Positions 1 to 64,000 of a stretch of 64,000 nucleotides of DNA are shown here, in pieces; within the stretch, counting starts at the first letter, position 1, and every line of letters begins with the position of its first letter. The notes beneath the pieces were generated by a model. The model was not told the origin of the DNA. It saw only the letters and a program-made list of their open reading frames with translations, and did not search any database. This DNA is from an uncultured Prevotellaceae bacterium (GTDB taxonomy: Bacteria > Bacteroidota > Bacteroidia > Bacteroidales > Bacteroidaceae), in assembly GCA_902776195.1 (NCBI GenBank), contig CACYPF010000005.1:42933-106932 (forward strand). Direction: 5' to 3'. The translations under genes were made by a program, and so were the position numbers.

Positions 1-129
1 ATACATTGTTGAGGCTGTTTGTCACTTGCTTGTCCCGATTGATAAGAGTTAAGCAAGGGCGCAAGGTGTATGGTTTGTTGGAGTGTTTGACATAAAAGTC
101 AAGTTGAAAGCAAAAGAATTGATACTATT

Positions 130-154
130 TCCCCCTTGAATGGGGGATTTTCTT
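130..154 (+). terminator. Probable intrinsic terminator of a gene left of the window
   Basis: Five C residues and five G residues form a stem (131-135 with 142-146) around a TTGAAT loop, with flanking A/T pairs, followed by TTTTCTTTT. The T tract is on the plus-strand side, so it would end a plus-strand transcript entering from the left. One reading frame (3-95) stays open up to position 95 and could be the 3' end of that gene, but it is too short to identify. Confidence 0.5.
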
Positions 155-182
155 TTCCGGCTCTGCTTTTTCAATCTATTGG

Positions 183-365
183 TTAATTGGCTGAGGCTGT
201 CCGTTTTTGGGCATAATACTCTTTAAGAGACTTTGAAATTTTCTCTTTTGTCTCGTCGCTCACCGGATGGTTTTTCATGGCCCTGCTAATGTGCCATTTG
301 TGGGTGGCTGTCTTGCTCCGATGCAGGAGCCTCATTGATATTCTGCGTTTGGTATCACTATTCAT
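183..365 (-). CDS. Small basic protein with a NUMOD3-like helix
   Basis: A 60-aa, very basic protein. The stretch from about residue 31 to 53 (NHPVSDETKEKISKSLKEYY) has the spacing of a NUMOD3-type nuclease-associated DNA-binding helix, normally found beside GIY-YIG or HNH homing endonuclease domains. No nuclease domain is present, so it may be a fragment of a larger mobile-element protein or a stand-alone DNA-binding peptide. No consensus promoter is visible upstream on the minus strand. The motif reading is inference from pattern; the ORF itself is short and could be chance. Confidence 0.4.
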   Translation of the reverse strand: MNSDTKRRISMRLLHRSKTATHKWHISRAMKNHPVSDETKEKISKSLKEYYAQKRTASAN

Positions 366-480
366 TATTGAAGTGGTTATATCTATAAATATTGCCGTTA
401 GAGGATAGTAAGTCCATATTTTGCAGAAAATTTTTGCCGGAAAAAATCCGGAGCAATCCGTTCTATAGTATTTAGGTTAG

Positions 481-590
481 GAGGCTCACGTACTCAATCT
501 GAGTGCGGGAATACCTTGGTAAACAGATAGTTACTTTCGACATTGCAACAAAATTGCTACTGAAACCCTTACCAATAACTAAGGTATGGT
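481..590. other. Folded intergenic segment, function unknown
   Basis: This gene-free stretch contains nested complementary segments: ACTCA/TGAGT (492-496 with 500-504), ATACCTT/AAGGTAT (511-517 with 581-587), GGTAA/TTACC (518-522 with 569-573) and GCAA/TTGC (545-548 with 553-556). Together they could form a branched RNA or DNA fold of about 110 nt. I recognise no known RNA family. It sits between the NUMOD-like ORF and a strong promoter. Confidence 0.3.
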
Positions 591-615
591 GTAAATGTTA
601 TTAAATACTAAAGAA

Positions 616-647
616 TTTGGCAGGAATCTAATAAATCCCTATATTTG
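616..647 (+). promoter_or_regulatory. Consensus Bacteroidota promoter with no gene after it
   Basis: TTTG (616-619), a 20-bp spacer and TATATTTG (640-647) match the sigma-ABfr consensus exactly. Transcription would start near 652. There is no ATG on the plus strand between 652 and 860, so the product would be non-coding unless it reads on toward phoH. A small stem (ACGTT/AACGT, 756-769) followed by CCTTTTT could end it. Confidence 0.55.
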
Positions 648-826
648 CAAAAGAACAGGGTAAAATATCAATTCCATTTGGAAAGAAACAAGCATCTGAT
701 TTTCAATAAATTAAATCTCATTACGGGAATTTGCGAGATTCAGCAGCCGAAGATAACGTTCGTAAACGTCCTTTTTACCACAAAATATTGACCCGCTGTC
801 CCTTTCAGGCTACTTCGAGTCAGTTG

Positions 827-857
827 CAAAGATAGGAATAATTTCTTAAAACACAAA
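827..857 (-). promoter_or_regulatory. Consensus promoter facing the one at 616-647
   Basis: On the minus strand TTTG (857-854), 19 bp, then TATCTTTG (834-827). It would drive transcription leftwards across the same ~165 bp that the 616-647 promoter transcribes rightwards. The only minus-strand ORF met is a 17-codon one near 720. Confidence 0.55.
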
Positions 858-989
858 ATAAATTAAAAAGAAAACATGCTTCGAGTGAAGATTTTGGTAG
901 GGATAGGAACACATTGTACGCTTACGGTTACGACAATAGATGATTTTGGTTTCTTGACGAGCCGAGTAATTTGTATTTTTAGATTAATA

Positions 990-1023
990 TTTGAGAGGAT
1001 AACCGAAATATTCACTATCTTTG
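990..1023 (+). promoter_or_regulatory. Possible upstream promoter of phoH
   Basis: TTTG at 990-993 and TATCTTTG at 1016-1023, with a 22-bp spacer that is slightly long. It would give a longer phoH leader in addition to the proximal promoter at 1067-1096. Confidence 0.35.
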
Positions 1024-1066
1024 CACCTGAAAAATAATGAATGAGCAAGTTTTTTGTTGGTTTCCT

Positions 1067-1096
1067 TTTGCATTTCACTTGTTTTTTGTAACTTTG
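1067..1096 (+). promoter_or_regulatory. Proximal phoH promoter
   Basis: TTTG at 1067-1070, 18 bp, TAACTTTG at 1089-1096. Expected transcription start is about 1102, roughly 20 nt before the phoH start codon. Confidence 0.55.
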
Positions 1097-1122
1097 CAAT
1101 CTCATAAGAAAATAACGTTATT

Positions 1123-2100
1123 TTGATAGAGAAGCATATTGTATTAGAGGATATAGACCCTGTTGTCTTTTACGGCACAGGGAATGCCCATTTGCAGATG
1201 ATGAAGGCATTGTATCCGAAACTGAGGATTGTGGCACGCGACAATGTCATCCGTATACTGGGTGATGAGGAGCAGATGGCCGCCTTTGAGGAGAGTGCCG
1301 AGAAGATGCGACAGCACGTACTGAGATTCAACGCACTGAAGGAAGAGGATATCCTGGACATCGTCAAGGGGCACCGTACGAAGGACGAGGTGCCGGAGGG
1401 AGTTGTCTGCTACTCCATGTCGGGACGAGCTATCAAGGCACGTTCGGAGAACCAGCAAAAGCTCATCGATGCCTATGAGCAGAACGACATGGTGTTTGCC
1501 GTAGGACCGGCTGGAACAGGTAAGACCTACCTTAGCATCGCACTCGCCGTGAAGGCACTGAAAGAGAAGACGGCGAAGAAGATCATCCTCTCCCGCCCTG
1601 CCGTGGAGGCAGGTGAGAAACTGGGATTCCTGCCTGGTGACATGAAGGATAAGATTGACCCATACCTCCAACCGTTATATGATGCCTTGGAGGACATGCT
1701 GCCACAGGTGAAGCTGCAGGACATGATGGAGAAACATGTCATCCAGATAGCCCCACTCGCTTTTATGCGAGGCAGGACACTGAGCGATGCCGTCGTCATT
1801 CTCGACGAGGCACAGAACACCACCCCGCAGCAGATCCGTATGTTCCTGACCCGCATGGGATGGAACACGAAGATGATCATCACGGGTGACATGACACAGA
1901 TAGACCTTCCGAAGTCACAACTCTCTGGACTAGTGGAGGCACTACGCATCCTGAAAGACGTGGAGGGTATCGGGGTCGTGGAACTGGGACGCAAAGATAT
2001 CGTTCGCCATAAGCTGGTGACACGTATCGTCAATGCCTACGAACGATTTGACAAAGAAAACAAAATCAAGATAAACAATGAAAGCATTAACAAAGACTGA
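1123..2100 (+). CDS. phoH: PhoH family ATPase
   Basis: A 325-aa cytoplasmic P-loop ATPase of the PhoH family, commonly implicated in RNA metabolism beside YbeZ/YbeY-type partners, though its substrate is unsettled. Walker A is GPAGTGKT (128-135) and Walker [10 protein letters not shown] (224-232); the N-terminal ~100 residues match the PhoH extension with its KH-like character. The start is a TTG at 1123, giving [10 protein letters not shown], the usual N-terminus in this order; no in-frame ATG lies near the promoter. Its last 23 bases overlap purC in another frame, so the two are translationally linked. Confidence 0.93.
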
Positions 2101-3028
2101 CTTCAATTTCGAAGGACAAAAGAGTGTTTACCACGGAAAAGTCCGTGACGTGTATAACATCAACGACGACCTGATGGTGATGGTTGCCACTGACCGTATC
2201 TCGGCTTTCGATGTCATCCTTCCGAAAGGTATTCCTTTCAAGGGACAGGTACTCAACCAGATTGCCGCTAAGTTCCTGGATGCCACCAGTGACATCTGTC
2301 CGAACTGGAAGCTGGCTACTCCCGACCCCATGGTCACCGTAGGTCTGAAGTGTGAGGGCTTCCGTGTGGAGATGATTATCCGCAGCATCCTGACAGGCAG
2401 TGCATGGCGTGAGTATAAGAACGGATGCCGTGAACTGTGTGGCGTGAAACTACCCGAGGGTATGAAGGAGAACGAGCGTTTCCCCGAGCCTATCATCACT
2501 CCTACCACCAAAGCCGACGAGGGTCATGACCTGAACATCTCGAAAGAAGAGATCATCGCACAGGGTATCGTCAGTGCTGAGGACTATGCCGTGATGGAGG
2601 ACTATACCCGCAAGCTCTTTGCCCGTGGTCAGGAGATTGCTAAGAAGCAGGGTCTTATCCTGGTAGATACGAAATATGAGTTCGGCAAGCGTGATGGCAA
2701 GGTATACCTCATCGACGAGATACACACTCCCGACTCCAGCCGTTACTTCTATGCTGACGGCTATGAGGAGAAACTCGCCAAGGGTGAGCCACAGAAACAG
2801 CTCTCCAAGGAGTTCGTACGCCAGTGGCTTATCGAGCACAACTTCATGAACGAGCCCGGACAGGTGATGCCGGAGATTACCGACGAATATGCAGAGAGCG
2901 TGAGTGACCGTTATATCGAGCTCTACGAGCATATCATCGGTGAGAAGTTCGAGAAGGCTGGCGATAATGATGATATCGCTGCCCGTATCGAGAAGAATGT
3001 CAGTGAGTATCTGAAATCAAGGAAATAG
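2078..3028 (+). CDS. purC: SAICAR synthetase
   Basis: A 316-aa phosphoribosylaminoimidazole-succinocarboxamide synthase, which ligates aspartate to CAIR with ATP in de novo purine synthesis. GKVRDVY (20-26) and DRISAFD (39-45) are the ATP/substrate-binding signatures, and TKADEGHD follows mid-protein. The length is that of the longer bacterial/yeast-like type rather than the ~240-aa E. coli type. The ATG lies inside the end of phoH. It is followed by a short spacer made of 9-bp repeats before menG. The purM-like gene at 6406 belongs to the same pathway. Confidence 0.96.
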
Positions 3029-3032
3029 TAGG

Positions 3033-3068
3033 TATAGTACCTATAGTAACTATAGTGCCTATAGTATG
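3033..3068. repeat. 9-bp tandem repeat spacer running into the menG start codon
   Basis: Four consecutive 9-bp units TATAGTNNN (3033-3041, 3042-3050, 3051-3059, 3060-3068) fill the purC-menG gap. The menG ATG (3066-3068) is the variable part of the fourth unit. The same arrangement with other units occurs at three other operon junctions in this window. Confidence 0.85.
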
Positions 3069-3800
3069 AATTATAAACAAGAGACGATAAACCCCTACCA
3101 TGAGGGTGAGAAGACGACGCAGGTGGAGCAGATGTTTGACAACATCGCCCCCACCTACGACACCCTTAACCATCGTCTCTCATGGGACATTGACAAGGGA
3201 TGGCGCAAGAAAGCGATACGCCAGTTAGCACCCTATCAGCCCCAGGCGATTCTCGACATCGCCACAGGTACCGGAGATTTCGCCATCCTCTCCGCAGAAA
3301 TGCTGAAGCCAACACGTCTGGTGGGGGCAGACATCAGCGAGGGGATGATGGAGATTGGCAGGAAGAAGGTGACAGAGAAAGGATTGCAGGATATCATCTC
3401 CTTCGAGAAGGAAGACTGTCTGCACCTCTCCTATGCCGACAACACCTACGACGCTGTGACAGCGGCTTTCGGTATACGCAACTTCTCTAACCTTGACCAA
3501 GGACTGAAGGAGATGTGCCGCGTTTTGAAGACGGGGGGACATCTGAGCATCGTGGAACTGACGACACCCGTGAGTTTCCCGATGAAGCAGCTCTTCCATA
3601 TCTACTCCCATACGGTACTGCCTGTCTATGGGCGACTCATCTCCAAAGACACCTCTGCCTACTCCTATCTCACCAAGACCATCGAGGCATTCCCGCAAGG
3701 AGAGCAGATGGTGGAGATTCTGAGAAAGGCAGGGTTCAGGGAGGCAACTTTCAAACGACTGACTTTTGGTATCTGCACGATGTATTTTGCAACTAAATAA
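3066..3800 (+). CDS. menG: Demethylmenaquinone methyltransferase
   Basis: A 244-aa SAM-dependent methyltransferase of the UbiE/MenG family that makes menaquinone from demethylmenaquinone. [10 protein letters not shown] (31-40) is the family signature and DIATGTGDF (64-72) is SAM motif I; the GIRN motif is present further on. As Bacteroidales use menaquinone, and menA is at 15.4 kb, the MenG role is preferred over ubiquinone synthesis. The start codon lies in a tandem-repeat spacer after purC; aroE follows after 25 bp. Confidence 0.95.
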
Positions 3801-3825
3801 TCAATAAAGGAAAGGAAAAGAAATT

Positions 3826-4572
3826 ATGAACAAGTACGGACTCATCGGTTACCCGCTAGGACACTCGTTCTCTATCAGTTACTTCAACCAGAAGTTTCAG
3901 GATGAAGGCATCGACGCTGTGTACGAGAACTACGAGATTCCCAACATCGACGCACTCCCCGAGGTGCTTGGATCTAACCCTGAACTTAAAGGGCTCAACG
4001 TGACCATCCCCTATAAGGAGAAGGTCATTCCCTTCCTCGACAACATCTCACCAGAGGCTCGTGCCATCGGTGCGGTAAATGTAATACGTGTGACCCATCG
4101 CGGCAGTAAAATCGAACTGAAAGGCTATAACTCTGACGTGATCGGATTCACCAAGAGTATTGAGCCTATGTTGGATAAGAAATGGCATCAGAAAGCATTG
4201 ATACTCGGAACAGGAGGTGCCTCAAAGGCCATTGACTACGGACTGCGCAACCTCGGACTGGAGACGGTCTTCGTCAGCCGTTATGAGCGTCCGGGCACTA
4301 TTCAATACAAGAATATTACGCCTGAGGTGGTGAAAGAGTATAATGTGATTGTGAACTGCACCCCCGTGGGGATGTATCCAAAGACAGAGGTGTGTCCCGA
4401 ACTACCTTATGATGCCATGGACAGTCACACCATTCTCTATGACCTTATCTATAATCCTGACGAGACGCTCTTCATGAAACGAGGTGCCGAATACGGTGCC
4501 AACGTGAAAAACGGACTGGAGATGCTGCTCCTGCAGGCTTTCTCCTCATGGGAGTTCTGGCACGAGAAATAA
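3826..4572 (+). CDS. aroE: Shikimate dehydrogenase
   Basis: A 248-aa NADP-dependent shikimate 5-dehydrogenase (3-dehydroshikimate to shikimate). The SxS shikimate-binding motif is S14-F-S16, the catalytic lysine is in NVTIPYKEK (K64), and LGTGGASKA is the nucleotide loop. The length is a little under the E. coli enzyme (272). It lies in the plus-strand run after menG, with 9 bp to the next gene. Confidence 0.95.
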   Translation: MNKYGLIGYPLGHSFSISYFNQKFQDEGIDAVYENYEIPNIDALPEVLGSNPELKGLNVTIPYKEKVIPFLDNISPEARAIGAVNVIRVTHRGSKIELKGYNSDVIGFTKSIEPMLDKKWHQKALILGTGGASKAIDYGLRNLGLETVFVSRYERPGTIQYKNITPEVVKEYNVIVNCTPVGMYPKTEVCPELPYDAMDSHTILYDLIYNPDETLFMKRGAEYGANVKNGLEMLLLQAFSSWEFWHEK

Positions 4573-4581
4573 ACGATTGAT

Positions 4582-5757
4582 ATGACTACGACTTTTATCT
4601 ATTTCCTCGGTTTCATTGCCCTGTTGATAGGAGGCGGTTTCACCATCACTCGACGGTGGGACTATACCCCTTATACGGCTCTGATGCAGAAGACAATGGA
4701 TATCAAAGACCTCGTAGCACAATACAACAATGCCATCACTGACCTGGAATGGCAGTATAAACAAGACAGCATAGGCTCCAAGCGTAAATACTCTAAGCTG
4801 TATCAGAACCTGGCTCGTGAGTATATGCATAAGCGCCACCAGTTGACAGCGACATGGGAGAAGATGAATCCCGCCTGGTGCAAGGCACGCAGGACTTGGG
4901 GATGGATATTCCTGATTGGTCTTGGAGCAGCTTTCCTCTTTTGCTCATACTCCCTCCCTACCAAAGACAGCCCCTCCTCTTCCGTCGTGAATACAACAGA
5001 GGAAAGATATTGGAATGCGGAGACTATTCCCATGCCACACCTACAGGATGCCAGCCAATACGTTTCCAACCCAGACCAGATATTATCACAACCGACAGTG
5101 GACCAGATGAACCAGACATTCCTGCGTCTCGACAAGGAACTGGGTATTGAATCGGCAGTCATCATCGTCAACCATATTGAGAATGACGACCCCTTCCGTT
5201 TTGCCCAAGACGTAGGTAACAAATATGGTGTGGGAAAGAATGACCGGGGACTGATGGTGGTGGTCGGCTACCTTGACCATAGCATCAATATCTCACCGGG
5301 AAGAAGTCTTGAGGGGGATTTGACAGATGTGGAATGCCGTCGTCTCCAACAAGAATATGTGATTCCTGCCATGCGTGCTGAGATGCCCGACAGCGGCATG
5401 CTCTATCTTACTGATGCCATCTATGCCACCATGCAGAAAAAGGAGTTGCCACAGATGTCATCCCTGACCAGTGAGAGTGAGGAATTAGACAATGAGATAG
5501 CTGCCACTATTGGTATGTATATGCTCTTCTTCATCGCATGGTGTCTGTTCTTCTTACGCCTCAACAACAAGTATCAATGGCTCACCCTTGTCGGAATGTC
5601 ACACATACGCTCTAACCCATTCTATGAGGCCCCATCTGGAGGAGGTGGCGGATTCTATGGTGGAGGCGGTGGCTTCTCCGGAGGGGGCGGAGGTTTCAGT
5701 GGCGGTTCCTTCGGAGGAGGCTCCTTCGGTGGCGGCGGTGCCACGTCAAGATGGTAA
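4582..5757 (+). CDS. Membrane protein with TPM domain and glycine-rich tail
   Basis: A 391-aa protein. An N-terminal hydrophobic segment (about 4-20) and a second one (about 108-124) precede a TPM domain (about 150-270; VIIVNHIENDDP, GLMVVVGYLDHSINISPGR), then a third membrane segment (about 309-324) and a C-terminus of GGGGGF/SGGSFGGGS repeats ending in RW. This is the YgcG/TPM_phosphatase architecture. Such proteins are regularly encoded next to LemA, as here (40 bp downstream), and are thought to act together at the envelope; the biochemical role is unsettled. Confidence 0.85.
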   Translation: MTTTFIYFLGFIALLIGGGFTITRRWDYTPYTALMQKTMDIKDLVAQYNNAITDLEWQYKQDSIGSKRKYSKLYQNLAREYMHKRHQLTATWEKMNPAWCKARRTWGWIFLIGLGAAFLFCSYSLPTKDSPSSSVVNTTEERYWNAETIPMPHLQDASQYVSNPDQILSQPTVDQMNQTFLRLDKELGIESAVIIVNHIENDDPFRFAQDVGNKYGVGKNDRGLMVVVGYLDHSINISPGRSLEGDLTDVECRRLQQEYVIPAMRAEMPDSGMLYLTDAIYATMQKKELPQMSSLTSESEELDNEIAATIGMYMLFFIAWCLFFLRLNNKYQWLTLVGMSHIRSNPFYEAPSGGGGGFYGGGGGFSGGGGGFSGGSFGGGSFGGGGATSRW

Positions 5758-5797
5758 TATCAGTCGAAATAACAAAATAACGTAATAAATTAGAATT

Positions 5798-6385
5798 ATG
5801 AAAATCAGCAAATCACTAATCGCCATTATCGCAGTCGTCGTCATCATCGGCGCATGGGCTGCCAGTGCTTACAACTCAATGGTTGGTGTGCAGGAACAGG
5901 CAACAACGGCATTAGCCAATGTACAGTCAACCTATCAGCGTCGTGCCGACCTGATCCCTAACCTCGTGGAGACCGTCAAGGGCTATGCCGCTCATGAGAA
6001 GCAGACCCTGGAGGATGTTGTGGCTGCCCGCACAAAGGCAACATCCATCAACCTCGATGCTTCTACGCTGACACCTGAGAAACTGAAGGAGTTCCAGCAG
6101 GCACAGGGTGAACTGGGCAGTGCCCTCGGTCGCTTGATTGCCATTCAGGAGAACTATCCTGACCTGAAAGCCAATGAGAACTTCCGTGACTTACAGGTAC
6201 AACTGGAGGGGACAGAGAACCGTATCAACGAGGCACGCAATAAGTACAACCAGGCTGTCCAGACCTATAATGTGGAGATTCGTTCTTTCCCCAAGAACAT
6301 CTTTGCCGGTATCTTCGGCTTTGCCAAGATGGATAAGTTTGAGGCAGAGGCTGGAGCGGAGAAAGCACCACAGGTTAAGTTTTAA
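5798..6385 (+). CDS. lemA: LemA family protein
   Basis: A 195-aa protein with one N-terminal membrane helix (about 5-25) and a helical-bundle LemA domain; the QRRADLIPNLVETVKGYAAH stretch is the family's most conserved block. The N-terminus is expected in the membrane with the bundle outside. It follows the TPM-domain protein, its usual partner. Function is unknown beyond envelope association. Confidence 0.93.
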   Translation: MKISKSLIAIIAVVVIIGAWAASAYNSMVGVQEQATTALANVQSTYQRRADLIPNLVETVKGYAAHEKQTLEDVVAARTKATSINLDASTLTPEKLKEFQQAQGELGSALGRLIAIQENYPDLKANENFRDLQVQLEGTENRINEARNKYNQAVQTYNVEIRSFPKNIFAGIFGFAKMDKFEAEAGAEKAPQVKF

Positions 6386-6405
6386 CTGATAATTGAGGAT
6401 TATAA

Positions 6406-7572
6406 ATGACTGATAACAGATATATGATGCGCGGTGTGAGCGCCGCCAAGGAAGACGTACATAACGCCATCAAGAACATTGACAAGGGAATCTTCCCACA
6501 GGCTTTCTGTAAGATTATACCGGACATCTTGGGTGGCGACCCTGAGTATTGTAATATCATGCATGCTGACGGGGCTGGTACAAAGTCGAGTCTTGCCTAT
6601 ATGTATTGGAAGGAGACGGGTGATCTCTCCGTATGGAAGGGTATCGCACAGGATGCTATCGTAATGAATACCGACGACCTGCTCTGTGTGGGTGCCGTTG
6701 ATAATATCCTTGTCAGCAGTACCATCGGACGTAATAAGATGCTGGTGCCCGGTGAGGTCATCTCTGCCATTATCAACGGTACGGATGAGTTGCTTGCCGA
6801 ACTGCGTGAGATGGGGATTGGCATTTATCCTACTGGTGGTGAGACGGCAGACGTGGGCGACCTTGTCCGCACCATCATCGTCGACTCTACCGTCACCTGC
6901 CGTATGAAACGCAGTGATGTTATCGACAATGCCAATATCCGTCCGGGGGATGTCATCGTAGGACTCTCCAGCACAGGACAGGCAACCTACGAGAAACGCT
7001 ATAACGGCGGTATGGGCAGCAATGGTCTGACCTCCGCACGTCATGATGTTTTCGCCAAGTATCTTGCCGAGAAATATCCCGAGAGCTTTGACCATGCCGT
7101 ACCCGATGAGTTGGTATATAGTGGTAAGTATCAATTGACAGATGCCGTAGAGGGTTCTCCTGTGGATGCCGGTCAGTTAGTGCTCTCCCCCACCCGCACC
7201 TATGCTCCTGTCATCAAAAAACTGTTGGACGAACTACGCCCAGAGATTCATGGTATGGTACACTGCACCGGTGGTGCCCAGACGAAAGTTCTGCACTTCG
7301 TCAACGACAACTGCCGTGTCATCAAGGACAACATGTTCCCCGTACCTCCCCTCTTCCATGCCATCCATGAGTGCTCCGGTACTGACTGGAAGGAGATGTA
7401 CCAGGTATTCAACATGGGACACCGCATGGAAATCTATGTACGTCCGGAAATCGCTGACAAGGTCATTGCCCTGTCCAAGTCATTCAATATCGACGCACAG
7501 GTCATCGGACATATTGAGGAAGGTAAGAAGAGCCTGACTATACAAAGTGAGTTTGGCACCTTCGATTACTAA
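6406..7572 (+). CDS. purM: AIR synthetase (phosphoribosylformylglycinamidine cyclo-ligase) homologue
   Basis: A 388-aa PurM-superfamily protein, longer than the ~345-aa E. coli enzyme but the usual size in Bacteroidales. The N-terminus carries the nucleotide-binding pattern (MHADGAGTKSSLAYMYW), then GGETADVGDLV and the C-terminal half ending in a TGGAQTK motif. PurM converts FGAM to AIR with ATP. I assign the enzyme from family resemblance; an AIR-synthase-related paralogue cannot be excluded. It is the last gene of the run; a strong terminator follows at once. Confidence 0.82.
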   Translation: MTDNRYMMRGVSAAKEDVHNAIKNIDKGIFPQAFCKIIPDILGGDPEYCNIMHADGAGTKSSLAYMYWKETGDLSVWKGIAQDAIVMNTDDLLCVGAVDNILVSSTIGRNKMLVPGEVISAIINGTDELLAELREMGIGIYPTGGETADVGDLVRTIIVDSTVTCRMKRSDVIDNANIRPGDVIVGLSSTGQATYEKRYNGGMGSNGLTSARHDVFAKYLAEKYPESFDHAVPDELVYSGKYQLTDAVEGSPVDAGQLVLSPTRTYAPVIKKLLDELRPEIHGMVHCTGGAQTKVLHFVNDNCRVIKDNMFPVPPLFHAIHECSGTDWKEMYQVFNMGHRMEIYVRPEIADKVIALSKSFNIDAQVIGHIEEGKKSLTIQSEFGTFDY

Positions 7573-7589
7573 TCAATAGTTTCTCGTAA

Positions 7590-7628
7590 ACAAAAGGGTG
7601 GTTTCTCGCAAGGAAACCGCCCTTTTGT
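7590..7628. terminator. Bidirectional terminator between purM and the bamD operon
   Basis: Arms at 7590-7605 and 7613-7628 pair over 16 bp with one G-U, around the loop TCGCAAG. The arm ends supply AAAA on one side and TTTT on the other, so it can stop the plus-strand run and the minus-strand operon that converges on it. Confidence 0.9.
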
Positions 7629-7658
7629 CGTATGGATACTGATTGTCTATTCTTATAC

Positions 7659-8111
7659 TTATCTAATCCTGTCTGCAGCACGTACCAGTCGCTCGTCAGC
7701 CTGTATCCCCTTGCGAGCCATAAAAAGAAGAATAGCCACTACAGCAGGGAACGAGGAAGCCATCTCTAAATGGAAGTTGGCGGCATCAGGTGCCAACTGC
7801 TTGCTGACCACAATCATCGAGATATACCATAACACCATGATAAAGATGTTGACCATACATAGGCGAGCCTGCAAAGGGCGACGCTTATAAAGGAATATGG
7901 TACATACGCTCAACGTAGCAGATAGAATCATCAGAATGAACAACGGACAAGGAATAAAAGTAGTAGCATTATTCTGTCCTATTGCCCATAGGCTAAAAAT
8001 ACGCCATGTGGTCATTCCCTCATAAGATACAGCAGCTAACTGCATGCACAATGAGAGGATACCAAAAACGGCAGCAAGAAACAGGAATATCGTTTGTTTA
8101 CGCTGTATCAT
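7659..8111 (-). CDS. DUF4293 family membrane protein
   Basis: A 150-aa integral membrane protein with four hydrophobic stretches, starting MIQRKQTIFLFLAAV. The start at 8111 is chosen because it begins the conserved hydrophobic helix and leaves 4 bp after the omega gene; a longer ORF would overlap that gene. It matches the DUF4293 family that sits downstream of the omega subunit gene in many Bacteroidota. No function is known. Confidence 0.85.
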   Translation of the reverse strand: MIQRKQTIFLFLAAVFGILSLCMQLAAVSYEGMTTWRIFSLWAIGQNNATTFIPCPLFILMILSATLSVCTIFLYKRRPLQARLCMVNIFIMVLWYISMIVVSKQLAPDAANFHLEMASSFPAVVAILLFMARKGIQADERLVRAADRIR

Positions 8112-8115
8112 AAGA

Positions 8116-8463
8116 TTACAAACGCTCCTCCTGGACCATAGCCTGATCACGGGCAGGATCACGCCAATATACCTTATCCTCTATGAACTCCTGAGTTGCC
8201 AACAGTGTGGGTTTGGGGAGTTTCTCATAATAACGTGAGATCTCTATCTGTTCACGGTTCTCGAACACTTCCTCCAGAGAATCGTTATAAGAGGCGAACT
8301 CAGCCAGTTTCTTACTCAGATCTTCTTTTATCTGAACACTAATCTGATTAGCACGCTTCGAAATAATTGCTACACTCTCATAAATGTTGCCAGTCTCATC
8401 ACAGAGATCCATGATGTTACGGGTCACTGTGTTGACGGGCGCTTTTGACTTTTTGTAATCCAT
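8116..8463 (-). CDS. rpoZ: RNA polymerase omega subunit
   Basis: A 115-aa Bacteroidota-type omega/Rpb6 subunit. The core NIYESVAIISKRANQI and the C-terminal EIEISRYYEKLPKPT-like region (here REQIEISRYYEKLPKPT) are typical. Omega helps assemble and stabilise the beta' subunit. It is co-transcribed with bamD upstream (3 bp gap) and the DUF4293 gene downstream. Confidence 0.9.
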   Translation of the reverse strand: MDYKKSKAPVNTVTRNIMDLCDETGNIYESVAIISKRANQISVQIKEDLSKKLAEFASYNDSLEEVFENREQIEISRYYEKLPKPTLLATQEFIEDKVYWRDPARDQAMVQEERL

Positions 8464-8466
8464 ATA

Positions 8467-9294
8467 TTAATCTTTTGTTATTTTTTTACATTTAGTGATA
8501 AACTTCTCAGCAGTAGCACACTCCTTAGACTCTGGATATTCATTGAGGAAACCATAACACTCATCCTCTGCGTCACGATAACGTTCCAGTCGTCTCTCCT
8601 CAGAACTATTCTCTGCCAAATAGTATTTGCTTTTCATAATAAGTACAGAGAATTTCTCTCTTATCTTTGTATAAGGATAATTTTTCAATGCGTTTTGAGC
8701 TGTAATAATACATGCTTCGTAGTTACTCTCCGTATTTGCATTGATATTTCCAAAATATCCTCCTAAATTATAATAAAGTTGCGCAGAAAGGTATTCCTTC
8801 TGCACTAAATTATCCTGCAAATCAAATAAACGCTTCTGCGCTATGGATCTCAATTCTGAATCAGGATAAAGATCCAGAAACTGCTGGTATGCATTAATTG
8901 CCCCAATAGTTGGTGTCTGGTCCAAACGGGGCTCCGGTGCACTTTTATAAAGTGATTGACCAACATAAAATGAAGCCTGCTCAGCAAAATTACCCTTCGG
9001 ATAACTTGAATAATATTTCTTGAAGGTAGCACTTGCGGATTCATAATCTCTATTGCAGTATTGCGACATACCTAACAAATAAAGACATTCTTGTGCATTG
9101 TCCCTTCCTTTCTGGAGCATTACCAAATCTTGAAGTAACGAACTAGCCTGTTGAAATTTACCCATAGCAAAACACTGCTTGGCGTATTCATACTTGTAAT
9201 CGTTATCCGCAGTCTTATAAACCTTATTAAACTCCGAGGCACAACTACTCAAAAGAGCAGCCAAACAGAGTATCAAGAGATTGCTTTTCTTCAT
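8467..9294 (-). CDS. bamD: Outer membrane assembly lipoprotein BamD
   Basis: A 275-aa lipoprotein with a type II signal peptide; the lipobox LSSC places the lipidated cysteine at residue 18. The body consists of TPR-like helical pairs (AKQCFAMGKFQQASSLLQDLV and similar). BamD is the essential lipoprotein partner of BamA in inserting beta-barrel proteins into the outer membrane. First gene of the bamD-rpoZ-DUF4293 operon, driven by the promoter at 9315-9345. Confidence 0.92.
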   Translation of the reverse strand: MKKSNLLILCLAALLSSCASEFNKVYKTADNDYKYEYAKQCFAMGKFQQASSLLQDLVMLQKGRDNAQECLYLLGMSQYCNRDYESASATFKKYYSSYPKGNFAEQASFYVGQSLYKSAPEPRLDQTPTIGAINAYQQFLDLYPDSELRSIAQKRLFDLQDNLVQKEYLSAQLYYNLGGYFGNINANTESNYEACIITAQNALKNYPYTKIREKFSVLIMKSKYYLAENSSEERRLERYRDAEDECYGFLNEYPESKECATAEKFITKCKKITKD

Positions 9295-9314
9295 CCTTTA
9301 TCAAATTTGACATG

Positions 9315-9345
9315 CAAAATTAGTTATTTTTCCGTTAATTCCAAA
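9315..9345 (-). promoter_or_regulatory. bamD operon promoter
   Basis: On the minus strand TTTG (9345-9342), 19 bp, TAATTTTG (9322-9315), about 20 bp before the bamD ATG. Confidence 0.7.
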
Positions 9346-9387
9346 GGAAAACGAATGAAATTTAGCAATTATCCAACGATTATAACG

Positions 9388-9415
9388 TTTGTTACGAAGA
9401 AATTTCGTACTTTTG
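9388..9415 (+). promoter_or_regulatory. uvrB promoter, almost touching the start codon
   Basis: TTTG (9388-9391), 16 bp, TACTTTTG (9408-9415). Only 6 bp separate the element from the uvrB ATG at 9422, so the mRNA should have almost no leader. This also rules out an upstream start at 9389. Confidence 0.6.
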
Positions 9416-9421
9416 CATGTT

Positions 9422-11452
9422 ATGAACTTCAATCTTACATCAAAATACAAGCCGACAGGCGACCAGCCAGAAGCTATCCGACAACTCACTGACGGTTTAA
9501 ACCGTGGAGACAAATCACAAGTACTATTGGGAGTGACAGGGTCAGGCAAAACGTTTACAATGGCAAATGTTATTGCAAATATAAACCGTCCCACACTGAT
9601 TCTTTCACATAACAAGACGCTCGCAGCCCAGTTGTATGAGGAAATGAGAGGTTTCTTTCCTGATAACGCCGTTGAGTATTATGTCAGCTATTATGACTAT
9701 TACCAACCTGAGGCATATTTACCTACGACTGACACCTATATAGAGAAAGACCTTGCCATCAACGAAGAGATTGACCGCCTTCGGCTCCGTGCGGTAAGTG
9801 CCTTACTTTCAGGAAGGAAAGACGTTATCGTTGTATCTTCTGTTAGTTGTATATACGGCATGGGAAGTCCTGTCGCTTTGCATGAAAACGTCATTGAGAT
9901 TCACAAGGGTCAAATCCTTGATCGCAATGCTTTGTTAAGAAAATTAGTCGCGGCTCTCTATGTAAGGAATGACATAGAACTGAAACGTGGATGTTTCCGT
10001 GTAAAAGGTGATACCGTTGATATCGCCATGGCATATAATGAAGCTGTTCTCCGTATTACTTTCTGGGATGACGAGATTGATGCCATAGAAGAGTTGGATG
10101 CCATGACCATGGACAGGCTTGCTTCTTTTGAAGAATATAAACTCTATCCTGCGAATCTTTTCATGACATCACAAGAACAGACCAACATCGCCATCCGACA
10201 GATACAAGATGACTTGGTAAAACAAGTGGCATTCTTTGAGGAAATCGGTGACAGTATCAAGGCACAACGTATCAAAGAGCGCGTGGAATACGACATGGAA
10301 ATGATCAAGGAACTGGGACATTGTTCCGGCATTGAGAACTATTCCCGCTATTTTGACGGCAGACAAGCAGGTGAACGCCCCTACTGCCTGCTTGATTTCT
10401 TCCCAGAGGACTACCTCATGTTCATTGACGAAAGTCATGTCAGTGTTCCTCAGATTAGTGCTATGTATGGAGGTGACAGAGCACGTAAGACCAACCTCGT
10501 AGAATTTGGCTTCCGTCTTCCTGCAGCTTTCGACAATCGTCCTCTCACCTTTGAAGAGTTCCAACAGATGACCAATCAGGTTGTTTACGTCAGTGCCACC
10601 CCCGCAGATTATGAGTTGAATGAGGCTGAAGGCATTGTCGTTGAGCAAGTAATCCGTCCGACAGGATTGTTAGACCCAGAGATAGAAGTCCGCCCGACAG
10701 AGAATCAAATAGACGACCTCATGGACGAGATCCTCACAAGAGTCCATCAGAAAGAAAGGGTTTTGGTAACGACTCTTACCAAGCGAATGGCAGAAGAATT
10801 GAGTGAGTATCTTTTGAACCATGGAATTCAGACAGCCTATATCCACAGCGAGGTAAACACCCTTGATCGTGTCAAGATTCTTGAGAATCTGCGAAACGGC
10901 ACTTATGATGTATTGGTTGGTGTCAACCTCCTCCGTGAGGGACTTGACTTGCCCGAAGTCTCACTGGTAGCCATCTTAGACGCAGACAAAGAAGGTTTCC
11001 TTCGTTCCCACCGCTCTCTGACTCAGACAGCTGGCCGAGCCGCACGTAACATCAATGGCAAGGTGATCATGTACGCCGATACCATTACCGCATCCATGCA
11101 ACTCACTATTGACGAGACGGCACGTCGCCGTATGAAACAGATGCGCTACAACGAGGAACACGGTATAACACCGAAACAGATTGAGAAAGCACTTAAACAA
11201 AGCGATTTGCAACAATATACAGAAACTGGAGCCGACAGACCTGCAGCTCAGTCTGTGTATATCAGTCCGATGGAGCAAGGAGCTTTTGCCGCCGATCCTA
11301 TCGTACAACGAATGACCAGACCTCAATTAGAGAAGAGTATTGCCGAGACAACGCGACTCATGAAAGAAGCGGCAAAAAAACTCGATTTCCTGCAAGCTGC
11401 CCAATACCGAGACGAAATCCTACGGTTACAGAAAGAACTCGAATTAAAATAA
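9422..11452 (+). CDS. uvrB: Excinuclease ABC subunit B
   Basis: A 676-aa helicase-like subunit of nucleotide excision repair; it receives damaged DNA from UvrA and is nicked with UvrC. Walker A is GVTGSGKT (37-44), the damage-probing beta-hairpin lies in the YYVSYYDYYQPEAYLP region, DESH is the Walker B motif, and a UVR motif ends the protein (LEKSIAETTRLMKEAAKKLD). The start at 9422 gives the conserved N-terminus and fits the promoter. The stop codon lies in a 21-bp A/T palindrome. Confidence 0.97.
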   Translation: MNFNLTSKYKPTGDQPEAIRQLTDGLNRGDKSQVLLGVTGSGKTFTMANVIANINRPTLILSHNKTLAAQLYEEMRGFFPDNAVEYYVSYYDYYQPEAYLPTTDTYIEKDLAINEEIDRLRLRAVSALLSGRKDVIVVSSVSCIYGMGSPVALHENVIEIHKGQILDRNALLRKLVAALYVRNDIELKRGCFRVKGDTVDIAMAYNEAVLRITFWDDEIDAIEELDAMTMDRLASFEEYKLYPANLFMTSQEQTNIAIRQIQDDLVKQVAFFEEIGDSIKAQRIKERVEYDMEMIKELGHCSGIENYSRYFDGRQAGERPYCLLDFFPEDYLMFIDESHVSVPQISAMYGGDRARKTNLVEFGFRLPAAFDNRPLTFEEFQQMTNQVVYVSATPADYELNEAEGIVVEQVIRPTGLLDPEIEVRPTENQIDDLMDEILTRVHQKERVLVTTLTKRMAEELSEYLLNHGIQTAYIHSEVNTLDRVKILENLRNGTYDVLVGVNLLREGLDLPEVSLVAILDADKEGFLRSHRSLTQTAGRAARNINGKVIMYADTITASMQLTIDETARRRMKQMRYNEEHGITPKQIEKALKQSDLQQYTETGADRPAAQSVYISPMEQGAFAADPIVQRMTRPQLEKSIAETTRLMKEAAKKLDFLQAAQYRDEILRLQKELELK

Positions 11453-11468
11453 ATTATCATAATTTATT
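11448..11468. other. A/T palindrome over the uvrB stop codon
   Basis: AATAAATTAT (11448-11457) and ATAATTTATT (11459-11468) are perfect inverted copies around one C. It includes the uvrB stop. It may form a weak hairpin or be a protein site; no T tract follows. Confidence 0.4.
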
Positions 11469-11490
11469 AGGCAGTTATGTTGATAATTCG

Positions 11491-11498
11491 TATTTTTG
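11491..11498 (+). promoter_or_regulatory. Promoter -7 element for the DUF4468-porin operon
   Basis: TATTTTTG ends 31 bp before the ATG at 11530. No TTTG is found at the usual -33 distance, so the promoter may be weak or activator-dependent. Confidence 0.45.
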
Positions 11499-11529
11499 CA
11501 GTCAAAATGATTAATAACAGACAATAAAT

Positions 11530-12156
11530 ATGAAACATTTTGCATGGATGCTGGTCTTAGCGAGCATTCCTATGACCAGTTTTGCCCAAAACACTTGGGA
11601 TCAAAAAGAAACAAAGAAAGAAGCCGTTGAGAAGGTGGTGGTGGCAAAGCCCAACCCCGACCAGAAATATTTACAAGGTGCCGTGCCTTTAGTGGATGGC
11701 AAGGTCGTGTTCAGTAAGACATTTGATGCTCCAGGCAAATCTGCCTTTCAATTATATAATATTGTAGGACGGTTCTTCCAGGATGTCATTCATGAGCCCA
11801 ACCAGATCAATAGTGATTTTGTAAAAGCAGACACCACCGATTATGAACTGGGTGCCAGATACGAGGAATGGCTGGTGTTCAGAAGTAATGCCATCTCCCT
11901 TGACCGTACTCGTTTCTACTACGTCCTGAAAGCTAACTGTCAAGACGGAAAGGTCACCATGGAGATGTCGCATATCAAGTATTTTTATGAGGAAGAGCGT
12001 AACCCACAGCGTTATAAGGCAGAAGAGTGGATTACCGACAAGGAAGCTGTGAATAAGAAAAACACAAAATTGTTGCCTCTCACAGGTAAATTCCGTCGTA
12101 AGACCATTGACCGTAAGGATTACCTGTTCAACAAAATTGAAGGTTTGCTGAAATGA
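11530..12156 (+). CDS. Secreted DUF4468 domain protein
   Basis: A 208-aa protein with a Sec signal peptide (MKHFAWMLVLASIPMTSFAQ, cleavage after residue ~20). The mature part matches the DUF4468 family (VVFSKTFDAPGKSAFQLYNIV; RNPQRYKAEEWITDKEAV), a TBP-like fold common in periplasmic proteins of this order. Function unknown. Its stop overlaps the start of the next small gene (ATGA), and that gene overlaps the porin, so the three are translationally coupled. Confidence 0.8.
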   Translation: MKHFAWMLVLASIPMTSFAQNTWDQKETKKEAVEKVVVAKPNPDQKYLQGAVPLVDGKVVFSKTFDAPGKSAFQLYNIVGRFFQDVIHEPNQINSDFVKADTTDYELGARYEEWLVFRSNAISLDRTRFYYVLKANCQDGKVTMEMSHIKYFYEEERNPQRYKAEEWITDKEAVNKKNTKLLPLTGKFRRKTIDRKDYLFNKIEGLLK

Positions 12157-12326
12157 GACTCCTCCGTAATATCCTCAATACGATATTCATCATCGGTGCC
12201 GCTACTGGTATGGTGCTCTTTTACATGGGACACAAGGACACAGGTACCTATATTATTATAGCCGCCATGGCATTCAAGTTCATTGAGGTCGTGGTTCGCT
12301 TACTCAAACTTGAAGACAGAAATTGA
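12153..12326 (+). CDS. 57-aa small membrane protein
   Basis: A 57-aa protein with two hydrophobic segments (about 9-25 and 31-50) beginning MRLLRNILNTIFIIGAATG and ending KLEDRN. Its ATG overlaps the DUF4468 stop by 4 bp and its TGA overlaps the TTG start of the porin by 3 to 4 bp. The tight coupling on both sides supports a real gene. I recognise no family; a role in the same envelope function as its neighbours is inference. Confidence 0.7.
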   Translation: MRLLRNILNTIFIIGAATGMVLFYMGHKDTGTYIIIAAMAFKFIEVVVRLLKLEDRN

Positions 12327-14683
12327 AGACACAATCACTTATCCTGATACTCTTGGCATGCATGGCAACCGCTATGCATGCACAAGTTTATAACCAGATT
12401 GACGAGACGGGCATGATTACTCAGCGAGACGAGAGTAATGGGAATTTTAATCCTAACCGCCGCGACTCTGTACAAAATAAAGAGATTCCCCGTGGGGTCC
12501 GTGTATGGACTATTGACCGCCGCTTCGGAGATGTCCGTCCTGCGGAGCTGGACACTATGCCCCATCTCTATCCAAACACTATTTTCAACACGGGAGTCTA
12601 TGGAGAATACAACACGACGGGTAATAACTACACGCCCCGCTTGAGCCGTATCTTCATCGACCGTAAGATGACCAGTGACTTCCTGTTCACACAACCTTAT
12701 GACTACACCACGAAAGAGCCTGATAATTTCCTGTTTGTCAACACACTGTCTCCTTATACGAATATCAGTTATGACAACTGCGGTAATAAGCAGAATGGTG
12801 AGGACCATATTGATGCCAAATTTGCCATCAATGCCAACAAACGACTGGGACTCGGCTTTGACTTAGACTATCACTATGCCCGCGGTTATTACCAGAACCA
12901 AAGCAACTCTCATTTCCGTGCTTCCTTCTTCGGATCATATATTGGTGACCGCTACCAGATGCATACCCTTTTCTCTACCTATCACCGCAAGTTAGCAGAG
13001 AACGGCGGTATAACCAACGATAATTACATTACCCATCCAGAGAGTTTTGATGATCAGTTTAGTGAGGAGGAGATTCCGACTGTTCTCTCCAAGAACTGGA
13101 ACCGTAATAACTCCATCCATTTCTTCCTCTCCCATCGCTACAATATCGGTTTTTATCGTAAGGTAAAAATGACGGATGAAGAAATCAAGGCACGCCAATT
13201 TGCTGCAGCTTCAGCAAAAGAGAAACAGGAACGTGAGAACAAAGAAAAGAATAATGACCCTGACGTTGGACGTAAAAATGGCAAGATAGCAGAGAGCATT
13301 CCGGCTGGTCGTCCAGAGAATGCCCGTATTGCCGGAGATCTTCCCAAAGACGGTGGCAAACCAATCATGAATGACTCCACCCGTATCAAAGTAGACTCCC
13401 AGGAGAAAATGGACAGTTTGATGGCAGCCCAAGCACATCAAGATTCTATAGATGCCACTATGAAACGGGAGTACGTGCCTGTCACCAGTTTCATCCATAC
13501 CCTTGACCTTAATAGCCATAGCCGTATTTATCAAGCATACATTAGTCCTACTGACTATTATCTCGATACGTTTTACAACTATAATGACGAGAGCAAATAT
13601 AGTAATGACTCTATCTATGACCAGTATAAATACCTCTCTGTCAAGAATACCTTTGCCGTTGCACTCCTTGAAGGCTTCAATAAATATGCCAAGGCAGGAT
13701 TAAAAGGTTTCTTCAGCTATGAATACCGTCGGTTCAAGATGCCCGATGTTCAGGATGACAGCGACACCTATTTTCTGAACACATGGACGGGACACTGTCT
13801 CAGTGTCGGAGGAGAACTGTCCAAGACTCAGGGAAAGACCCTTCATTACAATATCTCAGCCGATTATTGCATGACAGGAATGGATGCAGGCTCTTTGAAG
13901 TTGGATGCTCTCGCTGACCTTAACTTCCCTCTTTTGGGTGATACTGTGCAATTGGCTGCAAAGGCATTTTTCTACCGCACAAAGGCGAGGTTCTTCCAAG
14001 AAAACTTCCACTCTAAGCACCTGTGGTGGGACAAGGACCTGAGTGCGGAAACAAGAGCACATATCGAAGGACGTTTCTCCTTTCCCAAGACACGTACCCA
14101 ACTTCGCGTTGCCGTTGACGAGATAAAAAACTACACCTATTTCGGCATCAATTACGCTATGACAGCTACGGATGATGTTGACGGACGCGCTGACATGACA
14201 GCAAGTATCTATCAGGAAAGCGGTAATATTAATATACTGACCGTACAGCTTCGGCAGGACTTCCGTGTAGGTATTCTCAACTGGGAGAATGTGATAACGT
14301 ACCAGAACTCCAGCAATAAGGAAGTACTACCCCTGCCTGCCCTGAATATCTTCACGAACCTCTACATCAAGTTCAAAATCGCAAGAGTCCTGAGTGTGGA
14401 GTTAGGTGGTGATGCTTATTTCTTCACGAAATACTACGCCCCCGACTATGTACCCCAGTTAGGACAGTTTGCTGTTCAGAAGAACGAGGACAGCCGTATA
14501 GAATTAGGTGGCTATCCCTTTGTGGATGTCTATGCCAATTTCCATTTGAAGCGTGCCCGCTTCTTTGTGATGATGAGTCATGTGAATAATGCTTCTGGCA
14601 ACAAGATGATGTTCCTGACCCCCCACTATCCCACAAATGGCAATGTGCTTCGCTTTGGCGTTTCCTGGAATTTCTATAACTAA
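12323..14683 (+). CDS. Large outer membrane porin (Porin_10-like)
   Basis: A 786-aa protein with a signal peptide (cleavage after MHAQ, residue ~20) and a long series of alternating aromatic/polar beta-strands ending in the outer-membrane type C-terminus VLRFGVSWNFYN. A charged, low-complexity insert (about 285-380, KEKQERENKEKNND) interrupts the barrel. It resembles the putative porin family of Bacteroidales. The start is TTG at 12323, inside the end of the 57-aa gene. The substrate is unknown. Confidence 0.75.
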   Translation: MKTQSLILILLACMATAMHAQVYNQIDETGMITQRDESNGNFNPNRRDSVQNKEIPRGVRVWTIDRRFGDVRPAELDTMPHLYPNTIFNTGVYGEYNTTGNNYTPRLSRIFIDRKMTSDFLFTQPYDYTTKEPDNFLFVNTLSPYTNISYDNCGNKQNGEDHIDAKFAINANKRLGLGFDLDYHYARGYYQNQSNSHFRASFFGSYIGDRYQMHTLFSTYHRKLAENGGITNDNYITHPESFDDQFSEEEIPTVLSKNWNRNNSIHFFLSHRYNIGFYRKVKMTDEEIKARQFAAASAKEKQERENKEKNNDPDVGRKNGKIAESIPAGRPENARIAGDLPKDGGKPIMNDSTRIKVDSQEKMDSLMAAQAHQDSIDATMKREYVPVTSFIHTLDLNSHSRIYQAYISPTDYYLDTFYNYNDESKYSNDSIYDQYKYLSVKNTFAVALLEGFNKYAKAGLKGFFSYEYRRFKMPDVQDDSDTYFLNTWTGHCLSVGGELSKTQGKTLHYNISADYCMTGMDAGSLKLDALADLNFPLLGDTVQLAAKAFFYRTKARFFQENFHSKHLWWDKDLSAETRAHIEGRFSFPKTRTQLRVAVDEIKNYTYFGINYAMTATDDVDGRADMTASIYQESGNINILTVQLRQDFRVGILNWENVITYQNSSNKEVLPLPALNIFTNLYIKFKIARVLSVELGGDAYFFTKYYAPDYVPQLGQFAVQKNEDSRIELGGYPFVDVYANFHLKRARFFVMMSHVNNASGNKMMFLTPHYPTNGNVLRFGVSWNFYN

Positions 14684-14684
14684 C

Positions 14685-15317
14685 CTATCGTTCTTCCAGG
14701 AATATCCTATCGAATTCTTTCCGCAAAGCAGCAGGCTGGACTATTAGCGAGCGTAACTCATTCAGGTTACGCTCGTTTTCTGACCCTTGAATCCATAGGC
14801 GAATATAGCCGTTGACGGAGTATTTCTCATTCATATGTTGACAGAAGCGTTTCCAATGTCCTTCCTGGTCCATCTCGGGATAATTGGCTAGTCCAAACTG
14901 TATGGTACGGCGAATCACTGTTTCTGGGGCAAGGTCACGATCAGCCTCCGCCACAATCTTACCATATATACTACGAGGGGCATGTGAGGCCGAGGCACGA
15001 TGGTCTTCAACAGCCTCCTTCATCACTTTGATCTGTTCGGGAGAAAACCATCGCTTTAGCCTTGCATCCTGAATCAATATCTTACCACTTGTTATATGAT
15101 GGATAGCCCGTGGACCACTAAGCCCCAGATCATGATAGGCGGCAATGACATACACCATATTCATATCGGCTCCAGTCTGGCGAGCCAATGTCATAGAATT
15201 ACGGATGACACGAGTTACATGACTCAAGTTATGCGCTTTGTCAAATGCCGTATAACGAGGTAATATTTGTGTTTCCACAAACTCCACAAGATCAAGACTG
15301 GCCGTATTATTTATCAT
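14685..15317 (-). CDS. HD domain phosphohydrolase
   Basis: A 210-aa HD-superfamily metal-dependent hydrolase. KAHNLSHV (28-34) supplies the first histidine(s) and YHD (61-63) the HD dyad; a later EDHRASASHAP stretch fits the family. Substrate unknown, probably a nucleotide or phosphoester. The start at 15317 is preferred because the minus-strand promoter (15340-15371) lies inside the longer possible ORF. It converges on the porin gene and its 3' end contains the porin terminator. Confidence 0.8.
   Translation of the reverse strand: MINNTASLDLVEFVETQILPRYTAFDKAHNLSHVTRVIRNSMTLARQTGADMNMVYVIAAYHDLGLSGPRAIHHITSGKILIQDARLKRWFSPEQIKVMKEAVEDHRASASHAPRSIYGKIVAEADRDLAPETVIRRTIQFGLANYPEMDQEGHWKRFCQHMNEKYSVNGYIRLWIQGSENERNLNELRSLIVQPAALRKEFDRIFLEER
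14748..14780 (+). terminator. Terminator of the porin operon, inside the HD gene
   Basis: CGAGCGTAAC (14748-14757) and GTTACGCTCG (14766-14775) form a perfect 10-bp stem with an 8-nt loop, followed on the plus strand by TTTTC. It lies within the coding sequence of the converging HD gene, about 65 bp after the porin stop. Confidence 0.7.
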
Positions 15318-15335
15318 CAGAAAGTGGTTAAAATG

Positions 15336-15371
15336 TTTGCAAATATACACATTATTCTTTACTTTTGCAAG
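15336..15371. promoter_or_regulatory. Two overlapping divergent promoters (HD gene and menA)
   Basis: Plus strand: TTTG (15336-15339), 20 bp, TACTTTTG (15360-15367), for menA. Minus strand: CTTG (15371-15368), 20 bp, TATATTTG (15347-15340), for the HD gene. Each -7 element abuts or overlaps the other's -33 element, so both cannot be occupied at once. Confidence 0.75.
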
Positions 15372-15394
15372 AAGTTTCAAGTAAAAAGATCATT

Positions 15395-16306
15395 ATGAGC
15401 GATATCGCAATTAAACAAAACTCCCTTCGTGCATGGATTCTCGCTGCACGTCCCAAAACATTATCAGGGGCTGCCGTTCCTGTTCTTATCGGACTTTCAC
15501 TAGCTTATACCGATGCTTCAACGTATGGTGAAAATGTCTTTAGTTGGACTGCAGCAGTTCTCTGCATGCTCTTCGCACTCATCATGCAGATAGACGCTAA
15601 TTTCATCAATGATTTCTTCGATTATACCCGTGGTAATGATGATGCAGCCACCCGCCTTGGTCCTTTAAGGGCATGTACACAGGGGTGGGTCAGCACTGAT
15701 GCGATGAAAAGGGCGATAGCCTCCACAACCTGTGCCGCTTGCGTTATCGGATTACCTCTTGTATATTATGGTGGACTAGAGATGATTCTCATAGGAGCTC
15801 TCTGTGTGGTGTTCTGCTTTCTCTATACCACTCACCTATCCTATCTGGGACTGGGTGATGTGCTGGTACTTTTGTTTTTCGGCATAGTACCTGTCTGCAT
15901 CACTTATTATGTACAGCTGCACACCATTACCCCGGAGGTATTCATCGCCTCCGTCGCCTGCGGCTTGGTCATCGATGCTCTCCTGATAGTCAACAATTAT
16001 CGAGACCGTGACAATGACCGCCGTGACAGTAAAATGACACTGGTGGTACGGATTGGCGAACAAGCAACGGAATCGCTCTACTTGGGAATAGGAATAGCAG
16101 CCTGCTTGATGGGAGTCACCTTCTGGATGAATGGCCACATACTTGCCTTCATCCTACCTTTTGTCTACCTGCTGCTGCATGTCTATACATGGCTGAAGAT
16201 GAAACGTATACACCACGGCAAACAACTCAACGAGTGTCTGGCGGAAACGGCACGTAACATTCTTGTCTACGGACTTACAGTTGCGGCGGGGTTGCTCCTT
16301 CTCTGA
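15395..16306 (+). CDS. menA: 1,4-dihydroxy-2-naphthoate polyprenyltransferase
   Basis: A 303-aa UbiA-superfamily membrane prenyltransferase making demethylmenaquinone. The first Asp-rich motif is NDFFDYTRGNDD and the second NNYRDRDNDRRDSK; about eight hydrophobic helices are visible. The ATG at 15395 (MSDIAIKQN) is chosen since the upstream TTG at 15365 lies within the promoter. The 3' end overlaps the convergent 59-aa gene. With menG at 3.1 kb it marks menaquinone respiration. Confidence 0.93.
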   Translation: MSDIAIKQNSLRAWILAARPKTLSGAAVPVLIGLSLAYTDASTYGENVFSWTAAVLCMLFALIMQIDANFINDFFDYTRGNDDAATRLGPLRACTQGWVSTDAMKRAIASTTCAACVIGLPLVYYGGLEMILIGALCVVFCFLYTTHLSYLGLGDVLVLLFFGIVPVCITYYVQLHTITPEVFIASVACGLVIDALLIVNNYRDRDNDRRDSKMTLVVRIGEQATESLYLGIGIAACLMGVTFWMNGHILAFILPFVYLLLHVYTWLKMKRIHHGKQLNECLAETARNILVYGLTVAAGLLLL

Positions 16307-16454
16307 TAAAGAACCACCACAGAGCGACCATAATGGCTATCAGGATAATAGTGAAGACTGACTTGAAGAGACAGCCTGCGATTTTCTTCACTACCACAAT
16401 ACCGATGATGACCATCACCAGCAATACAATATAATAGGTAATATTATTGTCCAT
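16275..16454 (-). CDS. 59-aa small membrane protein
   Basis: A 59-aa protein, MDNNITYYIVLLVMVIIGIV at the start, with two hydrophobic helices (about 5-23 and 32-50) separated by KKIAGCLFK and a short polar tail. It begins 9 bp after the RluA-type gene on the same strand, so it is probably the last gene of that operon. Its final 32 bp lie over the menA 3' end on the opposite strand. I do not recognise the family. Confidence 0.6.
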   Translation of the reverse strand: MDNNITYYIVLLVMVIIGIVVVKKIAGCLFKSVFTIILIAIMVALWWFFIREGATPPQL

Positions 16455-16463
16455 AACTCATCA

Positions 16464-17357
16464 TCATTTGAATATCTGTCGGAAAGTAACGGGTATAGGG
16501 GTCTCAAACTCCATCCGCTCATGAGTAACGGGATGTTCCATACACAAGAGGAAGGCATGCAGACAGAGACGGTGTAACGGGTCATCGCCATTACCATATT
16601 TCACATCACCACAGACAGGATGTCCCATGTCAGCGGCATGAACACGGATTTGATTCTTACGACCCGTCTCCAGTTTAAACTCCACCAAGGAGTAATCTGT
16701 CGTGCGGTCTAATACCTGGAAATGGGTGACGGCATACTTTCCTCCATTGTCTACCGGTGACGAATAGGTGACGTAAGCCTTATTATCTTTCAGCCAATTA
16801 GCGATGGTCCCCTCGTTCTGCTCCATCTCTCCGCTCAGCACAGCCACATAACGGCGGTCATACACGATCTCATGCCAATAATGCTCCAGTGCCTGCTCGG
16901 TGTCTATATCTTTCGCATAAACCATCAGCCCTGAGGTGTCACGATCCAGACGGTGTACCACATGCGCCGTACATTTCTGATGAGATTTCTTGAAATAATC
17001 GTCCAACACCGTCTTCACATTGAGTGACGAGTGTCCTGCTGCCATAGAGAGTATACCATATTGCTTCTCTATGACGATAATCCAGCGGTCCTCATAGACA
17101 ATTTTCAGCCAACGGCTCTTGAACTGGGTCTGATTGCGTTTCGTCTTACTCACGGCAACCTTCATACCGGGTTTCAATGGAAAGTCAAACTGACTCACGG
17201 TCTTCCCATTCACACGGATACCCCTGCCCTGCAGCGTCAATTTAATCTTATTACGACTCTGTTTCACGTTTTCAAGCAGGAACTCCAACAACGGTTGTTC
17301 CTTTTCCACTACAAAATGGTCGTATTCCCCTTGTTGATTATACGGATTATATCTCAT
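16464..17357 (-). CDS. RluA family pseudouridine synthase
   Basis: A 297-aa protein with an N-terminal S4 RNA-binding domain (about 20-75) and a RluA catalytic domain. HRLDRDTSG (135-143) carries the catalytic aspartate D138. It isomerises uridine to pseudouridine in rRNA or tRNA; which site cannot be told from sequence alone (RluC/RluD-like). It lies between yggS and the 59-aa membrane gene on the minus strand. Confidence 0.9.
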   Translation of the reverse strand: MRYNPYNQQGEYDHFVVEKEQPLLEFLLENVKQSRNKIKLTLQGRGIRVNGKTVSQFDFPLKPGMKVAVSKTKRNQTQFKSRWLKIVYEDRWIIVIEKQYGILSMAAGHSSLNVKTVLDDYFKKSHQKCTAHVVHRLDRDTSGLMVYAKDIDTEQALEHYWHEIVYDRRYVAVLSGEMEQNEGTIANWLKDNKAYVTYSSPVDNGGKYAVTHFQVLDRTTDYSLVEFKLETGRKNQIRVHAADMGHPVCGDVKYGNGDDPLHRLCLHAFLLCMEHPVTHERMEFETPIPVTFRQIFK

Positions 17358-17377
17358 ATCTTATCTACAGTCTAAAT

Positions 17378-18052
17378 TTAATAAACCCGTGGACCGAAGA
17401 TGGCAGTACCGACACGTACCATAGTACTGCCCTCATCAACAGCAATAGGATAGTCATGACTCATACCCCATGAGCGTTCGCAGAACGACGGGTCGTCAGC
17501 AAAGTACTGAGCTTTAAGCTCATCAAACAGGTTCTTTGCAATCTGGAATTCCGAACGGATTTGTTGCACGTCCTCCACATATGATGCCATCATCATCAAA
17601 CCACATATACGGACATGCTTCAAATCACGCCATTCACCATCGGCAAGTAATTGGCGACAGGAATCAGGGGTCAGTCCGTATTTTGTTTCCTCCTCTGCGA
17701 TATGAAGTTCCAGAAGCACATCGATAATCCTCCCGTTCTTCGACGCTTGCCTGTCTACCTCTTTTAAGAGTTTGAAAGAGTCAACCGCCTCAATCATAGA
17801 GATGTAAGGGGCAATATATTTCACCTTATTAGTCTGTAAATGACCGATGAAATGCCAACGGATATCCTTAGGCAACGACTCCACTTTCTGCCGCAACTCT
17901 TGTTCATGGCTCTCTCCGAAGATACGCTGTCCCTCCTCATAGGCAGCCATAATATATTCATTGGGGTGATACTTACTAATAGCCACAAGGCGTACACCCT
18001 GTGGCAAATTTGCAAGTACTTTTTTCAAATTCCCTTTAACGTCGTAGTCCAT
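17378..18052 (-). CDS. YggS family PLP-binding protein
   Basis: A 224-aa member of the PLP homeostasis protein family (YggS/PROSC), a cytoplasmic single-domain TIM barrel that binds pyridoxal phosphate through the lysine of AISKYHP (K27 from this start). GES/HFIGHLQTNK and GLMMM motifs are present. The ATG at 18052 shares a base with the TGA of the DUF4494 gene (TGATG), indicating coupling; a GTG one codon upstream is the alternative. Confidence 0.9.
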   Translation of the reverse strand: MDYDVKGNLKKVLANLPQGVRLVAISKYHPNEYIMAAYEEGQRIFGESHEQELRQKVESLPKDIRWHFIGHLQTNKVKYIAPYISMIEAVDSFKLLKEVDRQASKNGRIIDVLLELHIAEEETKYGLTPDSCRQLLADGEWRDLKHVRICGLMMMASYVEDVQQIRSEFQIAKNLFDELKAQYFADDPSFCERSWGMSHDYPIAVDEGSTMVRVGTAIFGPRVY

Positions 18053-18531
18053 CACCGCTCCATTTCAGGTTTATCGTCCTGACTGGTCTTTCCGTATTCA
18101 AAGACATCCATCAGCGATGTCTCTGTAACACTGGCGATAACATAGTCAATCATCGTACCTCCCATCACTTCCTCGATATTGTTGACCGCACCTTTCAGTG
18201 TTCCTGCATGCACGAGGTAGTTTACACTGCTACGCTTTTCTTTCTCCGTCTTCTCATCTATGGTAATAAACTGCAGTTTAGTCTTATACCAACGGTCGGC
18301 AGAAGGGTCATCACTAAAAAAAATTTCCTTGTAGGGAGCTATCTTGATATCTTTAACAGTGAACTCACCACTGATATAAGACGACATTTCTTCCATGATG
18401 CGCTTTTCTGCCTCTGTAAAACTGAGTGCATCAACAGTATATGTCTCGTTCACTTTCTTTTGCAGACCATCTTCCATGGTCTTCTCGTAGTTGATTTTAC
18501 ATTCAAACCAAATTGCTGTTCTTGATCTCAT
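18052..18531 (-). CDS. DUF4494 domain protein
   Basis: A 159-aa protein that I recognise as DUF4494 from the order (WFECKINYEKTMEDG near the start, FSDDPSADRWYKTKLQFITIDE mid-protein). It is cytoplasmic, with no signal or membrane segment. Function unknown; it is coupled to yggS by a one-base overlap. Confidence 0.8.
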   Translation of the reverse strand: MRSRTAIWFECKINYEKTMEDGLQKKVNETYTVDALSFTEAEKRIMEEMSSYISGEFTVKDIKIAPYKEIFFSDDPSADRWYKTKLQFITIDEKTEKEKRSSVNYLVHAGTLKGAVNNIEEVMGGTMIDYVIASVTETSLMDVFEYGKTSQDDKPEMER

Positions 18532-18569
18532 ATTGCTAATTTTTCGATATTTCAGTATGTTTGTACCAA

Positions 18570-19811
18570 TTATTTCTGAATTCCACGACTGTTAGACCCT
18601 CCAAGTTCTTTCTTTTTCTGCTCAGTAATACGTTCAATAATCTCTGTCGCTATCAACTGGCTTCTGGAAGGATCGAGTGACGACTCTCCAGCTATTTTCT
18701 CTTGGGCTTTCATCAGTTCCTGAATTGTTGACTCACTCTGTGACATGAAATTCTTTTCCGTGACATTCATGTGCTCCTTATTATATATATTAGAAAGGAT
18801 TTTCTCTGCAGCCGCTGTATATCGTTTACGGAAGATTGCTTCCGCTTTTGCCTGATACTCCTCCTGTGACCGTTGCTCAATAGCCACTAAAGAGTCACCA
18901 TCACCGGTAACGCCAAGTTCTTCTGGACTAAAGCCATCATCAATCAGGTCATCGGTTGCCTGACGAGGTGCTGGTTTTACGAACTCGACAGGATTACTCT
19001 CCGGCATCATATCGAAATAGAGAGCAATCACCAGTCCTGCAATAGCTACAGCTATGAATCCCGTCAGTAAAGAACGGTAGGTGTTACGCTTCCTATTTAT
19101 ATTCCTAAGCATCTCGTCTGGAGTATTGAAGCGATCTTCGGGAGAGTCACTAACAGCCTTCTTCACCACCTTACGCAACTCCAACGGCATGTCTGCCTGG
19201 TCAAAGACTTTCTGCAAAAGGCGTCCTATAGAATATATGTCACAACGATTATCTATCGTTCCGTTGCTCATTACCTCAGGAGCCACATACTCCTCCGACC
19301 CGTCATGGTAGAGCTGACCTGGATCACTCATGGAGATGTAGTGAGAACCTACGTGTGACAAGAGTACTGCATTATCTCCTTTGCGAAGAAACACTGTCTC
19401 TGGTGAATAGCATACACCAAAGACACCCTGTGAGTGAAGATAAGAGGCCGTTTCTAACAACTGTCGAGTAAACTCCTCAATAAAATTGGGCTCAGCGACA
19501 ATGGAAGGATTATCATTCAACACATGTTTTAATGGCTGATATTGTCCCTGCTCCAACTCTAACCGGATAATATCATGACCTTCGGCTTGGGGACGGAAAT
19601 GCAGGATATGCTGATTTGTCAAGGAAGCATTCTGCTCACATTCCTTTTTAAGTGCCTCACTAAAGTTGATATTATTGTTCAACTCAGGATAAATATCAAT
19701 GACACTACGGTATTTTCCATCTATCTGCTGGCGATAATAATCACCTATCGGCAAACAAGTTTTGTTGAGTTTTCCGTCTTTCCTTGATGCCAAAAGCTCT
19801 TCGTAATTCAT
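18570..19811 (-). CDS. Membrane-anchored protein pseudokinase
   Basis: A 413-aa protein. Residues ~60-240 have the layout of a Ser/Thr protein kinase: a YLHSQGV helix, the catalytic-loop position VCYSPETVFL (133-142), YVAPEV (175-180, the APE motif) and DIYSIGRLL (191-199). The catalytic HRD and the K/N of HRDxKxxN are replaced (C134, S136, T139) and DFG reads HVG (153-155), so phosphotransfer is unlikely. A single membrane helix (about 247-266) and a helical C-terminal part follow. It is transcribed from the promoter at 19834-19865. Role unknown; a ligand- or partner-binding scaffold is an inference. Confidence 0.75.
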   Translation of the reverse strand: MNYEELLASRKDGKLNKTCLPIGDYYRQQIDGKYRSVIDIYPELNNNINFSEALKKECEQNASLTNQHILHFRPQAEGHDIIRLELEQGQYQPLKHVLNDNPSIVAEPNFIEEFTRQLLETASYLHSQGVFGVCYSPETVFLRKGDNAVLLSHVGSHYISMSDPGQLYHDGSEEYVAPEVMSNGTIDNRCDIYSIGRLLQKVFDQADMPLELRKVVKKAVSDSPEDRFNTPDEMLRNINRKRNTYRSLLTGFIAVAIAGLVIALYFDMMPESNPVEFVKPAPRQATDDLIDDGFSPEELGVTGDGDSLVAIEQRSQEEYQAKAEAIFRKRYTAAAEKILSNIYNKEHMNVTEKNFMSQSESTIQELMKAQEKIAGESSLDPSRSQLIATEIIERITEQKKKELGGSNSRGIQK

Positions 19812-19833
19812 AATTTATGTTTGTTTGGATGCG

Positions 19834-19865
19834 CAAAAGTAAGCATTATTTCTGAAAAACGCAAA
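19834..19865 (-). promoter_or_regulatory. Pseudokinase gene promoter
   Basis: On the minus strand TTTG (19865-19862), 20 bp, TACTTTTG (19841-19834). Confidence 0.7.
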
Positions 19866-19871
19866 AATTAT

Positions 19872-19902
19872 TTTGTATTTATCTTTAATTAATGTACCTT
19901 TG
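19872..19902 (+). promoter_or_regulatory. Aminotransferase gene promoter
   Basis: TTTG (19872-19875), 19 bp, TACCTTTG (19895-19902), 27 bp before the ATG at 19930. It lies 6 bp from the divergent pseudokinase promoter. Confidence 0.7.
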
Positions 19903-19929
19903 CACCTGATTTACGTAAATTAGACAACA

Positions 19930-21126
19930 ATGCCAGAAATATCTGTTCGTGGCTTGGAGATGCCAGAATCACCGATTCGTAAACTAGCTCCACTTGCCGC
20001 AGCCGCCAAGAAACGGGGTACTCATGTGTACCATTTGAATATCGGACAGCCAGACCTGCCTACACCACAGGTGGGACTTGATGCACTGAAGACCATTGAT
20101 CGTAACATTCTCGAATATTCCCCTTCACAAGGCTATTTGAGTTATCGTGAGAAATTAGTCAGCTATTATGCAAAATATAACATTAACGTAACTGCTGATG
20201 ACATCATCATCACATCGGGTGGCAGTGAGGCTGTACTTTTCGCATTTCTTTCATGCCTTAACCCTGGGGATGAGATTATTGTGCCGGAACCAGCCTATGC
20301 CAACTATATGGCATTCGCAATATCTGCTGGGGCTAAAATCCGTACCATTGCCACAACCATTGAGGAGGGATTCTCTCTTCCAAAAGTGGAGAAATTTGAA
20401 GAATTGATCAACGATCGCACCCGCGCTATTATGATCTGTAACCCCAATAACCCTACCGGCTATCTATATACTCGCCGGGAGATGCAGCAGATTCGTGACC
20501 TGGTAAAGAAATACGACCTATATCTATTCTCCGACGAAGTGTACCGTGAGTATATTTATACTGGTTCCCCATATATTTCTGCCTGCCATCTGGAAGGAAT
20601 AGAACAGAATGTAATACTGATCGACTCTGTCTCAAAGCGCTATTCTGAATGTGGTATCCGTATCGGTGCCCTTATAACCAAGAATGCAGAGGTACGCAAA
20701 GCCGTGATGAAGTTCTGCCAAGCACGTCTGTCTCCACCTCTTATTGGACAGATTGTAGCAGAAGCATCACTGGATGCCCCCGAAGAATATTACCGTGACG
20801 TATATGATGAGTACGTAGAGCGACGCAAATGTCTCATTGATGGTTTAAACCGTATACCTGGTGTTTATTCTCCTATTCCGATGGGAGCTTTCTACACAGT
20901 AGCAAAACTACCTGTCGATGATGCGGAGAAATTCTGTCGTTGGTGTCTGGCTGAATTCGAATATGAGAGAGAAACTGTCATGATGGCTCCTGCTGCAGGA
21001 TTCTACACCACTCCTGGTGCCGGAATTGATCAGGTCCGTATAGCTTACGTGCTGAAAAAGGAAGACCTTGAGCGTGCACTCGTTGTCTTACAGAAAGCCA
21101 TAGAAGCATATCCTGGAAGGAAATGA
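19930..21126 (+). CDS. Class I/II PLP aminotransferase (aspartate-type)
   Basis: A 398-aa fold-type I aminotransferase. The PLP lysine is K236 in SVSKRYSECGIRIG; NPNNPTGYLY (171-180) and SDEVYREY (201-208) bind the cofactor. Bacteroidales homologues are usually called aspartate aminotransferase; the amino-acid substrate is not proven. Its TGA overlaps the ATG of the permease gene (ATGA). Confidence 0.87.
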   Translation: MPEISVRGLEMPESPIRKLAPLAAAAKKRGTHVYHLNIGQPDLPTPQVGLDALKTIDRNILEYSPSQGYLSYREKLVSYYAKYNINVTADDIIITSGGSEAVLFAFLSCLNPGDEIIVPEPAYANYMAFAISAGAKIRTIATTIEEGFSLPKVEKFEELINDRTRAIMICNPNNPTGYLYTRREMQQIRDLVKKYDLYLFSDEVYREYIYTGSPYISACHLEGIEQNVILIDSVSKRYSECGIRIGALITKNAEVRKAVMKFCQARLSPPLIGQIVAEASLDAPEEYYRDVYDEYVERRKCLIDGLNRIPGVYSPIPMGAFYTVAKLPVDDAEKFCRWCLAEFEYERETVMMAPAAGFYTTPGAGIDQVRIAYVLKKEDLERALVVLQKAIEAYPGRK

Positions 21127-22370
21127 ATCTTCCTTTATTTATTGCTCATAGAATCTATTCCGATGATGGTGACCACCGCAAAGTGAGCCGCCCTGCAATA
21201 CGTATAGCCACTATTGGGGTAGCTATCGGACTTGCCGTTATGATCATCACTGTAAGTGTGGTTCTGGGGTTTAAGCATACGATACGTGACAAGGTTGTGG
21301 GCTTTGGAAGTCACATACAGGTTGAAAGTTTCATCGCTTCACAGTCTGCCACACCATATCCGGTATGTGTTGATGATTCCTTGATGAAAGTGTTAGAAGG
21401 AATCAATGGAGTACGCCATGTTGGGAGATATGCATTAACACAAGGTATTCTTAAAACTAATGACGATTTTCTTGGAGTAGTCATCAAAGGTATTGGTGAA
21501 GATTATGACACCCACTTCCTCCAAGAGAATCTCGTCGAGGGTAAAATGCCCCATTTCTCTTCCACAAAAAATTCGAACGAGCTTCTCATTTCCCGTATGA
21601 TAGCCAATAAACTCGGGCTGAAAACAGGAGACCATGTATTTGCCTATTTCATTGATTACAACAATGTGCGTGCACGTAAATTTACCGTGGCTGCCATTTA
21701 TGAAACAAACATGACACAGTTTGATGAGTCACTTTGTTTCACAGACCTTCCGTTACCAGTCAAGCTCAATAATTGGGAAAAAGACCAATGCAGCGGAGCT
21801 GAGCTACTGGTCAGCGATTTCGATCAATTACAGACCGTTGCTGACATGGTCGTAGAGAGAGTAAATCGTCATACAGACCATTATGGTGAGATTCTCACTT
21901 CTCATACACTGCAGGAAACATATCCGCAAGTATTCTCATGGCTTTCCCTATTGGACATAAACGTATGGATTATCCTCGTATTAATGGTATGTGTGGCAGG
22001 GTTTACTATGATTAGTGGGCTACTTATCATTATATTGGAACGCACCCAGATGATTGGACTGCTTAAAGCACTTGGTGCACGCAATATCAGTATCCGTCAT
22101 ACTTTTCTATGGTTTGCAGCCTTTATTATCGGACAGGGCATGCTGTGGGGCAACACTATTGGCATTGCCTTCATCCTATTGCAACGACATACGGGCTTTA
22201 TCAAACTCGATCCCGCTAACTATTACGTCACAACAGCCCCAATGGAGCTTAACATTCCATTGATTTTATTACTCAACATAGCAACACTTGTTGTGACACT
22301 TTTCGTTTTAATCGTCCCCTCTTTCCTCGTTTCACATATCCATCCCTCACGTTCTATGAGATATGAATAA
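21123..22370 (+). CDS. ABC transporter permease, LolC/E-FtsX type
   Basis: A 415-aa membrane protein with the MacB/FtsX layout: an N-terminal helix (about 30-52), a large periplasmic domain, then three helices near the C-terminus (about 278-305, 325-350, 378-402). RPAIRIATIGVAIGLAVMI is the typical N-terminal block. It probably belongs to lipoprotein release (LolCE-like), but no LolD ATPase is adjacent. It overlaps the aminotransferase by 4 bp. Confidence 0.85.
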   Translation: MNLPLFIAHRIYSDDGDHRKVSRPAIRIATIGVAIGLAVMIITVSVVLGFKHTIRDKVVGFGSHIQVESFIASQSATPYPVCVDDSLMKVLEGINGVRHVGRYALTQGILKTNDDFLGVVIKGIGEDYDTHFLQENLVEGKMPHFSSTKNSNELLISRMIANKLGLKTGDHVFAYFIDYNNVRARKFTVAAIYETNMTQFDESLCFTDLPLPVKLNNWEKDQCSGAELLVSDFDQLQTVADMVVERVNRHTDHYGEILTSHTLQETYPQVFSWLSLLDINVWIILVLMVCVAGFTMISGLLIIILERTQMIGLLKALGARNISIRHTFLWFAAFIIGQGMLWGNTIGIAFILLQRHTGFIKLDPANYYVTTAPMELNIPLILLLNIATLVVTLFVLIVPSFLVSHIHPSRSMRYE

Positions 22371-22384
22371 AATACCTAAATAAA

Positions 22385-22416
22385 TTTGGTGTTTTACTCA
22401 CTTATTCGTACCTTTG
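22385..22416 (+). promoter_or_regulatory. ruvC promoter
   Basis: TTTG (22385-22388), 20 bp, TACCTTTG (22409-22416). The ruvC ATG at 22425 is only 8 bp further, so the transcript should be nearly leaderless. Confidence 0.7.
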
Positions 22417-22424
22417 TACACGAT

Positions 22425-22979
22425 ATGGAAAAGGTGATATTGGGCATTGACCCTGGAACAAATATCATGGGCTATGGTGTCTTAAAAGTGAAAGACCAAA
22501 AGGCTGAGATGGTAACCATGGGCGTAATCGACCTGAGGAAGTTCGGGGATGCTTATTTGAAACTGGGACATATCTTCGAGCGAGTAACAGGTATCATCGA
22601 TGCCTATCTACCAGATGAAATGGCAATTGAAGCACCTTTCTTCGGGAAAAACGTTCAGTCGATGTTAAAACTCGGAAGAGCGCAAGGTACGGCTATCGCT
22701 GCGGCCATCCATCACGGTGTACCTATTCATGAATATGCACCGCTAAAGATCAAGATGGCAATAACAGGAAATGGTGCCGCGTCAAAAGAACAAGTTGCAG
22801 GTATGCTACAGCGACTATTGAAATTCGACGATGACGCTATGGTAAAGTTTATGGATGCCACTGATGCACTGGGTGCAGCTTATTGCCACTATATGCAGAT
22901 GAACCGCCCAGAATCACAGGTACATTATAGGGGATGGAAAGATTTCATCGTCAAGAACCAAGAAAGGGTGAAGAAATAA
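22425..22979 (+). CDS. ruvC: Holliday junction resolvase RuvC
   Basis: A 184-aa endonuclease cutting Holliday junctions with RuvAB. GIDPGT (7-12) holds the first catalytic Asp, AIEAPFFGKN the Glu, and DATDALGAAYCH the C-terminal Asp pair. The ATG at 22425 fits the family N-terminus and the promoter; the upstream in-frame ATG lies in promoter sequence. The ABC ATPase gene follows after 5 bp. Confidence 0.96.
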   Translation: MEKVILGIDPGTNIMGYGVLKVKDQKAEMVTMGVIDLRKFGDAYLKLGHIFERVTGIIDAYLPDEMAIEAPFFGKNVQSMLKLGRAQGTAIAAAIHHGVPIHEYAPLKIKMAITGNGAASKEQVAGMLQRLLKFDDDAMVKFMDATDALGAAYCHYMQMNRPESQVHYRGWKDFIVKNQERVKK

Positions 22980-22984
22980 GATTT

Positions 22985-24331
22985 ATGAGCAAAATAACAG
23001 CAATAGTAGGAAGGAACGGGAGCGGAAAGACTTTATATATAGAGAAGTTGCGCAGAGATATAGCTAGTGACCGTTTGCGCTACATCGCTTTTAGCGATTC
23101 TTATGGTCCACTTGTCGACAAGGCGTATTACCTTCAATTACGCTGGAACCAGCACGACATCGACCCTGAGACTCCTAACGTAGGTGATCTTTTAGAGAAA
23201 GCATACAAATTAGCAGGCGAGGACACTCCCGAACGTAGGGAACTGCAACGCCATTTGTATGAACTCTTCCACATGGAGCCTTTGCTTGACAAATACGTTA
23301 TCACATTATCTAGTGGCGAACTCAGGAAATTCCAGTTGACTAAGACACTCTTTGCCAACCCGCAACTGCTCATCATGGAGAACCCTTTTATTGGGCTTGA
23401 TGCAGAGACTCGAGACCAACTGAAAGATTTGCTAAAACTACTTGTCGCAGAGCATAACATTAACATCATGCTCGTACTTTCAAAGACAGATGATATCCCT
23501 GACTCTGTGTCGGAGGTGATTGAGATACGGGATACGCATGTTATGGAGCCCTGCACCAAAGAGCAGTATGATTTCCGACAGGTAAATATCCCAGAGCATG
23601 TGCTAACAAAGAATGAGATGGATGCCATTCTCAAACTACCGTACAAGGACGATGACTACCATACAGACGAGGTCATCAATATGCATAATGTCAGTATCCG
23701 CTATGGAGACCGTACCATTCTGAAAGACCTCAACTGGACAGTGCATAATGGTGAGCGATGGGCATTGTCAGGACAAAACGGAAGCGGCAAGTCTACCCTA
23801 CTCTCGCTGGTCTGTGCGGACAACCCACAAAGTTATGCCTGTGATATCACTTTATTCGATCACAAGAGAGGTACAGGTGAAAGTATATGGGATATCAAGA
23901 AGCATATCGGATATGTATCACCAGAGATGCACCGCTCCTACCTGCGCGACATCCCTGCCGTGAGAATTGTGGCTAGTGGACTAAAAGACTCGGTGGGACT
24001 CTACGTGAAGCCCAATGAGGAGGAATATGCCATATGTAAATGGTGGCTCGACATGTTCGGACTGGAGGACAAATACAACCGTACATTTCTCAAACTATCC
24101 AGCGGTGAACAGCGATTGGTGCTACTGGCACGCGCTTTTGTAAAAGACCCTCAATTACTAATTCTCGATGAACCATTGCATGGACTTGACCTATGGAACC
24201 GCAGGCGAGTGAAGGACATTATTGAGACTTTTTGTCAGCGAAAGAACAAAACAATGGTAATGGTAACTCACTATGAAGAAGAATTACCCAATGTTATCAC
24301 TCATAAGAAATATTTAATAAGACAAAAATAG
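22985..24331 (+). CDS. Double ABC ATPase, ModF-like
   Basis: A 448-aa cytoplasmic protein with two ABC domains. Domain 1 has Walker A GRNGSGKT (9-16), signature LSSGELRK and a Walker B ending MENP (E in place of the usual D-E pair). Domain 2 has GQNGSGKS, LSSGEQRLV and LLILDEP. No membrane domain. The layout is that of ModF/PhrA-like proteins, not a transporter ATPase by itself. The start after ruvC (5 bp) gives a normal N-terminal strand before Walker A. Confidence 0.85.
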   Translation: MSKITAIVGRNGSGKTLYIEKLRRDIASDRLRYIAFSDSYGPLVDKAYYLQLRWNQHDIDPETPNVGDLLEKAYKLAGEDTPERRELQRHLYELFHMEPLLDKYVITLSSGELRKFQLTKTLFANPQLLIMENPFIGLDAETRDQLKDLLKLLVAEHNINIMLVLSKTDDIPDSVSEVIEIRDTHVMEPCTKEQYDFRQVNIPEHVLTKNEMDAILKLPYKDDDYHTDEVINMHNVSIRYGDRTILKDLNWTVHNGERWALSGQNGSGKSTLLSLVCADNPQSYACDITLFDHKRGTGESIWDIKKHIGYVSPEMHRSYLRDIPAVRIVASGLKDSVGLYVKPNEEEYAICKWWLDMFGLEDKYNRTFLKLSSGEQRLVLLARAFVKDPQLLILDEPLHGLDLWNRRRVKDIIETFCQRKNKTMVMVTHYEEELPNVITHKKYLIRQK

Positions 24332-24339
24332 CAATGATT

Positions 24340-24822
24340 ATGAAAAAGTTTTTAATTTTCATCATGTTTCTCATTGGCATGAATGTTCAAGCACAGGAAG
24401 TGTTTAATGAATTGCGCCAAAAGAACAAGGCAATTACTGAAAACCCACAATCAAGTGGTCTTGTACGTTCCATTAGCCAATTTAAACTTGACGCTCTTAA
24501 CTATCTTGTTATTAAGATGCAGGAAGAAATGCCAGATTCTTCAGCCTATTTTCTTGACAGTCAGGCTATCGCTATGAATGAATATGTTACATTTTACATA
24601 CAAAAGCTCGTGCAATACAACGAAATGCCAAAAGCACTCCAAGAAGACATGACCAAAATGTTCATGGAAACAACTAAAGGGAATCCACTTTTTAAGGATA
24701 AAGACAAAGAAATGGTTCTCAGTTATTATAATAATGGGGAATGCTTGATACGCTTCTCATTAGATACCAACTGGGAAAAAGCGCTTGTGACTATCAAAAA
24801 GAAAATGGCAAAAAACGAATAG
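24340..24822 (+). CDS. Secreted protein of unknown function
   Basis: A 160-aa protein with a signal peptide (MKKFLIFIMFLIGMNVQAQ, cleavage after ~19) and a helical mature part ending in a TNWEKALVTIKKKM segment. ATG 24340 is preferred to 24334 for the normal KK-F signal start. It follows the ABC ATPase by 8 bp and may be in the same operon. I do not recognise the family. Confidence 0.65.
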   Translation: MKKFLIFIMFLIGMNVQAQEVFNELRQKNKAITENPQSSGLVRSISQFKLDALNYLVIKMQEEMPDSSAYFLDSQAIAMNEYVTFYIQKLVQYNEMPKALQEDMTKMFMETTKGNPLFKDKDKEMVLSYYNNGECLIRFSLDTNWEKALVTIKKKMAKNE

Positions 24823-24852
24823 TATTAACAATATTTAAACATATCAGCTATT

Positions 24853-26112
24853 ATGGAAAGAACATGGAGATGGTTTGGCAAGAAGGATAAGATCACCCTT
24901 GCACAACTCAGACAAATCGGCGTGGAGGGTATCGTCACGGCACTGCATGATGTACCCCTCGGAGAGGTTTGGACAAGAGAGAAAATACACGACCTGCGTG
25001 AGTATATCGAGAGTTACGGCATGCGCTGGAGTGTGGTGGAGAGTCTGCCCGTCGTGGAGACTATCAAGTACGGCGGTCCTGACAGGGACGAGCAGATAGA
25101 GGTTTATAAGCAGTCGCTGCGCAACCTGTCGGCAGAGGGTATCCACTGCATCTGCTATAACTTCATGCCGGTACTCGACTGGGCTCGTACCGACTTATTG
25201 CACATCAACCCGAACGGTTCGACAAACTTGTATTTCAACTATGCGGAATTCGCTTATTTCGACATCTATATCCTCCAGCGTGAGGGTGCCAGAGAGGAAT
25301 GGGCTGCCTTTGAGATGAGAAACACCAAAGGCGAAAAGATTGAACGCAACGTACTGGCTGAGTGTGACGAGCTGGCAAAGACGATGACACCGGAGAAAGA
25401 CCACAAGCTGGTGGAGAATATCATCATCAAGACACAAGGTTTCGTATCGGGTAATTTCTCGGAGAACGACAAGGCTCCTATCGAAAAGTTCCGTCAGTTC
25501 CTCGACCTCTACAAAGGTATCGACAAGGCGAAGCTCCGTGCCAACATGAAATATTTCCTGGAAGCCATCATGCCTGTCTGCGAGGAGTGCGACATGAACA
25601 TGTGCGTGCATCCCGACGATCCCCCCATCGAGATTCTCGGTCTGCCACGTATCGTCCGTACAGAAGAGGACATCCAGTGGTTCCTCGACGCTGTCCCCAA
25701 CAAGCATAACGGTCTGACATTCTGCGCAGGAAGTCTTTCGGCTGGAGTTTATAATAACGTCGTGGAGATGGCGAAGAAGTTTGCCTCACGCACCCATTTC
25801 GTACACCTCCGCTCCTGTCATATATTCCCCAATGGCGACTTCACGGAAGCCAGTCATCTGGGTGGACGTGCTGACCTCATCGAGCTGTGCCGTATCTTCG
25901 AGAAGGAGAACCCACAGTTGCCGATGCGTGTCGACCATGGCATGACGTTCACCGACGAGAAGGGTGGCATCATGGACGAGTCGAGCCATGGGCATAACTC
26001 GGGCTACACCCTGCTGGGTCGTATGTTTGCCCTCGGACAGGTGCAGGGTATCCTTGCCACTGTCGACCGTGAGTTAGGAATAGAATACAAACAACCGGGA
26101 TTCTTTGATTAG
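24853..26112 (+). CDS. uxuA: Mannonate dehydratase
   Basis: A 419-aa enzyme dehydrating D-mannonate to 2-keto-3-deoxygluconate in hexuronate (glucuronate) breakdown. The N-terminus MERTWRWFGKKDKITLAQLR, the metal-site segment HPDDPP and the HLRSCHIFPNGDFTEASH region are typical. The next gene encodes the preceding pathway step, joined by an 8-bp repeat spacer. Confidence 0.95.
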   Translation: MERTWRWFGKKDKITLAQLRQIGVEGIVTALHDVPLGEVWTREKIHDLREYIESYGMRWSVVESLPVVETIKYGGPDRDEQIEVYKQSLRNLSAEGIHCICYNFMPVLDWARTDLLHINPNGSTNLYFNYAEFAYFDIYILQREGAREEWAAFEMRNTKGEKIERNVLAECDELAKTMTPEKDHKLVENIIIKTQGFVSGNFSENDKAPIEKFRQFLDLYKGIDKAKLRANMKYFLEAIMPVCEECDMNMCVHPDDPPIEILGLPRIVRTEEDIQWFLDAVPNKHNGLTFCAGSLSAGVYNNVVEMAKKFASRTHFVHLRSCHIFPNGDFTEASHLGGRADLIELCRIFEKENPQLPMRVDHGMTFTDEKGGIMDESSHGHNSGYTLLGRMFALGQVQGILATVDRELGIEYKQPGFFD

Positions 26113-26113
26113 A

Positions 26114-26169
26114 ATTGAAAAATTGAAGAATTGAAGGATTGAAGAATTGAAAAATTGAAATATTGAAGT
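26114..26169. repeat. 8-bp tandem repeat spacer between uxuA and uxuB
   Basis: Seven exact-length units ATTGAANN (26114 to 26169, 8 bp each) start two bases after the uxuA stop, and an eighth, altered unit (AATGAAAC, 26170-26177) contains the uxuB ATG at 26171. Clearest of the four such spacers in the window. Confidence 0.9.
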
Positions 26170-26170
26170 A

Positions 26171-27757
26171 ATGAAACTAAATGATATTTATAGTGGCAAT
26201 TATAACGCCGCTGAATGGGAGTCTAAAGGATATCAGCTTCCCAAATTCGATATACAGGCAGTACGACAGAAGACACACGAGGAACCGACATGGGTACACT
26301 TCGGAGGTGGCAACATCTTCCGTGCCTTCCCTGCCGCCATCCTTAACGACGCACTGAACACGGGGAAATATGACCGTGGCGTTATCGTCGCCGAGACCTT
26401 TGACTTCGAGGTCATCGACAAGGCATACAAACCTTACAACAACCTGTCTCTGCTCGTCTCCCTGCAGAGTGACGGAAACATCGAGAAGAAGGTTATCGCC
26501 AGTGTGACGGAGGCGCTGAAGGCTGACCCGCAGTTTGAGGACTGGAACCGTCTGGTGGAGATATTCCGTAACCCCAGTCTGCAGATGATCTCCTTCACCA
26601 TCACAGAGAAAGGATATTCTTATAACCAAGATGATCTGGCACGCGGTCTGAAGCCCGTCTTCGCCTTAGGTAAGGTGACAGCCCTGCTCTATGAGCGTTT
26701 CAAGGCAGGAAGGCTACCACTGACCGTCCAGTCAATGGATAACTGCTCGCACAATGGTGGTCGTGTGAAGGCTGGAGTACTGGCATATGCCGAGCGTTGG
26801 GTGAATGACGGACTGGTGCCTGAAGCTTTTGCCGACTATGTCCGCAACAAGACGAAGATCACCTTCCCATGGTCGATGATTGACAAGATCACTCCCCGTC
26901 CGCACGAGAAAGTGAAGGAGCTGCTGGCAGAGGACGGTTTCGAGGACAACAACTATATCGAGACCGAGAAGCACACCTTCACGGCTCCTTTCGTCAATGC
27001 CGAGGAAGTGCAGTATCTCGTCATCGAGGATGACTATACCAACGGTCGTCCCCCACTTGACCTGGGCGGTGCGCTGTATACGACCCGTGAGACCGTTGAC
27101 AAGGTAGAGACCATGAAGGTGACGACCTGTCTGAACCCCTTGCACACTGCCATGTCTATCTACGGCTGCATGCTGGGATATACCCTTATCTCTGCTGAGA
27201 TGAAGGACGACGATCTGCGTGCGTTCATCCAGAAAATAGGCTATATCGAGGCAATGCCGGTCGTTACTGACCCTGGTGTGCTGAATCCCTATGAGTTTAT
27301 CGGCGCTGTCATCAACCGCCGTCTGCCCAACCCGTTCATGCCGGATGCTCCGCAGCGTATCGCCATGGACACCTCACAGAAGCTGCCCATCCGTTTCGGT
27401 GAGACCATCAAGAAATACATCGCAAGAGGTCTTGACATGTCGAACCTCGTTCTCATCCCACTGACCCTGGCTGGCTATGCCCGCTATCTGAAAGGCATCA
27501 AGGACGACGGTACCGCTTTCGAGCCGTCTCCCGACCCACTGCTGGAGGAGTTGCAGGCTATCGTGGCACCTCTGGAGATTGGCAAGGCAGACCAAGACTG
27601 GAGTCCTTTGAAAAAGCTCTACAGCAGAAGTGACATCTTTGGTGTCAACCTCTACGAAGCAGGACTCGGAGAACAGATTGAAGGCATGGTCAAGGAACTC
27701 TATGCCGGCAAGGGTGCCGTTCGTGCTACCCTTCATAAATACGTAGCGGCAAGATAG
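26171..27757 (+). CDS. uxuB: Mannitol dehydrogenase family, probable fructuronate reductase
   Basis: A 528-aa long-chain polyol dehydrogenase. HFGGGNIFRAF (42-52) is the NAD-binding start; QSMDNCSHNGGR and ITPRPH mid-protein, and KLPIRFGETIKKY near the C-terminus, fit fructuronate/mannonate oxidoreductases. With uxuA immediately upstream, conversion of D-fructuronate to D-mannonate is the likely role; another polyol substrate is possible. It ends 2 bp before rlmD. Confidence 0.88.
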   Translation: MKLNDIYSGNYNAAEWESKGYQLPKFDIQAVRQKTHEEPTWVHFGGGNIFRAFPAAILNDALNTGKYDRGVIVAETFDFEVIDKAYKPYNNLSLLVSLQSDGNIEKKVIASVTEALKADPQFEDWNRLVEIFRNPSLQMISFTITEKGYSYNQDDLARGLKPVFALGKVTALLYERFKAGRLPLTVQSMDNCSHNGGRVKAGVLAYAERWVNDGLVPEAFADYVRNKTKITFPWSMIDKITPRPHEKVKELLAEDGFEDNNYIETEKHTFTAPFVNAEEVQYLVIEDDYTNGRPPLDLGGALYTTRETVDKVETMKVTTCLNPLHTAMSIYGCMLGYTLISAEMKDDDLRAFIQKIGYIEAMPVVTDPGVLNPYEFIGAVINRRLPNPFMPDAPQRIAMDTSQKLPIRFGETIKKYIARGLDMSNLVLIPLTLAGYARYLKGIKDDGTAFEPSPDPLLEELQAIVAPLEIGKADQDWSPLKKLYSRSDIFGVNLYEAGLGEQIEGMVKELYAGKGAVRATLHKYVAAR

Positions 27758-27759
27758 GC

Positions 27760-29193
27760 ATGGCGAGAAAGAAGAAACCGCTACCCTTACTGGAGAATAT
27801 CACCATCACCGACTATGCTGCCGAGGGTAAGGCATTGGCGAGAGTCGACGACATGGTGGTTTTCGTGCCATGGGCTGTTCCCGGTGACGTGTGTGACCTG
27901 CAGGTCCGCAGGAAGAAACATAGTTTTATGGAGGCAGAGATTGTCTGCCTCCATATTCCCAGTCCTCTGCGTACCCAACCGTTCTGTCAGCATTTCGGTG
28001 TGTGCGGGGGCTGTAAATGGCAGCAACTGCCCTACGAGGAACAGCTGAAGATGAAACAGCAGCAGGTGTACGACCAGTTGACACGCATCGGAAAGGTGCA
28101 GCTGCCCGAGTTCCGTCCTATCTTAGGAAGTGTGAAGACGAAGGAGTACCGTAACAAACTCGACTTCGGCTGTTCCAACAAACGTTATCTGACGAAAGAG
28201 GAGATAGACAACTTGCCCCATGACGAGAGCCAGAGTCTGAAGGATATTCCTGCCATTGGCTTCCATATCACAGGAGCCTTCGACAAGATATTGCCGATAG
28301 AGAAATGCTGGTTAATGGACGATCTGCATAACCAGATACGCAATGAGATACGTGACTATGCCATCCAGAACGGATTCACCTTCTTCGACCTCCGTCAGCA
28401 GGTAGGTTTGTTGCGGGATGTCATCATCCGCAACTCAAATACGGGTGAGTTGATGGTCATCATACAGTTCCACTACGATGAGGACGGTGATGAGCAACGT
28501 GCCAAAGAACTGTTACAACACATCGCCGACAAATTCCCACAGATTACCTCACTGATGTACCTCAACAACCAGAAATGCAATGATACGATCGGTGACCAGG
28601 AGATACTGACCTTCAAAGGCAATGACCATATCTACGAGATGATGGAGAATCTGCGCTTCAAAGTGGGACCGAAGTCGTTCTACCAGACGAATACCGAACA
28701 GGCATATCACCTGTATAGCGTAGCTCGTGAGTTTGCCGGTCTGACTGGTGACGAGATGGTATACGACCTTTACACAGGTACTGGAACAATTGCCAATTTC
28801 GTTGCCAGAAATGCCAGGAAAGTGCTTGGTATCGAGTATGTACCAGAGGCTATTGAGGATGCTAAAATCAATTCACAGGAGAACAATATTGACAATACCC
28901 TGTTCTTTGCTGGGGATATGAAGGACATCCTGACGGATGAGTTTATTGCTGAACATGGTCATCCTGATGTCATCATCACTGACCCACCTCGTGCTGGTAT
29001 GCACCCCGACGTAGTAAAGACAATATTACGGACTGCTCCACAGCGTATCGTCTATGTGTCGTGTAACCCTGCCACGCAGGCTCGTGACCTGCAGGCTTTG
29101 GATGCTGACTATCAGGTGGCAGCCGTACAACCCGTGGATATGTTCCCGCATACCCCCCATGTAGAGAATGTAGTATTATTAATAAAAAGATAG
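27760..29193 (+). CDS. rlmD: 23S rRNA (uracil-C5)-methyltransferase
   Basis: A 477-aa RumA/RlmD-type SAM methyltransferase. An N-terminal TRAM domain (about 1-60), four cysteines for an Fe-S cluster (CQHFGVCGGCKWQ and a later C), the SAM loop DLYTGTGTIANF and the catalytic VYVSCNPATQARDL. It methylates a uridine of 23S rRNA (U1939 in E. coli); the RlmCD split of specificity cannot be settled here. It follows uxuB by 2 bp, an association probably of convenience. Confidence 0.9.
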   Translation: MARKKKPLPLLENITITDYAAEGKALARVDDMVVFVPWAVPGDVCDLQVRRKKHSFMEAEIVCLHIPSPLRTQPFCQHFGVCGGCKWQQLPYEEQLKMKQQQVYDQLTRIGKVQLPEFRPILGSVKTKEYRNKLDFGCSNKRYLTKEEIDNLPHDESQSLKDIPAIGFHITGAFDKILPIEKCWLMDDLHNQIRNEIRDYAIQNGFTFFDLRQQVGLLRDVIIRNSNTGELMVIIQFHYDEDGDEQRAKELLQHIADKFPQITSLMYLNNQKCNDTIGDQEILTFKGNDHIYEMMENLRFKVGPKSFYQTNTEQAYHLYSVAREFAGLTGDEMVYDLYTGTGTIANFVARNARKVLGIEYVPEAIEDAKINSQENNIDNTLFFAGDMKDILTDEFIAEHGHPDVIITDPPRAGMHPDVVKTILRTAPQRIVYVSCNPATQARDLQALDADYQVAAVQPVDMFPHTPHVENVVLLIKR

Positions 29194-29198
29194 AAAAA

Positions 29199-30284
29199 AT
29201 GAAAAGAATCATCCTCCTCGCCCTGCTGACAACAGGTTTTGTGATGTCAACCCAAGCACAGGACAAAGAGAAGAAAAAGACCCTCATCGAACTGCCCCAG
29301 TGGGTAAAGGACATCAAGATCAGCGGCTATGGTATGCTACAATACCAAGGTATGGACAAGGACGGAGGTAAAGAGAACTCTTTCAACCTTCGCTTGGCGA
29401 GAATCTCGCTGGACGGCAAAATCTCTGACTTCGCATGGAAGGTGCAGATGCAGATTAACGGTAACACCTCCACCCTTGGCTCTTCACCCAGACTGGTTGA
29501 CCTATGGGCTGAGTGGCAGAAATATGATTTCTTCCGTGTGAAGGCGGGACAGTTCAAGCGCTCGTTTAGTTTTGAGAACCCCATGCATCCTGTCAAACAA
29601 GGTTTCATGAGCTACTCACAGAACATCAGTAAACTGGTTGGTTTCTCTGACCGTACAGGAGAACAGGCTTCCAATGGTCGTGATATCGGTGTACAGATTC
29701 AAGGCGACTTCCTGAAGAACAGTCAGGGACGTAACCTGCTGCACTACCAGATTGGTGTCTTCAATGGTGAGGGTATCAACAAGAAAGACCAAGACAACCG
29801 CAAGGATATCATCGGCGGTATATGGTTCATGCCTATCAAGGGCATGCGCATCGGTGCCTTCGGATGGACGGGCAGCCGTGTCATCAACTATACCATTGAC
29901 GGTGCTTCTATCAGCAGGAGTGTTCCCAAGAACCGTTATGCGCTCAGTGCGGAATATGTGACAGACCAGGACTGGACGTTCCGCACGGAGTATATACATA
30001 GTCAGGGCTATGGCTCTAACCTTAGTGCCGGCGACAAAGCGGATGGTTACTATGCCCTCTGCATCGCTCCTATCATTAAGAAGAAACTGCACATCAAAGC
30101 CCGTTACGACATCTACCGCGACCGCAAGGAATGGGGTTCCAGCAAGACCTTCTACGAGATTGGCGCCGACTACCTCTTCACCAAGAATTTGCAGTTGAAC
30201 ATTGAGTACGCCCGAGTTAACGACCGAACACTTGATAAGCATAACTATAACCTGGTGGACGTTGAGTTAGATTTTATGTTCTAA
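29199..30284 (+). CDS. OprP/OprO-type porin
   Basis: A 361-aa outer membrane protein: signal peptide ending STQAQ (~21), then alternating beta-strands. The GQFKRSFSFENPMHP region and the C-terminal YNLVDVELDFMF are typical of the Porin_O_P family. Family members take up phosphate or other anions, but Bacteroidales homologues are mostly uncharacterised. The TAA overlaps the convergent flippase stop (CTAA). Confidence 0.82.
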   Translation: MKRIILLALLTTGFVMSTQAQDKEKKKTLIELPQWVKDIKISGYGMLQYQGMDKDGGKENSFNLRLARISLDGKISDFAWKVQMQINGNTSTLGSSPRLVDLWAEWQKYDFFRVKAGQFKRSFSFENPMHPVKQGFMSYSQNISKLVGFSDRTGEQASNGRDIGVQIQGDFLKNSQGRNLLHYQIGVFNGEGINKKDQDNRKDIIGGIWFMPIKGMRIGAFGWTGSRVINYTIDGASISRSVPKNRYALSAEYVTDQDWTFRTEYIHSQGYGSNLSAGDKADGYYALCIAPIIKKKLHIKARYDIYRDRKEWGSSKTFYEIGADYLFTKNLQLNIEYARVNDRTLDKHNYNLVDVELDFMF

Positions 30285-31594
30285 CTGTATATACAGAGAG
30301 CAATACATAGAGCCGTACTAACAATGAGTAGTACGGCTCCTATCATATAAAGAGTACGTCTCCCAAGACAATATCCAAAGGCATGATGTGCATAAACATG
30401 AATCATAACAAAATCAAACAGATGCGCAAACAAAATGGCTATACCCGTCCCCAATAACCCCCACTGACGGAAACAGAAAATAACCAATAGAACAAACACA
30501 AGGAAATAGGAAGTCTCTAATACCAGATAAGCGACAGAACGTCCACGGGCAAGAGTAAGATAGGCTACTGGCAAGGTAGCAGCCTTCAATACCATAGCTA
30601 CAGCAGAAATCTGCGCCATGGGGACTATCGGTAAGAATTGCGAACTTAGCAACAGGGGGACAATCCATGGCAGACAAAGAATCATAAGAGTCAGCAACGG
30701 GGTTACAAGCCATAGGAGCACAACCATCTGTCGATTGACCATCGCATTGGTTTCTTGCATCCCTTGAACTGCTGAAAGACGAGGGTAATAGTCATTATCC
30801 ATGGCAGCAAAGACAAGCCCTATATAGGTGACCGTCAACAGAGAGCCAGCATTATAGAGTCCTACCATGCTGAGTCCTGCATCGTGCTCCAGCCACCATC
30901 GTATCAACAACTCAGAGCCGCTACCTGCCAATGCTGCTAAAGTATAAGCAATACCGAGACGTAACATCCCCATCCCCTCATTGATCATCTGGGAAGAGAA
31001 TTGCAGTCTCATAGGATACAAGCGATAAGAGGAGAGAAGAGCAGGTATCATAGAGGCAAGAGCCATCAGGTTGATGACTGATAATATGGCTTTCTGACCA
31101 TACTTCCAATATAGAGGTACACTAATAATAACACTGGCTATCGCGGTTATCGTTTGGATAACGGCTAAGGAGCGAAGCTGGCGAGAACCTTTCAGAATGG
31201 CAATCTCACCACCTCCAACTATCGTAAGTGCCACAGCAGGTGCCAATGTCCAATAACCGACAATGATACTCAACATCACGCCTATCAGCGCTGCCATCAG
31301 ACACCATACACGAACCACACCGACAAAATGGTAAAGTTTCTTCTCGTTGTATTCGTCATAATATGCTGAAACTTGACGGACAGCACTAATGGAAAGTCCA
31401 AAACTGGCTGTCTGGGACAAGAAATTCATCGTAACAGTCAACAATGATGCCAGCCCCATACCGGCAGTTCCCAGAAAAAGGGCTGCAAACTTGTTACGCA
31501 CAAGTCCTGCTATGACATTAAGACCTTGTACACTTCCAAAAACACTAGTGTATTTCAGTATATGCCGATAACCGTTACTATCTTCCTCAACCAT
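30281..31594 (-). CDS. wzx: Polysaccharide flippase (Wzx-like)
   Basis: A 437-aa membrane protein with about 12 to 14 hydrophobic helices, starting MVEEDSNGYRHILKYTSVFG; the SVFGSVQGLNVIAGLVRNKF block matches O-antigen translocases. It should flip lipid-linked repeat units across the inner membrane. The ATG at 31594 is chosen because the promoter (31617-31648) lies inside the longer ORF. Divergent from the glycosyltransferase at 31673. Confidence 0.85.
   Translation of the reverse strand: MVEEDSNGYRHILKYTSVFGSVQGLNVIAGLVRNKFAALFLGTAGMGLASLLTVTMNFLSQTASFGLSISAVRQVSAYYDEYNEKKLYHFVGVVRVWCLMAALIGVMLSIIVGYWTLAPAVALTIVGGGEIAILKGSRQLRSLAVIQTITAIASVIISVPLYWKYGQKAILSVINLMALASMIPALLSSYRLYPMRLQFSSQMINEGMGMLRLGIAYTLAALAGSGSELLIRWWLEHDAGLSMVGLYNAGSLLTVTYIGLVFAAMDNDYYPRLSAVQGMQETNAMVNRQMVVLLWLVTPLLTLMILCLPWIVPLLLSSQFLPIVPMAQISAVAMVLKAATLPVAYLTLARGRSVAYLVLETSYFLVFVLLVIFCFRQWGLLGTGIAILFAHLFDFVMIHVYAHHAFGYCLGRRTLYMIGAVLLIVSTALCIALCIYS
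30310..30339. other. Strong hairpin at the convergent porin/flippase ends
   Basis: GAGCCGTACTA (30310-30320) and TAGTACGGCTC (30329-30339) form a perfect 11-bp stem with an 8-nt loop, 26 bp after the porin stop and inside the flippase 3' end. No T tract follows on either strand, so it may protect the porin mRNA 3' end or pause transcription. Confidence 0.5.
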
Positions 31595-31616
31595 CTCTTT
31601 CTTTAATTTCTGAACG

Positions 31617-31648
31617 CAAAAATACAAATAATATTACGATTTTACAAA
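31617..31648 (-). promoter_or_regulatory. Flippase gene promoter
   Basis: On the minus strand TTTG (31648-31645), 20 bp, TATTTTTG (31624-31617). Confidence 0.7.
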
Positions 31649-31656
31649 TTATTTCG

Positions 31657-31664
31657 TACCTTTG
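31657..31664 (+). promoter_or_regulatory. -7 element of the glycosyltransferase operon
   Basis: TACCTTTG ends 8 bp before the ATG at 31673. No TTTG at the -33 distance; it lies next to the divergent flippase promoter. Confidence 0.5.
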
Positions 31665-31672
31665 TCGAGAAT

Positions 31673-32641
31673 ATGAAAGAAGACAAACCACTGGTAAGTT
31701 TTATTATTACCTATTATAATCTGCCTGTGGAGATGCTCCAGGCATGTATCGACAGCATCCTTTCCCTCTCCCTACGACCTTTCGAGCGGGAGATTATTGT
31801 TGTAGATGACAGTTCTGACATGAGTCCCATCAACGAGTTGATGAAGTATGAGGACGATATCATCTATGTTAGACAGAAGAATGGGGGGCTGAGCATGGCA
31901 AGGAACAAAGGTATCGATATCGCCACAGGACAGTTTATCCAGTTCGTGGATGCTGATGACCAACTCATACAAGCACCTTATGAACAATGTTTAGACATCG
32001 TACGATATCAACAATGCGTAGATATGGTGATGTTCGACTTCTCTTTTGAACCTAATGTAGAAGTCGTACCCGAAACCGTCATCCCCGTCCCAGGGACTAC
32101 CTATTTGCAGAACTATAACATACACGGTACAGCATGGGGATATCTTTTTAGAAAGAAAGTCTTGGGAGAGCTTCGCTTCACCCCTGGTATCTATCATGAG
32201 GACGAGGAGTTCACCCCACAGTTGCTATTGCGTGCCGATAATGTATATCCTACACATGCTAAAGCTTACTTGTATAATAAAAGGGAGGGGTCGATAACTA
32301 CGAGTCAGGATCCAGACGTTACCCTGAAGCGAATGGACGACCGAGAGGGAGTGATCTTCCGACTCCATGAGTTATGTGACAAACTGCCACACCATGACCG
32401 TCTCGCCTTGAAGCGCAGAATTGCACAGTTGACGATGGACTATATCTATCACATCATCGTGGAGACCCGTTCTGCTGACACCCTCGAACAACGCGTACAA
32501 CGTCTTCACGAGAGAGGACTCTTCCCACTTCCTGAACAGAACTACACCAAGAAATACAAGTGGTTCAGGAGGATAACAAACAGTCGGTGGGGCAGAACAC
32601 TACTGCGCTATTCCCTACCCTATATGAAAAGAGAAAAGTGA
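31673..32641 (+). CDS. Glycosyltransferase family 2
   Basis: A 322-aa GT-A enzyme. SFIITYYNLPVEMLQACIDS (9-28) starts the fold, VDDSS (43-47) binds the nucleotide sugar and FVDADDQ is the DxD motif. It should transfer a sugar from a nucleotide donor onto a surface polysaccharide. First of three plus-strand polysaccharide genes. Confidence 0.9.
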   Translation: MKEDKPLVSFIITYYNLPVEMLQACIDSILSLSLRPFEREIIVVDDSSDMSPINELMKYEDDIIYVRQKNGGLSMARNKGIDIATGQFIQFVDADDQLIQAPYEQCLDIVRYQQCVDMVMFDFSFEPNVEVVPETVIPVPGTTYLQNYNIHGTAWGYLFRKKVLGELRFTPGIYHEDEEFTPQLLLRADNVYPTHAKAYLYNKREGSITTSQDPDVTLKRMDDREGVIFRLHELCDKLPHHDRLALKRRIAQLTMDYIYHIIVETRSADTLEQRVQRLHERGLFPLPEQNYTKKYKWFRRITNSRWGRTLLRYSLPYMKREK

Positions 32642-32646
32642 ACGCT

Positions 32647-34104
32647 ATGCATAGATACAAGCCTGTATTATATGACGTGTTACTCTTTCTGGTCGCAATC
32701 TTCTTTGTGACTATCTTCTCTTATACGACATCACCCTTATACACCACACTTGGAGACACTCCTGACTCCCCTATATTCCAGATTATAGGCAAATACTGGG
32801 TACAGGGCTATGTACCCTACCAAGACTTATGGGACTTAAAAGGACCCTATATCTTCCTTGTAAACGCTGTGGGGTATGGAATCACCAGTGACAGATATGG
32901 CGTATGGATGCTCCAGATATTATTTCTCTTTGTGACACTGGTCATTACGTATAAAACTTTCTTGCGATATTTTAATGAAAGGAATGCTTTCGGACTGACC
33001 GTCCTCTCACTCGCCGTCCTCTCGTATACCTACCAGGGAGGAAACCTGACGGAAGAATATCTCTTACCCTTTCTCGCTCTTGCTTTCTACTTTATCATCA
33101 ACTGGATACACCACTATGAATATGAGGTCAGCATCGCTCATTACACGCATCACCCCAGCCATGCCTGCCTATACGGAATGGTACTGGGACTTAGTCTCAT
33201 GTCAAGACTGACGAATGCCTTACCTATCTGTGGTGCCCTCCTTGTCATCTCCTTCGTGCTGTTGAGACACAAAGCATACAAGAATTTCTGCAATAATGTC
33301 CTCTCCTTCATCATTGGTCTCGCACTAACGACAATACCTTTCCTCGTGTATTTCTATTCCAAGAATGCCTTACCAGAAATGTGGAAGGGTACTTTCCTGT
33401 ATGCTGCCAGATATGCGGCAAACACCTCCTATGACCTTATGGAGATCGGCATCCATTACTTCATTCTGAGTTACTTCAATTCTATCTTGTTATTATCACT
33501 TAGCATACTGATCCTTCTTAGGAAGAAGAAAGCCACTACCTCAGCAATACTGTGGTTCTTAACCGCCGCATTACCCTTTCTATGGTTCTGCCAGGGTAAT
33601 GGTTATGGACACTATGGCACGATAGCATATCCGCTATTCACCGTCTCCATGATCATCATCAGCAGAGAGCACTTAACATTTTTGCGCTTTGTCGTCATCA
33701 CCTTCCTACTAATAGGCTGTGCCAGCAAGGTCAGGTTTATGTATACTATGTACACCGACTGGCAGGATGACCATCTGATAAGATACAAGACTTTCCTTAA
33801 ACAGCATCCGATGATTGACTATTCCTCATTTGTCATCTATAACGGTCATCCCCATATCTACCTCGACATGGGCATCCGACCCTCCAATCCTATATTCTCC
33901 ATACAGGACATGGGTATTGAGCGCATACCTGAATGGCACACGAATATCATCAATAGCTATCAAACTCATAAAACGAAATGGATTGTGGTAGATGTGGAAG
34001 ACTATCCCGTTCCCGCCATTCAGAAGATATTGGATGACGACTATACGCTCATCATGTACGACAAGAGGAATAACCTGAAACTTTACAACCTCCACAAGGA
34101 GTAA
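32647..34104 (+). CDS. Polytopic membrane glycosyltransferase, GT39-like
   Basis: A 485-aa membrane protein with about 10 to 12 helices, beginning MHRYKPVLYDVLLFLVAIFF. An acidic pair early (DTPDSP) and the large C-terminal soluble part suit the GT-C group that uses polyprenyl-phosphate sugars. The ATG at 32647, 5 bp after the previous stop, is used since an upstream in-frame start overlaps that gene by 80 bp. Substrate unknown. Confidence 0.7.
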   Translation: MHRYKPVLYDVLLFLVAIFFVTIFSYTTSPLYTTLGDTPDSPIFQIIGKYWVQGYVPYQDLWDLKGPYIFLVNAVGYGITSDRYGVWMLQILFLFVTLVITYKTFLRYFNERNAFGLTVLSLAVLSYTYQGGNLTEEYLLPFLALAFYFIINWIHHYEYEVSIAHYTHHPSHACLYGMVLGLSLMSRLTNALPICGALLVISFVLLRHKAYKNFCNNVLSFIIGLALTTIPFLVYFYSKNALPEMWKGTFLYAARYAANTSYDLMEIGIHYFILSYFNSILLLSLSILILLRKKKATTSAILWFLTAALPFLWFCQGNGYGHYGTIAYPLFTVSMIIISREHLTFLRFVVITFLLIGCASKVRFMYTMYTDWQDDHLIRYKTFLKQHPMIDYSSFVIYNGHPHIYLDMGIRPSNPIFSIQDMGIERIPEWHTNIINSYQTHKTKWIVVDVEDYPVPAIQKILDDDYTLIMYDKRNNLKLYNLHKE

Positions 34105-34117
34105 AAATAACGAAACG

Positions 34118-35230
34118 ATGAAGATACTTCTATTTGAGGAATACAGTGGTTTACATACCTTTCTCGCTAAAGGGCTGAAAGAGCTTGGCCACCATGTAAC
34201 GTTGGTAAGTGATGGGAATAGCTTCCGTGACTACCCTCGTGATATTAACATCAAGAGAGGGGAAGGGAGACTTGCCGGACTATGGCATTACCTGCGCCTG
34301 CGAAGACTGCTGCCTCAATTTTCCGGATATGACATCGTGCAACTCATCAATCCCGATTGTTTTGGTTTAAAGGCAGAACGCCAATACCCTTTCTATCATT
34401 ATCTTAGGAAACACAACAAAAAGATTGTCGCTGGAGCCTTCGGATGTGACTGGTACTGGGTGAATGATGGTATCCACCATCACACTTTCAGATATGGCGA
34501 CTTCTATATCGGAGAGCAGAAACGCTCAGATATCTCCACGCAGAAGTTCATCGATGAATATATTGACACCCCAAAGGGGGACTATACACGTTATGTCATG
34601 GAGGACGCTGACCGTATTCCCACCTGTTTGTATGAATACCAAGCATGTTACTCTCGTTATTTCCCCGACAAGACGCAATTTATCCCTCTTCCTATCGTAT
34701 GTGACTATGATGCTCCCATCCATACCTACAACAACCAGAAAGTGCGCTTCTTCATCGGTATCGACAAGGAGAGAAGTGTCTATAAAGGAACAGACATCAT
34801 GTGGAAGGCGCTACAAGATGTTGCAAGTCGCTATCCAGACAGATGCGAGATCGTCAAAGCAGAGAGTGTATCCTTTCATGAGTATATGCAACTCATGAAT
34901 AGCTGCGACGTAATACTTGACCAGCTGTATAGCTATACTCCCTCCATGAACTCTCTCTTAGCCATGAGTAAGGGCATCATTGTTGTGGGAGGAGGAGAAC
35001 CTGAGAACTACGAAATCATCAATGAGAAGGAATTACGACCTATCATCAATGTGGAGCCAACTTATGAGAGTGTCTACACACAACTGGAGTGGATTCTCCA
35101 CCATACTGATTGTATCAACAAACTAAAAGAGGATAGTATATGCTATGTCAAAAAGCATCATGACTATAGGAAAGTCGCTAAACAGTATGAAGGGATGTAC
35201 AAAGCACTGCTTCAATCTTCTTGCCAATGA
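34118..35230 (+). CDS. Glycosyltransferase, GT-B type
   Basis: A 370-aa protein. MKILLFEEYSGLHTFLAKGL is the N-terminal Rossmann strand of GT-B enzymes; FIGIDKERSVYKGTDIMWKAL and the C-terminal SMNSLLAMSKGIIVVGGGEPENYE fit the donor-binding half (family 1/4-like). Last gene of the plus-strand trio. Its final 53 bp overlap the convergent glycosyltransferase at 35178. Confidence 0.82.
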   Translation: MKILLFEEYSGLHTFLAKGLKELGHHVTLVSDGNSFRDYPRDINIKRGEGRLAGLWHYLRLRRLLPQFSGYDIVQLINPDCFGLKAERQYPFYHYLRKHNKKIVAGAFGCDWYWVNDGIHHHTFRYGDFYIGEQKRSDISTQKFIDEYIDTPKGDYTRYVMEDADRIPTCLYEYQACYSRYFPDKTQFIPLPIVCDYDAPIHTYNNQKVRFFIGIDKERSVYKGTDIMWKALQDVASRYPDRCEIVKAESVSFHEYMQLMNSCDVILDQLYSYTPSMNSLLAMSKGIIVVGGGEPENYEIINEKELRPIINVEPTYESVYTQLEWILHHTDCINKLKEDSICYVKKHHDYRKVAKQYEGMYKALLQSSCQ

Positions 35231-36338
35231 CCTCTGGGGATGAGGAAGCTGAGACCTGAGCAGATAGTACTTGGCTATCATACTGACGACGCAACATCTC
35301 TGCCATTGCGTCCCTTAAGGCATCCACATCATCCACAGGGACATAGACTGCTCCTTCCCGCATCCTCACACTGGAGGGTATGGCATCCGTAGAGATAACC
35401 GGAATACCTGTGCTCAATGCTTCCAGCAACACCAGTCCTTGAGACTCACCTCGCGTGGCTAAAACAAGGGCATCGCTCTGATAGTACATATCCCTGATGC
35501 CATACTTATCCTGGACACCAAGGGTTTTCACCTGTTGACAACATGCCAGATGCTCATACAACCTCCTGAACGACGCAGTGTCGGTACCCTGTCCTGCCAC
35601 CACTAACTCTATGTGGGGATGTTGCAGATACAGTTGGTTAAAAGCATTCAATAAGATATCATACCCTTTCCGCTCCACATACAGTGCGGAACAACAGAAC
35701 CTGAATGGTCTGCCCCCTAAAGACGGACGTTGTTGACAAGCATAGAAATCCACGTCTACGATATTGGAAATCGTCTCATGCTGATAGTCCTTTCCAAAAT
35801 AACAGGAGATGTCATCCACCAACTCCTCAGAAACCATTATGACCTTGCTGGCACACCAATACGCTTGCCTCAACAAGGGAATCTGGAAGAGGTCTGTCGA
35901 TGCCCCAAACTCTAATTGGAAGATTTCCTTTGGCATGTGTTCCGTGATAACATAGGGTATCTGGTACTCCTCACTGATCTTCATAGCTGCATAGCCTGCC
36001 CATTTTGCGCAATGGGCATGAAGGACGGCAGGTTTACCATATTTACGGGTGTATTCTGTGAACATCGAGCGAACAATAGCTACCCATCTATCGACATTGG
36101 GGTGTATCACTTTGGGAACACCCCGCTGGTAGGACTGGTATACGGTCATACCATCCATTGTATGCTCATAACGATGCCAAGGTAAGGTCAGATAGTCTTT
36201 CCAATTGATTGTGATCCCTAACTGGACATTACTTAGAATACGAACCTCATGACCTAATGCCGCCAGTGCCTTGGCTTGGTCTAAACAGAACAAGCCGCCA
36301 TAGGGATGAAAGAATGATGGTATCTCCAGTATATGCAT
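35178..36338 (-). CDS. Glycosyltransferase family 4
   Basis: A 386-aa GT4 enzyme: MHILEIPSFFHPYGGLFCLDQ N-terminus, ITEHMP, the donor-site ALYVERKGYDILLNAF and the ESQGLVLLEALSTGIPVIST EX7E block. The ATG at 36338 starts the first beta-strand; a longer ORF upstream adds a non-homologous extension. The 3' end runs 53 bp into the opposite-strand glycosyltransferase, so the two C-termini are encoded by the same DNA. Confidence 0.87.
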   Translation of the reverse strand: MHILEIPSFFHPYGGLFCLDQAKALAALGHEVRILSNVQLGITINWKDYLTLPWHRYEHTMDGMTVYQSYQRGVPKVIHPNVDRWVAIVRSMFTEYTRKYGKPAVLHAHCAKWAGYAAMKISEEYQIPYVITEHMPKEIFQLEFGASTDLFQIPLLRQAYWCASKVIMVSEELVDDISCYFGKDYQHETISNIVDVDFYACQQRPSLGGRPFRFCCSALYVERKGYDILLNAFNQLYLQHPHIELVVAGQGTDTASFRRLYEHLACCQQVKTLGVQDKYGIRDMYYQSDALVLATRGESQGLVLLEALSTGIPVISTDAIPSSVRMREGAVYVPVDDVDALRDAMAEMLRRQYDSQVLSAQVSASSSPEVIGKKIEAVLCTSLHTV

Positions 36339-36405
36339 CGCACTAAAAATAAAATAGGGACAGACATTATTATCCATCCCTATATTCAACAAATCAAAGA
36401 AAATG

Positions 36406-36972
36406 TTACTCAGCGGCAGGAGCCTCAGCAGGTGCCTCCTCTGCTGGAGCCTCAGCGGCAGCAGCTTCCTCAGCAGCTTTTGCAGCCTCTTCCTCTGCCT
36501 TAGCAGCCTCAGCGGCAGCTTTCTTCTCCGCTACTTTTTTAGCAATCTCTTCGTTAACTTTTTTCTCCTGAGCCAGTTCCTTAGCAGCAGCATCCTTCTT
36601 AGCTTTTGCCTCATCAGCAGCTACTTTTTCAAGACCCTTCTGCTTGTCTGCCTTCCATGCATCGAACTTCTTCTGAGCAGCAGCCTCATCAAAAGCACCC
36701 TTCTTCACACCACCGCGGAGGTGCTTCATCAGGTAAACACCCTCACGACTGAGAATGTTACGAACAGTGTCTGTTGGCTGTGCGCCAGTCTCTACCCAGT
36801 AAAGTGCACGATCGAAATTCAAATCTACTGTGGCAGGATTGGTGTTTGGATTGTATGTACCAATCTTCTCAGTAAATTTACCATCACGTGGTGCTCTTGC
36901 GTCAGCGATAACGATGCTGTAGAAGGCATAGCCTTTACGTCCACCGCGCTGCAATCTGATTTTTGTTGCCAT
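36406..36972 (-). CDS. rpsP: 30S ribosomal protein S16 with long Ala/Glu/Lys tail
   Basis: A 188-aa S16. Residues 1-85 are the ribosomal domain ([20 protein letters not shown]); residues ~95-188 are a low-complexity helix of AKE repeats ending in acidic/proline [12 protein letters not shown]16 is usually 80-90 aa, but such tails are known in Bacteroidota. It has its own promoter (37080-37111) with a ~110-nt leader containing two small hairpins. Confidence 0.95.
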
Positions 36973-37026
36973 TGTTTTTGACTTTAATTTTAAATTAATA
37001 ATTTGAATTTCTTTTAGTCGTTGCGC

Positions 37027-37054
37027 TTTGTAAAAGCGTCTTACGACGGTTTCA
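37027..37054 (-). promoter_or_regulatory. Hairpins in the rpsP leader
   Basis: On the minus strand CGTC-GTAA-GACG (GNRA-type tetraloop) is followed directly by CTTT-TAC-AAAG, within the ~110-nt rpsP leader. Ribosomal protein leaders often bind their own product; that such feedback acts here is only a suggestion. Confidence 0.3.
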
Positions 37055-37079
37055 TGCTACTATCTCGTAATAGCGGCTG

Positions 37080-37111
37080 CAAAGGTACGGTTTTTTTTGC
37101 ATTCCGCCAAA
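37080..37111 (-). promoter_or_regulatory. rpsP promoter
   Basis: On the minus strand TTTG (37111-37108), 20 bp, TACCTTTG (37087-37080). Confidence 0.75.
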
Positions 37112-37126
37112 TTATTCTGCAAAAAC

Positions 37127-37753
37127 TTACTGTTTGCGCAAAGTGACACCTGCCTGCATGCCATTGACGCTCTTCATCAGCGAGGTGACTGTCCTGATCT
37201 GCGAGTTACTTGATTTTGCACCCAGGCTCTTGAATAGATTCAGCAGTTTGGTGGCATCCGTGACGAACAGCAAATCCCTTCCGTCTATCTGGGTGGTGAC
37301 ATTGAGTGCCTTCACACCTGCGATAGTCAGTTGAAGTTTGGAATCTTTAACTGTCCACTTACCACTTGATGTCTTGCCATTCAATGTCTCAGTGAAAGTT
37401 CCATCTTCCTTGAAAGTCATAACAAAAGCTCCTGGCTTAATTCCATAGCGTGTAAGATACTCCTGCAATTTGTTCTCGAGCTTGTTCGCTGCGATTTTGG
37501 AACCTACTTTCGCAAGGATATTATCTGACGTGAAGACGATAGCGGGTTCTGTATATGACCAAGTACCGATGATCTTGTCTTGAGTAGCTTGTTTACTCTT
37601 AGAGAACACTGTCGTCAGGTTACTTGCAACACCGTCTGTCGACGAGCCACCCAACACACCACTTAGGATATCTTTCACGTCTTGAGCCTGAGCAACACTT
37701 CCCATTAGAATCATCAGGCACACCATCAATGTTTTCATCATGTCTTTACTCAT
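37127..37753 (-). CDS. Secreted DUF4923 family protein
   Basis: A 208-aa protein with a signal peptide (cleavage after VAQAQ, ~24) and a lipocalin-like mature part: GTWSYTEPAIVFTSDN, FKEDGTFTETLNGKTSSGKW. I recognise it as DUF4923. Periplasmic or outer-membrane associated; function unknown. The true start may be the ATG 4 or 5 codons further in (MMKTLM). Promoter at 37783-37813. Confidence 0.8.
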   Translation of the reverse strand: MSKDMMKTLMVCLMILMGSVAQAQDVKDILSGVLGGSSTDGVASNLTTVFSKSKQATQDKIIGTWSYTEPAIVFTSDNILAKVGSKIAANKLENKLQEYLTRYGIKPGAFVMTFKEDGTFTETLNGKTSSGKWTVKDSKLQLTIAGVKALNVTTQIDGRDLLFVTDATKLLNLFKSLGAKSSNSQIRTVTSLMKSVNGMQAGVTLRKQ

Positions 37754-37782
37754 TACTATTTCCTTATTTTACAAAATTGCGG

Positions 37783-37813
37783 CAAAATTACTATTTTGCC
37801 TAGTAAAGTCAAA
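37783..37813 (-). promoter_or_regulatory. DUF4923 gene promoter
   Basis: On the minus strand TTTG (37813-37810), 19 bp, TAATTTTG (37790-37783). Confidence 0.65.
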
Positions 37814-37828
37814 ATAAATTAAAGGAAA

Positions 37829-37860
37829 TTTGTGTTTATAACTTTTTTTGAGTATTTTTG
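37829..37860 (+). promoter_or_regulatory. Promoter of the 37869 glycosyltransferase, near-leaderless
   Basis: TTTG (37829-37832), 20 bp, TATTTTTG (37853-37860); the ATG follows 8 bp later. Confidence 0.65.
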
Positions 37861-37868
37861 CTGATGGT

Positions 37869-38771
37869 ATGATTACAGAATTGTCAATTCTTATTCCCAC
37901 CTACAACTATTGCTGTGTGGAACTTGTGCGTGATTTACACTCGCAAGCAGTTCTCTTAAATGTCCCATTTGAGATCATAGTAGCAGATGACGGCTCTGAA
38001 AACAAGGAAACTGTCCAAGACAATTCTTCTATTAATTTGCTCCATCATTGTAGGTTTATTAGAAGAGAAGAAAATATTGGAAGATCTGCTATTAGGAACT
38101 TTCTTGTACAACAATCAAAATACAGCACCCTTCTTTTTCTTGATGGCGATGGGAAAATAGATAATCCTGATTTCCTCAAGAACTACATGACTAATAATGC
38201 TCCTGTAGTTGACGGTGGAGTTGACATTTTATATGACAAAACTTTAGAAAACAATCTTAAGTATAAATATGAATATGCAAATAAAGAAAAACATAATGCC
38301 TTCAAACGACAATCAAGACCATACCAGCATTTCCGCACAACCAATTTCATGGTTAGCCGTAACATCATGATACGTTTTCCTTTTGATGAGCGCTACCGAT
38401 ATTATGGTTATGAGGATGTTATTTTAGGAAAAACGTTTCATCAGAACAATATCCACATCTGCCATATAAACAATCCTATCTGTATGGAAGGTATGGAAAA
38501 CAATCCTGATTTTGTGAAGAAGACGGAAGAAGGACTACGCACTTTATATTCTTTTAAAGACGAATTAAAAGATTACTCACGTCTGCTCACCTTTTTACAA
38601 CGACAAAATAGTCTCATTATTTCCTGCATACAAACGTTCCATCATTGTTTTGGAAATCTTGAGCGAAAGAATCTCGTTGGCAATCACCCACAACTATGGA
38701 TCTTCAAGCTCTATAAAATAGGCTACTACCTTGACTACGCTAAAGAACTATCGTCCGTAGCCAGTCTTTGA
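37869..38771 (+). CDS. Glycosyltransferase family 2
   Basis: A 300-aa GT-A protein: LSILIPTYNYCCVELVRDL start, IIVADDGS, ENIGRSAIRNFL, FLDGDGKI (DxD position DGD) and YYGYEDVILG. Likely polysaccharide or glycan synthesis. The upstream TTG of the longer ORF lies in the promoter, so 37869 is used. The codon choice and A/T content differ from neighbours (more AT-rich), which hints at separate acquisition. Its 3' end overlaps the opposite-strand gene by 32 bp. Confidence 0.82.
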   Translation: MITELSILIPTYNYCCVELVRDLHSQAVLLNVPFEIIVADDGSENKETVQDNSSINLLHHCRFIRREENIGRSAIRNFLVQQSKYSTLLFLDGDGKIDNPDFLKNYMTNNAPVVDGGVDILYDKTLENNLKYKYEYANKEKHNAFKRQSRPYQHFRTTNFMVSRNIMIRFPFDERYRYYGYEDVILGKTFHQNNIHICHINNPICMEGMENNPDFVKKTEEGLRTLYSFKDELKDYSRLLTFLQRQNSLIISCIQTFHHCFGNLERKNLVGNHPQLWIFKLYKIGYYLDYAKELSSVASL

Positions 38772-39699
38772 GAAAGCCCTTGTATTGATTCTGTGAGTCA
38801 CAGATTAATACGATGACTTGTCTGCCATCGGCAAGACGGGGTCCTAAGCACATCCCCTCATAATTGGCAAAGCTACGTGCCGTCAAGTTCAATTTCGTCT
38901 TAAAGGATACCAGCAGATTTTTCTCAAGGAGCTGCCCTTCGTTCTCTGTGGCGGGTGTCACTATATATACCTTATTATATACATAGGAGCCGATATTCTT
39001 CTTCGGTTTGAACACCTCACGCTCCATCACTAACACCCTACCGTCTTCCAATGCTGCCAAGGCAGGGACACCCAGTGTGTGTGTCCCCTCGCGTTCTTCC
39101 AATGACTTTGCATCCATCCGATACAGCCAATGGTTAATGGGACGGAAATCGTCACCAAAACTCTGCAGACGTGAAAGACTGTCACCTTTCATCGGTTTCT
39201 CAGTTATCGTATAGAACCGACCTGTTTGCGGCTGATAGGTCAGTGCCTCCAATCCTTTGTTAGACTTCGCTTTTTTGAAGACGGCAGGCATCTGGAGTCT
39301 GCGCCCAGTCAGTACCCCACTCATCGCATATTCCAGCACCTCATTATCGGCTTCACCGCTAATCCATATCGTACTGTCTTTCGGAAAAAAGCAGATGCCC
39401 TCATCATCACGGTTCATTTTCCCAGAAGAGCGAAAGCCATGCTCCGAGGCATGCAGAATATCACCAGTGACGGAATCTATATCGATGGTAAAGAGATGAA
39501 AACCGCTCTCCGCCGCTTTATCGTTCACTACCGCATAACGATTCCCCCCCAGCCATGTGATACCACTATAGTTACCTGCAGGAATCGTGGTGTGGAACGA
39601 ACGTTGTTTCCGCAGTTCCGCACGATGCTCTTGGGCATTGGCAACCATGACCAATAACCAACAGCCAATAGCGAACAGCCATCTATTCATAATCATCAA
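38740..39699 (-). CDS. Secreted phytase-like (esterase-like) beta-propeller protein
   Basis: A 319-aa protein with signal peptide (MNRWLFAIGCWLLVMVANAQ). The mature part fits the esterase-like activity of phytase family: YSGITWLGGNRYAVVNDK, DDEGICFFPKDSTIWISGE, NKGLEALTYQ, NYEGMCLGPRLADGR. Probably a periplasmic or surface hydrolase; substrate unknown. ATG 39690 is an alternative start. It overlaps the DUF2461 gene upstream by 17 bp. Confidence 0.8.
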   Translation of the reverse strand: MMIMNRWLFAIGCWLLVMVANAQEHRAELRKQRSFHTTIPAGNYSGITWLGGNRYAVVNDKAAESGFHLFTIDIDSVTGDILHASEHGFRSSGKMNRDDEGICFFPKDSTIWISGEADNEVLEYAMSGVLTGRRLQMPAVFKKAKSNKGLEALTYQPQTGRFYTITEKPMKGDSLSRLQSFGDDFRPINHWLYRMDAKSLEEREGTHTLGVPALAALEDGRVLVMEREVFKPKKNIGSYVYNKVYIVTPATENEGQLLEKNLLVSFKTKLNLTARSFANYEGMCLGPRLADGRQVIVLICDSQNQYKGFLKDWLRTIVL

Positions 39700-40381
39700 T
39701 CACAGAGTTCATAAAATCCATCATAGGTTTTGCAGCCTTGAACATCTTTGCCATCTGGTCAAGCCATTTGTCACCCTCAAAGAAGGACTCTTCCACATGA
39801 TGCCAGGCACAATAGTCTTTCATTCGCAAATAGTGAAGGTAAGGATAGTCACGGGGAAAACCAGCAGGACAAGTTTTCAGCTTTTCCAGTCCAAAGCCTT
39901 GAGGACTCTCCCAATTGGCATCCTCAGGTGCACCATAGTATTTCTTGAAATCCTTTGACTCCACACAATGCAGCCATTCCTCTTCATTTGCCATAATCTC
40001 GTTACGACAAGAAGTCAGGATATTTGTAGGCAACCAGTAGTTTCCTACGGCAAGCAGGCAATGGTCGGGCTCTAAATGAATATAATAACCACCTCGCAGT
40101 GCCTTCTTGCCATGCGCATTGATATAGGCGCCAAAATGGTTCTTATAAGGAGATTTGTCTGATGAGAACCGTGTGTCGCGATAGAAACGATAAGTAGAAT
40201 CCTTCACTGTCACCTGTGCAATCGATTCGTCAAACTCTGAAATTCTTGCAATAGCTTTTGCAACACCAGACTCGAACTCACTTCTCGCCTCCATATACTC
40301 TCCTTTGTGTTCCTGGAACCAAGGACGATTGTTATTCATCATCACTTCCCTCAGGAAATTCAATATCATCTTACTATCCAT
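39683..40381 (-). CDS. DUF2461 family protein
   Basis: A 232-aa protein, MDSKMILNFLREVMMNNNRPWFQEHK at the N-terminus (quoted in part); the RDTRFSSDKSPYKNHFGAY motif is diagnostic of DUF2461 (TIGR02453). Cytoplasmic, function unknown. The ATG at 40381 leaves 7 bp after the transglycosylase gene; a longer ORF would overlap it. Confidence 0.87.
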   Translation of the reverse strand: MDSKMILNFLREVMMNNNRPWFQEHKGEYMEARSEFESGVAKAIARISEFDESIAQVTVKDSTYRFYRDTRFSSDKSPYKNHFGAYINAHGKKALRGGYYIHLEPDHCLLAVGNYWLPTNILTSCRNEIMANEEEWLHCVESKDFKKYYGAPEDANWESPQGFGLEKLKTCPAGFPRDYPYLHYLRMKDYCAWHHVEESFFEGDKWLDQMAKMFKAAKPMMDFMNSVIDDYE

Positions 40382-40388
40382 AAGTCTA

Positions 40389-41519
40389 TTATATCTTAAA
40401 CTTTTTCTTCTGGTGTGTTGCGCGCTGAGGAGTACCTGAGATCCCACCTACAGAGGGAGATTTGACACCACGGTACCCATTCCACCGCTGCATGATTTTG
40501 TCGACATAGCCAGCCGTCTCAGAACCTCGCATATAACCATATTTCACTACGGGGTCGTTATAATACTCTGGTTGTGCAAGTAATAGAATATAAGGACTGA
40601 CATCCGCCCACCGCTGAGGGTCACGCCCATTCTTGCGAGCCAGTGCCATGGCATCACGGACATGGTTGGCACCACCGTTATAGGCGGCAAGGATAAATTT
40701 AATGCGTTCCTGATGGTTACGGATATCCGAGAACGAACGGTCTAGCTCCCCGATGAGTTTGGCGGCAGCAGCAATACTCTTCTCTGGGTTAAACATATCA
40801 TCACGAGCAAGTCCTAAGTGGTCGGCAGTGGACGGCATGATCTGCATCAGTCCACAGGCACCAGCCCATGAGCGAGCCTGAGGGTCGAAAGTAGACTCCT
40901 GATAACACTGGGCTGCCATCAGTCTCCAGTCCCAGCGGATACTGCGACAATATTGTTGGAAATAGCCATCATAATGAGAGATGACACCCCCTTTGGCATT
41001 CAGCATGGGAGCAAAGACACGACGCTTGATGGAGCGTGACGACAACAGATAATCCTCCTCTTTCCTCACCTCGTCGATCAGCTGCGGACGATACCATTCC
41101 TTCAGTGCTTTCGTCAGTTCCGGCTTATCTTTCCCAATATGCCATGCTAACTGTTTTGATTTCCCGTCATTACGGAAGAGAATGAGGTCTGCCTCCCCAT
41201 CCTTCAACCGCCGTTCCATCTCTGCGGAGTCACGGCATAGCTCTATGCGAAGACTCACCCCTATCTTATTCGTGAACCGCTGGCAGAGCATATATTCTGT
41301 TCCGAGATGCTTGCCACGATAGTCGTAAAATGTCTCAGGACCCGAAAGGGCAAGAGCTATCAGTTCGCCATTACTGACAATCTGCTCCAGGTCGAACGTA
41401 GACGAGGAAGACTCTGCCTCCTCCCCACCCCATGGTGTCATCGGTTCTGGCTGTTTCTGTGTGCAAGCCGTTACCACGAGAAAAAGCCCTAAAAGATGAA
41501 TATATATACCCTTTCGCAT
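40389..41519 (-). CDS. MltF-like membrane-bound lytic transglycosylase
   Basis: A 376-aa lipoprotein: signal peptide with lipobox VTAC (C19 from this start), a periplasmic solute-binding-like domain (about 45-230, SGPETFYDYRGKHLGTEYML) and a C-terminal SLT lysozyme-like domain with catalytic Glu in QESTFDPQARS and GLMQIMP. It cleaves peptidoglycan glycan strands to 1,6-anhydromuropeptides. ATG 41519 gives the signal peptide; the ORF upstream of it contains the promoter. Confidence 0.88.
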   Translation of the reverse strand: MRKGIYIHLLGLFLVVTACTQKQPEPMTPWGGEEAESSSSTFDLEQIVSNGELIALALSGPETFYDYRGKHLGTEYMLCQRFTNKIGVSLRIELCRDSAEMERRLKDGEADLILFRNDGKSKQLAWHIGKDKPELTKALKEWYRPQLIDEVRKEEDYLLSSRSIKRRVFAPMLNAKGGVISHYDGYFQQYCRSIRWDWRLMAAQCYQESTFDPQARSWAGACGLMQIMPSTADHLGLARDDMFNPEKSIAAAAKLIGELDRSFSDIRNHQERIKFILAAYNGGANHVRDAMALARKNGRDPQRWADVSPYILLLAQPEYYNDPVVKYGYMRGSETAGYVDKIMQRWNGYRGVKSPSVGGISGTPQRATHQKKKFKI

Positions 41520-41541
41520 CAAATTCTTTTGATTTTGGGTG

Positions 41542-41549
41542 CAAAAGTA
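41542..41549 (-). promoter_or_regulatory. -7 element of the transglycosylase gene
   Basis: Minus-strand TACTTTTG, 22 bp before the ATG; the -33 element is not clear. Confidence 0.45.
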
Positions 41550-41557
41550 ATCATTTT

Positions 41558-41589
41558 CTTGCAAATATGATGAGAAATATGTACCTTTG
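41558..41589 (+). promoter_or_regulatory. Histidine operon promoter
   Basis: CTTG (41558-41561), 20 bp, TACCTTTG (41582-41589), 26 bp before hisG. No His-rich leader peptide or attenuator is visible before hisG. Confidence 0.65.
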
Positions 41590-41615
41590 TACACTAAATT
41601 AGCTAATTAAATCGT

Positions 41616-42467
41616 ATGTTAAGAATCGCAGTACAGTCAAAAGGTCGTCTTTTTGACGACACTATGAACCTGCTTGCAGAGGCAGATATCAAGGTTAGTT
41701 CAGGACGACGCACATTATTAGTTCAGTCAAGCAACTTCCCTTTAGAAGTGCTCTATCTACGTGATGACGACATTCCACAGAGTGTGGCAAGCGGTGTAGC
41801 CGACATCGGTGTGGTGGGTGAGAACGAGTTCGTGGAACGTAATGAGGATGCTGAGATCATCTCCCGTTTAGGTTTCTCCAAATGCCGTCTCTCCCTTGCT
41901 ATCCCCAAGGAGATTGACTACAAAGGTGTGGAGTGGTTTAATGGCAAGAAGATTGCCACATCCTATCCCAATATCCTACGCCAGTTCCTGGAGAAACATC
42001 ATATTGAGGCAGAGATTCATGTCATCACCGGTTCTGTGGAGATCAGTCCGGGTATCGGACTTGCTGATGGTATCTTCGACATTGTCAGCAGCGGCTCTAC
42101 CCTTGTCAGCAACAACCTCCGTGAGGTAGAGGTGGTGATGGAGAGCGAGGCCCTGCTCATTGGTCATAAAGGTATGTCACAGGAGAAGCGTGACATCCTT
42201 GAGCAGATGCTCTTCCGCTTTAAGGCGGTCAAGGATGCCGAGGATAAGAAATATGTGCGGATGAATGCTCCGAAGGCACGCCTTCAGGAGATCATCAATG
42301 TCCTTCCGGGTTTGAAGAGCCCTACCATCATCCCATTGGCTGACGAGGAATGGTGTTCCGTACATACCGTCCTCGACCAGAAGCGTTTCTGGGAGATTAT
42401 CGGTAAACTGAAAGAGATGGGGGCACAGGGTATTCTCGTGACTCCAATTGAGAAAATGATTCTTTAA
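41616..42467 (+). CDS. hisG: ATP phosphoribosyltransferase (long form)
   Basis: A 283-aa HisG_L enzyme, first step of histidine synthesis (ATP + PRPP). The catalytic domains fill residues 1-205; SSGSTLVSNNLREVE binds PRPP, and residues ~210-283 are the C-terminal regulatory domain that binds histidine, so no HisZ partner is needed. First gene of hisG-hisD-hisC. Confidence 0.96.
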   Translation: MLRIAVQSKGRLFDDTMNLLAEADIKVSSGRRTLLVQSSNFPLEVLYLRDDDIPQSVASGVADIGVVGENEFVERNEDAEIISRLGFSKCRLSLAIPKEIDYKGVEWFNGKKIATSYPNILRQFLEKHHIEAEIHVITGSVEISPGIGLADGIFDIVSSGSTLVSNNLREVEVVMESEALLIGHKGMSQEKRDILEQMLFRFKAVKDAEDKKYVRMNAPKARLQEIINVLPGLKSPTIIPLADEEWCSVHTVLDQKRFWEIIGKLKEMGAQGILVTPIEKMIL

Positions 42468-42499
42468 AGATTGAAGAACTAAAGGATTGAGAAATTGAA
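42468..42499. repeat. 8-bp tandem repeat spacer between hisG and hisD
   Basis: Four 8-bp units (AGATTGAA, GAACTAAA, GGATTGAG, AAATTGAA) fill the gap exactly from the hisG stop to the hisD ATG at 42500. The second unit is degenerate. Confidence 0.75.
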
Positions 42500-43783
42500 A
42501 TGAGAATCATCAAATATCCGAAACGGGAACAATGGGCTGAGATTATTGAACGCCCACGCCTGGACCTCTCACAGCTCAACGCTACGGTTGCCTCTGTCCT
42601 TGCTGACGTGAAGCAACGGGGTGACGAGGCGGTGAAGGAGTATGAGGCGAAATTCGACAAGGTGGCACTGACCTCCCTTGCCGTCACAGAACAGGAGATG
42701 GACGAGGCGGAAAGCCTCATCAGTAATGACTTGAAGGATGCCATCATTCTCGCCCACCATAATATCAAGGTGTTCCATATCTCCCAGCGTTTCGTAGGAC
42801 AGAAAATCAAGACACAGGAGGGTGTGACCTGCTGGCAGAAGAGTGTCGCCATCGAGAAGGTGGGACTCTATATCCCTGGTGGCACTGCCCCACTCTTCTC
42901 TACCGTACTAATGCTTGCCACTCCTGCCAAGATAGCCGGCTGCAAGGAGATTGTGCTCTGTACGCCTCCGAACAAGGAGGGAAAGGTGAATCCTGCCATC
43001 CTGTATGCGGCACGTGTGGCTGGTGTCAGCAAGATTTTCAAGGCTGGTGGCGTACAGGCTATCGGTGCCATGGCATACGGAACAGAGTCTATCCCTAAGG
43101 TCTATAAGATATTCGGTCCCGGCAACCAGTATGTGATGGCGGCAAAGCAACAGGTGAGTCTCGACGAAGTTGCCATTGACATGCCTGCCGGTCCTTCGGA
43201 GGTGTGTGTCATTGCCGACGAGACAGCCAACGCGGAGTTCGTGGCTGCCGACCTGCTCTCACAGGCAGAACACGGTATCGACTCCCAGGTACTGCTCATC
43301 ACCACCTCGGAGAGTAAGCTGGAAGAGATACACCAGCAGGTTGACAAACAACTTGAGAAATTACCACGTAAAGAACTAGCTTCCAAAGCATTGGAGAACA
43401 GTTGCTATGTGCTCGTAAGAGACTATGACGAGATGATGGAGTTGACTAATCTCTATGCTCCGGAGCACTTGGTGATACAGACGGCGAACTACGAACAACT
43501 TGCCGAGAAGGTGGTCAATGCTGGCAGTGTCTTCCTCGGGAAATATGCCTGTGAGAGTGCCGGTGACTATGCCAGCGGTACCAACCACACCCTGCCGACT
43601 CACGGCTATGCAACTGCCTATAATGGGGTGAACCTCGACAGCTATTGTCGAAAGATTACCTTCCAACACCTGACAGAGGAAGGTATCCGTCACATCGGCC
43701 GTGCCGTGGAACTGATGGCAGAGGCAGAACAACTGGATGCCCATAAGAATGCAATGACGGTCCGCATCAAGAGTCTCACCTAA
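42500..43783 (+). CDS. hisD: Histidinol dehydrogenase
   Basis: A 427-aa zinc enzyme performing the last two oxidations to histidine. [24 protein letters not shown] and AEHGIDSQ (zinc/active-site His) and the C-terminal [13 protein letters not shown] are conserved. Preceded by a tandem-repeat spacer, followed by hisC after 25 bp. Confidence 0.96.
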
Positions 43784-43808
43784 CACACCTATAATACATA
43801 CCCGCCCT

Positions 43809-44843
43809 ATGAAACCTTTAGAGCAACTAGTCAGAAAGAATATCTGGAGCCTCGCTCCATACAGCAGTGCCCGTGATGAATACTCCGGCAAGGAAGCGCA
43901 TGTGTTCCTCGATGCCAACGAGAATCCGTATGGAGCACCTTATAACCGATATCCCGACCCTTTACAGCGGGAGTTGAAGAAACAGATCTCGAAGGTGAAG
44001 GGTGTTCCCGAGCAGATGATATTCCTCGGCAACGGCAGTGACGAGGCTATTGACCTGCCTTACCGCATCTTCTGCGAACCGGGCAAGGACAACGTTGTGG
44101 CAATAGAGCCGACATACGGCATGTACAGGGTATGTGCCGACATCAACGATGTAGAGTATCGTCCAGTGCTGCTGGATGACAACTTCGATTTCAAGGCAAC
44201 CGACCTGCTGAAGGCTTGCGACAGTCATACGAAACTCATCTGGATATGTTCACCGAACAACCCTACGGGCAACTCCCTCAACCGTGACGAGATCATCAAG
44301 GTGATAGAGGGTTTCGAGGGGATTGTCATCGTCGACGAGGCGTATAGCGACTTCGCCCAGCAGAAGACGCTCCGTACTGAATTGGCAAAATATCCCAACC
44401 TCATCGTCCTCAATACGATGTCAAAGGCTTGGGCACTAGCAGGTATCCGCCTCGGTATGGCTTTTGCCGCACCAGAGATTATAGCTATATATAATAAGGT
44501 AAAGTATCCGTATAATGTCAACATGCTGACACAGCAACAGGCTTTAGAGGCATTGAAAGACCCGTACGAGGTGGATAAGTGGATAAAGACCTTATTGACC
44601 GAGCGTACCCGTCTGATGCAGGCATTTACAGAACTGCCCATCTGCGAACAGGTTTACAAGACAGATGCCAATTTCTTCCTTGCCAAGATGACCGACGCAC
44701 AGAAGATTTACGATTACTTGGTTGACAAGGGTATCATCGTCCGCAACCGTACCCGTGTGCAGCTCTGTAACAATTGTCTGCGCATCACTATCGGTATGAA
44801 GAGTGAGAACAACGAATTGCTCTCCGCATTGAGACAATTCTAG
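43809..44843 (+). CDS. hisC: Histidinol-phosphate aminotransferase
   Basis: A 344-aa class II PLP aminotransferase. [15 protein letters not shown] near the N-terminus, [17 protein letters not shown] and the PLP lysine in [14 protein letters not shown]. It normally precedes hisB in Bacteroidales, but here an MFS transporter follows. Confidence 0.95.
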
Positions 44844-44847
44844 TAAT

Positions 44848-44891
44848 ACTGGAGCACTAGAAGAACTAGGAATACTAGAAATACTAGTTAC
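44848..44891. repeat. 9-bp tandem repeat spacer between hisC and the MFS gene
   Basis: One 8-bp unit ACTGGAGC then four 9-bp units ACTAGNNNN (44856-44891), ending one base before the ATG at 44893. Confidence 0.8.
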
Positions 44892-44892
44892 A

Positions 44893-46110
44893 ATGGAACG
44901 CCTTTGGAATCGGAACTATATCAAGGTGATGACGGCGAACTTCTCGCTGTTCTTCGCCTTTTATCTGCTCACCCCACTGCTACCCCTCTATCTGCACGAG
45001 ACCTTCGGGGCAACGAAGGACGTGATAGGCTTGGTATTGTCGGGTTATACCATCACGGCACTGCTCTTCCGTCCGTTCAGCGGCTATTTCGTCGATTCCT
45101 TTCCACGCAAGAAGGTACTGATGGTCTGCTTTGCCGCCTTCGCCATTTTCTTCGCAGGCTATCTCGCGGCAGGAACCCTGCTGCTCTTTACCATTGTCCG
45201 TACCTTGCATGGCGGTCCCTTTGGTGCTTTGACAGTTGCCAACTCCACCGTCGCCATTGATGTCCTTCCCTCCTCCCGTCGTAACGAGGGAATCGGCTAT
45301 TACGGACTCAGCAATAACCTCGCCATGGCGATAGCTCCCACTTTTGCCATCTATACCTATGCCCAGACCCATAACTTCCAACTCCTCTTCTGGCTTGCCC
45401 TCGCCATCGCCACCTTCGGATGGATTGTGGATGCGACGGTTTCTGTCCATTCCCCTAAACAGGGGAAGTCGGATAGGGTCTTATCCCTCGACCGCTTTTT
45501 CCTCGCCCGTGGTTGGTTGTTGGGAATCAACATGGCGTTCTTCGGCTTCTGCTTCGGTGTGATGAGCAACTACCTTGCTATCTATGGCAAACAGGTGCTG
45601 GGCATGACAGGGGGTACAGGGACATGGTTTATGCTCTGCTCCATCGGACTCATGCTCTCCCGGATACAAGGTGGCAAGGCATTGCGACAAGGACGACTGA
45701 CCCATAACGCCTCTGAGGGGATGGTTATCTCACTCGTCGGCTACATCCTGTTTATCCTCCTGCCTACCTTAGGTGGCAGCCAACTCTTCACTCTTCACTC
45801 TTCACTCTTCACTTACATAGGCTATTACTCCTCCGCCATCCTCATCGGTCTGGGCAACGGTCACATGTGGCCCGCTTTCCAGAACATGATGATTTCCATG
45901 GCACACCATAATGAACGGGGCACCGCCAACAGCACCATCCTTATCTCATGGGACGTGGGGATGGGACTCGGCATCCTGGCGGGTGGAGCTATCGCAGAAC
46001 ATTATGGCTACAACGCAGCCTTCTGGACTGTCGCTGTAGCCAATGCAATAGGAGTTATCCTCTATTTCCTCAAAACCCAATTCTTCTTCCTTAGACGAAG
46101 GATTGAGTAG
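44893..46110 (+). CDS. MFS transporter with an internal 7-bp repeat
   Basis: A 405-aa major facilitator protein with 12 predicted helices; GYTITALLFRPFSGYFVDSFPRKK (quoted here only as the 2-3 loop motif, FVDSFPRKK) is the MFS signature. Substrate unknown. Four tandem CTCTTCA units (45784-45811) encode QLFTLHSSLFTY in the loop before helix 9 or 10; gain or loss of one unit would shift the frame. It follows hisC in the operon and converges on the HAD gene. Confidence 0.85.
   Translation: MERLWNRNYIKVMTANFSLFFAFYLLTPLLPLYLHETFGATKDVIGLVLSGYTITALLFRPFSGYFVDSFPRKKVLMVCFAAFAIFFAGYLAAGTLLLFTIVRTLHGGPFGALTVANSTVAIDVLPSSRRNEGIGYYGLSNNLAMAIAPTFAIYTYAQTHNFQLLFWLALAIATFGWIVDATVSVHSPKQGKSDRVLSLDRFFLARGWLLGINMAFFGFCFGVMSNYLAIYGKQVLGMTGGTGTWFMLCSIGLMLSRIQGGKALRQGRLTHNASEGMVISLVGYILFILLPTLGGSQLFTLHSSLFTYIGYYSSAILIGLGNGHMWPAFQNMMISMAHHNERGTANSTILISWDVGMGLGILAGGAIAEHYGYNAAFWTVAVANAIGVILYFLKTQFFFLRRRIE
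45784..45811. repeat. Four CTCTTCA heptamers inside the MFS gene
   Basis: Perfect tandem copies at 45784, 45791, 45798 and 45805. Seven is not a multiple of three, so slippage by one unit breaks the reading frame. Confidence 0.9.
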
Positions 46111-46124
46111 TGTCCTTTTCTTTC

Positions 46125-47195
46125 TTAGAAAGTGAAGTCGGTCTTCATCACACCATCACCATAGATGGTCTTGAAGTCGTTACGCATGGAGATGACGTAA
46201 AAGCCTGCCTCACGCCATTTCGCCTCACGGCTGGCACCTTCTGCAAGATTGGCATGGTCGCGCACGTCATCATCGGCAACGAGCATGAAGGCAGCAGAGC
46301 GGTATTCGTCGTTACCCATACAGTAGTTATGCATGGCAATGTCACCACTACTGTTACCAAACGACAGGACAGGAACCTTTCCTATCTCTTGTGAGATCTG
46401 CAGCACTTTATTCGTCTTGAGGTTTTTGATGATCAGTTCGTCGGTACGCACCAGATGCTCCTCCTGGCCAATGGTATAGTTGACACCCACCTCAGTGCCC
46501 TGCTTGTTACCCTTCAGCTTTACATCCATACCAATGACATTGTTAGGCTCGATGCCGTAGTCCTCCAAGAGTGAGCGGCAGATAAACCGGTCGGAGCCTG
46601 AAACGACATAGCAGGTAAAGCCGTTTGCCCTCAAGAAGTCGAGCACCTGCAGCATGGGTTTATAAAAACTTTGAGCATAGGTCATACCCACGAATCCGTT
46701 GGCGGTCTTACTGGCGTAGTTCTTTACATAGGCATCGAACTCAGCGAGTGTCATGCCTGCGTAAGCCTTTGCCGCTGCATAGGCATGCTTCATATCGAAT
46801 CCAGAAGGGAGTTTCTTACCGTTTCTCACGAAGTCGCGGATGTCCTGTGCCGCCTCCTTCACATCATCCGGAGCCTCATAGTTAGGATCGTCTAATGCAC
46901 GGTACTCCAGCAGATTATACTCAAAATACGTCGGATACAACTCTCCGACGAGTGTACCGTCCATATCGAACGTAGCGATGCGGTCTTCCTTCGGGATGTA
47001 GTTTTTCGACTCGGTATTCGTCACATCAGCAACAAATTCTTTCAGGGCGGTAAGAGCCTCACACTGGTTCCACTGCGTGAAATATTCCATCTGCTGTGTG
47101 TTTACGGTGTTCTTGTCATCGTCCCCACATGATGTAAACGTTGTTACGCCGCATAAGAGGATGGCGGCGAGCATCCATAGTCTCATCTTTTCCAT
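46125..47195 (-). CDS. HAD-superfamily phosphatase lipoprotein
   Basis: A 356-aa lipoprotein: lipobox FTSC (C23), followed by GDDDK, which in Bacteroidota often marks export to the surface. DMDGT (77-81) is HAD motif I; VVSGSDRF motif II and SFGNSSGDIAM motif III/IV. It probably dephosphorylates a small substrate in the periplasm or at the surface. ATG 47186 is an alternative start. Confidence 0.85.
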   Translation of the reverse strand: MEKMRLWMLAAILLCGVTTFTSCGDDDKNTVNTQQMEYFTQWNQCEALTALKEFVADVTNTESKNYIPKEDRIATFDMDGTLVGELYPTYFEYNLLEYRALDDPNYEAPDDVKEAAQDIRDFVRNGKKLPSGFDMKHAYAAAKAYAGMTLAEFDAYVKNYASKTANGFVGMTYAQSFYKPMLQVLDFLRANGFTCYVVSGSDRFICRSLLEDYGIEPNNVIGMDVKLKGNKQGTEVGVNYTIGQEEHLVRTDELIIKNLKTNKVLQISQEIGKVPVLSFGNSSGDIAMHNYCMGNDEYRSAAFMLVADDDVRDHANLAEGASREAKWREAGFYVISMRNDFKTIYGDGVMKTDFTF

Positions 47196-47225
47196 TTATA
47201 TTAGTGTTTTTACTTAAATCTGGTG

Positions 47226-47257
47226 CAAAGGTACAAAGATTTAAATAAAGATACAAA
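47226..47257 (-). promoter_or_regulatory. HAD lipoprotein gene promoter
   Basis: On the minus strand TTTG (47257-47254), 20 bp, TACCTTTG (47233-47226). Confidence 0.7.
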
Positions 47258-47289
47258 CAAAAAGGTGGAAATAATATAATACTGAATTA

Positions 47290-47321
47290 TTTGGAGGAAA
47301 TCGGAATAGTTCGTAACTTTG
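47290..47321 (+). promoter_or_regulatory. GNAT gene promoter
   Basis: TTTG (47290-47293), 20 bp, TAACTTTG (47314-47321), 19 bp before the ATG. Confidence 0.7.
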
Positions 47322-47340
47322 TATGCGAAATTGATGAACT

Positions 47341-47805
47341 ATGATTAGGAAAGCAAACACAAAAGACATCAAAGGTATCATCGCATTGCTGCATCAGGTC
47401 AATATGGTGCATCATGTGATACGCCCCGATTTATTCAAACCGAACACGACCAAATACAACGAGCAAGAACTGGAGACGCTTCTCTCCGACGACAGCATGC
47501 CCGTCTTCGTCTATGACGATGGAGAGATACGGGGACATGCGTTCTGCCAGGTCAATGAAGTAAGAGACCACCGACTACTGGTGAATGTCAAGACGCTGTA
47601 TATCGATGACATCTGTGTGGACGAGTCGGAACGCGGCAAGCACATAGGAAAAGCACTGTATGAGCATGTCCATGACTATGCCAAGTCTATCGGCTGCCAT
47701 AACATCACCCTCAACGTATGGGAGGGCAACGACAGCGCACGCCACTTCTACGAGAGCATGGGACTGGGCATCCAGAAAACGACCATGGAGGTAATTATTA
47801 CATGA
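47341..47805 (+). CDS. GNAT family N-acetyltransferase
   Basis: A 154-aa acetyltransferase. IDDICVDESERGKHIGKALYEHV (core ERGKHIG) is the acetyl-CoA loop and NITLNVWEGNDSARHFYESMG is motif B. Substrate unknown. Monocistronic, from its own promoter. Confidence 0.9.
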   Translation: MIRKANTKDIKGIIALLHQVNMVHHVIRPDLFKPNTTKYNEQELETLLSDDSMPVFVYDDGEIRGHAFCQVNEVRDHRLLVNVKTLYIDDICVDESERGKHIGKALYEHVHDYAKSIGCHNITLNVWEGNDSARHFYESMGLGIQKTTMEVIIT

Positions 47806-47964
47806 TAAAGTATGAAAACAATTCATTTCTCTCAATGAAGTGCCGTCCCAGCTATTCACCCCAATAAATCACCACACGACGTCACCTTTTACTTCTCTGA
47901 ACTGTTATATTATTGAATCGGTTCAAGAAAACAAAAGTATAACAATAAAAAAGAAGAAAGAATT

Positions 47965-48420
47965 ATGGAAAATTTAGTTGCCATCTTAGTACCTATTGCC
48001 TGCGGATGCGTGCTGCCCATCATGATCGTGTGGCTTTACATCCGCAAGAAGATGAACGAGACCAACCAGCGCACGCAGATTGTGCTGGCAGCCATTGAGA
48101 AGAACCCCGATATGGACATCGAGGAACTGATGAAAAAGATTTCGCCCAAGAAGAAACTGCTGAAGGAGAAACTGCTGGCGAAACTGCTGTGGGGCAGTAT
48201 TATTACTTTCCTTGGTGTAGCCTTGATAGGCTTCTGCATCGTTCAAGCCTTGGTTGGCGGAATGACGACTACAGCGCTTCAACAATTCAGTCTGTTCGGA
48301 GCAGTTCTTTCAGGCATTGGCATCGCTATCCTTGTTAATTACAACACTGGCAGGCGAATGCTCGCCAAGGAGATGGAGGCAGAGGAGCAGATACTGGTCA
48401 TGCAAGCTGAGAGCAAGTGA
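47965..48420 (+). CDS. DUF6249-type membrane protein
   Basis: A 151-aa protein with three hydrophobic segments (about 5-26, 76-98, 108-128) and a cytoplasmic helical part with NPDMDIEELMKKISPKKKLLKEK. I recognise the DUF6249 type that precedes an ECF sigma factor in Bacteroidales. Its TGA overlaps the GTG start of the sigma gene. Probably part of the sensing arrangement; inference. Confidence 0.75.
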   Translation: MENLVAILVPIACGCVLPIMIVWLYIRKKMNETNQRTQIVLAAIEKNPDMDIEELMKKISPKKKLLKEKLLAKLLWGSIITFLGVALIGFCIVQALVGGMTTTALQQFSLFGAVLSGIGIAILVNYNTGRRMLAKEMEAEEQILVMQAESK

Positions 48421-48893
48421 CACGCGAACAGTTCATCACCCTGGTGGAGCGTGAGCAGGAGGCACTTCGCGGCTTTCTGCTCGCCCTCTGCTGCGGAAAC
48501 AAGGGCGATGCCGACGACCTGGCGCAGGACACGTTGGTGAAGGCATACCTCTCGTCGGCTGGCTATCAGGACCGGGGACGCTTCCGCTCGTGGCTCTTCA
48601 AGATTGCCCACAACACGTTCCTCAATCACAGGGCAAGCCTGCGCACAGCGGAGAGCCTCGACGAGGCACGGATGCTCACGAGCAGTCAGGCTGCCGACAA
48701 CAGTTTCGAGCACCAGAGCCTCTACCTCGCCCTGCGCACCCTGCCGCCCAAGGAGCGGTCGGCAATCACGCTCTACTATCTCAGCGGCTACGACATCAAG
48801 GAGATTGCCGCCATTACCGATACCTCGGAGGATGCTGTGAAAAAGCAGCTCTCGCGGGGCCGTGACAAATTGAAAGAAAGACTGAAGTTATGA
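48417..48893 (+). CDS. ECF RNA polymerase sigma factor
   Basis: A 158-aa sigma-70-family ECF factor. Region 2 (GDADDLAQDTLVKAYLS, then RFRSWLFKIAHNTFLNHRA) and region 4 (LPPKERSAITLYYLSGYDIKEIAAITDTSEDAVKKQLSRGR, helix-turn-helix). GTG start overlaps the upstream stop; its own stop overlaps the next ATG (ATGA). Target genes cannot be read here. Confidence 0.92.
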   Translation: MTREQFITLVEREQEALRGFLLALCCGNKGDADDLAQDTLVKAYLSSAGYQDRGRFRSWLFKIAHNTFLNHRASLRTAESLDEARMLTSSQAADNSFEHQSLYLALRTLPPKERSAITLYYLSGYDIKEIAAITDTSEDAVKKQLSRGRDKLKERLKL

Positions 48894-49318
48894 GTAAACA
48901 GCAAGGAGATACAGAAGTTATGACAAAAGACAAAGCACTTGAGGAAGTCTTCCTCGCCCAGCAACCCCATTTCGACGACCAGTGCGCCTTCATGGACGCA
49001 CTCACCCGCCGTCTCGATGCCGTGGAGTATGTCCGCCAGCATCAGAATGCCACGCTTCGCCGCTATAAGATGGCGATGGTCGCTGCCTTCGTCGCAGGCA
49101 TCGTCAGCGGAGCCGTCACCCTTGCCTTCGTCCTGTCGACGCCTGCCGATGTGCCCCTGTTCACCTTCCATGTTGAGTCGGGCATCCTACTGTGGCTCGT
49201 CCAGAACTCCCGTGTTATTTCAGCTACCGTCCTTACCCTGTTGTTAAGTATTGGTTTGATGAGTATTGCAAGTAATGTACACGATATTTTTCGCATCCAG
49301 AGATTTGCCTCTATCTGA
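48890..49318 (+). CDS. Two-helix membrane protein, possible anti-sigma factor
   Basis: A 142-aa protein with a soluble N-terminal half (about 1-60) and two membrane helices (about 66-85 and 95-118), coupled to the sigma gene by ATGA. Position and topology suit an anti-sigma factor, but no zinc-binding HxxxCxxC is present and I recognise no family, so the role is inference. Confidence 0.6.
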   Translation: MSKQQGDTEVMTKDKALEEVFLAQQPHFDDQCAFMDALTRRLDAVEYVRQHQNATLRRYKMAMVAAFVAGIVSGAVTLAFVLSTPADVPLFTFHVESGILLWLVQNSRVISATVLTLLLSIGLMSIASNVHDIFRIQRFASI

Positions 49319-49354
49319 AAAAAAAGGTAGGTCTTTGGCTATTCAAGACCTACC
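49318..49354 (-). terminator. Terminator of the DMT transporter gene
   Basis: A perfect 10-bp stem (GGTAGGTCTT, 49326-49335, with 49345-49354) and 9-nt loop; on the minus strand it is followed by eight T. It directly abuts the stop of the plus-strand sigma operon and may stop that too. Confidence 0.85.
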
Positions 49355-49401
49355 CCAATATTAAGAGTTATACTTTTATCTGCTCTTATTCTGGCTTCAG
49401 T

Positions 49402-50334
49402 TTATGATTTCCATCGCCAGGTTTTTCTGACGATGACGGTTATCGTATGGCTGATTGTACGCAGATGGAAGTTCTTGCCCAGTACGATCAGCAGGACGGC
49501 TGAAAGGATGAGCACGATGCCGACCACGAGACGGAACGTGAGCGATTCGTCAAAGACCATCACGCCGATGGCTACCGCCGTCAATGGCTCCAAAGCTCCC
49601 ATGATGGCAGTAGGCGTGGCGCCCACTTCATGAACGGAAACGGTCATCAAGACAAGCGAGAGAACCGTTGGCACCAGACCCAACCAACATGCAAAGAACC
49701 ATGCATGCGGCGACGGCGGCAACATCAGATGCAAGTCGGGTGAGGTGAACGAATAGGCAAGCAACGATAGCATACATATCAGCAGGACATAGAACGTAAG
49801 CTTCAACGATGACATGCGGATGCTCGACTGATTAACCACCACGATATAGACGGCGTAAGTCAGCGATGACACCATAACCAGAAGGACACCTGTCGCACTG
49901 ATTGGCACACCTGCGTCGCCTCTGTAGAGCAACCCTATGCCCGCTAAGGCAAGGATGATGGCCGTAACCGTTGAAGCTGTGACCCTCTCTCTGAAGCATG
50001 TAGCCATGATGACAGCCACCATCACGGGATAGACAAACAGGATGGTGGAGGCAATGCCGGCATCCATAAATCGGAAGCTCTGATAGTATGTGATGCTCGA
50101 TGCAGCAAAGAGCAGTCCGAGCGAGCCGAGCGTCTTCAATTCTCTGCCGCTGATTCGGAAAGATTTACGCTCCACAAGCAACATCACAGCCAGCATCAAT
50201 ACCGCCATGGAGAAACGATAGAAGAGTACGGATGACGTGTTCACACCCTCCTCGTAAAGCGGTAAGGCTCCGAACGGGTTAGTGCCATAACAGACAGCTG
50301 CCAGAATGCCGCAGATAATTCCTTTATGCTTCAT
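49402..50334 (-). CDS. EamA/DMT family transporter
   Basis: A 310-aa membrane protein with ten helices in two EamA repeats; GILAAVCYGTNPFGALPLY begins repeat 1 and GATPTAIMGALEPLTAVAIGVMVFDE is the repeat 2 signature. Drug/metabolite exporter type, substrate unknown. A -7 element (TAACTTTG, minus strand, 50410-50403) precedes it. Confidence 0.88.
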   Translation of the reverse strand: MKHKGIICGILAAVCYGTNPFGALPLYEEGVNTSSVLFYRFSMAVLMLAVMLLVERKSFRISGRELKTLGSLGLLFAASSITYYQSFRFMDAGIASTILFVYPVMVAVIMATCFRERVTASTVTAIILALAGIGLLYRGDAGVPISATGVLLVMVSSLTYAVYIVVVNQSSIRMSSLKLTFYVLLICMLSLLAYSFTSPDLHLMLPPSPHAWFFACWLGLVPTVLSLVLMTVSVHEVGATPTAIMGALEPLTAVAIGVMVFDESLTFRLVVGIVLILSAVLLIVLGKNFHLRTISHTITVIVRKTWRWKS

Positions 50335-50454
50335 TCGTCAGGTTGTCAATTACAATGACTTTTTTCATATTCGTACTTAGTCTGTGTGATTAAACTTTGT
50401 TGCAAAGTTAGTCAATTCTGATAAATTCCCGTGAATATTGCGTAACTTTAACTC

Positions 50455-50573
50455 TCGCAAAAACATGTATGTTATATGTATGTTATATGTTTGAGCAACA
50501 TATAACATGGCTCAATCCCTTTGTACAAGGGTGCTTGCGCCCTGTCATGTTATAAGGTTATATGTTTTTGCGA
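50455..50573. other. 119-bp folded element with 12-bp terminal inverted repeats
   Basis: Ends TCGCAAAAACAT (50455-50466) and ATGTTTTTGCGA (50562-50573) are perfect inverted copies. Inside are a perfect 12-bp hairpin (50480-50491 with 50497-50508, 5-nt loop) and a smaller one (AGGGTG-CTTG-CGCCCT, 50528-50543). The first hairpin arm is preceded by a direct copy of ATGTTATATGT. Shape is that of a three-way junction; it may be a MITE-like element or a structured RNA gene. No ORF. Confidence 0.55.
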
Positions 50574-50586
50574 AATTCATAATAAT

Positions 50587-50649
50587 CAGTTACTGACTGA
50601 GGGGCATTCAGTTACCGACTAAAGCCTGTTTTCATTACGACTAAAGCCT
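50587..50649. repeat. Three imperfect direct repeats
   Basis: CAGTTACTGACTGAGG (50587), CAGTTACCGACTAAAGCCT (50609) and CATTACGACTAAAGCCT (50633) are related units 22 to 24 bp apart in gene-free DNA. No function assigned. Confidence 0.5.
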
Positions 50650-50714
50650 CCATTTGACGGAAATGCCTCGCATCCCTCACTCCAATATCTGTTATGGGGG
50701 TACTCCGATGCCTC

Positions 50715-50806
50715 CCGTGGGGCTTGGAAATAATCCCCAAGCCCCACGGAGACGGCACCTTCGACTCACGGAGCCTAGGGCTTCGCAAAGAGGAAGTGCC
50801 GCAATT
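50715..50806. other. GC-rich double hairpin in non-coding DNA
   Basis: CCGTGGGGCTTGG (50715-50727) pairs perfectly with 50737-50749 (9-nt loop); it is followed by CGGCACCTTC and, about 30 nt later, GAAGTGCCG, a second near-perfect stem. Clearly more GC-rich than its surroundings. It may be a dispersed repeat or structured RNA. ORFs through it (50654-50927) look spurious. Confidence 0.5.
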
Positions 50807-50971
50807 CTTTTATATGTTATCTTCATGTTTTGCGCTAAATTGGAATTTACCTGTTTTCCCAACCTTCTTTATTACTTCCTGTTTCGTAACTCATAGAGGA
50901 AACATGCGGATACTCAGTTGTGTCTAAGTTGTACTTCCGAATCGACAAATAAAACCGCAAATTATCGCATA

Positions 50972-51193
50972 TTATGCGACGTTTTTAGTCAATAATCGTC
51001 GGAAGCCTTCTTCTGAAGACCAAAAAGGGACCTGCCCAAACGGACAGGTCCCTTTATTAAATATGTCAGAGTTATTTTACTCCTCTACTGCTGCCTGCGC
51101 GGCGGCTAACAGATGCTGATTATCAGCGAGTTACAGAGTTTTTAAACTACTGGCGACTCTTTTGCGACACATTCTGCACGTCCTCACGCTTTC
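50972..51193 (-). repeat. Paralogous block A (gene end plus terminator)
   Basis: About 220 bp that shares with block B (53168-53390, same orientation) an almost identical core: 51022-51106 versus 53210-53293, plus weaker similarity on both sides (TGCGACGTTTT left, GAAAGCG right). On the minus strand the core reads as a peptide ending AAAQAAVEE-stop (stop 51077-51079), then a terminator hairpin (51027-51053). Upstream of that the frame has stop codons, so here the coding part is dead. It may be a remnant of an element or dispersed repeat. Confidence 0.65.
51022..51056 (-). terminator. Terminator in block A
   Basis: GGGACCTG/CAGGTCCC stem (51027-51034 with 51046-51053) with AAAAA and TTT flanks, so it can act on either strand; on the minus strand the run of T follows the stem. 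It would stop the transcript of the cassette genes. Confidence 0.75.
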
Positions 51194-51200
51194 ATAACTG

Positions 51201-51851
51201 TTATTTATTTATACTAAATTTTGATGTATCATATGAACCTTTATAGGGTTTTGCTGTTCCTTTGCTTGTAAAAAACCTATCCTTTATGGGATTCCAATCA
51301 CCAACCTCGATACTTCCATCAAAGAAACACAATCTATCATGTATTTTATCTGTTCCAGTTTTTCCCAATGAACGATAAGTTGGTACAGGTTCTATGACCT
51401 GCCCGTCTGATTCATATATCAACTTAGGCATACTCTCATTCTTGCATGCATTCAATATTTCATCTTTACAATTCAAAGGACCAGCTATAATCAAACCACT
51501 ATTATCTTTTATTGCCCTAATAAGAATTCCGCCAAATTTGCCTTCGTTATTCTTATAATGACTATCAAAGCAAATATCTATTCCGCTAAGATGATAAAAC
51601 AACTGTCCTCCTTGATAATTATCACGAGGATATGTCACTTCTTGCCATTTATTTAGATTTTTGTCTTTCAAATACATTGCCCTATCATAATAATAGAATT
51701 CTATTTCTGCAAAACGGAAAGTTTCATTCCCGCATGCGAGATGATAGTTGCTAAATAGTTCACGTGCAATTTCTGCACATTTAACTTGGATACTTTCATA
51801 GTTCGATAATCCTTCAAATGGATTCTTAAATAGTTCGAAAACTTTTTCCAT
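51201..51851 (-). CDS. Uncharacterised protein, possibly alkyladenine-glycosylase fold
   Basis: A 216-aa cytoplasmic protein. The order of FRFAEIEFYYYDR, VTYPRDNYQGGQLFYHLSGIDICFD and GGILIRAI with a following GP resembles the methylpurine-DNA glycosylase (AAG) fold, where E, Y and the GVLIRA strand form the base pocket. This is inference from pattern; AAG proper has more conserved residues. No neighbour other than the deiminase gene downstream of the same promoter region. AT-rich compared with housekeeping genes, suggesting transfer. Confidence 0.55.
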   Translation of the reverse strand: MEKVFELFKNPFEGLSNYESIQVKCAEIARELFSNYHLACGNETFRFAEIEFYYYDRAMYLKDKNLNKWQEVTYPRDNYQGGQLFYHLSGIDICFDSHYKNNEGKFGGILIRAIKDNSGLIIAGPLNCKDEILNACKNESMPKLIYESDGQVIEPVPTYRSLGKTGTDKIHDRLCFFDGSIEVGDWNPIKDRFFTSKGTAKPYKGSYDTSKFSINK

Positions 51852-51922
51852 GATTCATTTCTTTTGATTTATTTTGCAAATATACTAAAAAATGGACGTT
51901 GTCCCTATTGGTAACGGAAAAA

Positions 51923-52948
51923 CTATCGCTTACATTTGGTTTTAAGCATATCATCAATCTTGTTTTTGATTTGATCTTTCTTATAATCTTCCAAATCTAT
52001 TATGGGAATGCGTGCACATTTCGCTAATACTTTAAGATAATTCTCATAGATTGTCCATGTTAGACAATTCAATGCACCACCATTCTCTGCTATAAAATCT
52101 CGCATCTGCACTTGATAGATATTGTCTTCATACTCGGGGTATAGTTGCTTGTATTGGGCCAATGTTTCCGCGTCTGTGACTTCATCTCCAAGTCCTGGAA
52201 TGATAATGAAATCGCATGTTTGTAAACTGTTGATATATGCCCAACTCAAGTCATCATATTTGCTTAGTTCGAGTTCTATGACTTCAAAATGCTTTGCCAG
52301 TGATGAATACATCTCTTGAGCTATCTTGTCATCGTACAGTTGCAGATTTACCAATACTTGAGGCTTGCCAGATTTACTTATACCAACATACCTAACTATT
52401 CCATCCGTGTGACCAAAGATATCTTCTTTATCCCATGGAAGCCAAACGATTGTCAAGTCTGGTGACTGGAAAGCACATTTAAGAAGACACTCTATTTGCT
52501 CTTTGCTGAAAGATGGATTTTCGTTGAAAACTTTTTCAGTCATGACTACGTATTCCGTTTCTTTGCCTTTTTTCTTTCCTTTACAGAATACCATATTACC
52601 TCCGTCAACGACGAACGGAATATCCACAATTTCGTAATTATGTGCAAATGGGCAGTTTTTTATGACTTTATCAACATTTGTAATGTACTTCTTCTTGTCT
52701 TGAAGATAATCTGGATTATAAATGAACTTAACGAAAACATACTCATCCATTTGTATTGGCATAAAATCTCTTACCCAATAGTCTTTCGTGTGAGAAACAG
52801 TTCCCATACCTTTGTGATATGTCCCAATAATGTCCCAAAGTTCTAATTTCAGTTCGGGGTAGTGTCTTTCCAACAGGCTTGACAAGACGACCTTACTTTT
52901 TTCTTTTTCTGTTATTATCATATCGCAATTCTTTTTAATGTTAAACAT
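51923..52948 (-). CDS. Agmatine deiminase / peptidylarginine deiminase family protein
   Basis: A 341-aa PAD_porph-family enzyme of the guanidine-modifying superfamily. WVRDFMP (58-64), DGGN (115-118), GHTDG (179-183) and the nucleophile in GGALNC (Cys295) are the expected catalytic residues. Family members release ammonia from agmatine or peptide arginine; the substrate here is not known. ATG 52948 is used because the promoter (52974-53006) lies inside the longer ORF. AT-rich, in the cassette between the two repeat blocks. Confidence 0.82.
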   Translation of the reverse strand: MFNIKKNCDMIITEKEKSKVVLSSLLERHYPELKLELWDIIGTYHKGMGTVSHTKDYWVRDFMPIQMDEYVFVKFIYNPDYLQDKKKYITNVDKVIKNCPFAHNYEIVDIPFVVDGGNMVFCKGKKKGKETEYVVMTEKVFNENPSFSKEQIECLLKCAFQSPDLTIVWLPWDKEDIFGHTDGIVRYVGISKSGKPQVLVNLQLYDDKIAQEMYSSLAKHFEVIELELSKYDDLSWAYINSLQTCDFIIIPGLGDEVTDAETLAQYKQLYPEYEDNIYQVQMRDFIAENGGALNCLTWTIYENYLKVLAKCARIPIIDLEDYKKDQIKNKIDDMLKTKCKR

Positions 52949-52973
52949 GATGATTCGTCGACTAATCACGGCG

Positions 52974-53006
52974 CAAAGATACAACATATTTAATACTTGG
53001 ACCAAA
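52974..53006 (-). promoter_or_regulatory. Deiminase gene promoter
   Basis: On the minus strand TTTG (53006-53003), 21 bp, TATCTTTG (52981-52974). Confidence 0.7.
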
Positions 53007-53167
53007 CTTTTTTGTTAACTTTTGTTAGAGTTTTCGGAATGGTAATTTATTGATTATTAATATGTTATATTAATATTTGTATTAAAATTTCCATCGTATT
53101 TATATTATAAAAATTGCATGTTTTATGTCTATGACTTAAAGTGCTAAGGAAAAATAATGATGCACAT

Positions 53168-53390
53168 TTTGCGACGTTTTACCACCAAAATCGTCTGGAG
53201 ATAAAACATAAAAAGGGACCTGCCCAAACGGACAGGTCCCTTTCATTATATCAGAGAGTTTATTTACTCCTCTACTGCTGCCTGCGCGGCGGCGATGTAT
53301 TCGAGGAAATAAAGGGTATTTGTGAGTTTACTCTTAACAATTTCGCAACATTTCAAAGCATTTTTATGGCGAACGCTTTCAAGCCATTTT
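53168..53390 (-). repeat. Paralogous block B (gene end plus terminator)
   Basis: Second copy of the block described at 50972-51193; its core (53210-53293) differs from block A by only a few bases and small gaps. The frame ending AAAQAAVEE (stop 53264-53266) is open for 56 codons back to a stop at 53435-53437, and reads INPRKWLESVRHKN upstream, a style seen in transposase C-termini; not a firm match. Confidence 0.65.
53210..53243 (-). terminator. Terminator in block B
   Basis: Same stem as in block A (GGGACCTG with CAGGTCCC, arms starting 53215 and 53233). Confidence 0.75.
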
Positions 53391-53512
53391 CTCGGGTTTA
53401 TATGAGTTATGAGGTATTCATAAGCGTAATTTCTTTATGTTGTCAGTTTCTCGTAGTAGGATGGAATATAATCCATCTTCCACCGCTTGGGATATTTATC
53501 TTTGTTCTCCAT
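53267..53512 (-). pseudogene. Possible broken small gene ending in block B
   Basis: From ATG 53512 a 25-aa ORF (MENKDKYPKRWKMDYIPSYY at its start) ends at 53435, then the same frame continues 56 codons to the AAAQAAVEE stop. If the internal TAA is a mutation, the ancestor was about 82 aa. It starts 12 bp after the secreted-protein gene on the same strand. Product unrecognised. Confidence 0.3.
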
Positions 53513-53523
53513 CACACCTATTA

Positions 53524-54192
53524 TTATTTAAAGAGTGCATCTATTGTATTACTCCCCATATTCTTTCTGATCTTGTCTGGAGCGATTAGTTCAACAAAGT
53601 TGGCGAATTGTTCCGTATTACTAAAGAAGGATACCACTTCTGTACTTGCTTTTGTCTTCCGACGGAAATTCTGATTGAAGTAGTTAAAATGCGAAACCAT
53701 GTGTATCTGCAAGCATGGTGTGTTACTTTGACTAAACTTAGTAAAGGCAAACTTGTTCTTATTAACAGGCATCAGTTCAAACTGAGGCTTGTCAATGTTC
53801 CATATCGATATGCCCGCAATGGGTAATTCGATAGGGATTTCTTTCTCGAATTGTCCTGTTAGGTTGTTTTCGGCAACTGTCGTCCATTCCTTGTACTTTT
53901 CTTCTATCCTCTTTAAAGTAGAATAGAGGGAGTCGCTATACTGGAGATAGAAAACCGGTCCGTCGCATTTTAGCCCTAACGTTCTGATTTCAGAATTAGT
54001 TGGGGTTACACCTATTAGATATATATTGGAAGAATCTTTGGATGTTATTGCAAAGACTCTCTTCACCTTATCCAAGGTGTTGTATGGGCCAATATCTACC
54101 TTTATACAATCCATATAGGTGTTTCCATTGCTTTGGCTAAAGCAACCGATTGAACAAATCATGAGCAGTAATATAGAAATTATTTTTCTCAT
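53524..54192 (-). CDS. Secreted protein of unknown function
   Basis: A 222-aa protein with a signal peptide (MRKIISILLLMICSIGCFS; the cysteine at 17 could make it a lipoprotein, though the box is weak). The mature part is mixed alpha/beta without a recognised domain. AT-rich accessory gene between block B and the mobile element's regulator. Confidence 0.6.
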   Translation of the reverse strand: MRKIISILLLMICSIGCFSQSNGNTYMDCIKVDIGPYNTLDKVKRVFAITSKDSSNIYLIGVTPTNSEIRTLGLKCDGPVFYLQYSDSLYSTLKRIEEKYKEWTTVAENNLTGQFEKEIPIELPIAGISIWNIDKPQFELMPVNKNKFAFTKFSQSNTPCLQIHMVSHFNYFNQNFRRKTKASTEVVSFFSNTEQFANFVELIAPDKIRKNMGSNTIDALFK

Positions 54193-54223
54193 AATTATTA
54201 ACGTGTAAAATTATGATGGTATA

Positions 54224-54637
54224 TTATACAACCGTTCTCTCTTTTTCAATATTAGTATGTTGTCTGAGCTGGTTAGAAAGATTTGTTACTTCCTTTTCCA
54301 GCTCAATAATCTTTTGTGTCAGTTCTTTGTTTTCATCCCTTGCTTCTCTATATAGTGAAACTGGAACTGTTCCATTTTCAACGTTTTCTGCATTTATTTT
54401 TTCACTTCTGCTTTTTTGTTTTAAGTCAGGACAAAATTCCTCAAAAAAGTTATAGTCAAGTTGAATGCTGATAAGTTTCAATTTCTCAGTGTCCATACTT
54501 GATTTCTTCAACATAGCATTAACGCTTGGTTGTTCCATACCAAGCATTTTTGCAAACTCTGCCTGAGTTATTTTCAAGGTTCTCAACCTTTCTTTTATTG
54601 TTTCGCCGACATGAATCAGCCCAATGTTTATAGACAT
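54224..54637 (-). CDS. XRE-family regulator with coiled-coil tail
   Basis: A 137-aa protein: an N-terminal Cro/C1-type helix-turn-helix (about 11-62, ITQAEFAKMLGMEQPSVNAML) and a C-terminal coiled coil (about 100-130, ENKELTQKIIELEKEVTNL) likely for dimerisation. It faces the operon starting at 54725 and is the natural candidate to control it, perhaps through TATAGA-N6-TCTATA at 54671-54688. Repressor or activator cannot be told. Confidence 0.8.
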   Translation of the reverse strand: MSINIGLIHVGETIKERLRTLKITQAEFAKMLGMEQPSVNAMLKKSSMDTEKLKLISIQLDYNFFEEFCPDLKQKSRSEKINAENVENGTVPVSLYREARDENKELTQKIIELEKEVTNLSNQLRQHTNIEKERTVV

Positions 54638-54670
54638 AACCGTATAAATATAGTTAATAAATACTAAAAT

Positions 54671-54688
54671 TATAGACGTTTATCTATA
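54671..54688. promoter_or_regulatory. Candidate operator of the XRE regulator
   Basis: TATAGA (54671-54676), 6 bp, TCTATA (54683-54688), a perfect inverted repeat just upstream of the -7 element at 54706 and in place of a clear -33 TTTG. The position would suit either activation or repression. Confidence 0.45.
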
Positions 54689-54705
54689 TTTTATAATTAA
54701 ATGAC

Positions 54706-54713
54706 TATCTTTG
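54706..54713 (+). promoter_or_regulatory. -7 element of the mobile-element operon
   Basis: TATCTTTG, 11 bp before the 24-codon leader ORF. No TTTG at the expected -33 distance, which suggests regulated activity. Confidence 0.55.
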
Positions 54714-54724
54714 CACCAGATTTC

Positions 54725-54799
54725 ATGCAACCATCTATGCAACTTATGGTGCAACTACGGATGCAACTTCAGATGCAACTTCGGTGCAAAATTAAATAA
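54725..54799 (+). CDS. 24-aa leader ORF built from 12-bp repeats
   Basis: ATG 54725 to TAA 54797-54799. Five 12-bp units beginning TGCAAC (from 54726) give a four-residue periodic peptide: MQPS, MQLM, VQLR, MQLQ, MQLR, then CKIK. It lies in the leader of the element's operon, 23 bp before the first conventional gene. It may be a translated regulatory peptide, a repeat array for a DNA- or RNA-binding protein, or both. Confidence 0.5.
   Translation: MQPSMQLMVQLRMQLQMQLRCKIK
54726..54786. repeat. Five 12-bp iteron-like repeats
   Basis: TGCAAC-N6 at 54726, 54738, 54750, 54762 and 54774 (last unit 11 bp), followed by a partial TGCAAA. Regular 12-bp spacing puts the cores a little over one helical turn apart. 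Confidence 0.85.
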
Positions 54800-54822
54800 A
54801 ATAAAGCGAAATACAAAATAAT

Positions 54823-55119
54823 ATGGTAAAAAACAACCTATTTGAAACCGATTATGAGCGTTTTCTTCGTGAGAGAGCGGAAAACATTCAGAATGAGTAT
54901 CTGAATTGTGCCCATGAAATCCTCACTGGTCAGATAACTCCTAATCGTGTGATACAACACCTCTCCAAGAGGTTCAATCTTTCTGGTGAGGGTATCAAAA
55001 AAATCCTGAAGCGCAATGGTATCTATTTGAGCGCCAAGCAGCCAGTGATACGCCCACAGTATGAGCCGAAACAGCTATCGATGTTCGGAGCGGAGCAGGC
55101 GAATTTGGCAAGGGTATAA
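54823..55119 (+). CDS. Small helical protein, possible DNA-binding
   Basis: A 98-aa protein with a helix-turn-helix-like centre (VIQHLSKRFNLSGEGIKKILKR, here residues ~44-65) and a QLSMFGAEQ tail. First conventional gene of the element's operon. I recognise no family; DNA binding is inference. Confidence 0.6.
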   Translation: MVKNNLFETDYERFLRERAENIQNEYLNCAHEILTGQITPNRVIQHLSKRFNLSGEGIKKILKRNGIYLSAKQPVIRPQYEPKQLSMFGAEQANLARV

Positions 55120-55162
55120 CAATCATTCTTTATGTCGTAAATATTTTCTAATTTCAGCTATT

Positions 55163-55381
55163 ATGGAAAAGTATATGATTTATTTGGAACCTACAGAGAA
55201 GGACGGCAAGAGCCGGAGTTTCATTCATTCCTGCCGTGACTCTGATGCTGCCAAGGATTACGCCAAGTTTCTGTTAGGCGTTGGCAGCGGTAATTTCCAT
55301 CGTGCTATCGTGCAGAAGCAGTATGGCGACAACTCCTTCCAAGAGGAGATCGACCCTGTTGTGTTCTCCAAGAATCTGTAG
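55163..55381 (+). CDS. Small protein of unknown function
   Basis: A 72-aa protein beginning MEKYMIYLEPTEKDGKSRSF. The ATG at 55163 is preferred over an in-frame upstream start that overlaps the previous gene. No domain recognised. Confidence 0.6.
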   Translation: MEKYMIYLEPTEKDGKSRSFIHSCRDSDAAKDYAKFLLGVGSGNFHRAIVQKQYGDNSFQEEIDPVVFSKNL

Positions 55382-55387
55382 TAGGTT

Positions 55388-55663
55388 ATGATACAGCTGA
55401 CGTTCCCTGACAAGTGCGTTACCTATAGCACATTCATCAACGACCTTGCGACGGCACTGGTGCCAAAGCTGATGGAGGCGATGGAGAATCCGAGTGACCT
55501 CATTTCCCAGAACAAGGCTTTCAAGGTCTTTGGACAGGGGAACATCCGTCGGTGGCGTGAAAAGGGTCTCTTGGAGCCTGTCAGCAAGCGTCCGGGGAAG
55601 ATAGAATACCGTCTGTCAGACCTGCGTATTCTCCAGCAGCGCAAGCAAGACTATTTCGAGTGA
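55388..55663 (+). CDS. MerR/excisionase-like DNA-binding protein
   Basis: A 91-aa protein. AFKVFGQGNIRRWREKGLLEPV followed by GKIEYRLSDLRILQQRK (residues ~44-85) has the winged-helix pattern of excisionases and MerR-like adaptors. In a mobile element it could direct excision or transcription. Family assignment is inference. Confidence 0.6.
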   Translation: MIQLTFPDKCVTYSTFINDLATALVPKLMEAMENPSDLISQNKAFKVFGQGNIRRWREKGLLEPVSKRPGKIEYRLSDLRILQQRKQDYFE

Positions 55664-55710
55664 GCAGATTTGTGTGATACTGCAATATAAAACAAGTAAA
55701 AACCGAAACA

Positions 55711-56076
55711 ATGACTTCTATCATAGTAACGAACTTCTTCGCCAGGGCATCCAACAGTCCGAAGTATGTGCATCCCATCGGTGAGCAGATGCGCAAGGCA
55801 GAGAACTATGCCTTTGAGAGTGAGGAGGAGTTCAACCGTTATCTGGAAGGATTGGAGAAATGGACGAAGGAAATCAATGAGAAGCAGCGCGTCCGTCTAA
55901 CTCTCAATCATACCACTCACGAGAACCACGGTGAGGTGGTTATCTACCGTCAGGGACAGTCTGGCTATGGCGACTTGTTGCGCCTGACATATATCCGTTT
56001 GCAGGGTCACGTCTGTGTCGGCATTGACGGCAGGACGTTACGCCAGTTACCATTCTTAAACGAAGTAGGAGAGTAA
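55711..56076 (+). CDS. Unknown protein
   Basis: A 121-aa protein starting MTSIIVTNFFARASNSPKYV. Mixed alpha/beta, no signal or membrane segment, no domain recognised. The gap to the next gene is 4 bp. Confidence 0.6.
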   Translation: MTSIIVTNFFARASNSPKYVHPIGEQMRKAENYAFESEEEFNRYLEGLEKWTKEINEKQRVRLTLNHTTHENHGEVVIYRQGQSGYGDLLRLTYIRLQGHVCVGIDGRTLRQLPFLNEVGE

Positions 56077-56080
56077 GCCT

Positions 56081-56362
56081 ATGGCGTATAAGGTCATGAA
56101 ACGGGAGTTTGTCCGTCAGCGTCCCAAGTGGCTTGTCCACTTGCTGTTCGCTATCCCTGCCCAGGTCTATGAAGCCTGTGATACACAGGATGAGGTGGAA
56201 GCCCGTTTTCAGGACATCTACAAGGGAATAGAGGAAGTGAAGCTTTTCGAGAGAAACCAGAAGTTGCACCTGAAGGTTCTCGATGACGGCATTTCCATTA
56301 ACAGCAACAAAGACAGACCATACATTAAGTTTACCATCAATAATAACTACTACAAGATCTGA
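56081..56362 (+). CDS. Unknown protein
   Basis: A 93-aa protein, MAYKVMKREFVRQRPKWLVH at its start. Basic N-terminus, then an acidic helix and a beta-rich C-terminus (YIKFTINNNYYKI). No domain recognised. It ends 2 bp before the primase gene. Confidence 0.6.
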   Translation: MAYKVMKREFVRQRPKWLVHLLFAIPAQVYEACDTQDEVEARFQDIYKGIEEVKLFERNQKLHLKVLDDGISINSNKDRPYIKFTINNNYYKI

Positions 56363-56364
56363 TT

Positions 56365-57438
56365 ATGACAGACAGAGACAGAATACTACAAAAGACGAAT
56401 GGAGGTTTTGACGTTTTCGTCCATTACATGGGTGAGGACTGCAAGAAGAAGGTGTTCCGCAACCCCTTCCGTACCGACAACTCCCCCTCATGTCATCTGT
56501 ATTTCCACGAAGACCAGCAGGGCGGCGAGGGTCGCTTTATCCTGAAGGATTTCGGGGATAGCGAGTGGCGTGGTGACTGTTTCTGGCTCGTCGGTCGTCT
56601 ATGCAGCCTTGACGTACGCAATGACTTCATGGAGATCTTGCGTACCATCGACAAGGAGCTGAACCTGTATATCCTTGACGATGCTCCTGCGAATGTTCAT
56701 CCAGTGATGAACAAGGTGCAGAGGGAGCGTATCAGCGACAACCGTCCTGTGAAGTTCACTCCCAAATACAGGAACTTCAACAAGCATGAGCTGAACTATT
56801 GGGCTTCTTATGGCATCAGCTTGTCCATTCTGGAGCGTTTTCATGTCAAGTGTCTGTCCTCTTGTTATTTTGAGCGTGACGATGGTACCAGCTACAATAT
56901 CAACGGTACTATGGATGTACCGATGTTCGGCTACACTTTCTTTGACGGTGCCGGCATCAAGGTCTATCGCCCGAATGCCCAGATAGGCCGTTTCATGTAT
57001 GCCGGTACGCTGCCGAAGCCATACGTTTTCGGATGGGAGCAGCTCTCTTCCCGTCAGAGCTATGTGATTGTCACTGGAGGCGAGAAGGATGTGATGTCCC
57101 TCTCTGTCCACGGCTATGACGCTATCTGCCTGAACAGTGAGACAGCAAAGCTGCCTTTCAATCTGTTGAAGGAGTTGTCAGGTCGCTATGAGCATATCAT
57201 CTTCATCTATGACAGCGACGAGACCGGCAGACGGGAGTCAGCCCTTCGTGTGAAGGAGTGGAACGAGTTTATGAAGGGACAGGGATGTGAGAATCTGCTA
57301 CGTGCCTATAGTGTCACCCTTCCGTTGGCTGGTACCAAGCAGGATAAGGATGCCAGTGATTTCTTTAAGTCAGGTCACTCTGCTACTCTTGTGCGTGACC
57401 TCGTTTTCCGTGCAATTCAAGGTGAATCAAAACTATAA
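56365..57438 (+). CDS. Toprim DNA primase
   Basis: A 357-aa DnaG-like primase of mobile-element type. The N-terminus has the NPFRTDNSPSCHLYFHE pattern that follows the zinc site in DnaG (no CHC2 cysteines are present), and the Toprim core has E240 in GGEKDVMSL and DSDETG (283-288). It makes primers for the element's own replication or transfer. No helicase domain is attached. Centre of the operon. Confidence 0.85.
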   Translation: MTDRDRILQKTNGGFDVFVHYMGEDCKKKVFRNPFRTDNSPSCHLYFHEDQQGGEGRFILKDFGDSEWRGDCFWLVGRLCSLDVRNDFMEILRTIDKELNLYILDDAPANVHPVMNKVQRERISDNRPVKFTPKYRNFNKHELNYWASYGISLSILERFHVKCLSSCYFERDDGTSYNINGTMDVPMFGYTFFDGAGIKVYRPNAQIGRFMYAGTLPKPYVFGWEQLSSRQSYVIVTGGEKDVMSLSVHGYDAICLNSETAKLPFNLLKELSGRYEHIIFIYDSDETGRRESALRVKEWNEFMKGQGCENLLRAYSVTLPLAGTKQDKDASDFFKSGHSATLVRDLVFRAIQGESKL

Positions 57439-57444
57439 ATAGAT

Positions 57445-58476
57445 ATGAATATGTGTCAGACTACACAACGAACATTCCAGCCGAAGGCCAGCAATGTGAA
57501 GCGCGAGGGTTATTGCAGCCCGCATAAACTGAACATCTACTATCCTCCGAAGCCTGATGTCCGTGCGTATATCAAGACTGTGGAAGTGTCTTGTATGAAT
57601 AGGCTTTTTCAGGGTATCGGTTTCCGTAATAACAAAGGTGGTCTGGAGTTCTTCAGTGAGGAATACAGGGAGAAGCACTGTGCCACTGCCAGTGAATATC
57701 TTGACTTGTTACGCAAGGAAAAGCAGCAGTTAGAGGAAGAGTATGAGAATGTCCAGTTAGAGATTTCCCGTGGCAACGGCTCTATAGATGACTGGCAGGA
57801 AAAGTATGAGGAGTTAGAGCGTCAGCTACAGGATGTAAAAGACTCTATGCAGCATTTCATCATTCAGTGTAAGACAGGCCAGATTGCCGAGTCGGAAAAG
57901 CTCCGCATCCGCAAGCAGCTTGGCATTGAGGACAGGAATATCCAGAGACAGTTGGACTGTGTAAAGGCTGAGATAGACGGTTACGAGCGGAACAAGGAAC
58001 GCCTTTCCATGCTCTCCTGCATCCTTCCTGAGTTGCAGATTAAGATCGACAACAAGGAAAAGGAGCTGGCTATTGCCAAGACCTATACTATTGAGCAGCC
58101 TGGACTGCTCACGTTCCCATGGGTGAAGGGCATTGTTGCCAAGCAGGTCAACCTGTTTGCGGATATGTTTGATTATATTGCCTATGTCTTTCTGGCGAAT
58201 AACCCCGATGCAGAGAAGCTTCCTACACTCTGTGACAACATTGTCCTGAATGACCCTCGTAACTTTACGGATATGCTGCTCAATTCTGTCGGCTACGACC
58301 GTATCTATTGCTTTTTCCCTCATACCCTGTCAGGTGAGGTGATAGAGAAAACCATCCTCACCAGTATTGACGCACGGCGTGTTGTCAGCCTGAGCGACTA
58401 CTACGGTGACTATACCACGCTCTATGAGTATGCCAAGACATTTGATGAATTTGTTCCCTTAACAGGTAAGATATGA
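57445..58476 (+). CDS. Coiled-coil protein, possibly with a Toprim-like C-terminus
   Basis: A 343-aa protein. Residues ~85-210 form a long coiled coil (EKQQLEEEYENVQLEI, EKYEELERQLQDVK). The C-terminal ~140 residues (LPTLCDNIVLNDPRNFTDMLLN, FFPHTLSGEVIEKTIL) resemble a Toprim-related fold but lack clear DxD; inference. Adjacent to the primase, so a replication role is plausible. Confidence 0.5.
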   Translation: MNMCQTTQRTFQPKASNVKREGYCSPHKLNIYYPPKPDVRAYIKTVEVSCMNRLFQGIGFRNNKGGLEFFSEEYREKHCATASEYLDLLRKEKQQLEEEYENVQLEISRGNGSIDDWQEKYEELERQLQDVKDSMQHFIIQCKTGQIAESEKLRIRKQLGIEDRNIQRQLDCVKAEIDGYERNKERLSMLSCILPELQIKIDNKEKELAIAKTYTIEQPGLLTFPWVKGIVAKQVNLFADMFDYIAYVFLANNPDAEKLPTLCDNIVLNDPRNFTDMLLNSVGYDRIYCFFPHTLSGEVIEKTILTSIDARRVVSLSDYYGDYTTLYEYAKTFDEFVPLTGKI

Positions 58477-58586
58477 AAAGATGCAGGACATGTGCGGCCC
58501 GTCATCATGACGAAGATGGCTACTACTGTGAATATACGAACGAGCGTCTGCATGAGCAGACCGTGACACCTCCATGTACGAAGTAA
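58473..58586 (+). CDS. 37-aa cysteine-rich micro-protein
   Basis: ATG overlaps the previous stop (ATGA). Sequence runs MKRCRTCAARHHDEDGYYC and then ends PPCTK; four cysteines (C4, C7, C19, C35) and two His could hold a zinc ion. No known family. Confidence 0.55.
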   Translation: MKRCRTCAARHHDEDGYYCEYTNERLHEQTVTPPCTK

Positions 58587-58602
58587 AACAAGTAATAAAT
58601 AT

Positions 58603-59103
58603 ATGCCAAGAGTGAAGAAACAACAGGAGGTGCAGCCAGAGGCTACCACCCCCACGAAGAAAAAGACTGCCGCTAAGAAGTCCGCCGCCGCCAAGGAAAA
58701 GAAGGTGGACGGTCGTACCGTCGAAGGCAAGTTGCAGAAAATGCAGGCCGACTATGAGAAGGTCAGCAAGAAATACGAAGAGCTGTGCAAGCACTATGCT
58801 GAGTTGAAGGTGGAGCAAGAGACCATGCTTTCCACCGTGAAGACCTTGGAGATGCTGCTGGCATCCTTCAATGCCCTCACCCGCAAGGGCGAGGTGAAGA
58901 TGATGAAACCTGAGAAGGGAACATCCTACTGGTACATCCGTGCCATGGCCACGGTAAAGAGCTTTGAGGTTGTCACCTGTTCCTGGAATGACTGGACCAG
59001 TGACCACTACCGCTACGTGAAGGGTAACATGTTCCTTGACCAGAAAACGGCCAATATCGCTTGTCAGGCCCTGAACATGATGCTGTCAAAGTTGAATCAT
59101 TAA
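58603..59103 (+). CDS. Coiled-coil protein with basic N-terminus
   Basis: A 166-aa protein: Lys/Ala-rich N-terminus (about 1-35), coiled coil (about 40-85, KMQADYEKVSKKYEEL) and a folded C-terminus with SYWYIRAMATVKSFEV. The tail resembles nucleoid-associated or phage structural helpers, but no family is recognised. Confidence 0.55.
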   Translation: MPRVKKQQEVQPEATTPTKKKTAAKKSAAAKEKKVDGRTVEGKLQKMQADYEKVSKKYEELCKHYAELKVEQETMLSTVKTLEMLLASFNALTRKGEVKMMKPEKGTSYWYIRAMATVKSFEVVTCSWNDWTSDHYRYVKGNMFLDQKTANIACQALNMMLSKLNH

Positions 59104-59115
59104 AATCGTGGAGCT

Positions 59116-59280
59116 ATGATAATGACTTTTTTTCATACGATCTGTTATTTGTTTTGGTTAGTCATCTTGGCTGCTATTGCTGTCATTGCCGTCAGCATAG
59201 CCAGTGTGGTGGTCAAGGTGATTTTCCTGAATCCCAAGGAGAGTCAGTCCCAGCATAATAACGGTTACAAATCAGAGTAG
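59116..59280 (+). CDS. 54-aa single-pass membrane protein
   Basis: ATG 59116, TAG 59278-59280. One long hydrophobic helix (about 10-40) and a polar tail ending NNGYKSE. It follows the coiled-coil gene by 12 bp and the next gene starts 4 bp later, so it is well placed as a real operon member. Unknown function. Confidence 0.55.
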   Translation: MIMTFFHTICYLFWLVILAAIAVIAVSIASVVVKVIFLNPKESQSQHNNGYKSE

Positions 59281-59284
59281 AGCT

Positions 59285-59896
59285 ATGTATGATGACGTTA
59301 TAAAGTTTTCAAACCGAAACACAGACCTCGAAAAGACCGAGGAGCTGTGGGTGGGTACTGGCTATGATGACCGTCTGGATGATATCATGGACAATATCGT
59401 CAAGACCACCGGCTTTGCCCCCTCGAAGAATATGCAGCCCATCCGTGAGGGTGTGTTCCAGATAATGGACAGCACCACCGTTGATGACCTGAAGGACTTG
59501 GCAGAACGCATCAAGGAGGTCTATCTGATAGACTGCTTCCAGATAGCCATTGACCGTGATCATAACACGGCGCATATGCTCTTTGACTTCAATATCCGTG
59601 ACAAAGGGAAGAGCGTTGTGCTGAACCGCAGTGAGCAGATTGTTCTGAGTGTGATGATACTCCGTTACCTGGATCTTCCTCGTCCTGAGTGTGCCGATGA
59701 ATGGATGGGTTATTTCCTCAAAGGTCGTTTTACGGACGACGAGGATGTCTTTGAGAACTGGCTGAACAATCTGAAGCACAAGAAGCTCAACAAGAATGAT
59801 TTCAACCTTGCCAAGGAAATGAGCATCTTCGTGAAGCAGATGTGTCAGGGCATGGCCGTCTTCGGCATCCGAAAGAAAAATAAGGAGTTTGTCTAA
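59285..59896 (+). CDS. Unknown protein
   Basis: A 203-aa protein starting MYDDVIKFSNRNTDLEKTEE. Helical, acidic; residues ~90-160 include DRDHNTAHMLFDFNIRD and VILRYLDLPRPE. No domain recognised. Confidence 0.6.
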   Translation: MYDDVIKFSNRNTDLEKTEELWVGTGYDDRLDDIMDNIVKTTGFAPSKNMQPIREGVFQIMDSTTVDDLKDLAERIKEVYLIDCFQIAIDRDHNTAHMLFDFNIRDKGKSVVLNRSEQIVLSVMILRYLDLPRPECADEWMGYFLKGRFTDDEDVFENWLNNLKHKKLNKNDFNLAKEMSIFVKQMCQGMAVFGIRKKNKEFV

Positions 59897-59912
59897 GGTG
59901 TAGTGAACTGTT

Positions 59913-60473
59913 ATGGATAAGAGAATCAAGATATACGTGCTAATGCTCTCTGAGTATTTCCCTGTCAGCCATCCGAAGGCGGGTCAGCCTACGGGGTTTG
60001 CTGACGCGCTGAAAGCCAATCTCCAGCGTCTGGAGTGTCACGAGCAGCGTCAGTGTGTGGGCTGTGGAGAGTGCGTACGGCCCTTGAAATACCACACTTT
60101 ACGCAGAAATGCTGAACTGTGGGAGAAAAGAGCTGCTGAGATCAATGCCGGTCATGCCGTCCTTTCTATCCGTCAGTGGAGTGGCAAGCCCTATGGCAAA
60201 GGCACCCACCAGATAGAGATAGTCCGTCTTACCCATCTTGGTACACAGCGTATAACGATGTCCTATCAGTGGCATCAGGTGTTATCAGTCTATTTCCCTA
60301 CTTCGCCGGAAGTGCATACTTCACAACGGGCGAAAGCCGTTGAGCTTTCCAGGTTAGCATCCAATGATGGCTTGTCCGTTGTCGATTTCATGCATTGGTT
60401 TGCATTAAGGAAGAAAAGATGTTCAGAAGATTTTCATGGTGTTATCCTCCACTTTACAGATATGAGATATTGA
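59913..60473 (+). CDS. Possible ASCH-like protein with a zinc pair
   Basis: A 186-aa protein. CVGCGEC (48-54 region) is a cysteine cluster; KYHTLRRNAELWEKRAAEIN then LSIRQWSGKPYGKGTHQIEIVRL follows a pattern seen in mobile elements of the order and recalls ASCH-type RNA-binding folds. Inference only. Confidence 0.5.
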   Translation: MDKRIKIYVLMLSEYFPVSHPKAGQPTGFADALKANLQRLECHEQRQCVGCGECVRPLKYHTLRRNAELWEKRAAEINAGHAVLSIRQWSGKPYGKGTHQIEIVRLTHLGTQRITMSYQWHQVLSVYFPTSPEVHTSQRAKAVELSRLASNDGLSVVDFMHWFALRKKRCSEDFHGVILHFTDMRY

Positions 60474-60504
60474 TTGTTAAACAGAATAAAACAAAACATT
60501 ATTT

Positions 60505-60744
60505 ATGGCAAAAGTAGAACCCACAAAAATTGAGATCAGCCCGGTAAGCTGGGCAGGCGAGATTGTTACGAAGTACCAAGGTTTCGCTATCGTCACCCGT
60601 CCTAACGGGGAAGTCAAGAAGATGTCTGGTGATCCGATGGGAACCAAGGCAGCAGCCCTCTCCAGTCTGAAGCACGAGATGCAGCAGCGCATGGATGATG
60701 TGTCATCCGCTATTGCCTCTCTGAAGGACTATGTGTTAGAGTAA
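60505..60744 (+). CDS. Unknown 79-aa protein
   Basis: Starts MAKVEPTKIEISPVSWAGEI. Beta-rich N-terminus and a helical C-terminus (LKHEMQQRMDDVSSAIASLK). No domain recognised. 33 bp before the SPFH gene. Confidence 0.6.
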   Translation: MAKVEPTKIEISPVSWAGEIVTKYQGFAIVTRPNGEVKKMSGDPMGTKAAALSSLKHEMQQRMDDVSSAIASLKDYVLE

Positions 60745-60777
60745 CCATTTTGTTTCATTTTTAAATTCAAACTAATT

Positions 60778-62241
60778 ATGATGGAATTATTTTCAAGTAA
60801 CGTGTTGTTGATTTGCGCAGCAGTCTGTGTGCTGCTGGCGGTCATTGTGTTTATCTCCTATGTCAAGGCACCGCCTTCGAATGCCTACATCATCTCTGGT
60901 TTGTCCAAGGAGCCTCGTGTGCTCATCGGTTCCGGCGGTTTCCGTATTCCGTTCTTTGAGCGTCTTGATGTGGTGTATCTGGGTCAGATCTCCGTTGACA
61001 TCAAGACTGACGTGAGTGTTCCTACGAAGGATTTCATCAATGTCGATGTGGATGCTATTGCCAAGGTGCGTGTGACCCCTACCAGTGAGGGCACCCGTCT
61101 GGCAGCTAAGAACTTCCTGAATATGACACCTTCACAGATTACAGAGCAGTTGAAGGAGTCCCTGCAAGGTAACATGCGTGAGATTATCGGAACACTGGAG
61201 CTAAAGCCTCTGAATAACGACCGTGACGGCTTTTCAGACCAGGTGATGAAGAAAGCATCCCCGGACATGGCCAAGCTCGGTATTGAGATTATCAGTTGTA
61301 ACATCCAGAATGTCACCGACAAGGAAGGTGCCATCAAGGATTTGGGTGCCGACAACCTTGCCCGTATCAAGAAAGATGCAGCCATCAACCGTGCCACTGC
61401 AGAGCGTGACGTGAAGATTGAGACTGCCAAGGCTGAGAAGGAGGCTAACGATGCCCGTATCGATGCCGATACCGCCATTGCCGTTAAAAAGAATGATCTT
61501 GCCCTGAAGCAAGCTTCTTTGAAGAAACAGGCTGATACCGCCAAAGCTGAAGCTGATGCCGCCTATAAGATTCAGGAACAGGAGCAGCAGAAAACTATCA
61601 ATATTAAGACGGTGGAAGCTGAGATTGAGAAGACGAAGCAGGAGAAAACCCTTACTCAAGAGCAGGTTGAGATCAAAGCAAATCAGCTGAAGGCTGAGAT
61701 TGAGAAGCAGGCTGATGCCGACAAGTATAAGGTAGAGAAGGATGCCCAGGCAAAGCTGGAACAGCAGAAGCGTGAAGCAGAAGCTAAGAAGTATGCCATG
61801 GAGCAGGAGGCCGCAGGTATCCGTGCCAAAGGTGAAGCGGAGGCATACGCCATTGCCCAGAAGGGAGAGGCCGAGGCATTGGCCATGGACAAGAAAGCCG
61901 AAGCCTACAAGAAGTACAACAATGCTGCTGTCATCCAGATGCTCGTCGGTGTATTGCCGGAGGTGGTCAAGAATGTTGCAGAACCTATCAGTTCCATCAA
62001 GGAAGTCAAGGTATTCAGTGGTGGCGGTGCTGAAGGAGGTGTTGCCTCTATCAGCGGCCAGGTTCCCGTTGCCATCCGTCAGGCTTTCGATGTTGTAAAG
62101 GAAGCCACTGGCGTTGACTTGGGAGAGATTATGAAGGCTGGCACCTTCGATGCCAAGACTACCCGTAACATCAACCTTGGCGGCCCCGTCGGTGGTCGTG
62201 CCGGGGAAGTAGTAGATGCTATTGTTGAGAATCCAGAGTAA
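60778..62241 (+). CDS. Flotillin-like SPFH membrane protein
   Basis: A 487-aa protein: one N-terminal membrane helix (about 9-29), an SPFH/band-7 domain (about 30-195; GSGGFRIPFFERLDVVYLG, VDVDAIAKVRV), then a very long alanine/lysine/glutamate coiled coil (about 200-400, with AEREVKIETAKAEKEAN-like heptads) and a C-terminal GGPVGGRAG tail. Flotillins oligomerise into membrane scaffolds. Such a gene in a mobile element's early operon is unusual. A second SPFH-like protein follows at 62304. Confidence 0.85.
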   Translation: MMELFSSNVLLICAAVCVLLAVIVFISYVKAPPSNAYIISGLSKEPRVLIGSGGFRIPFFERLDVVYLGQISVDIKTDVSVPTKDFINVDVDAIAKVRVTPTSEGTRLAAKNFLNMTPSQITEQLKESLQGNMREIIGTLELKPLNNDRDGFSDQVMKKASPDMAKLGIEIISCNIQNVTDKEGAIKDLGADNLARIKKDAAINRATAERDVKIETAKAEKEANDARIDADTAIAVKKNDLALKQASLKKQADTAKAEADAAYKIQEQEQQKTINIKTVEAEIEKTKQEKTLTQEQVEIKANQLKAEIEKQADADKYKVEKDAQAKLEQQKREAEAKKYAMEQEAAGIRAKGEAEAYAIAQKGEAEALAMDKKAEAYKKYNNAAVIQMLVGVLPEVVKNVAEPISSIKEVKVFSGGGAEGGVASISGQVPVAIRQAFDVVKEATGVDLGEIMKAGTFDAKTTRNINLGGPVGGRAGEVVDAIVENPE

Positions 62242-62256
62242 CAACGAACAGGATAA

Positions 62257-62283
62257 GGGGTGCGTCCTAATGGGCGCATACCC
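62257..62283 (+). other. Hairpin between the two SPFH genes
   Basis: GGGT-GCG-TCC and GGG-CGC-AT-ACCC (62258-62267 with 62272-62283) pair around TAAT, with one small bulge and one G-U. No T tract follows, so it is more likely an mRNA-processing or stability hairpin than a terminator. Confidence 0.4.
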
Positions 62284-62303
62284 TTCCTTAAAAAGAACCA
62301 GTT

Positions 62304-62945
62304 ATGAGTAAAGAAATAAACATCTATAATTACAACGAACCGAAGAAACTTTCGCATAGCTATTTGAGTGGTAAGCAGCTCCTTATTATCTGCATAGTAG
62401 TCCTTCTCAGTCCACTGCCACCTTTCTTTGTGTTTAAGCAGTGTTCAGGTGCCAGCGAGGCTCCTGTGGCTAAGACGAAAGAACAGCCCGTAAAGGTTGT
62501 AGAGCGAGTAAAGGAGAGTGTTCAGCCTATTGAGCAGCCTACCACTTTTGTTAATGCTTCTGGAGCAACAGAGACGACAGTCACCATGACAGTCATCACC
62601 AGTCCTTATACTTGGCAATATGAGTTGACGGATGTCACTACCAATGATGACATCAATGTAAGTATCAAGCTCTCTATCACCTCTCAGATTAAGGCTGGCA
62701 TGGAAAAGATGTTGGTTCAGAACTACGGTGGTAACTGGTTCTATGCAGTCTTTGCAACTCCCTTCAGTGATGTTGCCAAGGCAGATATTAAAGGGCATTA
62801 CTCTGGAGTTGACCTTAAAATGAAGATGCGCGGTGTTGAGCAGCAGCTCACCACAATCGCCCAAAAGGTTGTGCAGCAGTTGTCAGAGGCGTCTCTGCTG
62901 CCTGTGGAGATTAAGGAAGTAAGAATTGCTGAAGTAAAATTGTGA
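62304..62945 (+). CDS. Membrane protein with prohibitin-like C-terminal domain
   Basis: A 213-aa protein: one membrane helix (about 25-45, LLIICIVVLLSPLPPFFVF) then a linker and a domain (about 90-213) whose layout, NINVSIKLSITSQIKAGMEKML ... NYGGNWFYAVFATPFSDVAK ... GVDLKMKMRGVEQQL ... LLPVEIKEVRIAEVKL (each shown in part), follows SPFH/prohibitin: pairing strands, DIL-like helix, TPFsDv turn, hydrophobic end. No long coiled coil. Assignment is inference; likely partner of the flotillin upstream. Confidence 0.55.
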   Translation: MSKEINIYNYNEPKKLSHSYLSGKQLLIICIVVLLSPLPPFFVFKQCSGASEAPVAKTKEQPVKVVERVKESVQPIEQPTTFVNASGATETTVTMTVITSPYTWQYELTDVTTNDDINVSIKLSITSQIKAGMEKMLVQNYGGNWFYAVFATPFSDVAKADIKGHYSGVDLKMKMRGVEQQLTTIAQKVVQQLSEASLLPVEIKEVRIAEVKL

Positions 62946-62949
62946 TGCT

Positions 62950-63498
62950 ATGAAACAGACAGATAACAGAAAAGATGTGATTATGCAGGCCGATCAGGAG
63001 AATTTCGATTCAGAGAAAGGCTATGTCATCAACAAGGGAATGCCTGGTTTCGTTTGTGACGTAGAAATCAAAAGGCTCCGCAAGGTCGTGGACGAAAAGA
63101 ATGCTCTCATTGAGAAATACAAGAAGTATGATGAAGAGCGCAAGGCATATTATGCCAACTTCATGGAAGAATACTCAGAGATGAAAGAGTCTTTTACTCA
63201 GTTCACTGATGAATTGGTGAAAGTCGTGGAGGATGGTGAAATGAGCCATTCGGAACATAAGCGTTTCGTGAAGCTCTATGGAAAGTGGCTCACATATAAG
63301 AACCATGCTATGCTGTATAAGAATGCTATCGCAACAGCCAGACATGGTGTGAAAGACTTGGTTCAAGACCTGAAAGTGTTAGAGACATTGGTATTAAATG
63401 CTGGTGATATGACGCTCATAGAGCAGCTTACGGACAGGATCCATGTCATGCATCAGCACTTAGATACCGTCAGGTCACGACTGGTTACAGATGAGTGA
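62950..63498 (+). CDS. Coiled-coil protein
   Basis: A 182-aa soluble protein, mostly helical: EIKRLRKVVDEKNALIEKYKKYDEER and later TLVLNAGDMTLIEQLTDRIHVMHQHL (fragments). Starts 4 bp after the prohibitin-like gene, so probably works with it. No family recognised. Confidence 0.6.
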   Translation: MKQTDNRKDVIMQADQENFDSEKGYVINKGMPGFVCDVEIKRLRKVVDEKNALIEKYKKYDEERKAYYANFMEEYSEMKESFTQFTDELVKVVEDGEMSHSEHKRFVKLYGKWLTYKNHAMLYKNAIATARHGVKDLVQDLKVLETLVLNAGDMTLIEQLTDRIHVMHQHLDTVRSRLVTDE

Positions 63499-63561
63499 TA
63501 TTTTCTTTTTTCATACATTTGAATTAATAATTAAAATTAAGAAGTTAAACATTTTTCTCAT

Positions 63562-63590
63562 GTGGAGACATCTGTGACAGACCTCTCCAC
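63562..63590 (+). other. Double hairpin in a gene gap
   Basis: GTGGAG/CTCCAC (63562-63567 with 63585-63590) enclose TCTG/CAGA (63571-63574 with 63578-63581, loop TGA). It occupies the 116-bp gap before the 49-aa gene. No T tract. Confidence 0.4.
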
Positions 63591-63614
63591 TTCTCTTAAA
63601 AGTTAGTGATTATT

Positions 63615-63764
63615 ATGAACGGTAAGAAGTTTAAGGAATTGGTAGCGAAGATTCCAGATGATGCAGAAGTGGTGCATCTGTGGAAGGGTGGCTTTGCCTG
63701 GCGACAGGGGGGCGGTACGCTCCATGCCTATTCTTTCAAGCCGGACTATATAGAAGATAAATAG
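63615..63764 (+). CDS. 49-aa small protein
   Basis: ATG 63615, TAG 63762-63764. Starts MNGKKFKELVAKIPDDAEVV and ends KPDYIEDK, with WKGGFAWRQGGG in the middle. Compact alpha/beta look; it may be an anti-restriction or regulatory micro-protein, but nothing supports a choice. Confidence 0.55.
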   Translation: MNGKKFKELVAKIPDDAEVVHLWKGGFAWRQGGGTLHAYSFKPDYIEDK

Positions 63765-63808
63765 TTAGTTATAATTATTTTAAAACATGGAAAAATCAAG
63801 TAAAACAT

Positions 63809-64000
63809 ATGAGTAACATAAAACTATTATATATTGACCTGTTTTGTGGTGCCGGTGGCACCTCGACGGGAGTGACGAAGGCACGGCTGTTCGGGAAACA
63901 GTGTGCAAAGGTGGTGGCGTGTGTGAATCACGACGCTAACGCTATTGCGTCCCATCAGGCGAACCATCCCGACACGTTACATTTCACCGAGGACATCAGA
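63809..64000 (+). CDS. C5-cytosine DNA methyltransferase, 5' part
   Basis: The first 64 codons of a Dcm-type methyltransferase, cut by the window edge. IDLFCGAGGTSTGVTKA is motif I (SAM binding) and ACVNHDANAIASHQANHPDT is the motif II/III strand region. The start overlaps a 9-codon ORF (63787-63816). It may protect the element from host restriction or modify its own DNA. Whether a restriction gene follows is outside the window. Confidence 0.9.
   Translation, partial: MSNIKLLYIDLFCGAGGTSTGVTKARLFGKQCAKVVACVNHDANAIASHQANHPDTLHFTEDIR

What the first reader, a model, noticed from the sequence alone, without database searches (positions are those of the whole stretch)
60778..63498. Flotillin and a prohibitin-like partner inside a mobile element
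Seen: an SPFH protein with a long coiled coil, then a single-pass protein with a short SPFH/prohibitin-like domain, then a coiled-coil protein, tightly spaced, between a primase and a DNA methyltransferase. Known: bacterial flotillins build membrane microdomains; they are normally chromosomal. Inference: the element may encode its own membrane scaffold for replication, conjugation, superinfection exclusion or defence.
Basis: partly seen in the sequence, partly recalled or inferred. Interest (0 to 1): 0.72.

Follow-up and report, generated by a model that had tools for sequence, protein, structure and literature searches.

The report
Flotillin pair on a mobile element
A bacterium that is probably a Prevotella carries an integrated mobile element into which a membrane-organising protein (flotillin) and an unusually short relative of it were inserted as extra cargo; flotillins on mobile DNA are already known, but this particular pairing was not found elsewhere in the searches made.

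Summary
At 60778-62241 is a true flotillin (Band_7 7.7e-24 plus Flot domain). The 213-aa protein at 62304-62945 has an SPFH fold: from residue 101 on the model has ten-residue mean pLDDT 88-96, and all 30 PDB matches at E<=0.001 carry titles of SPFH structures or complexes. It stops right after the domain, 89-94 residues short of its 26 relatives. The third gene, however, is an element backbone gene: in a TraG-bearing element of the same genus (G950) its homologue starts 12 bp after the homologue of window gene 59285-59896. Flotillin and short SPFH, with two small genes, are therefore an insertion at that junction. The element is integrative: its left edge (about 53295) lies in the 3' end of ppdK. 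Kin carry Tra genes, but no TraG was found in this genome. Flotillins on mobile DNA are not new: 311 plasmid records hold a match, 255 predicted conjugative. The short SPFH protein has no close relative in the searches made. Most likely: an accessory inner-membrane scaffold with SPFH domains on opposite faces. Function is untested.

The parts
53210..53295 (-). ppdK 3'-end and terminator repeat: left edge of the integrated element (candidate att site)
   Evidence: conserved up to 53293-53295 in G719, G728, G716, G715, G721 and others, diverges beyond; in G716, G728, G715, G721 it is the end of a long ORF (446-735 codons in the stretches read); that of G728 matches PPDK_N and PEP-utilizers_C
51022..51106 (-). 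second copy of the same ppdK-end repeat (about 91% identical), flanking a 2.2-kb islet with a PAD_porph gene
   Evidence: PAD_porph Pfam 6.3e-20
54224..54637 (-). HTH regulator-like gene of the element
   Evidence: HTH_37 and HTH_3 matches, just below cut-off
56365..57438 (+). Toprim-type primase, element backbone
   Evidence: phrog_12622 4.2e-31; about 45% identical to two copies in the TraG-bearing region of G164
59285..59896 (+). backbone gene left of the insertion
   Evidence: 49% identical in G950, 34% in G164
59913..60473 (+). cargo-cassette gene, phrog_8581 family
   Evidence: 7.3e-29 full length; 35% identical in Bacteroides phage Versailles
60505..60744 (+). small cargo-cassette gene, no family above cut-off
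60778..62241 (+). flotillin (SPFH + long helical stretch + Flot domain), cargo
   Evidence: pN/pS 0.21-0.26 in four comparisons
62304..62945 (+). short SPFH protein: one N-terminal hydrophobic stretch, linker, SPFH domain, no C-terminal extension; cargo
   Evidence: 48% identical, same length, next to the 59285-gene homologue in G950
63809..64000 (+). start of a C5 cytosine DNA methyltransferase, cut by the contig end; probably continues on contig C40 of the same genome
   Evidence: exact 99-bp overlap with C40

Best explanation
This is an accessory cassette inserted into the backbone of an integrative element, in a probable Prevotella, whose kin are conjugative. Shown: the insertion between two backbone genes, the flotillin, the SPFH fold of the second protein and its lack of the C-terminal stretch of its relatives. 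Inferred: flotillin anchors by its N-terminal hydrophobic segment and assembles into large rings or cages on the cytoplasmic face of the inner membrane. The short SPFH protein is held N-in by its single segment with its SPFH domain in the periplasm, as HflK/C and prohibitin are (recalled), so that the pair organises one patch of inner membrane from both faces. Its likely use is as a host- or transfer-supporting membrane scaffold in a host in which no chromosomal flotillin was found.
For: Flotillin domains. SPFH fold of the partner. Backbone continuity without the pair in G950. Flotillin kept under constraint: pS 0.65-0.82 against pN 0.17-0.18 in four comparisons. A lineage of its own, outside 32 other flotillins of the genus (clade of 33 at 100/99; the 32 without it only 84/84). 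Periplasmic side of the partner: 23 of 26 relatives match a lipobox pattern (one, L102, lies inside a hydrophobic stretch and I discount it, so 22), and the net charge before the segment is +2. Precedent for the pairing: an SPFH lipoprotein, a protein with a weak NfeD match (0.0061, below cut-off) and a flotillin in a row in 2 of 26 relative loci, L114 and L115; L115 is the same DNA as the G264 locus. The genome has one other Band_7 gene, on contig C3. Precedent on transfer elements: a YqiJ-type OB-fold protein plus flotillin just before pil genes on the IncI1/B/O plasmid pHUSEC41-1.
Against: No expression, interaction or phenotype data. No second locus with the pair. Topology rests on charge and relatives' lipoboxes only; the net charge after the segment is also +2. 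In Agrobacterium the loss of three SPFH proteins did not affect T4SS function or its place in detergent-resistant membranes (PMC8656257, passages read). The genome is 93.55% complete, so a chromosomal flotillin could be missing from it.
Confidence: 0.4

Rival explanations
1. The pair serves conjugation: the flotillin patch recruits the mating apparatus of the element.
For: Backbone relatives in G164 and G950 lie within about 20 kb of TraG-type ATPases (P-loop_TraG 2.3e-116 and 5.2e-118). Flotillin stands at the head of pil genes on pHUSEC41-1, and 255 of 311 flotillin-bearing plasmid records are predicted conjugative. H. pylori lacking HP0248 delivers less CagA by its T4SS (as cited in a passage of PMC8656257).
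Against: No TraG-like gene found in this genome. The cassette is on the replication/regulation side, not among tra genes. The stretches read of G164 (40 kb) and G950 (20 kb) hold no flotillin or short SPFH by tblastn. Agrobacterium T4SS function is independent of its SPFH proteins.
Confidence: 0.2
2. Defence or exclusion cargo: the pair blocks phage or a second element at the membrane.
For: Inserted variable cargo near a DNA methyltransferase; cassette mate 59913-60473 is of a phage family.
Against: No PADLOC match of note for these proteins. A search for SPFH, anti-phage, defense and flotillin (at least 3 of 4) listed 12 of 55 papers; no title or abstract start names an SPFH defence system, and none of the 12 was opened. 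Related flotillins in G233, G164, G178 and G246 stand alone among ordinary chromosomal genes.
Confidence: 0.12
3. The short SPFH protein is a cap, competitor or dominant-negative of host SPFH rings, because it has the domain but not the C-terminal helical stretch that helps such rings to close (recalled).
For: Clean end after the last strand of the domain (E201-212 of 213); relatives go on for 89-94 residues.
Against: No close chromosomal target in this genome: in G000 only its own gene matched, and only one other Band_7 gene exists apart from the flotillin.
Confidence: 0.13
4. The short SPFH protein is a remnant whose 3' part was cut off when the cassette was inserted just before the next backbone gene.
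For: Its stop lies 4 bp before the backbone gene, that is, at the inferred edge of the insertion. No close relative exists to test selection.
Against: The fold is complete and the cut falls at the domain edge; the frame is open.
Confidence: 0.15

Closest known systems
Flotillins of other genomes of the same genus (60 of 295 others, counted from the rows)
   Same: 70-76% identical, similar length (492-533 aa) and domains
   Different: In the four neighbourhoods read (G233, G164, G178, G246) they stand alone in ordinary and mutually different surroundings, with no short SPFH beside them
Bacteroidales SPFH lipoproteins / membrane proteins of 274-312 aa (e.g. Prevotella denticola, P. multiformis, P. 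jejuni, Segatella maculosa)
   Same: 20-28% identity, invariant N114-D115 and Y141-G142-W145 positions, Band_7 in the three tested
   Different: All 26 go on for 89-94 residues where the window protein stops
HflK/HflC and prohibitins (PHB1/2)
   Same: SPFH fold, N-terminal anchor, presumed non-cytoplasmic domain; prohibitin complex 9o9z is the best PDB match
   Different: No coiled coil or helical C-terminus; the neighbour is a flotillin, not a paralogue
OB-fold/NfeD-flotillin gene pairs on plasmids (pHUSEC41-1, E. faecium pK21EFM001_1_3)
   Same: Flotillin with a small partner on mobile DNA
   Different: Partner there is a YqiJ-type or NfeD protein, not SPFH; flotillin only 23-32% identical
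Flotillins of phage csAssE-Sib and of IMG/VR contigs L004-L008
   Same: Flotillin on viral DNA, 26-56% identical
   Different: No other window gene beside them by tblastn

Membership tests
Flotillin family | SPFH (Band_7) domain plus C-terminal Flot domain | tested here: met
   60778-62241: Band_7 85.1 bits (cut-off 23.6), Flot 33.6 bits (cut-off 27)
FloT equivalog (NCBIfam) | FlotScfldFlot cut-off 700 bits | tested here: not met
   266.6 bits: a flotillin, not filed as FloT itself
SPFH superfamily (213-aa protein) | SPFH fold | tested here: met
   AF2 model and Foldseek PDB matches; Pfam alone below cut-off (14.7 against 23.6 bits)
Prohibitin / HflK-HflC | SPFH domain followed by a coiled coil (recalled) | tested here: not met
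   protein ends at residue 213, last strand 201-212; hence 'SPFH protein', not 'prohibitin'
Prohibitin / HflK-HflC | ring-forming pair of two SPFH paralogues, or FtsH binding (recalled) | not testable with these tools
   single-chain prediction only
Integrative element | site-specific junction with a host gene end | tested here: met
   ppdK 3' end, left edge only; integrase and right edge not in hand
Integrative conjugative element | own transfer genes | tested here: inconclusive
   backbone kin have TraG; none found in this genome of 93.55% completeness
Co-evolved trio module | the three genes recur together | tested here: not met
   third gene occurs without the other two in the G950 stretch; short SPFH not found elsewhere

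The most novel reading that the evidence does not exclude
A mobile element encodes a two-faced membrane scaffold: a flotillin cage on the cytoplasmic side and a coiled-coil-free SPFH mini-ring on the periplasmic side, stacked through the membrane and used by the element to build its own membrane territory.
Probability: 0.12. Interest if true: 0.75.

Novelty: new variant of a known kind. Interest (0 to 1): 0.42.

Why it matters
Why flotillins ride on plasmids, phages and integrative elements is open. Here a minimal pair (one full flotillin, one SPFH domain without its usual C-terminal stretch) sits as a clean insertion, with a pair-free relative for comparison. That makes the question testable by gene removal: what changes in membrane, maintenance or transfer when the pair is absent. 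It also offers a natural SPFH protein that separates the domain from the coiled coil.

Tried and rejected
Trio as a module: rejected, since the third gene is backbone. Phage origin of the element: considered because primase and 59913-60473 match phage families; but the best primase kin in genomes are 46-47% identical (most rows 37-44%) against 23-29% in the 25 phage rows listed of 82, and the G164 and G950 regions carry TraG. It is disfavoured, not excluded. MT836322 (L126), filed as a phage, has LGT, tRNA_edit and GreA genes beside the flotillin, so I do not count it as a phage flotillin. Third protein as PspA-like (after the B. subtilis YdjI work, PMC8581546, abstract and outline seen): the low-confidence model does not allow a test. 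Weak Pfam matches of the third protein (EcoR124_C 0.00059 and others) are below cut-off and taken as helix bias. Close relatives of the short SPFH: none in viral contigs, phage records, plasmid records, genome contigs with the single protein, or 392 other order genomes at E<=0.001; the family search gave 19 of 300 other genomes, all in longer open frames (272-369 aa) at 23-30% identity. Among viral models one phage HflK-named protein of 173 aa matched at E 4.6e-3 (not followed), so a short SPFH may exist in phages. The third protein gave 3 weak matches among 300 other family genomes, two of them with a stop inside, yet G950 shows a real one: that sample missed it. In one search only the best two candidate places per genome were scored, so its negatives are weak. 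Papers: no report of this pair was found in the searches (open-licence PMC only; listings seen).

Full report
Setting. The window is G000:C5:42933-106932 and its last base is the contig's end. Contig C40 (6,228 bp) overlaps the window's end by exactly 99 bases and carries the rest of the C5 methyltransferase (DNA_methylase 1.3e-27), an HTH/sigma-r4/RpoA-CTD protein and a Lin1244-type protein. The overlap suggests adjacency; it does not prove it.

The element is integrative. Contig C30 of G719 matches the window in pieces between 47338 and 53293 (three of 97-98% and a short one of 81%) and not beyond; in other genomes an 86-base stretch also stops at 53293-53295. In G716, G728, G715 and G721 that stretch is the end of a long ORF; that of G728 (735 codons in the stretch read) matches PPDK_N 1.3e-48 and PEP-utilizers_C 4.3e-82, that is pyruvate phosphate dikinase, ppdK, and the PAD-type gene found in the window follows it directly. 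The window keeps only the last codons (shared end AAAQAAVEE), so its left edge lies in the 3' end of ppdK. A second, about 91% identical copy at 51022-51106 flanks a 2.2-kb islet, and G719 has other DNA at the same edge, as if several insertions had used the same site. No integrase showed among the genes of 53296-64000 that were scanned with Pfam.

Kin of the element. The primase at 56365 is about 45% identical to two copies in G164. The 40-kb stretch read there also holds a ParA-like ATPase (AAA_31 3.9e-54), the C5 methyltransferase (87.5% identical over the 64 residues in the window, 69.6% over the C40 part) and genes that look Tra-like, one of them P-loop_TraG. G950 has a P-loop_TraG protein 66.5% identical to that of G164 and homologues of 56081-56362 (36%), 57445-58476 (about 40%, in two pieces), 59285-59896 (49%) and the third gene (48%) in the same order. 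G886 has a 98.9% identical copy of 55388-55663 in a stretch with a Mob_Pre protein and genes that look Tra-like by eye. In the window's own genome no TraG was found with either a protein or a family query, so this copy may be partial, non-autonomous or incompletely assembled.

The trio comes apart. In G950 the homologue of the third gene (182 aa) starts 12 bp after the stop of the homologue of 59285-59896. In the window the same two genes are 3,053 bp apart, with 59913-60473, 60505-60744, flotillin and short SPFH between them. These four are therefore the insertion, and the helical third gene is backbone. The reverse, a loss in G950, is possible, but no other locus with the pair was found. In G164 other genes follow the 59285 homologue, so it is a variable place.

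Flotillin. Domains are clear. A DNA search of 295 other genus genomes found a flotillin match in 60 of them, counted from the rows. In the four neighbourhoods read (G233, G164, G178, G246) it is a lone gene among ordinary chromosomal genes that differ from genome to genome: of the G233 neighbours only the flotillin itself matched the other three stretches. In a tree of 39 proteins the window copy falls outside the 32 others of the genus (clade of 33 at 100/99; the 32 without it 84/84), on a long branch of 0.82 that the program flags as unsure; an earlier tree of 25 put it beside the four (100/100). Recent capture from a sampled chromosome is thus not supported. pN 0.17-0.18 against pS 0.65-0.82 shows constraint, with synonymous sites near saturation. 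The genome has just one other Band_7 gene, on C3.

Short SPFH. The model was made from 22 aligned sequences: mean pLDDT 70.4 and pTM 0.54 overall, 88-96 per ten-residue block from residue 101 on, and below 50 in most of 37-98. Foldseek gives 30 PDB chains at E<=0.001, all with titles of prohibitin, erlin, stomatin, flotillin or SPFH/HflK-type structures (one, 9zd2, is aquaporin with bound stomatin). TM-scores normalised by the whole query are 0.35-0.46, because about half the chain is anchor and linker; by the length of isolated stomatin domains they reach 0.71. Among viral models 12 match at E<=0.001, the named ones SPFH/Band 7 proteins of phages and giant viruses of 258-507 aa. Of 26 relatives from named contigs (274-312 aa), 23 match a lipobox pattern, 22 of them convincingly, and two lie in a row with an NfeD-like gene and a flotillin. 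That family is thus probably exposed beyond the inner membrane, whereas flotillin is taken to face the cytoplasm (recalled knowledge). This is the base of the two-faced reading; it is inference.

Mobile flotillins elsewhere. tblastn found 311 plasmid records (226 Escherichia; 255 predicted conjugative), all below 60% identity, and 11 phage-collection records, one of which looks bacterial. On pHUSEC41-1 (IncI1/B/O, MPF_I) a YqiJ-type OB-fold protein and a flotillin stand just before pilI. On an E. faecium plasmid an NfeD-flotillin pair occurs. Phage csAssE-Sib has an annotated flotillin. So surprise at a mobile flotillin is moderate; the short SPFH partner is the unusual part.

Regulation. A strict Bacteroidetes-type promoter pattern was found once in 53296-64000, on the minus strand at 54817; -7-like motifs in 58001-63900 of the plus strand lie only at 58164 and 63514 (pattern recalled). 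This fits one long transcript but is weak evidence.

Papers. Passages read: PMC8656257 (Agrobacterium T4SS lies in detergent-resistant membranes independently of SPFH proteins), PMC13086221 (P. aeruginosa SPFH genes probably gained by horizontal transfer), PMC11879866 and PMC7824781 (nothing relevant). PMC8581546: abstract and outline. Others: search listings only.

Verdict. Real flotillin and real, oddly short SPFH protein as cargo of an integrative element; trio refuted; function inferred.

Noticed in passing
window 51022-51106 and 53210-53295: Two near-identical ppdK-3'-end/terminator repeats flank a 2.2-kb islet with a PAD-type peptidyl-arginine deiminase gene (51923-53005) and a 216-aa gene: the ppdK end looks like a hot spot where several insertions stack.
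   Followed up: partly
window 63809-64000 and contig C40 (L098): C5 DNA methyltransferase shared with the G164 element (87.5% over the window part, 69.6% over the C40 part), with matches to the region of its start in nine other genus genomes: a common part of such elements.
   Followed up: partly
L183 (NC_018995.1, 82569-91942): IncI1/B/O conjugative plasmid with a YqiJ-type OB-fold protein and a flotillin right before the pil genes; 255 of 311 flotillin-bearing plasmid records are predicted conjugative.
   Followed up: partly
L004 6774-12043 and L125 4546-10945: Two gut virus contigs share an ATPase-like, flotillin, 677-aa, 122-aa gene order around the flotillin; in L125 the ATPase-like ORF is split by another ORF (seen by eye).
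   Followed up: no
L126 (MT836322.1): Record filed as a bacteriophage whose genes beside the flotillin are LGT, an aminoacyl-tRNA editing domain and GreA, so it looks bacterial.
   Followed up: partly
L086 14345-15370 and L087 3287-4309 (G164): Two primase copies about 8 kb apart in opposite orientation in one region.
   Followed up: no
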